DNA of 64,000 nt from Neelides folsomi (lineage: Eukaryota; Arthropoda; Collembola; Neelipleona; Neelidae), in assembly GCA_034687125.1 (NCBI GenBank), contig JAQGBZ010000051.1, positions 124,001-188,000 on the forward strand, read 5' to 3'. Every line of letters starts with the position of its first letter. Positions within the stretch are counted from its first letter, which is position 1. Shown piece by piece: positions 1-64,000 of the stretch. The translations under genes were made by a program, and so were the position numbers. The notes under the pieces were generated by a model, which saw nothing but the letters and a program-made list of their open reading frames with translations, had not been told where the DNA came from and did no database searches.

Positions 1-33
1 ATTTATTTATTCGGTCTTTGGTTGATTGTATAG

Positions 34-3000
34 GCCTATGTTCGCATGTTCCTGGCACACAAAACGGTTACGAATCTGCGGATGCGAACTCTCGCTGCCA
101 CTTACATTCAAAAAGTATGGAGGGGATATAGGGTTCGGAAATGGTATCAGAACTTGCGAACGAGCTGCATCCAGTTCCAGGCAATTGTGAGAGGGAATTT
201 TGCTCGTCAAAGGTTCACCGCCACTTTCGACCAGAACTCATCCAGGCATTCCAATAAGCCCAAAGAGGTAAGAAATGTGATATATGGAAGATAGGGATAT
301 TATTATTATATCAATTGGATTTATAAGAAAGGGAGTGCAGTTATGAAACTTCCTGTGGTGATTCCTTTGTTGAAGGATTTTGATGAGAAATGATGATTGG
401 TTTCTTGTAGAATCTCCTCAGTGTCAATCGAGTGAAAGGTGAAGACTCCCATTCTGGTCAATCCACAGACGAGGCCTTTTTGTCAAAGGGCTCAAGTCAG
501 GAAGAGCTTGATGAAAGCAAACTGGTGATTCCCTCAGATCTCGGTGACTCTGAAGAGTAAGTTCATTATTTCCTAATACTGTTAGTATACACATTTATGA
601 AGTTATTTGGAATTTATAAATTAATAAATGATCCATTGGTATATGTACTTAATTATGTATGATATATTTAATGTGATATATTAATTTGTATGGGATGTTT
701 TAGGAGCAGCGGAGTGCATGAAGATAGCGAATCTGAGTCAATAAGTTCATATCGAGATTTACGTCACATTCCCACTACTCATCGGCCGCTGCCGTCGTTG
801 TCGGAATCAATGCCAACGCTCACCTCCAACCCACAAGCTCAACCACACCATTGGAGCAACTTCAGCCCATCTATGTCAAATTTTCCACATGGTTTCTCAC
901 AGAATGTACCTCAACAGTTGGGTGGTTCTCCATCATTGGAAAAGTATGCTGGGATTAATTTAACATTAGGAATTAGATTCAGAGCTCTCCACTCGAGCCT
1001 TGTACTAAAATCCAATTAATGTTGCAGGAATTCTAGTCAACCGAATGCCCCACCGCCCATCAAACAAAGGACCAACAAGAAGAAATCCCCGACTAAAAAT
1101 GCCAAAATTAATAAATCTGAAGAGGAAATGAATCGATTGGATGAAGCATTGAGTGGTGAGTTATTTCTGCTTCGTATGATTTTTTATTCGAGTTTTATTA
1201 GGAAAATCGTATTATTAAACTTTTCTTTAATTTGGAAATTTTTTATTAAAAATATTAGGCTTGAAACGAGATGAAGAAATTATGACAAATGTGAGCAAGA
1301 ATCCTTTCAATCGAGCAAAGAAGCATATTAAAACGTTGATTGGTATGTGATAATTTTAGCAAAAGGATCAATAATTATTTTAATTATTTAATGTTGTTTG
1401 TTTCTGTTAATTCTAATATAATTATTAAGCATTTTTATTCTTTATTTCAGTTGGTGGGAATAGTAAGACGAAAGCGGAGAAAGAAGCTGCCATTTTAGAC
1501 AGTGAGAGTGAGACGGAAGACACAGACACTCTCACCATCTCAAATTCCTCTTCAACACCTTCAACCATCACTTTGGATTCTGCCGAGACTCAGACGACGA
1601 GGAATAAAAATAAAGAATCCCATTTGTCACTCCAGGCCTACCATGGCGAGTCCCATAGGGATCTTGGGAATTTGAAGACAACTCGATCTCTTCAGTCCTT
1701 CTCAACCCATGATGGGAAGTTTGAGTCGAGGGAGAGGAGCGAAGAGACGCGATCCAGAATTGACAGAAGAGAAGAACGAAGGCGGTTGATTGAGGAAAGA
1801 GCGGCGATGAAGAATTTGTCAATTGATACGAGTGGAGAGAGACGGGAGAGTGAGGAAAGTGGAAGCAGCAGCGAAATGAGGAGGGAAAGTCGAGATAGCA
1901 ATCAGAGCAAAGGGAGTTATGCAAGCGGAAGTCCCAGTAACTCAAGTCAAGATAGTCTTTTCGAATTAAGAAACTCATCTGAGAGATTTAGTGGAAGAGA
2001 AAAGGAAAGAAAAGCCCAAGGATTTTCTCCTAAAAGGTTTCAATTTATTTTTCTTTTTCTTTTACCATTTAGGTGTTAAGTGTGGCATGTAATGCGTATA
2101 TGGTATGACATTTATAGTTAGTAATATCAGTAGTGTGAGTAAAGTGACAAATCATTTTATAAATTCTATTTGTATGCATGTTATGTAATGTAATTAGGTG
2201 TCATATACCAAAATAAATATGGTATAGGGAATGTATCAAGTGTTGGATTATGTGTGATTTGAAATTGAATGTAAATTGATTATTTTGTTATGTTTTTAGT
2301 GTGGTGGTTCTCACACAGTCGGCCATATTTGGTTCAACGATCAATTCCCGGAAGCATAATTTGATTGAAGAGAACCGGATGGAGCGGAGTGGGAAAGCAA
2401 AAGGAGGTCTCGGTGTCGGATTATTGGACTTTGTTCAATCGAGAGACGTCCGGAGATCTCGATCCGTCTCTGAGACCCGCAAGAGCCACATTGACTATCC
2501 CGAACATATGGAGGAAAATATGGAGGACTTGGGGAGGAATCTAACAGAGAATGGGAAAGGAGGAATCACATATCATGTTTACGAAAAGATAACAAAGTCC
2601 CCCAATGCTTGTTTCTTTTGTGGAAAGGGCATCCATATATTTGCTCCCGGGGCCAAATGCTCCTTGTGCCAATTTCTCCTACACATCAAATGCCAACATA
2701 ATTTAGAGGGCTTTCACAACAATTGCCAAGGTCCAAATGACGTTGGAAAAGGGCGTGATTCGATTTTGGACAATGTTATTCCTACCAAAGGGGACACAAC
2801 CGGACGAAGGAAATATCGTAAAATGAGCAAATCCGCAACTGACATGAGCAAACCGGGTAAATTCAATTTGACTGGAACGTCGGAGTTTACGGATCGAACG
2901 GATCAAATTATTTCTGGTGTGAAGGAACTTCAATTAATGCAGGAGTTCATCTCGAAAAAGATCTATCTTTTGAAGCACAAAGGTGAAAAGGAAAATGCAG

Positions 3001-5266
3001 TCGACCGTGTTTTCCAACAAGCCCTGATCGAGTTCAAAGACAATCTCGTGTCGACGTTTAGTGCGGCCAGCAAACACGGAAGTTCCATGTTGAGCATCAA
3101 ATACAAAGATCTCATTGCCAATTTTGCGAATATTATTGAGACGGTTTGTAAGCATGAAGGGATCGGCCATGACTTCCCTACAACCATGGGCGTCAATGGT
3201 TTCCGTGGGTTTTTGAATGAGTTCATGACTGCTAATCGAGTGGAGGAAAAACCAAAAGTGACCAAAAATCCTAAAGGTCGAAAAGAGCGGAGGAAGAAAG
3301 ATGGGAAAAGAACCAAAGATGAAGAATTTTCCCACTTGGGTCATACATTCATTTCAATGGTCATTAACATCCCGACAGCTTGTGAATTTTGCTCTTCATT
3401 CATCATGTGGCCGATTGAGCGAGGTGTGGTTTGTCAAAAGTGCAAATTGGCTTGTCATAAAAAATGCCAATTGAAGATTGTTGCAGAATGTAATGAAAGT
3501 CAAAAGGGGAATGGTGGAACGGAAACGGGGATTTTTGGAGTTTCGCTCAATTCGCTTGTTTCGGAAAATCAAACTGTGCCATTGGTCGTGGAGAGTTTGG
3601 TCGTTGCTATTGAAATGTATGGATTGAGACAAGAGGGCCTTTATCGGAAATCTGGAGTGAGTTCGAGGGTGAGGGAAGTGAAGCAGGATATTGATGAAGG
3701 GAAGGAAATAGAAGACTGGGGAATTTATCCTGTTCATGTATTGACGTCTGTTCTCAAGTCCTTCTTTAGAGAAATGCCAGAACCCCTTTTGACCTTTGAG
3801 CTCTATGATGAGTTTCTCAGAGCTGCTGACCTCTCCACTGTGGAAGATCGAATCCAAACTATTTTTTCAATTTTGAAGAAATTACCAAAACCAAATTATG
3901 ATCTCATGGAAAGACTTACCTTTCATCTTGTTAGGTAATATTACATTAATTAACATTTTTTGTTATTTTTTACTAATTTTAAGATTGCCATTTTTATAAG
4001 ATTACTATTTTCACTTTTAACATTTTTCAACCGCCTACGTGTATACCTTATTTGTTGAAATTTGATTAGAAGAGGTCATGGAGGTCACAAAGGTAATTTA
4101 ACTTTTTTTATACAATTTCAGAGTTGCCCAATGCGAGGATAAGAATCGCATGAACGCGAATTGTCTTGCGATTGTTTTTGCCCCATGCATTTTAAGAACG
4201 AATAAGGCTCGACAGGTTCAAGAATCTCTCAAAGACATTTCTCGCCAGACGATGTGCATTGAGACGATTATTTTAGAACAACTGAAAAAGGTCAAAGCGA
4301 CTCTTTCGAATATTGAGAGCGTTGACTGTGCGGCACATTCCTTCTCCGTGCGACTTAACTCCATTCGAAGTTCAAAGGTAATTTTGAATGGATTTTTAGA
4401 TTTTCTTTTCAGCTTGGATTTTGGCATATAATGAGGAAAAGACTTGAATTGAATGGATTTCATTTCAGATGCGATCTCCACCGGATCGTAAGAAATTATC
4501 CGCTGGGAGCACAGGATCTCAAAGTGAAGGAAGCACCTCTGGAAATGTCATCAACGAATCCTCCACGCCGGATTCAATGAGTGCGGAGGAGGAGGAGGAA
4601 TATCTCACTCGACATCTCCAACATTTAAAAGATGTACGTCAATGATGGGGGAGAATTCTGGGAAAATTGGATTAGAGGAAACTTAATGAAATTTGAACCG
4701 AGTTATTTTGATGCATTCAATTTGTTGGATGTTATAGGAAAAGGCTTTATTGACGTCAGTGCTTCCCTCACTCTCACGAACTCCTTCGGACGAAGATCTC
4801 CTTTTCACCGACCCAGAGGGAGAAAGCCCGGGTGGAAGTGCGGATGATTTGCATCAAGAGGCCAAAACCCCTTCCCCACGGCAATCCCGGGCAAAATCTC
4901 TCCAACACACTAAATTGGATTCCCTCGTGGTGACTTCAACCCATTCGAGAATTTCGCCAGTGTTGAGGGGACCAGGTAGGAAATGATTGAATTATTAATG
5001 CTTAGATGAAATTAACTCAATTTTAAATTAAATTGAAATTTAGAAAGTAAAGTATATTTAAACCTTATATGGGATTTTTAGTTTCTTCTCCGCTTCTCCT
5101 TCCTGCCAAGAATCGCGGGCCGTTGAGGAAACCACCATCGAGATTTGTGAGAAATTTGGGTTATGTTGACTTTGGAGAGAGCGAAGGAGAAGAAACGACG
5201 CTACAAGACGAAGACGTCAGCGTCATTTCAGTGGAACAAAATGAAGAAGAAGGAATCATTGTTTAG
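34..5266 (+). CDS. Myo9: Unconventional myosin IX, C-terminal part (IQ, C1, C1, RhoGAP); 5' end outside window
   Basis: This is the tail of a class IX myosin, an actin motor that carries a Rho GTPase-activating domain. Exons read as 34-267, 411-556, 704-943, 1028-1155, 1259-1342, 1451-2036, 2300-3934, 4122-4377, 4469-4633, 4738-4975 and 5082-5266, all with GT-AG junctions in phase. The first exon has a calmodulin-binding IQ motif (IQKVWRGYRVR) and a second, weaker one. A long Ser/Arg/Glu-rich linker follows (about 411-2036). Two C1 zinc fingers lie near 2571-2725 and 3340-3492; the second fits the C1 spacing exactly and the first deviates. RhoGAP starts near 3525, with the arginine finger in GLYRKSG, and runs across the 3934/4122 junction (NANCLAIVFAPC). 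After it comes a Ser/Glu-rich tail with LSRTPSDEDLLFT, ending at TAG 5264-5266. The motor domain lies upstream of the window. The RhoGAP of this family acts on RhoA; that is family knowledge. The domain order fits no other myosin class. Confidence 0.95.
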
Positions 5267-6964
5267 AATTATTTAATTATTCTTCAGATCTGACTTTCTT
5301 TCTTGCTCCTCTGCATTTTATTAAACCCGTCATATTTAACTAGCATTTTGACTTAATTATAACTAATTATTATTTTATGATTATTTATTTGTTAGCTAAT
5401 TAATTATTGTAGTTAGCGTGTTATTACTTATTAAACTATTAAAAATTACACATTTGAGGATAATTTTCTTTTTAAAAAATCTACTAAACAATGAACCGAA
5501 TCAGTAGCGTGGAGAGTTATATATTATATTAATACATATTACTAATACATAATATTATATATGAAAGTATTACGGAAAATTGAATTTATGAGATTTATGT
5601 AATGTTCCTTTTATAATGTATGTCACAAATGTTAGCCAAGAAATTTAATAGAAGCTCGCTTGTATTAATCTTTATATTGTTATTTCGACTGTTTTTATTA
5701 TAGGCTTTTTTTATTACAAGTTGATCCAACGTATTACATAGTTTAAGAATGCTTAATATTGAGATTCACTTATTTTTACTTTTATATTTAATCAACTGCC
5801 AAAAAAGGAAGAGATTTGATGTGGCGAAATTTTGCCCTTTTTCATTTAATTTATATCTTACCATACATGAATGTATACTCGAACGGACCTCGAATTGAAT
5901 TTATCTTCTTCTTATTTGGTATATCAATAATGTAGGAAACCAAGTTTACCTAAGAGAAATCAAACATGATGTAATGTGATTGTGATTCAATGGATAATCA
6001 AATAACTGTAATTCCCTAATGGACTCTCAATTCTTAAATGTGTACACGGTTTTAATGAAGTGGTGAAAAGGGTAATAATAAATATTTAAGGCCTCTGTGC
6101 GTTCCATCGTAAGTAATGCCAGAGGAGTCCCAGAAAACAACTAAAGGGTAAATATAAATACATTTAATACCAATATAACTTAGGTAGTTATGTTCTACCT
6201 AATTAACTTTAAATATTACTAAATATATCAAATAATATTTCAGCTGTTATCGAATATGTAGCTGAACGTCGTTAATTAAATGTGTAGATCAATGAACATA
6301 ATAATATGAAAATATAACAAAAATATTTATCTTTAAAATTATTAAAAAATACATACTTAATAACTTAATACCCTTTATGGAGATTTCTCCGAGTAATTTA
6401 CAAATTTTGGATCATAAATGGAAACTGAATTTAACTGAACTATTATATGCCAATAATGGAAAAGCGTAGTTAAAAATCATTGTTATATTGAAAAAAAGTC
6501 TTATTGCATTATTTACAAAAACCGTGCAAAGGTGTAATATTCTTAATTATAACTAATATTACAAAAAAACGTTTATTTTTAAAGTATTCCAAATAGGATC
6601 ATTGATGTGATTACCTTTACAAATGAATCCTTGACCTTCCTTTGGTTCCATTAACTTACTATTTGTACCTGACAATTGCTACACTTCCTTTGTTGTCAAT
6701 TTAATATATGATATAACAATAAAACTATATGTAATGGTTTGCTTCATGAAATAATTTTCAATTATTTTTTATTCATGATTGGACAATTGGAATGATTGGT
6801 TTCAATGAGGTCACGGCACAAGATTGAATTTTAATATCTTTATTGGGAGATCACTATGAAGTTCTACATACAATACACCAACTGCATACAAGATTAATTA
6901 GTTAATTACAGATTAAGGTTTTATAAATTCTTTCCATCACTTCACTATACGAGTATAAAAACTA
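5267..6964. other. Convergent intergenic region between the myosin IX and BTB-kelch genes
   Basis: This stretch is very AT-rich and holds no coding frame I can support. It should contain the 3' UTRs of both convergent genes. On the + side a variant poly(A) signal ATTAAA lies at about 5320-5325, some 55 nt after the myosin stop. On the - side a canonical AATAAA lies at 6839-6844. A short palindromic AT run at 5510-5570 is low complexity. Confidence 0.6.
6839..6844 (-). promoter_or_regulatory. Poly(A) signal AATAAA of the BTB-kelch gene
   Basis: The + strand reads TTTATT, which is AATAAA on the coding (-) strand, about 120 nt after the stop codon at 6965-6967. It is the first canonical hexamer downstream of the stop. 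Confidence 0.6.
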
Positions 6965-9900
6965 TTAAATTAAAACCAACGAAGAGCCCGCAAGTTTGGA
7001 AGGAAGCTTGGCCATTCTTTCCGTTGATCTTCCCTTTTCTGTATTGTAAACTTCAACGGTATTAAGAAGCGTATTACAATCGGAATTCGATCCGCTTACA
7101 ATCACAATGTATTTTCCTGCATTAGTGAAAAAGTAAAAAAATTTAAAATATAATTACAATTTCATACAACTTGGAGCTTGATACTTTATTAGAATACAAT
7201 TATGTAAAGATTAAATTAACTGTTTACCTAAACTAATTGAAGCAAAAGCATGTCTCGCCATGTTAAGTTCACCAACTTTCCTCCAACAATTCAATTTTTT
7301 ATCAAAAAGGTAAACACTATTTTGACTTTTGGGTTTCGAATTTCTCTTTCTCGTTCCAGCCCCTCCGATTAGATATAATTGATTATGTACGGAAAATGCA
7401 CTTGCGAAACATTTTGGTTTCGGTAGGTTGGGTTTATTTGACCATCTGAATCAAAATTTAAAAAAATTATATCACAATCACACAATCAAGTTATTTAAAG
7501 ACCCATCCTATGCAAATAGTTAATTGATAATACTTTAATTTTTTTTACTGTAGTGTACTTTTAAACGTAAATTGGATTGATGTAAATTACCGGTCCCTAT
7601 AAGGGTCATATGCTATAGTTGTGTTTAAAATGGGAGTCGAAGGATCTTTAGTTAAACCTCCAATGATCCAAATTTCGGAATTATAAACTGCCACTGCCGT
7701 GCTTATTCTTGCACGATCCATGGAGGATATTTGGACCCAAAGATCCGATTCTGGGTCATACATCTCACAAGAACTTAAAGGTCTGTTTAAAACATAAACC
7801 TCATTGTTATTTCACAAAGATTATATTGATTGTACTATGAATCTGGTATCTATTGATAATTAATAATCAAAAGCATTAAATGATTTAAATTCAATAAACC
7901 TTCCGGCATAATCGCAACCCCCAAAAGCAAAAATACTTCCTTGATATTCCACATAGCCAAACTTTGCCCTAGGGATGATCATATCCCCTAATTTGGTCCA
8001 AGATCCGTTGGACGGATCAAAAGTCCAAGTAGTTCCACTTGGAATGCAATTGTTCTTTTTGGTCCTTTTCCTCAAATCGAATCCTCCAAAGATGAAGACA
8101 AGTCCATTTAAGGTCACAGCCCCGCCAAAAAACCGCGGTTCGGGTAAACTTCCGCCCAATTGCCATTCATTCCTCTCACGGTTGTATTTAAACATATTGC
8201 TCCCGTTGTTTTTCTCCAAACTGTATTTCCTGTACGTGTCAATTCCTCCCAAGAGCAAAAGATTCAGTTCAATTTTTGTACTTGAAACATCTTTGAGTCT
8301 AATAATTTAATTATTTTAATTATTTTATTACTTTTATATTAATTATTATTTTATATGTATTAATTATTTATGCTTATGGGATTATGAATTCAATATTTGA
8401 TGTAACGTGACCGTGTAAAAGAATTATAATAATAATTATGTTATTACTTATGATTCCTTCCACATTCTTTTGCATCATCCAATTGAGCCATTTGTTTTAT
8501 GCGTTTGAATCTTTTCCTGGCCAAGAACCCACGCATCCTACATTGAATGACCGTTGCGGCTTTTTCCCTCATCATTTTCTTGCATTTCCATTTACCTCTT
8601 CTCTGAAGAAAATGGATTCATTAAAATTCAAGTCTGATTAATTGGCCATTAATGTGGAAATTCAATTTCCTCATTAACAATTAATATTATACTTAATATG
8701 CTCTTTGCTCAATTCATTAAACTAAAGAAGTTTAATGAGCAATGTTAAAAAAGAACATTAACATGCTCATTTGACTAGAGAAATTCATAAGACGCTTTTA
8801 TTCACTTAAAGATTTTGAGAGTCGTGAATGAAGAATTTTTTGAATCAATTAAAAAAAGTCACGTAATGATTTTGGTTCTGTAACATTAACATCTTTAACA
8901 TTAATTTCGTGTTCCGCACTCACATTAATTGGAATTTCCGCTTCTCGAAGGTCTTCATTTCTCCCTTCCAAAGTTTCTCTACGAGTAAAATATTGGTATT
9001 AGTTATTACATATTTAGGAATAGAATCACGATAATTAATAATTAATAAAATAAAAGACTAAAATGAAACTGTTCAAATAATGAGAGGTGTAAATTGAAAT
9101 TTGTAATTAAATTACTTTTCATTGTCAGATTCATTAGCGGTTTTGTCTTCATTCGCATCAAATGAAACTTTAGCAGGAAGTCTCTGTAAATTCAAATGAG
9201 TTTTAAAATTTAATTAAAAGCATAAATAGACTATTAGATGCTATCTAAGATGGAATGAATTTTAAAGTAAAATTTGATTTGAAAATTATGATAAAGGTTA
9301 ATATATTTAAAAGATAATTACATTGTGATCCGGTTCAACTTCAAGATTATGACGATCCCTTGGTGGCGTCACTCCAGAAGCAAATAACCAACGATTCAAT
9401 TCCCCTGGACGGTTCCCATAATTTTCTTTGAATATGGAATATCTATAAATTGAATTGAATTAACTTCATTTTAAAATAATATTAAATAATATATTTATAA
9501 TATTAAAATGTTCTAACGTTAATCCATCTTGAACCATTTTCTTCACTTCTGGAAAGGAGTAGATTTTGGCATAATCAGGCAAACTTGCTGCTTCGGCACA
9601 ATGACAGATTTGAGTCAATTGAAGCGGCTTCAATAATCCAAATCTGATAATGCTCATCAATTTCACGGTGTATGGGGAACGATTTCCCCAATCAAAGAGC
9701 AACCAACGAACAGCCGCGTCATAAACATCAAGTTCGCTTTAAGAAATAAAATGAATATCGTTTTAGCTATGTGAATTAAAGTGTAATGATAATAAAGAAA
9801 GCTTTAAGTTATTAGTTAATTAGTTAATTAATAATTTGAGAAGGAATTTATTGAAAGTGAGATAGAATGATGTTAAAATTACACCTTTTGATTTTAATAG

Positions 9901-12046
9901 CATCAGCATCAAGGAGGATGTTTAACTCATCATAGCTCAAATTGAGAAATTGCCTTGATTTGTAAATTGTAGGGAAAAGAATCGCAAGGCGTGCAGAGAG
10001 GATTTTCACAAGCTCTGTGCATTTTCGTTTCCTCGCTTCTTCAAACATCTTAACAACTTTCGGGTCTTCTGCTTCTACTTTTTCTTTAATGAAATTAACA
10101 CATTCGTACTTCAAATCTAAATTAACAAATAATTATTGATTACTAATTAACTAATAAAATAGTTGTATCTGAGAAATTGTTAATAACTTTAATGATTGAT
10201 GTTGAAATCTAATTGAAAATAATGTTATCAGTATCGAATTGTTTTAAATAATACCAGGGATTTCAAGATATGAAGCTATTGCGAAAAGACCAACAACGTT
10301 GTCTGAACTGAATAACAAGCCCTTCGATTCTTTTTCAATCAGAATCCAATCCATCAAAGATGTAAAGTCTTGTGGACATATTTGACCCTAAAAAGACGAT
10401 CATTATTACATAAGGCTTATTAATCCTTATTATTTATTATATTATTAATCCCAGAATTACTATACAATCTGACTTAAATTACTTATAATAATATATAAAT
10501 ATTCACCTGTGGTAATTCAACTCTCATGAGATTTTCCTTTGGTCTTCTTAATTTGTCAAAATAATTTGAACAGCTTTCAAGAATTATGGAATGAACAGGG
10601 AATTCTTGATTTCCAATGATGATTTTCGTATCTGGATGACTTTAAACGAACATTTTCAATTAAAGCGCAAATTAAATAATTAAATGTTTTAAGAGACTAA
10701 ATGCTAATGTGATTGCCAGTTTACATTGCTCGCTTGATTCTATAATGGATATTTTCCATTAGATCTGATCTGAATGCCATTGGACTATTTTCATCTAAAT
10801 CTCTCATACTTTCACAGTAAGCTTCATCATTCCTATAACTGAACATTAAAATAGAATAATTAAATTGTGTAACTGTAAGTCGTGTTATGTAACAATGTTG
10901 AGATAATAATAATAAAATAAGTATATATTTTTTATTTAACTCTAATACCTTTTTTCAATTTGATCAAATCTTTCTCTTTTTGAATCTCTAACAAAATTAT
11001 TATTTTGGTACTTTTGGGATGACCTAAAATTGAAAACATAAAATTATAAAAAGTAAAATTTAATTTTATATACTACCTATTAGTTAAAATTGAAACCCCA
11101 AGGGGTAAAACCTGTCTTCTTCAGTATCTGGAAGTGGAGGAATTGGAGGGCTTTCCATTTTGGCCACAGAAATGGTATTGAAATTAAAATCCTCTTGGAT
11201 TGAAATTCTTTTTGAATGAGGATTTGTCACCAAAACGCTGATGTTCTTGTTTTGAAAGGCAACCTACGCAATTTATAATTTTAACCTCAAATCATGATAT
11301 TTGAAATAAATATATTTACAAATAAATATGATTTTCAATAAAATAAAATGTTCATTGATATTTTACAAGAAATTTCTCACATTTTCAGGTGAGATTTTCA
11401 GATTCCCACTTTCAGTCTTTCTAAAGGGAAAATAACTAGCGTTGCTAAAATTTGTCGACTCCTGTTGATCAAAAGACGCTTTGGGTGCATATGATGCAGT
11501 CGACGTCGCCGACGGGATTGGATGAGCAGAAGGTGGTGAACTACGGGGATTTAAATTTACATTGTTGGTAATTAAAGGGCCAAAGCGCAGCAATTGAACA
11601 GACCAATTATTATAAAATCGAAAAAACAAAACAATTAACCTACCGTTCTAAAATTCTCCAATTCGCGGGTGTCTGATATGATGATGGCCATTTTTCAGCG
11701 TAACAAGGACCTTTGTTGACTCGGACTTTTTGACTCTCGCGATCTTCGTTCTTCAAAGGTCGAATTGTGACTTCAATTGATCGACGGCGTCTTCTACCTT
11801 TCTTCTTACAATTTTCCTATTTGAAATGCAAACTGGTCAATTTAATCAATAAAAATGAATAATTATGATAATGTAATGTAGAAATAATAATTTTATCAAT
11901 ACTTTATGTTTTTTAGAATCCGCAGTGCTGCGAGAAGAAAGCCTGTCCCGATAATGAGGAGTTACATAATCGATAGGTTTTTTGTTAAAACCTTCATAGT
12001 TTTCTTCTGACTCTGACGACGCTGAAGAACTCGTATGTTTTCCCAT
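6965..12046 (-). CDS. BTB-BACK-IQ-kelch protein (kelch-like family) with long N-terminal extension
   Basis: This is a kelch-like protein of about 964 aa; the family usually serves as CUL3 ubiquitin-ligase substrate adaptors. Coding order: 12046-11903, 11816-11644, 11540-11381, 11263-11112, 11023-10949, 10838-10725, 10639-10507, 10387-10255, 10116-9885, 9736-9518, 9442-9322, 9183-9116, 8978-8924, 8602-8448, 8298-7900, 7782-7591, 7445-7228, 7116-6965. Codon phase agrees at every junction. Residues 1-272 are disordered and basic (KKKGRRRRR). BTB is about 273-362 (GNQEFPVHSIILESC), BACK about 362-512 (YDAAVRWLLFDW), then a charged linker. An IQ motif, VIQCRMRGFLARKRF, sits at about 611-625. About six kelch blades follow, with FIFGG, FAFGG, IIGG and YLIGG strands. 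The donor at 8447 (GTAATA) and the one ending exon 9518 (GTTAGA) are weak but phase-consistent. The start is MGKHTSSS at 12046; an in-frame ATG upstream (near 12205) would add 53 residues. The CUL3 role is inferred from the family. Confidence 0.88.
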
Positions 12047-12412
12047 CCAATTCCTTGAAATTTTTTTATGATTTTGATACTTGGAATTTACGAGCAGTTT
12101 AATTGAACGTTTGTCTCCAAACGTTTTCTCTGATTGTCTTTTCTCTCTTTCGTTTCGTTTCGAAATGAAAAAGAGAAATATCCGACCTAAAACTATGGAG
12201 TTCAAAATTTTAATAGGATTTTATGTGTATTTTGAAATGTGGCCTAATAAGGTCGGAGGTCGGATAAGGAAAATGTGAATTTTTTAAAACCCAAGCATTC
12301 ATGTAATTTTCATTAGATTAAAAACCCATATGATTGAAGTTTATATGAATAATGTACCGAGTATGTGTATAATGATAAATTGTTAGTCACATAACAGATT
12401 AAATAATGTTTA

Positions 12413-12462
12413 TTTTGTTAATAATAATAAATGTTAATTTTGTTAATAATAATAAATGTTAA
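12413..12462. repeat. Two-copy 25-bp tandem repeat
   Basis: The unit TTTTGTTAATAATAATAAATG plus TTAA occurs twice head to tail. It lies between the BTB-kelch start and the end of the next - strand gene. It is probably slippage in AT-rich DNA. Confidence 0.75.
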
Positions 12463-12625
12463 TGCTTATAGTTAATTAATTATTTAAATTGATGAACTTT
12501 GTCTAAAATTATGATAAAAAACCTTTCCTCGCCAAAATTATGCTTATTTTATAAAATAGTCAATTTATGTAAACCGTCGAAATTTTATAATTTATTGAAA
12601 TATCATTTGTTATAAGTGTTTATTA

Positions 12626-13423
12626 TTATAATGCAGAATATAATAAAAAGAGAATAGAAGACATAATTGAAATAACAGTCGGTTCAATCACTCCACTTCC
12701 TGAAGACTTCACTTTAACACACAAGTCCCGATTATTCCCTGCATATCCCACACTGCAAACACATTCCCCAACTCTCGAGTCTCCATATTTGTTCCTGTCC
12801 GTAATCGCTGAGCAAACAGCGTTATCCACACATGGAGGCAATTTCGTCAAATCCAACGGGGCTCTCGTGGTCGTCGTGGAAGGAGTCGTAGTCGTATCAT
12901 TAGTCAAAGTCCCATTCGCATCGTGGACATGGACAGCATTTGTGGCTTCAGAAGACGGGAAAATGTTGTAAACAGTGGAAGACAAAGTACAAGGTGAGGA
13001 AACGCGCGTGTAGCATGAATATTCCTTAATGACGTTTTGCCTCTGACGAGAACTTTCGCGATTTCCGTAATTTCCGTAATTTCCATTATTTGAAGCTGCT
13101 CCGGCAAGAGCTGCACCAGCGACGGCTCCAACGGCCAAACCTCCAACTCCGGCTCCGATCGTCTTCGCTTTGCCTCCCTTCGACTTGCCTGGAGATCGTT
13201 TGCTCCTCCCGTTGGAAACGATCCTTTCTTTGTAAGTCCAAATCTGCTTGCTGGCGTCGAGACATTGACAACGTCCTGAATTACATGAGAGGTATCTTGA
13301 AGGGTCGCAGGGGTCGGAGATTGATTCCCTAACTTCACATTTCTCGTCGTGACCAGTCCACGCTTGGGTTGACACTTTGATCAAGGCAAAGGTGATAAGT
13401 ATGAGCAAAATTGAAAAACGCAT
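12626..13423 (-). CDS. Secreted, probably GPI-anchored protein with EGF/EB-like cysteines and Gly/Ala-rich core
   Basis: The coding exon encodes 265 aa. I do not recognise an orthologue. Residues 1-20 form a signal peptide (MRFSILLILITFALIKVSTQ). A cysteine block follows (CDPSRYLSC, then CNSGRCQC, about 29-54) that resembles EB/EGF-like modules of arthropod secreted proteins. Then come a basic RSKR site (73-76) that could be a furin site, a hydrophobic Gly/Ala/Val stretch at 88-110, an Asn/Gly/Tyr run, two N-glycosylation sequons (NGT, NDT), a Thr-rich mucin-like patch, a second cysteine block (PPCVDNAVC to GECVCSVGYAG) and a C-terminal hydrophobic tail after SSGSG, typical of a GPI signal. 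The ATG at 13423 is chosen because the frame upstream lacks an ATG; TTTGTTTCAG just before it looks like a 3' splice site, so a 5' UTR intron is likely. AATAAA is at 12619-12624 on the - strand. Confidence 0.82.
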   Translation of the reverse strand: MRFSILLILITFALIKVSTQAWTGHDEKCEVRESISDPCDPSRYLSCNSGRCQCLDASKQIWTYKERIVSNGRSKRSPGKSKGGKAKTIGAGVGGLAVGAVAGAALAGAASNNGNYGNYGNRESSRQRQNVIKEYSCYTRVSSPCTLSSTVYNIFPSSEATNAVHVHDANGTLTNDTTTTPSTTTTRAPLDLTKLPPCVDNAVCSAITDRNKYGDSRVGECVCSVGYAGNNRDLCVKVKSSGSGVIEPTVISIMSSILFLLYSAL

Positions 13424-16196
13424 CTTGTTCAAATTCAACTGAAACAAACCAAATCAAAATTAATTTAATCTTATAAAGATTATTTTGATTTTGCATAGAG
13501 TTTGACTATGGAAATTATGAGATGACTAAATCTAACAATTTTTTTATTTTTAACCAAGCTAAAATCTTCTAATTTCTATTCACAAAATTTAACTTATTGT
13601 TAATGTTAATTGAGTAATAATTCTTAAACCTAATGAGCGCAATGTCCTCGGTGGAGAAAATAAACCTCAGAAGTTTATTTTGTCTCAAATGGACTTCCTC
13701 GCTCAATTCAATTGATTTAATGAAAGGAAAAGCTAAATTCCTTCTACTCACGAACCCAATGAGTTTTCGCTATTATTTGATACAAATTCAATGGTTTTAA
13801 TATAGCTCCGACACTAAAAGGCCTATTTGGGCTACAGGTAAGATTGAGTCTGATTGAGAAAGAGTTGAATGAGTTGAGAACGGCCGTTGTGCCACTTTTT
13901 ATTTGATTCATTAAATTATGATTCATGGACCTTTTGTGCTTCTAGATTCAATTTTTAAAATGAAATTATTGATTTGAAGAGTATTAATATTAATATAAAA
14001 CAAGTAATAATAAATGCACTTGAGTCAATAGTCAAAATTCCAGATTTCATTACCCCACTTCTACGTCACGTCAAAGAATGATTCAGAGTTTTCAGACTTC
14101 AAGTGTTGCAAATGCTATTCATTTGTTTCTTAAACCTAATCTCTAAAGTTTAGAGTCTAAACTATACTTTTAAAACAATTTACAATCAAGAGAACACGTT
14201 GTGTTATACTTCGATGTTTTCCCTAATTGAGAATATTGTTTGTTGACAAATGATTAAGACAATCGTCAGTTAATGAGTAATGAGAGCATGCTAAAAATGA
14301 CTAACGTCGAAGCTTAATTTTGACCAAATTAGTAACAATATTTCTTAGAATTTTTCATGTGATATTTATCATAAATGCATAATCATGTTATTTACATATT
14401 CAATAAATAGGAAAATGTACGATTTTATAATAAACCAATGCTTTTCTATGAAGCCTAAATTATAAAATAATTGTATTCACCTAATTCTACTTCTACAATA
14501 TAAATAATGATTGAAATTGTTAAAATACAATGTTATTCATAAAAACACTAAAATTATAAAATTATTACCTGAATGGAAGTTGAAAGAACTTTAATGGGTT
14601 TTTTAGTTCGGTTTCTTCTGGGGCGCCAACGTCACTGAAATAATCACACCACTGCACCAACTACCACAACGAAGTAATATCTTAAAGGAAGAATTTGCAA
14701 ACGGAACAGAATATGGAAGGTAATGTGATAACTAGTTGGAACAAGTTGAAGGTATTCTCTCGAAGGTAGTTGTTAAGGCTGAAGGATTATTAGAAAGTCT
14801 TGATGAGAGACCAGAAAGGGGTTAGTGGAGGCAAAAGAACCCAACCACTGGCGTCAAAACCCCCGATGGAAATCAAAGACCTTAAAGTAAAGAACAATTG
14901 GGGGTTTTAGCACAGTTTCAAACCGACCAACCCCACACACTACTTTCAGACACTTTGAAGTTTATATTTTATATATACACAATAAGTACATATGTATTTG
15001 GTATATGAAATATATAAACAATAAACTAGCTCGAAGGTTTTGAAAGCTCGAAGCTTATATTTAAAGTAATTAACGATTTTACAATGCAATGGAGGCGGGG
15101 GAGTTGGTGGATACCTGAGGGATATTTGAACTAAACAACATTAAAGTTGGGTTTAACTTCTTCCTTCCTTAATATTACATTCACCTGCTTCATCAATTAA
15201 AGGTGATCATAGGATCATAGCCCCTTATTCATTTACACGGAGATGGGAAAACGCAAAAGTCAACGAGGGAAAGTCACTAATTTTTGTACCTGCCTCATAG
15301 CAAAAGTTACAAATACCCGCATGCATAATAAAAGATTTCAGCAAATGATAATTCGTAATTTTCGTAAATTATATAATAAATATGATAATATGGAAGGGAG
15401 TTCGTGTATGCATGATAATATACCTCTACACTTTTTATATTTAATCGCAATTTAAAATTCGCGTCTTTATAATGAATAAGTTTTACTTTTCATGTCCAAA
15501 TGAATCAAATGTTGCACGCGATTTGCGAATCTGAACTTTCTGACCAATGTCGTGTGCTTTTGAAAAGTTAAACGAAGGATCAATTGTTCTTTGAAGTTGA
15601 ATTACCTAAATGGAATCGAAATCAATCATCAGATGAGGTCATAATTTACAAAATGAATTATATATAGGTAAGAATGGAATGAATAGGAAAAGGAAAAAAA
15701 GTTTTAGCTCTAACCAAATGCAATTTTTTCCTTGATGTTATATCATATTCATTTAACATAATTAGCTTATTGTTAGTTTGTTAGGTTAGATCATGAATGT
15801 TAATTTAGCTCATAAATAGTATGTATAATGTAGTATTATTTAAATTGCAATTTAAATAAAATTCTAATTTGTTATCAATTATTATTTTTTATAAAAAATT
15901 CTTTTATATAATAACAAAGAGCTCGAGTAATTTGAATGACAATATTCTTATATAAGTAACCATTAAATGCCATTATCATGTATCATTTGAAATGCAAGAT
16001 GATTAATTAAATACAATGCCAGAATTTATATTTATTTACATCAAATTGAGTTGAGCCCTTATTTTAACAGCATATCGTATTATATTGTAAATGCAACACA
16101 TTAAAATTATATGAGTGGGTTCTTACGTTCGCGTTCTTAGAATTATGTAATGGAATTAATGATTATTTATGTTACTAAATTTTTATAAAAACAATT
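13424..16196. other. Intergenic stretch without supported genes
   Basis: It lies upstream of the - strand secreted protein and downstream of the next - strand gene. The part nearer 13424 should hold the 5' UTR exon and promoter of the former; an untranslated exon around 14570-14640 is possible but cannot be placed. Short open frames here (for example 15243-15455) show no domain or splice logic. The sequence is AT-rich apart from a more balanced patch at about 14570-14960. Confidence 0.5.
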
Positions 16197-18034
16197 TTAT
16201 CCAACGTTTATTAAAGGTCTTCTATTTGTTACTGCACTTTGCCTTTGAGTGACTGAATTTCCTCCAGTGATGATTGGAACTTGAGTTGCTGTGCCCGAAG
16301 ATCCCGAGTTCGACCCTGAACCGGTGTTTGACCCTGATACCGAATTCGACCCCGACCCCGAATTTGACCCTGACCCTATGATTGCTCCTGGCAGTAATGG
16401 TCGTCTAGAAGGGAACCTCGTATCTCCCTGATTGGACCCAAAGACGGAATCCAAAACATTCCCCGCAACCTTTTGGACATTCGTCGGTGCAAAAATGAAC
16501 GATCCTGTTAAAATATTCTCCAAATTCCCTCCAAAAACTCCTCCAAGGATTGTGCTAACTCCGCTGTTAATATTCGGAATTGTATTTAATGGAGCTCTTG
16601 TCGCTCTCACAGCCTGGAGAAGAGAACTCACAGAAGCAGCTGTAACCGCAGATCCTGAACTTGATCCGCTGTTCCTGTTAATGAGCCGATTGAGCAAAGA
16701 AGCCAAACCAAGCCGTTCCTTTGTTTCAATCTCTTCCTCTGGAATTGCAGAATTCTCTGCTATTGAATTAACCAATTTGTTTTTAGCAGCTTCCCTCGTT
16801 AATTCACTTTCTTCAATGGCTCTCGCAATTCTGGATAAAATTGAACGTGAGTCTTCCTCCTCCTCTTCTTCTTCGCCTTCTTCACCTTCTTCTTTTTCTC
16901 CAGTTTCGAGATTTTCGGGATCGACTGTGGCAGCTGCAGTGGCCACTGTGGCTTTGACAGTTGTTGGTGCAGGGGTTGTCGTCGTCGTCGTTGTGGTGGT
17001 CGTTGGCAAAGGTTGGATGATGTTTTGATAAGCTCCTTGTGCAAGTTGGTGATTTAAGCCTGGAACAAAACTCAACGACCCGTCAATAACTTTCCTCAAA
17101 TCTCCGTTGAAAATTCCGCTTAGGATTGAAACCTGCAGAAAATTTTGGTAAGTGATTTATTTATAATTAATATTTTAATGTTATTTTGGATTTGGATTAT
17201 GTCAAATCACAAGATTGATTAATTCAGATAAATCCGATAAGTAAATTAGCATAAAATTGTTTAAATTATAAATAATTTAATTATTACCACTCCACTTCCC
17301 CTATCTGGTTTTTTCGTTGTTTTGTCTTCATCATCTTCCTCTTGTCGTGGAACGAGTTGCCGAACTGTTCTGTAGCTTTTTCCGTCGTCGTTCCATACCT
17401 AAAATATGATATATTTCAAATATGATTAAAAATGAAATATTATCGCAAAGTAAAAATGAATACTTACAAAAGGAACAAAATATCAATAATACCTTATCGG
17501 CATTTAAAAGTAGAACCCCTTCTGGTAAAACATAGATTTTTTGATTTTCAAGCGTTATTTCATCAAAATGTCTTTCTTTGAGAGATAATGCCTAAAATAT
17601 TCAGAAAATTAGAAATTTTAATCAATTTAAAATACAAATCTGCACCAACTTGGTTTAAAATTAATATTTTTAATCTTATTTTTATTTAAATCACATATTT
17701 TAAATATGTATCTACAAATGCATTAAGCTTCTAGCTTTACAATACAATACAAACATGTTTTTCGTTTAATATATAAATAAATAAAATATTTATTATGGGT
17801 CGGTTAGCAAATATGGATAGGTGGAAAAAGAGATTTTATATTTTATAGTCCTTAGCACATGGCTCATAAATAGATATTATTACAAAAGTGTTTTATTGGA
17901 CTATTAAAGTTTATATAAGATTATTCATTATTATCATTAGGTTTATCATTATACGACATTTTATGTGTTTACTGCAGGTGAATTCCAACCTGAATTGTTA
18001 AAATGGCAAATATGAAGTAGGTAACTGATATCAT
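16197..18034 (-). CDS. Secreted low-complexity protein (Thr-rich, Glu-rich, Gly-Ser-Asn repeats)
   Basis: This is a 396-aa protein in four exons: 18034-17990, 17591-17493, 17398-17288 and 17132-16197, all phase 0. The short first exon encodes a signal peptide (MISVTYFIFAILTIQ), with donor GTTGGA. The mature part starts with a conserved-looking segment (LPEGVLLLNADKVWNDDGKS). It continues with an acidic Lys-rich linker, a Pro-Thr run of ten consecutive Thr, a run of acidic residues around EEEEEEE, an alpha-helical Ala/Glu/Leu segment, two Gly-rich segments (STILGGVFGGNLENIL) and Gly-Ser-Asn repeats (GSGSNSGSGSNS). There are almost no cysteines. The composition suggests a structural or matrix protein (cuticle, mucus or silk-like). 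No domain is recognised, so the function is unknown. The first exon is the least certain part; the other three are firm. Confidence 0.78.
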
Positions 18035-19547
18035 TTTGAGATATAATTCAGCTTGTCTTAAACACTGTAATTTACTATTGAAATGAGCATATGCGACAAA
18101 CCAAGGAAATAGGAATTTTAAAACTTTGTTCGCTAATTTTTCATTTATTTGATATTTGAAGGTCTTGAAGTTTCTACTTTCTGAAAGTGACTCTTTTTGT
18201 GTTCTTTATAAGAAAAAGTTGAATAGAAGTTAAAGAAATAACGTTTAAAGTTATAATATAGTTACAGTTATAACTTTATTTTTTGAACTTATTGTTTTAT
18301 TATTTTTATATTATTATAGACATTTAGTCATTGAAAGGGTTTAAATTCTAGGAATTAATTCCTTTTTGTATTTATAGGTAATTGTTATTTTAATCAAATT
18401 CAGCTTCAGTGCAATAAACCCTCGCACAATACCAACAATAGATAATAGACAAAAGTGGATGAACAATTAACCATCTTGTAGATTTTCATTTATTATAATC
18501 TTTGTAATGTATTATACCAACACTTCTAAACAAAGGTAAATTAACTCGTTACATCATTATTAAGATATTTTATAACAATACATAATTTTAAATATTCTAT
18601 CGTATAAATCTAATAAAGGTAATGAACCATATTGAATATATTGATATTTGAACTTATTTAACTCTACGCAATACAAATAGAAAATGCACGAACAATTTAT
18701 CTTTTAAATGATTATGAATCTACCACTGTGACAAAATTACATGTGCAAAAACTGTAAGTTACAGTTTTTATAGGAGGAATATTTAACTGTGCTTATATTT
18801 ATTATAGATATTGTATATAGAAAAATATAAATGCGTTTTTATAAAGATGATAAAAATGCTAAACTAGAAGATCTTAATTTAAGCCACAATAAGAAATAAA
18901 TATATATGTCGTATTTATGCATATAGCCATGCTCGAAATCCTTCATAATCCCAAATTCTTTTTTAGCCCTAGGATAAGACTACCCTATCCTGGCTTATTA
19001 TAAAAAAATGTATTCATGTGACTTTGGTGGATTTGTACGAGTGGGTTTACGGAAATCTTTTCTTTAACGGGTTCCAAAGTCCTGAGAATGAGGCGAATTA
19101 AAATCCCACTCTGCCGCATTTCTATTTTTCATTCACAACTCAACGACTGTGGAATTTAATTGAGTTTGATGGAAGGGAAAGACTCGCAAAGTTTGACTAA
19201 AAACCAATTCAATATTTTCCCACAGTTCAACTATTCCCCTTCAACAGTGAAGAAGGGAATTTAATTTAAAGTTGATACAAAATGATCAAATAATTAAAAG
19301 TATTACCTTCAGAAAACTTACAATGTGAATTCTGAATTAATTGTGTGTTTGTGTTTTTATGTAAATATATAATTTTCTTGAGGGCGAAGAAAGGCGACGA
19401 TACCAAAAATTTAATTTAATTGTATTTTAAATTCTACGATCTATCAGTTGTTTTTCTTTCGGTTGTTTTGTGCCGTTAATGTATTACTGGAATTGAAGTA
19501 TTAAATGGTTAATTAAAGGTATTTTGATTGTTATTAGTTTGTTCGCA
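18035..19547. other. Divergent intergenic region with promoters of the two flanking genes
   Basis: This separates the - strand low-complexity gene from the + strand mannosidase, so it should carry both promoters. It is AT-rich except for a more GC-balanced block at about 19010-19260, near the mannosidase side. No coding frame is supported. Confidence 0.5.
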
Positions 19548-22500
19548 ATGCCATCGCGGGTAATTTCGACGTGCTTTAAACCTCGGAATCTCCGTTTGAT
19601 CATCTTGACCCTCGTGATTGGATCTCTCATCATCGCTCTTTATCACATTTATTATGGGAATTTGGGAATTTGGAACCCGACCCCGACTGATTACTTTGAC
19701 ACCAACCGAGTGAAGGAAGAACCTTTTAACAGCAATAATGAAATTGAAGTCGTTCGACCCAAATCGGAGGACGACTTTGAAACCGACAATTTCGACCGAC
19801 CGTCATTTAAAGACAAGAATCAAAACACGGCCGACGCAATTGTTAACTATTATGGAAATTGCTCAAGAAATGAACAATTCAAAGCTGACATTAACTCCAT
19901 TGATGTTTACCAAAACCTTCCTTTTGATGTAAGTCTCATCTGTCTAATTTTCTCTATTCACAATTAAATATATTGCATGCTTTAATCTAATGGTACGATT
20001 ATTGAACATTTTATCGAATCTTTAAATAAGATAATCTGCAATTCTATTTAATTAATTTTCATTTAAATTGTTATTTTTAAAAGGCTGATTGGATTCGAGG
20101 ACGAGAATATTGGAATTCATTCTTTGAGCAAAGATACACGAAATTGCAAAAATCAGAAGAAACTCCTTACATGAAGATCTTTGTCATTCCTCATTCACAC
20201 AACGACCCAGGATGGCTGAGGACCTTCGAGCAATACTTTTATGCTCAGACAAAAAATGTCATTGATAACTCTGTTGATAAGCTCTTGGAATACAAAAACA
20301 TGACATTTCAATGGAGTAAGACTGGTTTCTTATAATATAAAATTAACTGTGTTAATGATAATGATTATTTTGTCGGAAACTATAAAATCCATTTTAATGA
20401 TTGTAGGCGAAATTTCATTTCTGTCCAAATGGTGGGATCATGCACATCCAACAAAAAGGGCCAATTTAAAGAAACTTGTACAAGAAGGAAGATTTGGTAA
20501 TTAAAATTAAAATAGATATTGACAGGAAAATTGTCTACTAGAATTCCCCAAAACATGTTCAAATATCTGTGTAAGTTATTAAATTTTAAACAACGTTAAT
20601 TATAGAAATTGTCACCGGTGGTTGGGTCATGACTGATGAAGCAACGGTGCATTTGGTAAGTTTGTTTGAACTTTGAACTTAAGAACTTTGAATTTTAACC
20701 GAAAATCAATAAAATAATAAAAATTATTCGATTATTATAAATATTCAATAATACTCAAATACTTATAATTTTATGAGACATTTATTTTCATTTTTGACTT
20801 TATTGCAGTATTCGATGATCGACCAACTAATCGAAGGGCAACAGTGGGTTAAAGCGAATTTGGACATTGTGCCAAAGACATCATGGTCCGTTGATCCATT
20901 TGGCCATGGTTCTACATTCCCTTATATCCTCGAAAGGTCTGGATTTGACGGGATGGTGATTCAAGTAAGGATTCTTTTAAAATCAAATGGTCTTTATTTG
21001 TGTGATAAAACCAAAGGATGTTGTGATAAATTCTTATTTTATTTTACCACAGAGAATCCATTATGCATGGAAAAAGTGGTTTGCTGAAAATCAAGACGGA
21101 GATTTCCGATGGGTCCAACGGTGGGACACGTTAAAAGAGAATTCAATCATATGCCATAATGCTCCTTTTGACATTTACTCAATAAAGCATTCTTGTGGTA
21201 AGTCACAATCACAACGGAATCAAATTCACTACTTTATTATTTAAATATATGTATATATTCGTAATACGTAATAATCCCATTGAATAAATATAAATACAAA
21301 TACCTACGCATACGATAATAAATTATAAAGCCACAAAAATAACAAAAGACTTTGTTTTGATTTCAGGACCTCATCCAAATGTAAACCACAATCAGGAATT
21401 TATTATTTACTTACAATTTCAAATTCAATAATCGAAGCTTCAAAGCCTTACATTTATCATTACTTTAATTAAATAATGTTTATATTCCATATGTTATGTT
21501 ATTGTTAGATAATTGATTTGATTTATTCTTATAAGTTATTTCTTATTATAGGTGTGTTTGAACTTTGACTTTCGAAATATTAGCGGTGAATATTCTGAAA
21601 ATGCAATGGTAATGACTCCAATCACTCAAAGGAATTTGAAGGAAAAGGCAGAGTTGCTATTAGAGCAATATGGAAGAACTGCGTCTTTATTTCCTCACAA
21701 TATCGCTATGATTTCTCTTGGGGATGACTTCAGATTTGATCGGCCCATTGAATGGGATCAACAATACACAAACTACATGAGTAAATATTTCCTTTAATCC
21801 AAATTACACTTTCGATGCGTTTTGTTTCATATTTGTAATTTTACGATATGATGTGAATCTTTAGAACTCTTCGAGTACATCAACGCCAACAAAGATCATT
21901 ATAGGGCCGAAGTGAAGTTTGCTACGATTTCCCAATACTTTAAAGCCATTCATGAAAGACATGACAAATTCAAGTCCTTTTCTGGTGACTTTTTCGCTTA
22001 CAGTGATATCTTTAGTGAAGGAAGACCAGCTTATTGGACAGGTTATTTTGGAACAAGGTTTGTTTATAATGTTTAAAGCTAAATTCTAATAATGAAGATA
22101 AAGAACAATTCTTATAGTTTATAATAATTATTCTTTTGTGTGTGTTTTTAGACCTTTTTGGAAGAAATTTTACCGAGAAACGGAATCAAGTGTTCGAAGT
22201 GCTGAGATCCTCTTTACTTATGTAAATTCTTTAGCAAAGCAAAGGGGTTTTCAAACAACGTCAAAGGTAAAGCTTAAATAAGAACTTATAATTTATTTAT
22301 TAAACATTACATAAATGTTAACTGTATTAATTGTGTTTAAAAGGTTCTGATGCACGAGTATAATAATTTGAGCATTGCAAGACGCTGGCTTGGACTTTTT
22401 GCACATCATGATGGTAAATTCTTTATTGTCTTAAATTATTAAATAGTTGTTTATTAACATATCGATGAACCTATAAACCTACAACTGTATATATCTAAAT

Positions 22501-24842
22501 TTTAATTAATAAACTTAATTTATCTTCAAAAAAGCAGAGCTACTATTTTTAACCAACAATGCATTTATGTTAATAAATTAATCATTCATAATCTTTTAGC
22601 CACAACTGGAACTTCGAAAGTGAACACGATGAATGACTACGGCCTCAAACTACTTGACGCATATTCTTTCAGTCAAAACATCCAAATGTACGCCATTAGC
22701 ACCATGCTATTTGGTCAAGTGAGCGCGAGCAATTTGAGCACGGACTACGACCTCTCTACCTTTGGAGAAATTCCTCGAAAGATTCCTCTCAGACTCACCA
22801 GAGATGGGAAGGAAATTGTGAAGAAAATCACTCTATTTAACAGCCTCGGTTGGACACGTGGGCATTTTGTCAAAGTTGCCGTGACGAGTCAATATGTTCA
22901 AGTCTTAGGGCCTGATGGGCAAGAAGTGAGGTCACAGGTGAGAAAACAATCAGTCATACTAAAACTACAGAAATAATCTTAATGATATATCGCATTTAAA
23001 TTGAAAATCTACGGTGTATATTTATGGTCTATGGGTATAGCTTTCATTTTTAATTGTGATTAATTTGATTTTTAGTTGAATCCCGTTGTGGAATTCAATG
23101 ACTCATCTTCAATTCTTTCACCCAACCTTTTCGAACTCACTTTTATGGCTCATTTGAATCCATTGTCTGTGTCCGTTTACACCGTCAAAAAGGCTGATGC
23201 GAATGATAAGAATATTGCGGAAAAGGCTTCTGTGTATTGCAAGTCGTGCAAACAAAGCGACTCCACTTTCACTATTAATAAATTACAGGTAATTAAAATA
23301 CTACCTTATATTAATTTTATTTTATGTACAAGGAATTTAAATAATGAATAATTTGAATCAATAGGCTGGAGATATTCAATTTAATAATGCTCATGTTCAA
23401 CTTTTGTTCGATCGGAGCACGGGTCTTTTGCTCAGCATGAAAAAAATTAAAGAAAATTTATCAACGGTGACAAAAGTTAGTTTTGGTGGATATCAGTCAG
23501 TTGAATTCAGAAGTGGTGCTTATTTATTGATGCCTAACTCAAGAAGTGAACAAAAGGTTCAATTAATTTTATTTTATAACTTATCATACGAACGAGTACA
23601 TTAATTTCATTAATATAAAATAACTGAAACAACAATAAAGCAGTTATTTTATTTTTTAATTTTGTTTAAATAGATCCCATTTGAAGATTCCGAGCCAAAC
23701 ATTTTCATCATTAGCGGTCCTGTATCATCAGAGTTTTCAGTCTTTGCTTTACCACTCTTCATTTCATTTCGGTATTTAAATACTTTTTAATTTAATTTTA
23801 AAAATGCAATTAACTTATGTTAAATAAAATGTAATTCCTGTAATTGACAATTTATATTTTTTAAATCAACAGTTTGATGAATTTGGGTGGAAAAGAAATG
23901 GAGGAGGCCGTTTATATCCAAAACGAAGTGAACCTTGGGCAACACAATTCGGAAGTATACATGAGATTTGAGACTGATTTGGACACGAGAACTTCCATTC
24001 AGACCGGAGGTTCGACGGAAACAAAGTCCGATATCCCAACATTCTACACCGATCAAAGCGGCTACACCATGGAGAAACGAGTCAAAGTGAGCAGTATCAA
24101 TTTAGAAGGGAATTATTATCCGGTCACCTCTTCTGCCTACATCCAAGATGAAAAACAAAAATGTCGATTTACGGTGTTGGTCGATCGGGCCCACGGATTT
24201 GCTTCATTCGAAAACGGCCGAATTGAAACTTTAATTGAGAGGAGAACTCGCTATGATGATGCACGTGGAATGGGCGAAGGAGTCACAGACAATCGAGCCA
24301 CCATTTCCAATTACATTCTTCTGCTCGAATCAATTGATTCAATGACTGAAGGGGATTATTCACCTTCTTTACCAACCATTTCTTCTCATCATATTTCCCA
24401 AAGTTTGAACTATCCTCCTTCGCTCTTTACCTACGACGAGTCTCCAAGAGCCAGTGAAGGAAGTGATGAGAAGCCTTTAGTCACCTCCATCCTCTCCCAT
24501 GAACTTCCCTGTGACTCGCATCTTTTGAATCTCAGAACTGTGTCCGACACGAGGAGTTTCGATATTGACATGAACTTCCCGAGTGAAAAAGCTCTTTTGA
24601 TTATCCAAAAGCTCTCTTATATTTGTCCAAAAAATAGTAAAGGCTGCAATTCATCACCACAAAATTTGTTCGAGAAGAATTCCAAATTCGTGGATTTGAC
24701 AATTTCTTCGATGATGGAAACTTTTTTGACTGGGATTGTCCAAAGGAAGAATTCCAATGGAATGAATGTCAGCTTCTCAGCTTTGGAGGAAATCAAGGCG
24801 AAACCATTTGAAATTAAAAGTGTCATTCTTGCTTTTAATTGA
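19548..24842 (+). CDS. Man2a: Golgi alpha-mannosidase II (glycoside hydrolase family 38)
   Basis: This type II Golgi enzyme trims two mannoses from GlcNAcMan5GlcNAc2 in complex N-glycan synthesis. The reading gives about 1161 aa in 16 exons: 19548-19928, 20084-20315, 20407-20496, 20606-20655, 20809-20964, 21053-21197, 21367-21380, 21552-21780, 21865-22057, 22152-22266, 22344-22413, 22600-22937, 23076-23288, 23365-23556, 23674-23771 and 23873-24842. Phase agrees throughout. A short cytoplasmic tail and a membrane anchor (about 16-36, [20 protein letters not shown]) precede a stem. The GH38 zinc/active-site motifs are HSHNDPGW (H166, D168), WSVDPFGHG (nucleophile D280) and AHHDATTGTSK (H557). 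The rest is the middle helical domain and C-terminal beta domains. The length matches the family (about 1100-1150). [12 protein letters not shown] differs from the usual [11 protein letters not shown], but all zinc ligands are kept. ATG 19548 is used because it directly precedes the anchor. One exon is only 14 nt. Confidence 0.96.
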
Positions 24843-26050
24843 GAAACGTTCAATTTTTATAATTTAACTAGCCACAGCCCCCCAAATAACTATTTGTCAT
24901 TTATTGAGGAAGTACCAATTACAAATAATATTGAATTGGTGCCAATTTTAGATTTATTTTCCAATTTCTTATCAATTTTTAATTTTTTTGTTGCTATTAT
25001 TTTTTGAAAAGCTTTTGAAATAACCCGATGTTACATTTTGGATCTGTGATAGAATTTTTATGTTGATAAGCTTTAAAGTGAGTAAAGAATGTTGTGAACG
25101 AATAAAAATATTACTGAATCAATAATAAGGACAATTAAGAGCAAGGAGGCCCTTTACTATACTAAATAGATTTTTTAAATTCCTAGTTGAGACTAATCAA
25201 TTGAAGTAATTGAAATAACTTTGATATTGCTAGCTATTTAGTGTAAAATTATTATGTAAGTCTTGTAGCATTAAAATTTTAATATCACAAGTAATTTAAG
25301 TAGTATTACAAAGACAAAAATGTATTTAAATCTACTTCAACAGTATAAAAAAATTCCCGTGAGTCGTTTTATCGAATCATGGGTGGCTTTTAATACTTAA
25401 TGAAAAGAAATGTAATTTAGCAATAAATGTAATTTAGCAATAAATTTAGTAAATTAAATTAAAATGTAACATTTGTATTCAAAATTCATGTTTAATTTAA
25501 CTGCCCATAAAGATACAACATTATGTATTACTTGTGCTTACCTATTTAGAATACAATTTAATTATTGTTTAAAATAATTTATAATTGTATGATATAGCAG
25601 TTTTGATAGTACGAAGATGAAATAACCATAAGTGTTATGTATTTACTAATTATTTGTTAAAGTTGGCAGCGATCGATTTATCATGTTAAAAGGCATGTTG
25701 TGAATTTTACAGTCTGACCTAATAAAAATGAATAACCAATTTTTATATGAAACTGTTGAGAGAAATCCATTTTTTAAAACCATCAAGGAATAGGATTTGC
25801 ATCATTGGTTTAAGACATCATTACGTTGTATATGGAAACGATAAAAGTCATTGTGATCTTCAAGTCTTCAATCTAAAATCCATCTTGGCCAAAAATGTAA
25901 GCCAACAATAAGAGGCAAATGGCGAAAGCTAATTTTGTCAACTAAAGGTAAAGTATAATAATAAAATTATTATTGATTTCAATTTTCAAACTAATCAACT
26001 AATCAATAATTATTTCCTAAAGCATAACTTTTGATATTCCAGTTTGAACA
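24843..26050. other. 3' UTR of mannosidase and intergenic spacer
   Basis: The mannosidase 3' UTR runs from 24843, probably to just after AATAAA at 25101-25106. The rest is AT-rich spacer. Near 26030-26050 a TTGATATTCCAG sequence looks like the 3' splice site of a 5' UTR intron of the next small gene. Confidence 0.5.
25101..25106 (+). promoter_or_regulatory. Poly(A) signal AATAAA of alpha-mannosidase II
   Basis: A canonical hexamer about 260 nt after the stop codon at 24840-24842. It is the first one downstream. Confidence 0.6.
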
Positions 26051-26347
26051 ATGACTGGATGCATCTTGGCCACCAGAAATGGGAAGATCTTTGCTTCCAT
26101 CATCACACTTTATGCCTTAACCATTTTTCTTGGATTTGCTCTTTTGTTCAGCTACAACGGTGATGTTCAACAGCGCTCACACGACGACGAAGAGCCCTTG
26201 TACATTTCATACGACGAAGGCGACGGTTCAGAATCTGAAGGAAGAACGTTCTCAGGAAACGCCAAACAACCTCTCGAGGCCGAATACGAAAAAGCCATTC
26301 AAAAAGCTCAAAATCTGAAGTCAACTAATTTAACCAACTCAAATTAA
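26051..26347 (+). CDS. Small single-pass membrane protein, 98 aa (candidate)
   Basis: A single-exon frame with an N-terminal hydrophobic segment (about 13-34, IFASIITLYALTIFLGFALL) and a strongly acidic, Ser-rich remainder (DDEEPLYISYDEGDGSESEG), ending in a Lys/Ala helix. I recognise no family. In favour: the ATG lies 8 nt after a good 3' splice site (TTGATATTCCAG), the local GC is higher than in the flanks, and the composition is that of a real type I/II membrane peptide. Against: short length and no homology available. It could also be a signal-anchor secreted peptide. Confidence 0.5.
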   Translation: MTGCILATRNGKIFASIITLYALTIFLGFALLFSYNGDVQQRSHDDEEPLYISYDEGDGSESEGRTFSGNAKQPLEAEYEKAIQKAQNLKSTNLTNSN

Positions 26348-27079
26348 TTTAATATTACATTATTTATGTTAAAGTTGTAATTTTATAAACGTATGATTAA
26401 ACTCTTTAATTAAAAAATAATTCAAATGGAGTATTTATTGATCATAAATTAATCTTTAATTTAATTACATTAATTAAAATCATATTATATAATATTTATA
26501 AAATCTATTATTAATCTAAATGTAATCTTTATTAAAAAACGTTATTTTTGAATTGGTGCATTACATCGGTCTTGTATGAGTTGCACGAGTTGCATTGTTT
26601 TGTGTGTAAAAACAAGTGGATTGTTTTTGTGCGTACTTTGTATATTTATCATCGTCCCATCTCAATGCATTCGTGTGGTATGTGCTGGCAGCGCGGAAGG
26701 AATCCCTGGGCTCTTTTAACGTCTGGCCAACCAACCTGCTAGTATTTTTCATCTCTCATTTGGATCTCGAGATGTGTTAGATGAGCAGAGGAAGGAAAGT
26801 TGGCAGGGGTTCAGTCCCATTGATTTGATATGTTGAGGGGAGTTGTATGGGGAGAGTCACTTGGTCCCTATCTGTGTGGAAAAGTCTGACGATCTCTCCT
26901 TTGGATATTCATGAGAAGAACAAAAGAAAGTTTAGGCTCTTGCGTTAGTTAATTACAATTGGCAAAGTCCCTTCCCCTGGTCCAATCTCCCTACCCTGAC
27001 CTCTCACCCCGCCCTTGCTCTCATAAGAATGGGAAAATAAAGTGGGGAACCAAGGGGAAGGATTGGGAACACAGGAGTA
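26348..27079. other. Spacer and 5' region of the UBE2Q gene
   Basis: The first 200 nt are AT-rich. From about 26545 the composition becomes balanced and stays so up to the UBE2Q ATG, as expected for its promoter and 5' UTR. Overlapping short frames on both strands (26548-26752, 26945-27298) share this GC patch and show no domain. Confidence 0.5.
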
Positions 27080-29646
27080 ATGGCGTGCTTGAATCAACTC
27101 AAGCTGGAAATCCGGACGGTGGAGAAAGTTTTTCATAAAAGTAATGAAATTTTCCAAGTCATGTCCGCCAGCGTCGACGAACTCACTTGTCGCTTCATCG
27201 GGAAGAATGGGAAAAAACATGAAATTACTGCAAATATAACGGTAAGTTCGGAGGAGATGAGGCGCAGTTGAAAAATACTCTTTTTTACCCTTTCCCATTT
27301 GACCCTGGAATTTAAAAATGAGATTGTTGGGGCTCCTTGATTTTATTCGACTAATTAATTTAAATCGATGTAAGGTTCTGTGGGGTTAGTGGGTTAGAAT
27401 GTTTAAAGTTGGCGTTTTCTATTTTGGGGAACCGATGGGATAATTTTATACGAGTCATTCAGGGCGCTTAGGCTAATTTCGATTATATAAAAATAATTTA
27501 TGGAGCGAATTGGAATTTTTGGTCAATCAGGGGTCAAAGGGCGCAAGTAAAATTATAAAATAATCTTGGAATGAGAAATCGGAATATTTATTTTATTTCA
27601 AAGAGAAGATTTCACTTCCCGTTAGATTTAGAGAGGAGAACGATGAGCGATGAGAGGGTGAAGGAAGATATTAATTCATGTGTTTATATAATAATTAAAG
27701 TTAAACTATGATTAAATGATTTTAAAATTTTGCTAAATTAGTTTCATTTCACTGATTGTCCTTGTTTTATTTTCTTTAGGAAACCTATCCCCATACCCCT
27801 CCCGTGTGGTTCGCCGATACGGACGATGGAGGTGTAACTGCAGCTGTGGAGATGCTGAGCAACACTTCTGGGCCCGACAACCATGTGTTGAGACAAGTGG
27901 GGATTCTCGTGGGAGAGCTTTGTCGGAGCCAAGGTCTTCCTGAACCCTCCTCCGACGTGGCCCAGTTGACCCTCGAATTCTCCCGTCCTCTCGCTGACCC
28001 GGAAGTCGGGTCGACTTCTTCTGGTTCTGGATCAGGAAGTTCGACCTCGGCCAACAGTACCGAAACGGGATCTTCAGACGACAATGATATGGAAATGGAC
28101 TACGAGGACTTTGACGAGGAAGATGAAGATGAGGACGATGATGAGGACGAGGACGAGGATCTTCATTTAGAGCTCGAGGACGAGTCGTGTAACAAAAACA
28201 AGGAGAAGGAAGGGATTGACTCGGAGCATATAGCTACCCTGGAAAGACTCAAAGCTAATCAGCGACAAGACTATCTTCAAGGAACCGTCACTGGATCCGT
28301 TCAAGCTTCTGATAGGCTTATGAAAGAGCTAAGAGATATTTATCGATCCGATACTTTCAAAAAAGGTTCGTTCGCGTTACTCATTTAGTAATTTCATAAC
28401 TATGATATATTGTATTTAATAATTTATAATTATAAAATTTATTTTTATGCTTAATTTTAAGTTAGGTTTGTTAATATTTTAACTTTTAAAATATTTACAT
28501 AATTCATTTTATAAAATCTTTTTTTCCTTTTCGCATTCATGATATATGAATGACTAACAAGACATGATTTTATACAACACAAAAGTTGTTTATAAATAAT
28601 ATGTTTATGATGAAATTAGGAACCTAAAGTTCAATTTGAAGTTCAGGTTGTTATTGTTTGTTCGCTTATTTATTTACTTTTATAAGGCTATAGACTTTAA
28701 ACATGTAATTTGTTGGTGCTACTGTTTAACTAAAGTTAATTTACTATGTTTAAGCAAGCTAACATAATATTTATAAATAATAACTAACACAATTAACACA
28801 TGGTGTAATATAATATGCGATTATTAAATTGATTTGAAATGATTTGAATGTTATGTAATTTTTCATTCTATTTTCAGGGCACTATAGTATAGAATTGGTC
28901 AATGACAGCTTATACGAGTGGACAGTCCGTCTGAAAGGAGTTGATAAAGATTCTCCTCTTTACGGCGATCTAATTACTCTCAAGGAACGAGAAGGAAAGG
29001 ACTTTATCCAGTTGAATATGACTTTCAAGGTATTTAACTTCTTCACTATCGCACTTTATAAATACAAGTTGTGGTGGTTGGGTGGTGATTGATAAGGATT
29101 CTAAAAATGATTTAAATGATTCCTGAAACTCATTTGTTTCCACTTTAGGAAAATTACCCATTTGAACCTCCATTTGTTCGTGTTGTCCATCCATTAATGA
29201 CTGGGGGTTACGTTCTTCTCGGGGGCGCAATCTGCATGGAACTTCTGACAAAGCAAGGCTGGAGCTCTGCCTACACTGTTGAAGCCGTCATCATGCAAAT
29301 TGCTGCTACATTCGTTAAAGGAAAAGCTCGTATACAATTTGGAGCTAACAAGTCAAACGTAAATTCATTAAACTTTTATACGTCATTAATTCATTAAATA
29401 AAATTGATTGTTGATTAAGCTGGATTAAGTATAATGTATTTTATAATTCCCAATTCTCATAAGTGTATTTTATGCACTTTAAATTAAGTTTGAATTAAAT
29501 TGCTATTGAAGATTAATTTTCTAATAGTGGGTTTTTTTTAATTTTAGGGACAGTACAGTCTTGCAAGAGCTCAACAGTCTTACAAATCTCTGGTCCAAAT
29601 ACATGAAAAGAACGGTTGGTTCACTCCACCAAAAGCCGACGGATGA
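27080..29646 (+). CDS. Ube2q: Ubiquitin-conjugating enzyme E2 Q (UBE2Q1/UBE2Q2 family)
   Basis: An E2 enzyme that carries ubiquitin as a thioester and passes it to substrates. About 402 aa in five exons: 27080-27241, 27780-28365, 28878-29029, 29149-29358 and 29548-29646; phase agrees throughout. The N-terminal RWD-like domain (about 1-120) is shared with vertebrate UBE2Q. A long linker follows, with a Ser/Gly patch and a nearly uninterrupted run of about 35 Asp/Glu-rich residues (28078-28185). The UBC fold starts at [13 protein letters not shown], with the family-typical [14 protein letters not shown]. The catalytic cysteine is C329 in [18 protein letters not shown] (codon 29233-29235). The protein ends [10 protein letters not shown], almost as in vertebrates. 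Length is close to human UBE2Q1 (about 420 aa). Confidence 0.97.
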
Positions 29647-32168
29647 GCCAAGTCAATTTCTCACAATAACATCTGTTCAATAACTAAACCATTAAGATAG
29701 GGATTCTGCCTATTTTACAGCTAAGCTTGAAATCAATTCGGTTACAAAATGACAAAATGGTGAAGTTAGAAAGTGATTCCTTTGTAAAGTTCTCTCGCAA
29801 TTTTAATTCAATTTACATTTAGTGTATCCAATCTTTTAATATATAAGCTCTGCTCTGTCGGCACAATCTATATGAATATTTTCCAAAGGCCTTTGATTTC
29901 CTTTTGCACTTATATGTTCTTTGAGTGATTTAGTAATCTGTGCAGATAATCATTTCCCACCAAAAAATGATCAAAAAATATGATTTGCATTTTCTTATTT
30001 GTTAGATAGTGGAACTTTTGTTTTAATCTAAATAGCTCCGTTTAACTCAACATTTTCCAAAGTAGCAAACTCGCCTACCATTCTAATTGCCATTTCCAGT
30101 AATGTTAAGATTTGTAAAATTAGTTAGGTTGTAGGAATTTTTCGAAACTTATATAAAAATACATAATATATAAGAAATAGTTTAAAAATGACGGAATATT
30201 TTTTAATCAACGCGTAACTTTTTGTACTGCGATTTCTCGTGATTTATTTACTGATAGTTTTACAAAAGAATAAGATTGAACCTTTCAAATATTGTCAGCC
30301 GTACGCGACTTCTTTTGGGCTCTTTAAATATGAATATTGGGAATCAGGAGAAGTTTCGTACCTCTCATTGTTACACTGAAGATGAGTTGTATTTTGGAAA
30401 AGTGGAGTGACCTCATTGAATCAAGACTGAAACCAATTCTACTAAAAAAATAACTATCATACACACATCGCCACCATACATATTTGGTGACAGATACAGG
30501 AGAAGGCTCTTAAATGCGTAAATAACAATTTAAGTGAGTGGAACTCTTATAATTAACTGATTATAATAAAGTGGCTTACATATATGGGATATTTCAAGCT
30601 ACTTCTTCAGTTGGTTCATAATTACAAAAAATAACGAGTGTTTGTGTAATGATTTAAATATGACGAGAAATGTTGCAGCGATAAATGTGTGTGTATAAAA
30701 CTCGAAAATGTGAATACGCAAGTGAAAATGTCCCCATGTATCATAATTAATTAATATTAACATTATAAAAAATATTGTAAATTAAAGAGAGTTTAAAAGA
30801 TATATCGCAATTATAATATTAGAAAATAATGAGGATAATTATACAAAGAAAAAAGTGCGATTTTGAGTTTAACTTCAATGGGTTTTCTTTCAACTCTTCT
30901 TTTTTTTGAAGATGAGTTTTGTTTTAATTTTAAATTAACATTTGGATATTAGCCCGTGATAGTTTTTAAAGAGGAAAGTGATTAATAATAAACTTAAATG
31001 TAAAGCACTTTTATATTATTTAATACACTATTACGTATAAAAATATATACTCTTATTATGAATATGTATATATTACATAATATATGTATATTTGGGTTCA
31101 TTGGATCTTGTGGAGATGACGTAGGGCTTTGATGTCAAAGAAGCATTTCAGAAAGATTTTAGTTAAGCTTAGAATTTTTGTTAAATAAAATAAGAATTTA
31201 ACTTTTAGGTTTTTTAATTATTAAGTACTAAATTGTTCAATTGAGTTCCTTATTTTTCTCAATAATTAAATGTGGGATTTTATCTAGCAATAAGCTATTA
31301 AATAAACATACCATTTAAGTAATACCTTAATGTTAATTAAAATTAATTATTGAAATATGGTCACTCTATTTGTTTATTTTGTTGAAGGCAAAAGTTGGCT
31401 TTCTGCCTTTTTATAAAAATTAATTTTCTAATCCTTATATTATAGTTCACCCTTTTAAAGTTTTTCGAGTTTAATTGTTATTTAAAGACACGTTTAGGCA
31501 ATCGATTTTTTTTAAATTGTATGGTTAGAATTTATTTGAAAGGTCATTGAACGTTGTGCGATATTTAGAATTTGATATATTACTTAATTATGTTTTCCAA
31601 ACAAAATCCTATTTGTTTATATTACCTTAATTGATAGTAGTTTAAATAATTTTTTTAATTAATCAACCACTCCATAAGTTGACTGAAAGCGATCATAATA
31701 ATGAAAAAGAGAAGTTGGGGGTTCAGGCTTCGTGCGCATTCATTGTTTATGAAAGTGCCTCAACTGGGAATTCCCTTAAGTTAATAATGATCACTACCTC
31801 TATAATATATTGAAGGTTAACAAATAATATTAAAAAGGTAATGATAAGTAAATCGCATAATAATTGTTTAAACGTCTTAATAATTAAATGATTTGGACAA
31901 ATGTAAATACATCTTACATTATGAATAACATACATAAAATTACGAGTGAAATAATAAATAAAGCCATTTTAGAAATCAACCAAAAATGTTTTAATTGCAT
32001 TTAATAAATTATTAACCATCAATCTAACCGTGTATGTAACCAAATACGCAGTAAGTGCAATTATGTATCCGAGGCATTATAGATCCTTCATTGGCTAAAT
32101 AACTTAATTATGCCGGATATTCATATTGTAGTAGAAGTTGTATACAAAGTCCATTGACAAAATTGATA
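29647..32168. other. Intergenic spacer
   Basis: About 2.5 kb of AT-rich DNA. It holds the UBE2Q 3' UTR at its start and the CCDC112-like promoter at its end. I see no coding frame, tRNA or repeat I can support; the frame at 31747-31935 on the - strand is a chance hydrophobic AT-rich frame. Confidence 0.5.
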
Positions 32169-35100
32169 ATGGAAAAGGTGTTTGAAAGTTTATCTAAATT
32201 AGGATTAGGCCCAACAGCTCCAAATAAAAAACCTAATCATGTTGGAGATGAGAAATCAATTAAAATCTACGGAAGCAACACATGCCCAAAGTTCAACCCA
32301 ATGACTAAATCCTCAAAGACCAAAGTGAATAAAGGAAACGGAGATGGAGATCATCGACCAATTTTATCAGATAAGTTCAAGTTTCGTAAATGGCTCACCA
32401 ACGAACCTTCCATTTTCGACATTGACCCTCAAGACATCAACGATTTAATTAAACCAACAAAGAAGAAAGTTTCAAATATGCGGCTCATAGAGGAACCTTT
32501 GCTGTTGCCTTCACTGACAGATCAAAAAGGACGGCCGGATCTTGAAGCTTCGTTACATGCAAAGAAAGTTGTAAAGTCGATTGAGACGTTGAGGAAAAAC
32601 TCGGATGTTTTCAAAGATGCAATGCAAAGAGTTGCAAAAGTCACTTACAAAGATCTCATGACCAACAAGATGATTTTAATGGAAAAGAGAGAAGCTCTCA
32701 CTTTGGATTTTGCTGATTATGAAAAAAGTTCTTAAGCAAACATGATAAACGCAATTAAATCTTTTAAATTATACACTAATTATTTTTAATATATTTATAA
32801 TTATTTATTAAAGGGCGGCCTGCATTCACTAAACCAAATGACGATTTCGAAAATGACATCTTGGTTAAGACGACGAATTTATTCAGTACGAATTTCCGCA
32901 CCAAGCCCACGTTCAACATGAATCTCAGCGACGTCCTTGGTGACGAGAAATTGACTGATGAGAACGAAGAGTTTGATGTTCTCCCAGCTCCGAGACCTGA
33001 AAAGTGGAGAGATGCAAAGAAGAAAGACAAATTGGATGAGATAGCAAATGGACTCCCTCCAGAGATTCGAGAAATTCAGTCTTTTAGGCAAATCAAATTA
33101 AAGAAAAATTTCATAAGTTAGGATTTTAATATGAAAATTCTTAATCATGAGAAATATGATTGAAAATGTTAAAAAACAAATTAATAGTTTAAGTGAACAT
33201 TTTATAAATTCTGGTTAATTTTCAAATTAATTAAAATTGTTTAATGAAATTCTGAATTCCATTTCCAGATTCTTGAGAACTTTCCAAAAAAACGACATAT
33301 TGTTCCGGAAGGCAATGGATGTAATAGATAGGCAAGTTTTGACTCTCAATCAAAGGGTAGATAATGGACTGCGCCAAGACAGGATTAAAAGATATAGGGA
33401 ACCTCATTCTAAAATATTACCAGTGGAAGTGATCCAAGTGCCTGAGAAAAAGGTGGAGAATTTGACTATATAAAATATAAAATTGACTTTATTACAATAA
33501 CGGACAACGATATTGGAAATCTGATAAGAACTTTCGTATGATAATGATAGGAGTCGGCGAAGAAGAGTTTGACTCTTTATGTTAAGAAACATGGATTGAC
33601 TGGTGGATGGAAGGAAGATGATCATCACAAGTTCTTGAAAGTTTACCATAAATGGAGATGCATTCCCTCCAAAATGACTTGCCTTGCATTGGAGGCTCTC
33701 CCAAGTAGGATTCACAAACCATTCTTTTGATATTACAATAATCGTTAACAATGCATATTACAATGCATATTACAATCTAAACCTCTAAACTTGTTTGAAC
33801 AATTCACTTGTAAATCATAATCGTAAATCATAATAATCATAATTGCTAATTGTTGTTCGGAAAATGCAATGCTATGATGCAATGTGTAGTGTATAATAAT
33901 AATAACAAAATATTGAGATATGTAATGTAATGTAGTATATTATGTAGATGGTAGTTAGTTATTGTAATATTTTTTTGTATAAAATAATTTGTATTAGATA
34001 AAAATTCAGATGAAGTTTCAGCCCATTTCGCTTGGCAAGAGGAATTCGAGCGTTTGAACGATTTGACCAAAATCGGCTCACCTCGTCGGCCCCCGACTTC
34101 TTTAGAGGAAAATTCCAGTTCGCTCTCAATTAGATCAAAAGAAGAAGTCGATTTGTTGAGGTCGTTAGGAGTTTGCACTGGCAAGGATTTTGATAGAACT
34201 CGGACGAGATGTAAAGTGATTGATTGGAAGGTTAATTCACACCATTTTACTTACAGTCAAATCTTCATAAATACATATATGATAATGATATTCAAATTTT
34301 GATCAATAAATCTTCGATCAAATCCATTAGTGAATTTACTACCTATGTATTCGCATATTTGTGAATACAAAATGATTTCAATTTCAGTACTAATGAAGCT
34401 AATGTGATTGATTCATTATAAATATTACAAATACAGGTAGAACAAATAAACATGTTTTTTATATAATTTTAAATTTTACTAATGTTTATGGTAGAATTCA
34501 ATGCTTAAAAATACTGAAAAAGATTATAAGGAAGCATTGGTGAAACAACATTATCAGTCATTTACAAAGCTCCTGAATTCGAATGATCTTCAAGTGAAAG
34601 AAACATTTCAACCCTCGCAGAGAAATCTTCTTAAGATTTCGTCCATTTCAAGAACCATTGGGGGATTTGGTAATCAGAAGGAAGAAAGTGATGACGATTC
34701 AGTTATTTCCCTCCCGATCCAGACACTCCCAATTGTGAAAAAGAAACCAAAGAAGGTTGAGGCCAGAAAGACCCACCACATTGGCATGGGAGATTATCCG
34801 GTGAAGAACAAAGACGTTGAGGAATTAGAGAGGAATGGAAACATGAAAGGAATTGTGAAAACTCAAATGCCAGGGATGAACAAAAGGCAAAAGTCAATTG
34901 AACACCGCGCATCAAACCTCCCTGTCTGCATTCCTTTTCTCCTCATGAATAAATGGGAATTTAAAAAAGGAAAGTCAAAGTACGGAGACAGAACTTTAAC
35001 AGATTTCAGGTAATATTAATTGAAATTAATTTTATTGAATTAATTGAAATTAAATAATTTGGTTAATTAACAATAATTAAATAATCAGCATTATTTTTAC

Positions 35101-35712
35101 TTTAATAGAGCACGAGACAAAAAAGCATTAAAAGCCCGAAAGAAGGCAATTGAACAAAGAAAAATAAAGCAAAAGAATAAATATTATCTAACCACGGAAG
35201 AAACCAAAGATCGAGTATGGGCAATAACTAGAGATTAACGAACTATTGTATTTTTTGTAATCTATAGAGATGAGAAATTGTTGTTTCGTTATCAGATCAG
35301 AGCATCGATGGCCATTTCTGATTCTAAAGTTCAAGAGTCGACAGTTGGTTGGCAAAGAAAGCAAGATATCCGAAAAGAAGAAGTACGGCAAAAGGAAAAA
35401 GCAAGACCAATCAACTACGATTCTGATGACTTGTGCTCCGAAACTTATGAGACCATTGAGAAGACAAACATTCCGAGAAATCCTTTATCCACGGGATTTA
35501 GACCGCAGATTTCTATTGAAAACATTCAAAAATTGTAAAAAGATTTCATATCATATTTTACATACTTAAAATTTAACAGATACTGGAATATGATATGAAT
35601 ATTTCTAACATAATAGTACACAAATAACATTTTTATATATTTTTGAATTTATATTTTTCATTGTTATTAATTTTATTATTTTAATAGGGGAAAACCAAAT
35701 TGGCTGCACTGA
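32169..35712 (+). CDS. Coiled-coil protein resembling CCDC112
   Basis: Exons read as 32169-32727, 32814-about 33080, 33269-33452, 33551-33704, 33998-34230, 34495-35009, 35109-35214, 35296-35534 and 35688-35712. The best family signal is GGWKEDDHHKFLKVYHKW, then LPNKNSDEVSAHFAWQEEF. These match the GxWDDYDHQNFxKV and LPGKTQDEVxxHEKW region I recall for CCDC112, a protein of centriolar satellites. The C-terminal part is Lys/Arg/Glu/Gln-rich helix (RARDKKALKARKKAIEQRK), also as in CCDC112. The N-terminal half has no recognised domain. Weak spot: exon 2 to exon 3 needs phase 2, which only an unusual donor (CA|GTCTTT, about 33080) supplies; the obvious donor at 33117 is out of phase. The last junction (35534/35688) is also optional; without it the protein stops at 35538. 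Function in this organism is inferred only. Confidence 0.78.
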
Positions 35713-38700
35713 ATTTGATGAAAAAAATGAACAAAATGATTTTAGAAGCTTTGACTTAATGAGTGAAATAATTAAATTAATGATATGTTACGTATTATCT
35801 TGTCACAAATTCACGCATAAATAGTATAAATACACGTGTATTAATAGTAATTAACCTTTATTGTATTTTTTCAACAATCTTATCTTTGTTATTAGGTATT
35901 TCAATTAGTGCTTTGTGTTCCTTTTTATTTGGTTTCGAAGAGGCAAAACCAAATTTGAATCCCTCCATGCATATCTGACATGAGTTATTGCCATAACTCG
36001 GAGACTCAAAATACTTCTCATCCGAATGTCTTCATATTAATATGCATATCAGATTGAACACTTTAATCAATATCTGATTAAAACTGAACTTCTAATGAAA
36101 TCAGCGTATAATCCTTTATTACATATAAACGCGAACTAGCTAGCTACGCTACTGTAATGATTTAAACCCATAAGCTAAATGATTTAGAACCATAATCATA
36201 GACATCTCTGAGAAATATTTTTTAATAAGTTCAGTAGTTGAAGCTTTTATTAATTAAAATTCAATTTCCTCAATGTTTCCTTCCGCCCGCGTCCCACCAG
36301 GCCATAAATAAAACCAGGAGTTAATTTCAAAGAAGCCGAAGTTTTCACGAAGGATAATAATTGAAAAATTGAATGATTCCAACTCTGATAACATTCCACT
36401 TCGGATAGATATAGATCAGAGTCTTGTATGAAACGTTCACCTTCTTCCAAATCCAAAAGCGTCGGTCAATCCAAGAATCATTGTGTAGAATGGACCTCAC
36501 AATTTTCTTTCTTAGATTCATAACTAACACAAATACATAAATAAAAACCTATGTAGATTCATACACATTTTTAGTATTGACCTATTGTCAAACTTGTGCC
36601 AAACGCGTAAGAATTTAACAATACATATTTTATTGGGTGACTTGAGTGAATAATAAACAAATAAGTTGAGGCAAGTTGAGGAATATTAAATATGTGTTCA
36701 AAGGAAGTGTGTCTCAGGGGCAGTTTCAGTAAGGCGAAGAAGGAAATGTAAAACTTCTTATGATGTAAAATGCAAGACTTGGATCAAAAGGGGCTGAAAA
36801 TACTCGACCATTTGAAATACACACAAGTTATATGATTAGACCTCCAAAATGCTGGCCATGGACCAGGGAAGTCCTGGAACCAAGCTGGGAATGGGGGAAG
36901 TCTCACATTCACATTCAGTCATAGAGTTATAAGGAGTTAAGCTGGAGTATTACAAGTACTGGAGTATGTATGGTTTGTATAGGGGCAGGATTGTTGGGTT
37001 GTTTGAGTGTAAAGGGCGATGGTTCCAACTCGGGTGAATTGGGAAGTGAGACGAAGAGTGTGGAAGTCCAGGGAATGAAAAGGGAAAGGAAGGGTTTTGA
37101 GAAACTCATTTCTTCGTCATACTCCCAGTCATCGTCATCAAGGGTTCTTACTGTCACATACAACACCTTCAATCTACATTTCATCTTCAATTACAATAAT
37201 CTTCATTTTTAATCAGATCCCATCGACTCTTATTTTACATATATCGGTTTATATAGTTAAATATACTAAATGTAAGTAGGAGAAGAAATTGTGCATCGAC
37301 TCGTTTTACCCCTTGTGAGTCCAAAATCACGAGTGGTCACTTGACTGATCCGAACCATTAATCTTGATTTAGATCAAAAGAAAGGAAGAATGGGAGTTTA
37401 ATTCTTCCCCGTGTGATCCTTTTATTATTGTGCCTCCCATTCAAATGAAGTTTTTTATATCAATTTAGTGAATTTAATCGTATGGAATATTTAACTCTGT
37501 GGGATAATATGAATTGCCGACTCCAAGACCCCTAAAATGTGTAAAAAATTAAAAAGTTGAACTTTAAAATTAATATTCCATTTAAGATGTGAGAAGAAGA
37601 AATTGACTTTATTATGCTGCTGTGCCGATGGACTCGGTATGATCATTAAATTTTTTATAATTAACTTATTTTAATTAGATTTATGGGTTTTCTTAAACAA
37701 TGATTAAAATAGGCGTTAGCTGTCATTAAAAAGTTAAAGTTGATTAAAATTCGCATTATGAAAATTGTTTTCCGGGAACAACATTTTAAGAATTTACTAT
37801 TGAATTGAAATAGACAATCGAGATTAAAAATAATGGTAATTAAAATTGCGCTAAATTGTAAAGTATTCTTTTTTAATAGCATTGTTCATCTTTGTATTGT
37901 GTTTTTTTCTCTTCAATACAATTATACAATATATCGTCGTGAATAGCATAAGATAAATAGCACTTGAATTGCAAATATAAAACATAAGCTAATTATGGAA
38001 GCTGCAAAGGTAAAGCAAAAGATGTTTGTATCTCTGTATTAGCGCATTAAGAACAAATCACTCCACCAATGGCACCAATAGTCTTTCAATAGAGGAAGGA
38101 AAAGAATTCAAAGGAGGAAGACGTGGAAGGAGCTGAGTGTTGCCAATAATGAGCTTTGCATGCTAATTTTCGATCCGAGTCATTAATTGTGCATTTTTGT
38201 TCTCCTTTCCTCGACATCCTCTCAAGTGAGTTGATGAAATGTGGGGAGTTTTCCAAGAATGAAACAAGACGTTGCTCCATGATTCCTCAACTAATTTTCA
38301 TTAACAATAAGAAACAGAGGAGACCTTTTAGCTGATCAGATTGATGGCACACAGACGCAAAGACATTGCCGCCATTGGGAATATTCCCTAATACAATACA
38401 AATACAATTCGGTATCCCAATATCCCAATTCTTGAATTGGCCCTATCAAATGTCCCTGGTGTTGAGGCTCTTATTATTATCTCTTAAAGACTCGCCCTCG
38501 CCATGTAGAGCTTTCTTATAAGATACACAGTTTACGATTCAGATGGAAAAAATTCATTAAAAGAATTAAAATAAACTGTTTTGAAGGAATGTGATAAGCA
38601 TAAGCTTCCGATAGACAAAAATTTGTTATGTGATTGAAGAATTGAAGAATGCTTTTCTTGCATCAACGATGGAGAGTGCAAGTTTCAATTCTTATATTAC

Positions 38701-40146
38701 AAATACGATACGTAATGTTGAATGAATAAGAAGTGTTGGGTGAGATGAGTGAGATGTGTTGGGAGAAAAGTCAATTGTTTCTATTTGGTTTTATTAGTGA
38801 GTAAATATCTGTATCGTAAAAAGTTTTGGTGTTGATGGACCAAGTGAAGATCAAGTGGAGAGTGCCACTGGGGAATGAGAAGTTTCAATTCACTCTTGTT
38901 TACTTTAATACTTTCATTATTACCTATCCTATACCTACTTGTTTTTTGCTATGGATTATGCCATGGCATGGTGTATGAGATATTGTCATATTGGCAAAGT
39001 TTCTCCTTAGAGCTGCATACAACGACTATTACTTAATTTGTCTCATTTTACGACTTTGTTAGCATTAGGACCACCATCTAAACAATCTTTGAATTTTCAA
39101 ACGAAAAAAATCCATAATTGATTTTAGTATATTTTTTGAACCCGGCACTACAATATACAATGATTTAAAAGTTTATATACATATTTACCAAAATTGAATG
39201 ATTGGAACTATTTGTATTTTGCAATTTCCCAATTTAAACAAAAATTGCAATGAAGTCAATGGACTATTGATGTTCAATTGTTTCATTTTTTGTTACATGA
39301 ATTTTATTATTAAAGGAAACAATTAATTTTACCCAACAATATAAAAACTTAATAGAACTGTCAATATAACGAACAAACCCGATTGTCACCATTAATGTGT
39401 TAAATACTAATTGTAATTAGATCATAAAATAAATAAATTATGATCATTTCAACTTTGTGTTAATTGGATTCCTCATTTTCATTCCTACTTTTTTCATTCC
39501 CAATTGCAAATCGTGCAAAGTCGTAAATTTCCTGAGCATTTCCGTACAAGCCCTCTTTTCAGCACATTGAATTAACCTCCCTTGCCTTCCTGTCGGCCTC
39601 AAAGAAACGCAAAAGCACTTTCTGGTCGTCTCATAATGCGACATGACAGCATTCGGGAAATTTTAAAGTAAACCCTCTTAACTTACTTTCCACTTTCGGC
39701 ATTTCTCCATTTCAGTGAGGTTCATACAAAAATAACATGGAATTCTTACCATTTACACACCTCGGATAAACTCCCCACCAAAACAGAATTTCACGCCGAC
39801 CTTTTGGGTTGGAAAAAGTAAAAAGTAAAATATCAGAAAACATCGTTTTTATCTTGTTAGAAAATGCCACCTTGGGGTTGATGAGGACGATTTTACTTCC
39901 CACATCCAACCCATAAATGTCATCCAATTCAATGCCTCGTTCTTTGAATCGATATTTATAATAAAGGTGATTTTACCTGAATACCAATCTACTCATTTGC
40001 CTAATATAATACATGAACTATACATGTATGTATATTTTGCATATCAAGAACATAATATTATACTGTTATGTATTTAGACTATTTTCCTATACCTATAAGT
40101 TGGAATTTATACTTCGTAATTACCTTAATGAATATGGAATTAATAT
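35713..40146. other. Gene-poor spacer
   Basis: About 4.4 kb of mostly AT-rich DNA. Short frames occur on the - strand at 36250-36456, 38086-38280 and 39444-39927. None has a recognisable domain or a complete gene structure. Patches of balanced composition at about 36700-37100 and 39450-39950 are the only places where a small or decayed gene might hide. Confidence 0.4.
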
Positions 40147-40650
40147 TGTTAAAAGAGTGGTTAGCTCTTAAATATGAGGTGCATGAGCGGCGTGAAATGA
40201 AATGATCGTAGGCGGCGGTTCAAAAGTCAATAAATCGGAATTTATTTCAATAAGAACTTAAGATCTAGGGACAATTGGGAAACTCGTTGGATACACTAAA
40301 CGAGCAACGGCACAATAAGGGGAGGACAAGTCATGATACAAGAATTCGGGCCTTTATATAGGCAGGCTTATCTAGGTGCTAGGAGCTCTTAATTTATGTT
40401 AGTTAGAACAAAAGGGAATACATTTACTTAACTAACTTAAATGAATGGGAAACACATCGAAATGGGAAGGGTCTCAAAAGTTACATTCTTACATGAATTG
40501 AATGTACGGCATAAGCTTAAATGAATAATCGACATAAAAGTAAACATAATAACAAGTAATAAATAAGGAGCTGAAGAACATACAACTAATGATGTAGACT
40601 TAATTAGAATAGAGCATAAACAACTAGAGTATTAAATTATATCCGTAACA
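40147..40650 (+). mobile_element. Probable solo LTR of an LTR retrotransposon
   Basis: The 504-bp segment starts TGTTA and ends CCGTAACA, the inverted-end signature of LTRs. It is flanked on both sides by ATAT (40143-40146 and 40651-40654), a possible 4-bp target duplication. Inside are a TATA-like CCTTTATATAGGC (about 40350) suited to U3 and an AATAAATAAGG run (about 40558) suited to a poly(A) signal, both in + orientation. No primer-binding site or gag/pol frame follows, so it looks like a solo LTR. The ATAT duplication is weak evidence in AT-rich DNA. Confidence 0.6.
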
Positions 40651-42309
40651 ATATATTCAGTTTATTATGGAGTTGGGAGTGTAAGGTTAAATATACTTTG
40701 AAATAATTTGTGAATGAAAAGTGAAAGGGGAAAAAAGAAATAATTTGTATGGTTTGCATCAAACGTGACACACATGTTGATATTATGAACTTCTTATTCC
40801 GAAAATCCCGAGTTGGCCGAATTCCAAGTAAGGAATTAAATATCATAATTCTCCTCATTCATACATCTTTCACCTTCTCCCTCAACTTATCTACTTGAAG
40901 AGAAACCATGTGCATTAAGGTATAGACCAAATGGGAAGGAAAAACTGAAAATAGCTCATATTGGGGAACAAAAAGTAATTGCGGATGAAATTTAATTAAA
41001 TCTAATATTGAACCACATGAACTTCATCTGCCAACATCAACTTAAATGTCAGGGGATTGAAGTTCAATGATAGATTGCACCTTGGTCTTTCACGCTTTTA
41101 TTCGTTAAAGTTTTATTTAGGACCATACAAAAATCATCAAGTTATATTTTATTTTTTGATCATATTTCATTATAAACGTGAATTTAAACTTACATTTACT
41201 TAAAACTTGATCATCGATCTGTAGGGATAATAATTCAGCATTAGCTGTATGGTTTGGGTTTGGGTTCAAAAATATTTTTGTTTACTTAACTTACTCACTC
41301 TCAATGAACCTCACCCGACATGTTTTAATGCATTACTCATCCACATTCAATTATAATAATTAAACCTTTATTTACTCTACTCGTCTCGTTTAGAATGTTT
41401 ATTTACTCAAGTGTCAACATGGACCATAACTGAACAATTAAGATAGTTCAACATTTACATAATTTTTAGTTTATACAAATATTTCAATTTGTAAATCCAC
41501 GTGAATTTTGTTTAATTTTTCCACTTGTTTGTTTAATGGTCTTTTTAAGCAGAATGACATATTTGGAAAATATTGTAAAGGAATGGAACGAAGCGGTTTT
41601 ATGCGTAAGGCGGACTCTGTTATTGGTGAAATATCACGTAGCATGAAAAGAAACAAACACGCAAATGTTTCATAGTCGAATACAACATGTCATAAAATAT
41701 GCTAATAAATTATTTTCCTGTAATAAGTAAATGGTTAATTCTTTATAGCAATAGGGATGAACCTGAGATTGAATAGAAGCTCCTTTTACTCATTTCCTTT
41801 CAAATCCAAGTTAAGTCATAACTCTTCCTATTCCTAATGTTTCTTCTCCTCGTTCGGGAGTCGGCCCAGACAAGAAGCCAACAAAAAATTACGCACAAAT
41901 AAAAGAAAGCAAATGTAATGGTGAGTTATAGATGAAAACATATGCGGAGTGTAAAAAGGGGTCGGGTAAATTATGGCACACATTTATCTATTTCTCTTGC
42001 GAGTTCAAAGGATTGATTATACCTAAGATAAAGTTACACTAAATATTAAAATATAACTTACTTGCACCCAATGTTTAAGGTTCATAAGATCTGACCATAA
42101 AATTATTATTTACTTAATTATAAAGCGTCATTAGTTTTGTAGCTCATTAAATATAATTGAAATAACAAAAGATAAATTTTAAAAAGTTGAGTCATAATTA
42201 TGTAAAAGGTATTCGTATTCAATCAATAATAATTATTTAACATGTATGTTACAAATCGGAATTGTTTTAAACAATGAAAAAGTAATAATTTTGTTTTAAT
42301 TGTTTTCAG
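40651..42309. other. Upstream region of the ADAMTS-like gene
   Basis: The missing first coding exon of the ADAMTS-like gene must end with a phase-2 donor somewhere upstream of 42310. One candidate is ATG at 41932 followed by the GTGTAA donor at 41949, which would add MKTYA before the hydrophobic signal core. The rest shows nothing I can support. Confidence 0.35.
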
Positions 42310-45300
42310 AATCACTCAAGTTGGCGTTTTCTTAGTTGTCTTTTTTGTTCTTCTCGCAGCTTCCACAAAGAACAAAAACCATAAAAAAGAGGTTCTTAAC
42401 ATTTTATTACATTTCGTATTTGCTTAGCTTTACATTTCAATTCAAAATTAAAAATAATGTTCAAAAATGAATAACAGCTATTGCTTTTTTTCTTCCCTCG
42501 AGCCGTAAAAGGCCATATGCGTGGTTGTGAAGTCTTATTTTCTAAAAAGCCTCAAATATTCACAACCTTTGTTAATTTTCTTCGTTTCTTCTTAATTGTA
42601 TTTAAATGAATAAAAGATTTCATAATTGAAATTGATGCTTGAAATGACTTAATTTTAGGTGAAAATAAGAAACAAAAGGGAAGGAGCATGGACAAAATGG
42701 TCAACTTGGAGTCCTTGTACTCGCAAATGCGGCGGCGGAATCCGGACTCAAACAAGAGATTGTCAGTTGAGGTGATTTCACAATTTATTTTATATTCTAC
42801 ATTATAAAAAACTAATTTCCTTTTCACCTAATTACATATGCTACATAATATAAATTAAACGAGGTATCATTGATGTTCTTGTGATAAACTTCATATTACT
42901 CAGATTGAGATTGAGCTTTAATCTATAAAGGAAATGAGGAGAATTGGAGGAAGATAATCGTTTTGTACTTTTTGATATAAACCATCAAATCCAACCCGCT
43001 GCGTGTAATATCAAAATTAAATGAATGAGACGGAGAGAGAGAGAACTTTTTATTATATGTAAATGAATCTGAGCTTATGTCTCACACAATCTTCTCTTTG
43101 TTTTATTCATTTAATCGTTTCTCATCATGAACCACGAAGGAGAATTGAAGGAAATATGTTTTTTGATCTCATTCAAATTTCATATCAATTCCGTGACTGG
43201 GCTTAATCTGGGGGCCCTTTGGATTATAAAGCAATTTGCTTTCGACTAAATGGCACCTCCACTTACAACCAACTCCCTTACGTATTCCCTATACAATTAC
43301 CTGCCCTTGATTACGCACCTATTCACACACCCCTTGTTTGCTTAATGTCAGAATAAAAAACAAGTGGCTCATCCTAAATTTTTATTTATCACATCCCCAC
43401 AACCCTTCAATTACAGCTTGGCGTATTACCTCGCACTCAATCTGATTTTAAAGATAATTTTAATGTTCTGAAGGGTGCTGGATTTTTTATGGCTTTTACA
43501 AATTTTGATTCATCGTACCTCTACGTGTACAAGTTAAATTTTTTAAATCAATGCAAATTAATGTTTAGTTTGTAATCTTATCTTGATCAATCTCAATCCA
43601 TTATATTTATTGCTTATTTTACAAAAGATCATGTACAAATTTCTTATTCGCACGCTATTGATTGAATTGTTTTTAATGTATAATAATTCACACAAATTGG
43701 TTTATTCAAGAAAATACATTTGAGACATAACAATGGAGGCATAATTACATATTACACTTAAGTTATGAAGTTTTCATAATAAATGAATTTTTAATTTACT
43801 AATATTGACAAGTACTAGTAAATTACTTTTAGGAAAAGGGCAAAAAAAATTATGTAATCTATAAAATATTAATGAAATTTGTTAAAAGATGCAAAAATTA
43901 ATAAATATTTTTAGGCGTTCTCGATTGAAGTCAAAAGATTTTGATGATGGAAAAATATGGAAAAATGTCTCAAGCCGATACTGCGAAGGACACTCAACCA
44001 GACATCATTTGTGCAACACGGATGTAAGTAAAACACAATACAGATATAACTTGTATTTATCAACTCGAATTATTTGGAAATGCTGTAGCAAGTTTAAATT
44101 GAACAAATTATTTTAATAAAAAAATTAACATTTTATGGAATTTCAGATATGCCCCAAAGGGAGTTTGAAATTTCGGGACAGCCAATGCAAAACTTTTGAC
44201 AATAGACCATTCATGGGGAAAGTGTATCAATGGGAATCTTTCATGGATGGTGAGTTGTATGAACACAAAATATTTTCTATCCAGGATTATCTTTTTCCAT
44301 ACTATGTCGTATCAAAAGGTATCAATGACATTTCGCCTCAGTTATATGCATTTGAACTTCCCAATAAACCCATTCTGTACGCAACTAAAGGTCTGTGCCA
44401 AAAAGGATGTCCGTAAAGATTCCCTTTTCTTATCATAATGAAATCATACAGGTTTTTTGATAAATCATATGCTATGCATAAAATATTAATATTTAAATAG
44501 TTCGATTAGATAAGATAGATAGACTTATTCTTTTAATTAGCCTTATAGGGATCCACAATGAAGTGAAGATGTATTGAGGTGATAAAAAGATTCGTGTGTT
44601 TCCCGGAGATTTCAATTTGATTTAACACATGATGAAGGGAGTAAAAAAGAGATGCGGATGGAAGAGGCTAAGTCATGCTCTGTTTACTTCCACTGCAGCT
44701 CTCCATCTATTCCCAAATGTCAACTCATTCTGATGACACGGACAAGAAAAACCTTAACTTTGAAATTACAAAAGGGATGAGATATTATACTTAAACTACT
44801 TATATATTGACTGTAACTTTCTATCTAATATGGATATGATATGTTTGTATATGAATTTGGTTTGATTAATCACGCCTAGACATTGAAAGGATTTCATTGC
44901 CCATTTAATCATAATAAGTCTTTCATAATAAGTTTAATAACTGAATATTCACAACAGGCTTAAAGACGAAAACATTCTCAAGTGTAAAGCTATAATTATT
45001 TATATTGAATAGAATATGAAATGAAACCTTAACACAGTATTAATAGAGCTTATTAGTGAGTTTATATGCCATTGATGTACAGTTAGTATATCAAGAGTTA
45101 ATCACTAATCCATTTTCTATTCAAATTATCAAAGGTTTCCAGGTCCTCGTAAATTATCAATCTCATTCTTGACATTCTGAAAAACTTTTTTTATTAAAAT
45201 ATAATACTTATTTGGTTTATAGGCCATTTGAATATACGATGATAAATTCATAATACTTGACATTAACACATACAAATTCGCAATTATGAATTAATTTATT

Positions 45301-48300
45301 CTTTATATGGTCTTTAGTAGAGTGTACCGTCGTAAGTTTTTATTGTTATTCTATCTTTATTTGGGTTTTTAGTTATTACCATATATTGACTTTTAACTTC
45401 AATAATTTATTAATTATTTTGCAATTTCAGAGAGAAGCCCTTGTTCTCTTACATGTAGAGCCATTGGATTTCGTTTTTTCGCTACACTTAATAAAAGCTT
45501 GATTGATGGGACTTCTTGCGTTACAAACCAAACTTCGGAACTCAGCGTCTGCATCCAAGGCACTTGCATGGTAAGTTCATTTCCTTTGTTAAATAATATA
45601 CAATTCAGCATGAATCAAAACCTATATCTTTAAATGACATAAATATATAAGGTAGATATTTTATATTTATTATTATGTTATGCATGGAGTAAGTAAAATA
45701 AAGAATTTGAGTAAATCAGGTATATCATAATATCCAACATAACTTTAAAATTACAAATATTTAACTACATTTACTTATCACATCTGGTGACAAATACAGA
45801 TGTAGAATCTTGTGAGTGTTGGGAGATTTGTTCATTTTTGACCCTCATTTGAGATGAAAAATTATTTCGATTAACTTTGACATCCGCGAAAGAGGGAGAA
45901 AAAGGCCCCTCTTGAAGCTTCGCCTTGGGGAGAAAATTCAATTGGGACGCTTATTTGGATTACAATTTGACTCGGATGCCTTCTTATAAGAAAATTATCA
46001 AGATTCACTAACATTTATTTTAACATTGTGGACTTTGAACAATTAAAAAATTTCATGTGCAAAATAAAAGTGTGTTGTTTATAAACTTACAAAAATGCAT
46101 TAACGGATTTGAGAAAAAATGAGAAATGTTTTAACTTGATCCATAAGGAAATTGTTGAGGGATTTCTGACGAGCCTTGTGTTGGATATTGGATAAAAGTG
46201 CTGATGGTTGTAAGGGGAGATTAACGACTCATCCAAGGTTCGGTTTAAGTGGAGGGATTTGGTCTCAAATTGAGAAGGGGAGGAAGATAACCATTTGGAT
46301 TACAGGAGAACCCGAGGATCAATTCTCCAATTATCTCTTATATAATACGTACATACCTACTAATATATTATCCTCGTATTAAAATCTTCTATTACTTATT
46401 TTTATTTTACTTCTAATATTGTATTACATAAGTTTATTAAATGTTTTAGTGGTTGGTATATATAGTAAAAGCACATATTATTATAAGGGATACGTTTAGT
46501 CGACATGTTTAAACAATCCTTGGTGTGTGTTTAAGAAAATGAGAAAGAATTAAAGTGTTGTTTCGGGAATTTTCACGCTTCTTTCTACACAGCGGAGACG
46601 GTGACTTTCAAAAGATCTTTAAGGTCCCTTTGACTAGGCATTGTAATTTATAAAGTACTCTTTATGATAATGTGAATTTATGAATGAATGATACATTAGA
46701 AAAGAAACGCATACATGAATTAGACATTTAATTTTTAATATTCCATTTAAGAAGCGTGGAAAGGAATTCGATTACATAAATATTTCATTAATTATGCTTA
46801 TTATTAAATATACCTCTGTAGTATGTATATTGAATTTTTATTATAAAATCTAAATTGTATTAATGGTATATGGAGTATTGAATGGAGAAGATAACTAATG
46901 AAATAATTTACAAATTATGTATAAGGTGATTTATTTTAAAATTAAGGATCAATCATAATTATCCTTCCAAGAGTGAGTGCATGATTGGTGTTAAGAAGTG
47001 TGAGTTTATGTTTATGGTTATGTAACGTTTGTTCTTCGCATTTCCTTTCGCTTTCATTTGCAAACAACCAATGCCATCTTCATCTTTGGGATGTTTGGAA
47101 CGGTTTGCATAACTTTCACACATCCCGGTTGGAAGGCGATAAAAACTAATGTTGCGACGAACGCAAGTTGAAATTCCAATCCCTCGCACAGTATTAACCA
47201 TTTATTAATGACATCTTCTTCACTGTTAAACGGCTGAATCCGAAGAGAGAATAAAATTAACATTCACAAATTGACAATTACAATCAAGGCTAGTAGATAT
47301 GATGTACCTATAATGCGAACTAAAATTAAATTTTTCAATACAAATGTGAGAGTAAAAATTAGGTATGTTAAATACATTTACAATACATTCAAATGGACAG
47401 TCAAATACCAAAGCTGTACATGTACTATATGTATCAAATATAGACCTAATCAATTTAAACTATTGAACTATTGATGAATATAAAATCAAAAAATTCATAT
47501 GTATTTGTTCTTTCAATATTTTTATATGCAAATATGTTAAATATTATTTTAACATTACCTACTTAATTTGCATTATAAATGCTTTCTCTTTGACAAGAAT
47601 GAGAAACGAGAAGGCGTTTTAACAGCTGGAGATAAGTGAAACTAAAATTACTTTACACATTCTTCATAATTTTTATAGGTTAACACCCTCAACGGCCTCA
47701 ACCGAATTATTAAGCCAATTTCGTCTCAATTGAAAAAAATTTGCAAAATATCACGTTTTAAAGTTATGACTCAAATTGTATAAGTACAATGACAAATCTT
47801 TTGTTTTACTCCCTTTTGAATTAGTTATTAAGTAAATTAGGTAATTATAATAGGGCAAAGTTGGTGCCCCAACCCTTAATAGTAGAAAATTCCAGATTCC
47901 AAACTAAACCCTTTCTTGTTAAACTCCTACATGCGACATAAGATCGAAGGTAAAGCTCCATTATTTTAGATACTTTTGATACAAGTCACATCTTCATTTT
48001 CAATATGGTCATTGACGTTGCTATTTTAAATGTGATTTTACTTATATAGAATTGTAACAAGATTGTTAGGAACATTACTTGTAAATTTATAACTGGATAA
48101 TGCATTGATTAAGTCTGAAAGCTCCTTATCTCCCAACAAAACCGCTCTACGACATACTTGTCATTTTACATGCAAATATACAGTGAAGTGAACAAGATCT
48201 AAAAAGCATCTGGTAAACAAGTCCAAAAACCTACATCTATTCATTTATGCAAAATACCAAAATGGAATCAAACAAAAGAAGAAATTAAATTAAATTCTTT

Positions 48301-51300
48301 AATTTGAAATGAATTTCCTTTTAAGCCCATCGTCATATTTTTATCATAAAACAATTACTTTATCCTAACTGGTTTTCCTTTACTGTTACGGTTATATTTG
48401 TATTTAATTAAAGCTATAGATCATAATGAGTTTATGAAAGGCTCCAAAACAGAAAATACAGAAATACCTATATCAGAATAGTTTAAGTGGAGGAGAAAAG
48501 AAATACGATGAAGAAATAGAGAGTTAATTCCTTTGAACCCAAAGGGGGAATAACTGAAAAAGAGGGAAACTCGTGTCAAAATGAGAGACAGATGCGAAGT
48601 GATGGGATATGATTATGAAAGGATGAAGAAGATTCCGAAGGCTTCTTCGCTCCCTTCCCAATAGGGATTTGGACATGTTGGGGGCCCTAAAATGTATTTA
48701 GGACGTAATTCATCATCCTTTATTTATTCCATCCATACAGATTCTCATACTGACTCATACAGAGATTCTCATACAGAGACTCGTACAGAGTTCCTCATAT
48801 TGGCCAAAGGGCCAGAAATAGATCTCTTGTATTTCTCATTAACCTCTCTTCCACCAGATCAACCATGAGACCATGACCGTACATCTAAATTACTTAGTTA
48901 GTTATGCTCATCCCTTCACCCTCACATTTCTCCCTTCTTTCCCAGGGGCATTTGAACACAATTCCTCTTCATGGACTCAATTTCTTATTAAGTACTTCCC
49001 CTTACCTTTACTTAATATGCAATATGAGGTGATGACCACCATGACTAAAAGAATTCTAATTAAAATCATAAAACTCTTCCTACTTCAAAGAAAAGAGCAG
49101 AGAAGAATTAAGATACAGAAAATATCTCTACATTTGGATTGTGTATTTATGTAAACTCAGGTGCTGTGTAGCAGACAAAGGCTTTTTATCTTCTGATATG
49201 GTCAAATGTGAATATCCTGTTCCTCCACTTCTTAAAAAACTAGAATTAATTTGCTTATCCGGGTTCTAATTATTGATAATTCATGGATATACCAAAGGTA
49301 AACAGTAGGTGAAAAAAATACATGAAAAATAACAAAATAAGGAAGTTTGAGGGAATTTATGCAAAGAAAAGCAATAAATGAGATAAATATTATTTTATAG
49401 TAAACAATATAATTTTAAAATTTTAAAGCTTGAATTTTTATGATTCAATTGAGCTTCTCATTTATTGAGAGCTTTGAGACTTAAAGTTGGAAGTTAAGTA
49501 AGAAAAATATTAAAGTAAGTGGTTGTTTGCAGAGAGGTAATAATGAGAAAATGAATCCTTATAAGTCTTTAAATGGATAGTTTTGAAAGTGGAAGAGAGT
49601 GTCGGTGTAATGGGGAAGGAATGACGTTGGCTCGTTCAACTCCGAGTGTGACTTGAACTTATCTTACCAATTACCTCAAGACTTTTCATTTTCATTCAAA
49701 GGCTCCTTTGAGGAAAGTCCTTGAGAAGGAGAGATGTATTATATGCACATAAATACTTATATTACCCTTACAAATGCATATGTAATATGTAAAGTTGGTA
49801 ATGGAAGGTGGCCAGGGGACTTCTTCACAATCTCTCCAACTCCGCAATCCACAAGTTTCATGAATCATCCTTATCTTCCCACATACATGTCTATATTTCC
49901 GATACCTATTCAAAATACTTTATTTATCCTTTATACCTGTATAGGTAAAGGAAGTATAGGTATTCAAATCCTATACACGAATACATATGTATAACAGAAT
50001 GTATAGCAAAAGAGCTAGCCGAGAGAAAACATTCGGTGTGGTGGTTATACTCCTAATCGGGTGCCAATTGTTTTATTGGAATCTCTTATCTTAATTAACT
50101 TCACTTCACCCGATTTTTAAATACAACATGGACCAAATTCGATAAATGTGGAAATTGAGAGGAAATAATGCAGCAGGAGGTGAAATAAAGTTAAGGGTTT
50201 GGTTTTAACTTTTAACTTTACATTTTCCTAGTAATTTAGTTTTTTTAGTTTGAATTCATCTTTCCACGTGTTTCATGTTCATATTTAAATATTGAGTAGA
50301 TGCGTATAAAAAATATTTTTCTTTTGCTCTTCAAAGTGAACTGATCTTCTGTACAAATATCATTTACTGAATCAATTTCAAATTGTTGGATGACTTCCAC
50401 TTAAATACAATTGTTTAGGGATTCATAAATCATAACACATTGTTAAACATCAAATGTTTACATGTAATATGTACAAGTTGAAACTTAAATTACTTAACTG
50501 CTTAAATGACTCTGCGCATCATCTTACATTACATTAAAATCAAAAGCATATCCTTTAACAAATATTGTATGAATATCAAATATTGGATTTTGAATTAAAG
50601 CGTACACGGAGTGAATTTTAGATGAGAGCTTTTGATTGAACCTGTTATGTTACACATCTCATTCAGCAATGCGGAATTAGGAAATGAATGTTGAAGGCGG
50701 GTTTAAGATTTTAATTCGAGTTAGGCCAAAATGCTCGAAAAGTAATTCATATCTCCTTTCAGTTCTTTCATAAAAGGTGTTCAGATCAACTCCCCAGATC
50801 AACTTCAACAAATATGCAATATCCACTCAATAAATTTTATCTGTCCGACTTCAATTACCACTTTGTTACGTGAATCAAAGTGAACAAAAATTTGAAAAGG
50901 AACCTTCTTCATTCCAACTTGATTCAATGTTAAATGATTTCCCCCCAATATTGGGGAGATAGATCATTTTTCATCATGATGAAACAAATTCAAAAAATGG
51001 TTTGATTCAAAAGCAATACGTGCATTTGCTTATATTCAATTTCTTTATTTTTTGAAGCGTGGATTGAATATGTAAATATAACGTTTTTTGCGTGTTCTTC
51101 TTTCTTACAACACTGTAATGGGATTATTTATAAGGAGAAATATGTAACATGACTTTGCATGATTTCTTTCATAAATAAGTAGCAGTTGAGTGGTTTTATA
51201 TATTCTGTGAATAAATCTTTCCCAAACTTTCAAGATTAATAAATTAAATTAACAGAGGTACTTGAACTTTATGAGGAATTTTTGAATTTTGATGGAATAA

Positions 51301-54300
51301 ATGTTGTAAATTATCAAACTCGTCCAATCAACTCTAAAAAGTAAACATGAAAAAGGGATAAAAGTACACACGGTTTGTTGTTTTAAAATAATGTGTGAAA
51401 AGGGCAAAAGCGTTAAAAAAAATCTCACCGTTGTTTAAGTGTGTAATTTCCACTCTGGGTATAATTGCATACATAGAGGTGATTGTAATTGATATGGCTC
51501 GTAGAATAAATTTATTTATAAGAGGAAATTGGCCATGAATGAAAGAGGGTTGGAATAATGAGGCAATTGAAAGAGGAAGCGAACGAGGGATGGAAATCAT
51601 CATAGTTCTAATATAAGAGTATTTTCCTTCTACAGCTACGGGGCACTTCGTTTGGCATGAAATTAATTCAGGTTCATTTCGGCTTTCGAAGCACAACCCT
51701 TTGTTCAATAAATTCCTCTTTCCCAATTCCGAAGACTTTCATGACTTTCATCCGACCTAAACACTTCCATGGATGTGTGAATGTGAAAGAGAATTTCAAC
51801 GTCCGCAACTCTCAAACTTCTATTAATTTTTATTAATTCCTTCACTATGCATAGGATTTACATACTAAAAGTAAGTGTACATGTCTCTATTATGAAGGTG
51901 TATAAAGTTATAAAGAGTTGAAGCTGAGGGAGTTGGCCAGTTCAATTCAACCATTTGGCACGTTCTCTTCTCTCTTCATTTTACTAAAATCCATATCGGT
52001 TAATTTACTGATAGAACTAATCAACTTTAATTATTTAATTAAGATTTTGGATAAAAATAAAGACTTTTGAGGTTTAGGTCATTTAGCATGATTTCCCTAT
52101 TTGCTTCCATTGGTTGAGTTTGAGGAAAGATTGAAGTGTTTGAAGGAAAGGAATATTATTTAGATAGGGAAATCAGTACATGAGAGAGATCCGCACCAAA
52201 CCACGCACCAGGCAGAAAAGACATAAAAAGAGTTGAAAGACAGGAGCTGAGATCAAAAGTGTTTGGGAGTCTCTCGAGATGAGTCAGTTGTGCAGTTCAC
52301 TCAAACTCCCTTGCCATTTCATATACAAAATTAACATTTTGATTCAACCTTCGCTATTATTTAATTTTAATAATTTATTCAATTGTAATTAAATTAATTT
52401 TTTGAATAAATCTTCATTCTACGTTCAAATAAATATTAAATATTGGAACATATTTTTTATAAAATTTAGATAAAATCTTGTTCAAATTGTAATTAAATGA
52501 CAATTTTGAGTAGGAGAGTTTATATTATTATATGAAAGTGTTTAAAGTGTCAAAACTTAAGAAAGTGCAGTGATCAAGTAAAATGCGTGACATATCTGTC
52601 AGTTTGCATTTATATTTCATTTGCATTACCATCCTCTTCTTTATCAATGTAAGTCATTTATATATTTTTATTTAAGGAAAGAGATTTTGCATTTAATTTA
52701 AAATGTATCATAATTTGATAAAAATATTCTACATTAGTTAAAGGGATGAAGTTTAATAAGTAGCATAATAGGTCAAAAGGGGAAATTTTTTGAGTTTTTG
52801 CCTTTCGTCTGAACCCATCATGGGAAAAAAGTTATCTAAAGTTGATTTGATTTGGCATGCAAGTTTAGTGTATGTATACATATTTAGAATTTTAGCTTAT
52901 CGTTAGATTGATTTCGGTTTAATATCAATTATTCGTCGCAAAAAATATGTAAAATTTAATAACAAGTTGGGCTGCAACTTGCAATTTATTCAATCCATTG
53001 CTACGTTGATATATTGGGAAGTTATTACCCTAATCCCTTGTAGATAGGCCGTGGCCTATAGAGAAATTTTGAGTGTTACTCTGCGGCTTATAAATAAGGG
53101 CGGCTTCTATGCAAAGGCCTCCTATATAAGTTTAAAAAATTCTCGATGTATATAATGTATATATTATATGTAAATCATATACAGTTAGTATATGTAATTA
53201 TATACATGCGGCTTATATGCGAGGGCGGCCTATAATCGAGGCGGCCTATCTACAAGGGATTAGGGTACTTTAAAACTGTAAACACGGAAGTAACTTGCAA
53301 TCAATTAACACGAGAGTTATAATAAAATAGAACATAATCTTACATTACAGATGATTCAGATCAGAAATTAATATATTGTTAATCATTAAGTATCATGATA
53401 TGTGGAAATTTGAAATGGGTATGTTTTCAAAGAAGGGTCTGTTTTACAAATCATATTAGTAATCCAGAGTAGGTACCATTTCAATAAATTACTTTTTATA
53501 AAGTACAATATCTAATATCAAAAGGAAAAGGAATAGCTTTATAAAATATTTCTGTAAATAACATTATGCGACAGTATGATACAAGTACAAATATAGCAAT
53601 CATACGAAAGGCGTCTCATCTGCCCTGCCCTGCCTTATGGTTTAATATAACTTATAATGTACATTCATGATATTTTTTGTTCAAAGGGTACTTTACTGTC
53701 TTTACTCTCTCACAGTTTACTCCAACCTCATTACAAATCTATTTTTAAAGAGATTAATTTACTCTTACTCTCTTGTTTAGTACATTAAGAGAATATTAAA
53801 AATATTTATAACAGGTACTTACATATACAGGTATATAACGTGTAGGTATTTATTTTGTAACTATCTACAATTAAAAAAGTTAGTTTTCCTAATAAAGTTA
53901 GCAATGAATTCTTTTTGATTTTTAGTGCTACAAATGCATATACATTATTTACATATAATAGCATTTATATATATTAGTATGTCGTAATATGCAATGCGTA
54001 ATGAAAAATTAATTGTCAATTGAATTCTCAATCCTTCAATGCGGCAGCTTAAGAAGTGGAAAAGACATTAAGACTTATTGTATCTTTATTTATAGTCTTG
54101 CTCATCAAATTGATCATGCATTTCAAGGGAATAAAAATTAAAGTCATCTGAAAGACAATGGAATTGAATGGAAGTTCACAAGTTCATACTTTTGCATACT
54201 TCATTCAAATCCTATCAAAGTTCATTATGCGGCATTGGGGCTTAATTAGCAAAGCAAATAGAGCCATAATTGCAATTCCTCCAAGGAAAAACACATGATT

Positions 54301-57300
54301 TAATGGAAATTTATGCATGAAGGGAAGCCAAATTAAGAAAATGCATTGGATTGGAGATGCAGCCAAAGGGGTGAAAGATGCTAATCATAGAACCAAACAT
54401 TCTTCTAGCTTAATAAACACTTAAAAGTTCATTTAAGGCTATAAAATAAACTTTATGATATAATGTGATACATTTAATATAAATGATATAATTTACTATA
54501 AGTCAGATAAGTTCATTAATTTAGTTATGCAATAAAAATTGTATAATAAAATAAATCACAATGATTTCAAATTGTTTTTTACTTTATTTGCCCTGATAAT
54601 TTATTTCATAAAATAAGTCCTTATATGGATTTTAAATAGAGTTGTATTTCCAATCTACGATCAATATTTAATGGGTTGGATAAACTTGTAAGTTTTTTTT
54701 TGAAATATTTGAATGGTCCTTGTAAGTGTAAAGATGAATTTCTTATAGGTAGGAAGGAAAGAGTCAATTTTTCTTAATATTCATCCCACGAAGATCAAAA
54801 GGTGGGTGGTTGAAGTCACATTTAAAGGATCTGAAATGTGTTGATCCTTCCTTGTGAAGTTGTGATGAGATCGAAATAGGAAATCGTTCCATTACTTTCG
54901 CCCAAACCTCCCAACCCTCATTGGACTTTATTGCCTTCTTCAATAATCCTAATGGCTATGTATAGGTATACAAGCAATTACAACGTCGTTGATAAATCAC
55001 TAAACATGCTCTATTTCACATTCATTTTCGATGACTTAATTTTTTTAACTCTAAAAAAAGTCCTTTGACTCTGAGTCAAATTCCACCAGACCGCATTTTT
55101 ATAAAACTGACCAAGAAGTTAAAGTTGTCCACAATGAATCGAAAAGAGTAAAATCACTGCAGTAAAAGGAACGGGCAACCGTTGGTCGTTATATCTTTAT
55201 AAATTGATGCAAAATTCTAAATGCCCAAATGTAGAATCCGAGGTGAAGAAGCTAGTCATGATGATAAAAGTCCTTAAACATATCTAGAAGGTTGATTGCC
55301 CTTTTACACAAGTCCAAAATATCCGTAATTAAATGATTTATGATGACATTATGAGAAAAAAGACACAATTATAAAATAAATAAATATGTAAAATGGTTTT
55401 TATTAATGTCTTTACTGTATTTCTTAATTTTTATACACTTATAAACTTATAATAAAATGCAATATTTCCATTTAACCTCTTTTAAAATGTTTTTGTCAGA
55501 TAAATATGTAAAAAAATTATAGCCGTAAAAGGAACTCCTTCTAAGATACAAATCAGTACACATGAAATTAAGCATAAATATCAAATATCACATAACTGTA
55601 TAAGAACATTAAAAATTTTATTTATGAATGAGGCTCAAGTTGAGTTGAGGCTTTTTGTTTATTTTTATCCATTTGAGAGAAAATGGGAAATTAAATGTTG
55701 AACATACCAAAGTGAGTTTAATTAGAAGTATGAGTCATTGTGATAAAAACTTGAGTATCCCTCCAAATGAGATTTTAAGAGATGATGAGCATTCTTAATT
55801 AAGTAAACTTCCGTGAGGAGACTGAGAATGAGAATTTTTGTGTAAATTTCCAGCCAATTGGATGTGACGGAATCGCGGGATCCCAACGGCGAGTGGACCG
55901 ATGCGGAGTATGCGGAGGAGATAACTCAACATGTCGCGTCGTTTCTGGGATCTTCACTCGACCACAGGTAGGAAAAAATCTCCCCTTTTCTCATTTGGGA
56001 TAAAGGACCACCTCAATCTTCCCTCGCCTTCCCAACCTCAACACACATATTTAATATACACAAAATTAATCCTTAGCTTCGCCTCGACGTTCTCAAGATA
56101 TTTTTATTTTATGATCTTCCTTCAACCCTTCCTTGGGTCATTTATTTCTTCACCCCACATGGACAAATTCATCGGCTCTTTCCATCTAAATCTCTTCATT
56201 GATTTGTTAACTTAACCAAATCTACACTTTTAATTCTACACTATTTTGCTAAATACAAATATTATTTAACTGACTGATATACTGAATACTGTATACTGTG
56301 ATATCGCTATAATGTGGTATATATCATATCATAAGTACTTGTATGTATTGTATACATGTGAGTATGTATTAGTACAGTATACTGTATTTATGTATGGTTA
56401 TGGTTCTCAAATTCTAAATTCATCCTCGTTGGTTTCGCATGAACCATTTTTGAAAAATCCCCAGCTGTCTCCTTCGGCTCATCACCTTCAAAAAATTTAT
56501 CTCCGATTGAATTACGTATTTGGAAACTTGTAAAACATTCCCTCTTTTGGAGCTTTGGAGCCGCTGGAGTTGATGGACCCACTCGAACCATTGCACACAT
56601 ATGTACTTACAAAGTATTAGTGCTGTTCTCAAATAAATCAATCTACCCGTCCCATAACAAAGAAACGATTACGACGCTTTCGAATCTTCAATTTCTCCTA
56701 ACTTGGTCGTTTTAATCCAAACAATCCCAATATCCAGCAGTGAATTTTCACATTAAAAATAACCTTCACCGACTACAAAACACATATCTATCTTGTATAC
56801 AAATTACGCCTACCTATATACTATATAATATATATAGTATTCTCTTTGACATCTTTACTCTCAATCTCATCTTCAGTCAAAACAATAATTTGAATCCATA
56901 ATTGATTTTATTACTGTTATGAATTACCTACTGGCCTAAACACACTTTAATTATATTATTCTTCATTTTTGACTATCTTAACATCGTTAATGATGATTAA
57001 TGCTTTAATATTTTAAGGTCAGTTTGGCGGTTTGACCAAAATTGAAACCACAATTAGATGTTTTTTCATGATTTATAGTGAAAAATACAATTAAATTATA
57101 AAAACAATACTAATATTGGATTTAATAATTAATTATACTTTTATGAATAAAATGGACATAATCTCACTACCAATATATTTTTATAGCTCCCAGTTGGATA
57201 CAATATGGTCGCACATTTACCAAAAGGAGCTTGTAATTTGAATATAACTCAAATTAGAAAATCGCCCAACTTCCTCGGTAAGTCTTCTATCACATTTAAA

Positions 57301-60300
57301 ACGTAACATAATTCCATTTGAATTATTAGTGTGGTATAATGCATAATTCAAATGTGATAGAACTAATTCTCAATTAGTCATTTCAATAATTACACCCCCA
57401 TAAGTCTCAAGCGGGAATGGGAATTATTTATAAGGGAGTGTTAACAAAAAGAAAGAATTTCCATTTGGCACGTTCGAGACCCACCCTTAAATAGAATTAA
57501 TTCATCTTCACGAACTTCTATTTTTTCCCATTGGATCCACGGAATGGAATGGTTAATAAATGGCCCCTGTCTCTTCCCAGCTTTGCGAAGGAACGACGGG
57601 AGCTTCGTCCTCAATGGCAACTGGGCTATATCTTGGCCAGGGGAGTATGAAGCTGCCGGCGCCAAGTTTCAATACACTCGACAAGATCTCAAGTCACTTG
57701 AGTCAATTGTGGCTTCTGGACCACTTCACGAGCCAATTGACCTTTTGGCAAGTTGATACTTTTAAATATAACCCAATTACTATCCAATTTATTCACTTTA
57801 TGATATTAATACAATAATACTGTAGTACGTATTTACATTGCAAATACGCAACAAAGGAGCAAAATATGAATGCGATCATATCTGTGTATGGGATTTATGA
57901 AGTAAGCTTATTATTCTAATAGGACTTAAAATATATATAATAGGTATTGTACCAACAACCGAATCCTGGAATCAAATATGAATATATGATTCCAATGAGT
58001 GAGGAATCGAGTGGTTCAGTTCATTCAGTAGCTGATCCTTTCCCAAGTGTGAGCCATCAGGGCCATCGGCAAGGAAGTCCTCGATCTCTCATCCCTCCTC
58101 CGTTCAACATTGGTAGTCCGAATAACCTGGTCGGGAATTCGAATCCTAATCCTGTGAACACGATTCCTTCATTTCCCTCCGGGAACTCCGGGACCTCTGG
58201 GGCTGTCGGTGGGGCAGGTGGACTCTTCCCCAGTGACTCGGCAAATGTGTTCAACATACAAAGTTCGGAACGTGGAGGTCTCCAAGGAACTTCGGCCGTC
58301 CCGGGAAATCCACTTCTGGCACATCAAGGGCGAAGACGACACTCTCACCACAATAATAAATTAAACGGTTCATCAGAGAAGAAGTTTCATTGGAAGATCA
58401 CTTCTTACACTAATTGCACTGAACCGTGTGGCGGAGGTAATTTTTTCTATTTCCTTCAATGTGTATTGGAATGACCCGGTCGCCCTAAATAGGAATGAGA
58501 TGGATGTGTGGCATCTTGGAATGTTATTGTCATCATCTCCATATCGGTTCCTATTTCAATTCATGTATCTTCGCTTTTAATTTTTTATATCCATGTATTT
58601 ATATACACTTTGGGTGGCCTTTTATCCTGTTCAATATGCATCTTTTCTAACTAACTTTAAGTTTGTAAATATAATACTTTATACTACATTATATAATATA
58701 ATACAGTATTCCTATTCAAGTATGGATTTTAGTGTGTATAGTTCGTCTACTATATAATATTATATTGCATCTGTCAAAAGGTCATGAATTGAGATAGAGC
58801 TGATCATAATACTTTATTTTTTACAATCCAAGAATTTTTAATAGCGAAGGATTTTTATTAAGGAACACAAAGAGCAATTGTTCGGTGTATTCGGGCATCA
58901 AATGGAACTCCCGCTCCTGACCGCAGATGTTCTGGAGATCAAAAGCCGCTTGGCCAAACCATCCGGTGCAACTTGAAGCCATGTCCTGCAGAGTGAGAAT
59001 TTTATTACATTAATGCAAAATAACTAGCTTTTAAACTTCTATCGAAATTGTATGTTGAAAGCTTCTGACTCTGACGTTACTTTTCAATTTAAACATCTTT
59101 GCCACATTTCAGCCTTTAGTTTAAAATCTTCTAATTTTATCAGAATACCCCCAATAATAAAATTACTTTTACTTATTGTTATTATACCATATTGTTAGTT
59201 AAATGTCCGTTTTGTATTGGCAGATGGATCAGCGGTCCTTGGTCGAGTTGCAGTGAAGGATGCGGCGAAGGCCACCAAACACGAACGGTCCATTGTCAGC
59301 AGAGAGTTTCTCCCAGTTTGACAATGCGTGTGGCAGAAGGGGCCTGTCTCGGAGTCCAACCAGACTCTCGGATGTCGTGCTCTATTAAACCTTGTCATCG
59401 GTGGGAAGTGACTCCTTGGAGCCAGGTGAGACACTCCCATTCATAACTCATCTTCGACGATTCAAACAACCAAAGATTTATGATTTTGATTTATGACCCT
59501 CCCTGTCACCACATTAGGGCGTGTCAGAAATGAAGAACAGGGTCGCACGTCTTTAATTTAACCATGTAATTTAACTACAATTTAACTACAATTTAAATTC
59601 ATCATTTCAGTGCTCAGCACGTTGCGGGAGCGGAATTCGAAGCCGGACGCTTGAATGTCTCACTTCTGAAGGAGATCAAATTGAGTCCAGTGAGTGCGAC
59701 CAAGGAGAAAAACCTTTAGAAATTAGCCCTTGTAATATGGGGCCGTGTCATGGGTTTGAGTGGTTGACGTCGGAATGGTCAAGTGAGTGCTCTCAACCAT
59801 GTGGAGTTGGCATTCAGACCAGACAAGTGGTCTGCTCTGGACCTGGGCCAAAGTCAGAAGATGAAAAGAAGGAAGACGATGAAGAGAATTACTGCGATGA
59901 TCACAAGAAGCCCAGTTGGGAGAGAGAATGTATGAGCGAGAAAACTTGTGCAGACCCAACCTGGTTCACTGGCTCTTGGAGTGAGGTAAAACCAAACAGA
60001 TCAACTTTTTATCTACTTTTTTCATATTTATTTTTACTAACCTTTAACTGATCCACTCCCGTGTAGAAGCTTAAATTTTTCCAAATTCCAATAATAGTAA
60101 GACTATTTAAATGAACTCGTAGTTTATGAATTTTGTAAAATTTAAAATGTTCAGGGTGGACTTAGTCGATTTGCAAGGAATGTATTGACAAATAGCTCAT
60201 GTTCACTCACGCACTGAATAATTTTCTTTTCCATTTGTACGTAAATACTTATGTAATATGTAGAATTTATCAGTAGATGCATAGGTAGATAATTTATATA

Positions 60301-61684
60301 CTTATACTGTAATGATGGTGAATGTGAATGAAGTTTCGCTGTGGAGATTTTATTTTTTAAACCGTTTCGACCAATGTTAAATAAGTTCAATTTTTATGTG
60401 TCTGAAGTCTGAACCAGTCGAAGGAGCTAATTGAAGATAAAATATTAAGACAGACATGAAGCGTTTATGTGCGAAAGGCTTAAATTAAACTTGATTTGGC
60501 TCGCTCTCAAACCGTTCATACATTCGAAGATATGAAGGAGCGGAAAATTTGCTTTACTTAAGAATTACTCAAAAATGAATATTAATTTAATAAACTAATA
60601 GATAATAACTCAAATTTATAAGCAAAAAGTTGACTGATGTGATGACCAATTAATGAACTGCTGATTTAAAAATATTCTTATATAGTAATGAGTGTGTTGA
60701 AAAATTTAATAATTGGAGTCTCTTGATTAATTGAAATATTTAATTTTATATAGAATTATTAATCTATAAAATATAACAATAATTAATATTTTTCAATTTA
60801 AATATTTTTTAGTGCTCGTCGCATTGCGACCCTGGTCTTAAAACCCGCCAAGTTCTTTGTGTTCTCTACAATCGTGGGAAATACAAAATTATTGAAGAAA
60901 CTCTTTGTTCAAAATCCACCCGACCGGCAGACAGAATGGATTGTGAAGAAAATGAAAATTGTACTCCTCGTTGGTTTATCACTGAATGGACAGAGGTATA
61001 ATATATTTCCTCTAATTAATAATTAAATAATGTACTTAATGATATTTAGCAAAAATACAATAATAATTAAAAGATTTAATGTTTTCACAACTTATGAATT
61101 TTTTTCTTTGTTAGTGTTCTGCTATTTGTGGAGGAGGATTCCAAAAGCGAACGATCAGTTGTCGAGATTCAAATCGGACCACAAGCTCCTTTGACTGCTT
61201 GGACAGTGAACGACCATTGGAACGGAGATCTTGTAATGATCATAAATGCACCCTCAACACTCTCTCCCTAGAAGATCAAATCTCATATAATGAAGGAGAT
61301 AATTCAACTTCGGCCTTCTCAGAAACACCCAAACCAGAATTCTTGTCCATTCATTCAGGTTTAAATGGGAATCAAAGCCAAAGTGACCAGAAAAGTCAAA
61401 GCCAAAATGAAGAACCAGAAGGTGAAAGAATAAAAGCATTAACAAAGTTCAGACATTGAAAATAACTTTAAACTTTTCATTATAATTACATTTAATTTAA
61501 AAATTATATTTTATTTTGATCATCTTCAATTGTCATTAAATGTGGTTTTTGTATTTTAGATTGGGGCTGCGAGGACGAGTATCGGAATTGTGCTTTGGTG
61601 GTTCAAGCTCGGCTTTGCAAGTTCAAATATTACAGATCTGTGTGCTGCATCTCTTGTTCTGACAAGAGAGAGATTTCATCTTAA
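42310..61684 (+). CDS. ADAMTS-like extracellular matrix protein (7 TSP1, Cys-rich, spacer, PLAC)
   Basis: A secreted matrix glycoprotein with the ancillary domains of ADAMTS enzymes but no protease domain. Exons: 42310-42391, 42659-42771, 43915-44023, 44147-44249, 45431-45570, 55854-55967, 57187-57277, 57581-57747, 57944-58436, 58863-58992, 59224-59425, 59611-59985, 60813-60995, 61115-61421 and 61560-61684, all phase-consistent, about 910 aa. The start codon exon is not placed. Order: hydrophobic signal core ([15 protein letters not shown]), TSP1-1 ([17 protein letters not shown]), cysteine-rich region ([12 protein letters not shown]), spacer ([15 protein letters not shown]), a Gly/Ser/Pro/His-rich linker, TSP1-2 to TSP1-7 ([22 protein letters not shown] and others) and a C-terminal PLAC domain ([15 protein letters not shown]). 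No Ig domain is seen, so it is nearer the ADAMTSL2/4/6 and Drosophila Lonely heart type than the punctin type. The intron at 57748 is GC-AG and the intron at 45571 is 10.3 kb. Confidence 0.92.
52583..52648 (+). CDS. Candidate alternative first exon (signal peptide) of the ADAMTS-like gene
   Basis: ATG opens a 22-codon frame, [20 protein letters not shown] plus IN, that is a textbook signal peptide. It ends exactly at a consensus donor (AAT|GTAAGT) in phase 0. The next downstream exon (55854) also begins in phase 0, so splicing would give a secreted isoform that starts with the PIGCDG spacer module and lacks TSP1-1 and most of the cysteine-rich region. No other + strand exon lies between. The preceding sequence (about 52230-52320) is less AT-rich, with initiator-like TCAGTT elements. 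It could instead be a chance hydrophobic frame or the first exon of an unrelated nested gene. Confidence 0.55.
53026..53267. mobile_element. MITE with 26-bp terminal inverted repeats, TA target sites
   Basis: The arms 53026-53051 and 53242-53267 are perfect reverse complements, starting TACCCTAATCCCTTGTAG. Counting the outer TA as target duplication, the element is 238 bp long with 24-bp repeats. The interior has no coding frame and carries several copies of a GCGGCCTATA / GCGGCTTATA motif in both orientations. TA duplication plus short non-coding body suggests a non-autonomous Tc1/mariner-type element. Its local GC is clearly higher than the intron around it. Confidence 0.85.
57748..57943 (+). 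other. GC-AG intron in the ADAMTS-like gene
   Basis: The exon ends GACCTTTTG and is followed by GCAAGT, the classic non-canonical donor; the acceptor is TAATAG. Only this GC site keeps phase (57581-57747 closes a codon, and 57944 opens GTATTGTAC). It joins EPIDLL to [10 protein letters not shown], which matches the ADAMTS spacer pattern of ...LLFQxxNPGxxY. Confidence 0.88.
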
Positions 61685-62622
61685 TCTCTTTTCTAATACA
61701 AATCATTTTCTAACTTTTTAAACATTTTATTCACAATGTATTTGATTTGACCAACGCATTTATTATTTGCTAGTAAAGCCAGTACAATTTAACGAGATTA
61801 CAAAATTGTCAATCGACAATTGTCAATCAATCAAAAGTCTCAGGTTTTATTAATGTGTATTTATACATAAATACAATATGTAATTATTGTAATTGTATAA
61901 AGTATCTATGATATAATTAATAATAATTATAATTATTGTACTATAAACTATTTAAACTTTTTATTAAACGCAGCGTTTTTACGTTAAATGTGTCAGACTT
62001 TGACTATCATTACTCTTAATGATTACGGTCAAATTCTGACACTTTTAATGCTAAATGCTGATATCTAATATCTCATTTTAAAATTTCGTTTAATATTTTT
62101 TACTAATTTTTGTGAATAAACTTTTAACTAATACTGTATTAAAAGAATTTTGAAATGGTCTAACTGTCAAAATATAAAAATTCTCATTCTCATTGCAATT
62201 TCACTATAAGATTAATAGATTAGAAATATCATACTTGTGGCAATTTCCAAAGATTATGTATGGTGGCTCTTTCTGGCAAAGTTAATTTTTTGTGGCATAG
62301 TATAGCTAGTATTCATTATGGTGGCAATAAGTAAATTTTTTTAGGTAATCACAATTTTTAATACTGGAAATGTTGCTTTAATGCTGATTGCTTTTTAATG
62401 TTTACGTTTTTGCTTTAATGCTAGCTAATTCATATAAGAATAATTTAAGATTTAGTTTTATTCAGAATTATTCAATTGTTTAATGAATCTCATTGTTTGT
62501 TACATCATCATTATTAAAACTTGTTAATACATTATAAAAGCTTTAATTAGAAAATTATGTACTTAATATTATTATCGGTACTATATAATCATAAAATGGA
62601 TAATTTAATTTGTATAAAAAAT
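61685..62622. other. Convergent 3' region between ADAMTS-like gene and the small membrane protein gene
   Basis: AT-rich, with no coding frame. It includes a small inverted repeat ATTGTCAATCGACAAT near 61805 and the long hairpin at 61971-62060. Both neighbouring genes end towards it. Confidence 0.5.
61971..62060. repeat. 90-nt imperfect inverted repeat (hairpin)
   Basis: The two arms (about 43 nt each) begin CAGCGTTTTTACGTTAAA and, read from the other end, CAGCATTTAGCATTAAA. They pair through GTGTCAGA and TTTGAC to ATCATTA around a loop of about 3 nt, with a few mismatches and a 1-3 nt slip. It lies about 290 nt 3' of the ADAMTS-like stop codon and may be in its 3' UTR. It could be a fold-back element remnant or a small-RNA hairpin. 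Confidence 0.7.
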
Positions 62623-63292
62623 TCATTTTTGGTCATTATTAAATAAACTTAAATTGAGCGTATGAGGTGAGGTGTTGTTTTTCTTCCCTTCGGTTTCTTC
62701 CCTTAAGATCACATTGTATTCGTCAATTGCATCTAAAATAGCTAAAATTGGCTGATTGAGTCCGAAATAATCATTTTGTGGAAGGAGAATTTCGTTTCCA
62801 ATCTTTGACTTCTTTTTCACTAGAAATCTTAATGGAGCCATTACGAGAAAAGCCAAAATATACGGAACTGAAAGATAAAAATTAAATAGTTATTTATTGA
62901 ATTCATCCTCGATTTGGATTTGGGGTTAAGGATCAATATTAGTCAAATGTATTTAAGTGATTTCATGTGTAGTGTTGAATTATTGCATTACCTCCTAAGA
63001 AAAGGATGATTGTCATAAATACAACAAATGGGAATAGAAGCACAATGTAATTGAAACTCGCAAGTTTGTCTTTCAACACCGCAGCATCCTCATCACTCAA
63101 ACCAAGATTTTGATCAGTGACGAAGAATTTATTTGGATTGAAAGTGATGAAATGAGAAATGTCTTGATTCTCTACATCTTGATTTTCCCTTTGCTTCTTT
63201 ACCTCTTTGAATCTCCTTAAAAATCGACTCTTTCCGCTTGGCACGATCAACAACAACAAAATCAAATTCAATAATAAATATTTTTTCTGCAT
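62623..63292 (-). CDS. Small secretory-pathway membrane protein, 181 aa
   Basis: Two exons, 63292-62992 and 62867-62623, joined in phase 1 by GTAATG...TTTCAG. Residues 1-22 are a strong signal peptide (KKYLLLNLILLLLIVPSGKS). A Lys/Arg/Glu/Gln-rich segment and a conserved-looking stretch (NPNKFFVTDQNLGLSDEDAA) follow. Then comes a long hydrophobic block at about 80-118 (IVLLFPFVVFMTIILFLGG on exon 1, continuing VPYILAFLVMAPLRFLV on exon 2). It could be one long or two short membrane helices with a GGVP turn at the exon junction. The cytoplasmic tail begins KKKSK. I recognise no family. Confidence rests on the signal peptide, the phase-matched intron within the hydrophobic block and coherent composition. 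Confidence 0.8.
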
Positions 63293-64000
63293 CTTTACTC
63301 AATTAATCTTGTATAATTGGAAATTAATTAATTTTGCTAATCGAATCTCCCCATCCAATTCAAATTTCGAAAACTCCTAAATACCATTTAATAAGACTCA
63401 ATTTTACTATGACTCGTTCCGTCCTAAGATATTTAGAGAACTCAATGTCAGATGAATTTGAAGTTCACAGAAAGAGGTCTGACCGTTTGACATGATGTTA
63501 TGAATATCTTTATGTTTGGCGAATTCATTAAGAAAGAATTTAAATAGTGTGATATGCATTATGTCCATAAGACATACATAAATGTCTATTGTTGATCTAA
63601 ATATTACTCACTCTATCAGTATAATTGTCATAAAACCGTTAAATAACCTTGTTATATTTGATTTGAATTATGTAAAACAAATCCTTAATTTTTAATATAA
63701 CTAAAAGTAAGAAACAAATGCTCTACAAAAAGCACCGTGAAGTATACCATAAATATATACAGATATGCATACTGGAAAGTCCAATTGGTAACTTCTGTTG
63801 TGTATTTTGTATGGAGTGTGGAATGGAGTTTTGTGTTGGTCGTCTCAGTTCGACCGAGAAACCGGAATGAATTTACATGCGCTGTTTTGGTATCAATTCT
63901 CCCCCTCCGGAATGGTCTATTCCAATGCACTAGGAACGAGAAATCCGGGATAGAGAAGAGAAGGGAGAAAAGTCCCGAGCCCCTAAACCCCGGGATCGGA
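63293..64000. other. Upstream flank of the small membrane protein gene, to window end
   Basis: AT-rich until about 63780, then balanced to GC-rich up to the window end. The last 150 nt may be the promoter or 5' UTR of a further gene beyond 64000. The - strand frame at 63685-63930 has no domain and is not called. Confidence 0.4.

Follow-up and report, generated by a model that had tools for sequence, protein, structure and literature searches.

A candidate alternative first exon, with a putative signal sequence, in a long intron of a Lonely heart/ADAMTSL6-like gene

MADD-4, the punctin of C. elegans, is made in long and short forms that arise from alternative promoters (PMC6920096, PMC7260190, PMC11385328). 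The short form, MADD-4S, is described as comprising only seven TSP1 repeats, an Ig domain and a PLAC domain, without the cysteine-rich and spacer modules (PMC9083331). In Drosophila, Lonely heart (loh, CG6232) is an ADAMTS-like (ADAMTSL) protein with several TSP1 repeats, a central spacer and a C-terminal PLAC domain, and its gene gives two transcripts, A (3081 bp) and the shorter C (2131 bp); during the first and second larval stages LohC is present as well, with a role described as elusive (PMC3708815). The likely orthologue of Lonely heart, ADAMTSL6 (THSD4 in mouse and human), makes two isoforms (PMC3708815), alpha of 145 kDa and beta of 95 kDa, which come from one gene and differ in tissue expression (PMC10850197); ADAMTSL6 also ends in PLAC (PMC8667168). 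Mature punctin (ADAMTSL1) is reported as a short splice variant (PMC10850197).

The window analysed here, a stretch of 64,000 nucleotides with a GC content of 32.5%, lies on a contig of 259,760 bases in the 75.1-Mb genome of Neelides folsomi. The genome's mitochondrial COX1 has TGA within its frame and neighbours frames that by eye are nad2, cox2, atp8 and atp6, which marks it as animal. It carries an ADAMTSL gene that we rebuilt by eye as 14 exons from 42659 to 61684, with frames verified by script. The model yields an 883-residue body with a single stop, located at its end, and is laid out as follows, where the long and short forms are those proposed below.

42659..42771, plus strand: first TSP1 repeat exon, long form (gene model, Pfam)
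43915..44023, plus strand: exon linking TSP1-1 to the cysteine-rich domain (gene model)
44147..44249, plus strand: cysteine-rich domain exon (gene model, Pfam)
45431..45570, plus strand: cysteine-rich domain exon with phase-0 end, long form (gene model, Pfam)
45571..55853, plus strand: phase-0 intron of 10,283 nt, containing the candidate exon (gene model)
55854..55967, plus strand: first exon that would be common to both forms, coding for the final 27 residues of the cysteine-rich match and the beginning of the spacer (gene model, Pfam)
57187..57277, plus strand: spacer exon (gene model, Pfam)
57581..57747, plus strand: spacer exon with a GC donor, GCAAGT (gene model, Pfam)
57944..58436, plus strand: spacer end, linker and TSP1 start (gene model)
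58863..58992, plus strand: TSP1 exon (gene model)
59224..59425, plus strand: TSP1 exon (gene model)
59611..59985, plus strand: TSP1 exon (gene model)
60813..60995, plus strand: TSP1 exon (gene model)
61115..61421, plus strand: last TSP1 and linker (gene model)
61560..61684, plus strand: PLAC domain exon and stop (gene model, Pfam)

The domain order of the model is TSP1, cysteine-rich, spacer, six further TSP1 repeats and PLAC, and by Pfam it shows the ADAMTSL succession of TSP1, cysteine-rich domain, spacer and further TSP1. Pfam matches on the 883 residues include TSP1_ADAMTS (6 stretches), TSP_1 (5), ADAMTS_CR_3 at 88–182, ADAMTS_spacer1 at 185–296 and PLAC at 846–876 (E = 6.4e-11); seven TSP1 repeats can be counted by eye. 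The PLAC match is the only one listed in a whole-genome search. Pfam detects no metalloprotease domain in the model (exons 42659–61684), and no Ig domain is found among the 7 Pfam families listed for it, in agreement with the preliminary description of the locus as an ADAMTSL without Ig. A C-terminal PLAC without an Ig match is the arrangement of the Lonely heart/ADAMTSL6 type, and the lack of any Ig family in the model sets it apart from the MADD-4/punctin (ADAMTSL1/3) type. Neither Loh nor ADAMTSL6 is known to have an Ig domain. The domain set thus fits Lonely heart and ADAMTSL6, but ADAMTSL2 and ADAMTSL4 likewise end in PLAC (PMC8667168) and could be the counterparts by domains alone, which therefore do not prove the assignment. 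One intron of the gene, 57748–57943, is of the GC-AG class (TTTG followed by GCAAGT).

Our measurement of the large intron, 10,283 nt between two phase-0 boundaries, bears out the 10.3 kb reported earlier. Its position in the protein is inside the cysteine-rich domain, after body residue 155 and before residue 156. Exon 45431–45570 ends in CATG, followed by GTAAGT in phase 0, and exon 55854 opens in phase 0 after tttccag, so that the phase fit claimed for the two sides of the intron holds. This intron site may be an old one that did not arise for the sake of the candidate exon. An exon on C288 (L005, G000:C288, minus strand), of ADAMTS type by eye, ends in CVAGKCQ directly before GTAAAA, apparently at the same cysteine-rich border and with a phase-0 donor, which suggests an old site; this exon is absent from the matches of the cysteine-rich profile search (two matches, C445 and C51), and the ADAMTS gene on C445 has no intron at the border and reads through. 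Two paralogues are too few for a firmer statement.

Within this intron lie the candidate exon and a stretch that may serve it as leader or promoter.

52583..52648, plus strand: candidate for an alternative first coding exon; 22 codons including the ATG, with a hydrophobic core and the donor GTAAGT
52284..52582, plus strand: possible leader/promoter stretch, weak; TCAGTT at 52284

The candidate exon starts with ATGCGTGAC and ends with ATCAAT, and GTAAGT follows directly. Reading of sequence and frame upholds what had been described: an ATG at 52583, 22 codons of hydrophobic character, and AAT before GTAAGT in phase 0. An in-frame TGA stands four codons 5′ of the ATG, so the frame of the exon starts at ATG 52583 and does not continue that of exon 45431–45570; a cassette exon is unlikely for this reason. 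The start context is AAAATG, with a purine at −3. With a matrix (PWM) derived from the 12 GT donors of this single gene, the candidate donor scores 7.29, within the 6.15–11.53 spanned by the same donors from which the matrix was built; leave-one-out scores for the gene's GT donors are 2.3–10.2. The donor is unexceptional: of the 489 GT dinucleotides in the intron, 15 equal or exceed its score, a count that includes the candidate donor and the true one at 45571.

The signal-peptide character seen in the preliminary description stands for the hydrophobic core, which is strong (10-residue mean 3.2) yet short; the cleavage site is weak. On an approximate von Heijne matrix, no good site is found in the putative short form: the best scores 2.55, between IGC and DGI, and another 1.25, between CDG and IAG, where the usual cut-off is 3.5. 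Cleavage at either position would take away the first of the cysteines in the part of the cysteine-rich domain that is kept. The signs of a promoter are slight. The TCAGTT at 52284 has the form of the arthropod initiator, TCAGTY, and is one of three TCAGTY on the plus strand of the intron. If transcription begins near 52284–52286, ATGs at 52497 and 52532, each with a short frame, precede ATG 52583. The GC content of 52171–52370, 38.5%, is a level met by 7 of 51 intron bins, and hence not distinctive.

Could an exon of this kind arise by chance? AT-rich DNA favours F, I, L and Y codons, and an AT-rich intron may contain a hydrophobic open frame that ends at a cryptic donor and corresponds to no transcript. 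Our searches indicate that such frames are scarce at the level of the candidate, which is the only plus-strand ATG-to-donor frame found in the intron (12–45 codons, phase 0, seven donor patterns) at every cut tried. Twenty 10-kb stretches of the same genome, read on both strands (400,000 strand-bases), contain no frame that combines a GTAAGT or GTRAGT donor with a hydropathy (KD) of at least 2.5 over 10 residues, and broader donors give two frames, or 0.051 per intron. Among 300 third-order Markov introns the means are 0.01 (GTAAGT, KD at least 2.5) and 0.08 (broader donors). A set of 23 stretches from the same genome (456,000 strand-bases), scored with the 12-donor matrix, contains eight frames with a donor of at least 4 and KD of at least 2.5 (0.18 per intron), two when the donor must score at least 7.28 (0.045 per intron length), and none at that donor level with KD of at least 3.0. 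The rest of the window has one frame at the candidate's donor level, or 0.087 per intron length. At the candidate's level, the chance expectation is thus 0 to about 0.09 per intron; it is higher under lax cuts (0.2–0.6 overall), reaching 0.59 at the laxest (donor at least 2, KD at least 2.0). Because all cuts were picked after the candidate had been seen, we take the chance level as a few per cent.

These figures, together with the poor cleavage site and three further window frames with a donor of at least 4 and KD of at least 2.5 (26576 and 38875 on the plus strand and one on the minus strand), leave a chance origin some weight. Some background frames look like true exons by eye, for example one in L033. 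However, frames with GTAAGT or GTRAGT and sufficient hydropathy are absent from the 400,000 strand-bases, and the candidate precedes a phase-0 acceptor in a type of gene known for short forms. Overall, we regard a chance frame as rather unlikely. That the exon is real and belongs to another transcript, either as part of a small secreted gene nested in the intron and ending there or as a first exon spliced to other sites, seems to us very unlikely. There is room for it, with 3.2 kb of intron 3′ of the exon and longer open frames present, such as the minus-strand frame 51337–51738 of 134 codons; yet none of ten longer intronic frames reaches a Pfam cut-off, and the phase of the 55854 acceptor fits. 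We accordingly set aside a nested gene in the intron on the Pfam result. One of the ten frames has two sub-threshold Pfam matches (E = 0.029 and 0.057), and the 134-codon frame has no Pfam match. A transposon-borne exon was likewise rejected: 52100–52760 and 48401–52600, the stretches covered by a repeat search that skipped very common words, are unrepeated in the genome save for a single further match, some 50 bases long at 87%.

Given its phase, the upstream stop, its standing as the sole candidate in the intron and its fitting donor, 52583–52648 is best read as an alternative first exon that brings a signal sequence of its own. We consider it moderately likely that this exon is the alternative first coding exon of the Lonely heart/ADAMTSL6-like gene, served by its own promoter in the 10.3-kb intron. 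A promoter within the intron would start a transcript shortly 5′ of 52583, which would be spliced from 52648 to 55854. The product would be a 750-residue protein, presumably secreted, in which the new signal sequence is followed by the end of the cysteine-rich domain and then by the spacer, six TSP1 repeats and PLAC. The upstream promoter would yield the long form, of 883 residues plus a signal exon, which includes TSP1-1 and a complete cysteine-rich domain, and the two forms may differ in role. As exon 55854 still codes for the last 27 residues of the cysteine-rich Pfam match, the short form would not begin exactly at the spacer, as had been supposed.

In the Protein Data Bank, the start of the predicted short form matches five distinct sequences, of which four are from ADAMTS13 and one is from ADAMTS5. 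The match to human ADAMTS5 chain 9rwm_A, which has 194 residues, begins at residue 16; a solved chain that starts so near the match suggests that the cysteine-rich end and spacer can be made alone. In ADAMTS13, the four cysteines of this end of the cysteine-rich domain are paired with one another.

The comparison with known systems shifts the closest precedent. The preliminary description had pointed to madd-4, whose long and short secreted forms from separate promoters are indeed in print (PMC6920096, PMC9083331), and alternative promoters are what is proposed for the present gene. MADD-4 differs in having an Ig domain, which MADD-4S keeps, and in the 10 TSP1 repeats of MADD-4L. MADD-4S is without the cysteine-rich and spacer modules, so its start lies downstream of the site considered here, whereas the putative short form would retain the spacer together with some of the cysteine-rich domain. 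Lonely heart and ADAMTSL6 are closer. The two Lonely heart transcripts are 950 bp apart in length, which exceeds the loss of roughly 155 codons and gain of 22 proposed for the present gene, and in ADAMTSL6 the masses of 145 and 95 kDa imply that a larger part is lost. Of the earlier reading, an alternative first exon with a signal survives, and MADD-4 as closest precedent and a start at the spacer do not. The exon itself is probably real, and the split that had been proposed is not new, since long and short forms are already known from these two relatives among PLAC-ending ADAMTSL proteins.

If real, the exon would extend to a further invertebrate the pattern of long and short isoforms seen in PLAC-ending ADAMTSL matrix proteins, and would provide an exact junction for asking whether that pattern is ancestral. 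It would also mark a border inside the cysteine-rich domain, just 5′ of the spacer, as a possible start for short forms. A broader idea, which we hold to be doubtful, is that a two-promoter layout with a short secreted form from the cysteine-rich/spacer border is ancient, common to this gene, Lonely heart and ADAMTSL6 and built on an old phase-0 intron at that border, which the ADAMTS-type exon on C288 seems to share; the short form would organise matrix while lacking TSP1-1 and the greater part of the cysteine-rich module.

Two candidates compete for the first exon of the long form.

42310..42391, plus strand: possible long-form signal-peptide exon; hydrophobic stretch, weak donor (2.2), ATG further upstream
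38875..38970, plus strand: rival long-form first exon, MRSFNSLLFTLILSLLPILYLLVFCYGLCHGM; phase 0, donor score 5.1

The possible long-form signal reaches 5.93 on the same approximate von Heijne scale, against 2.55 for the exon at 52583. Elsewhere in the window, an ATG-to-donor frame at 26576–26677 (plus strand), linked to no gene, has a very hydrophobic core (MSCTSCIVLCVKTSGLFLCVLCIFIIVPSQCIRV) and is followed by a good donor.
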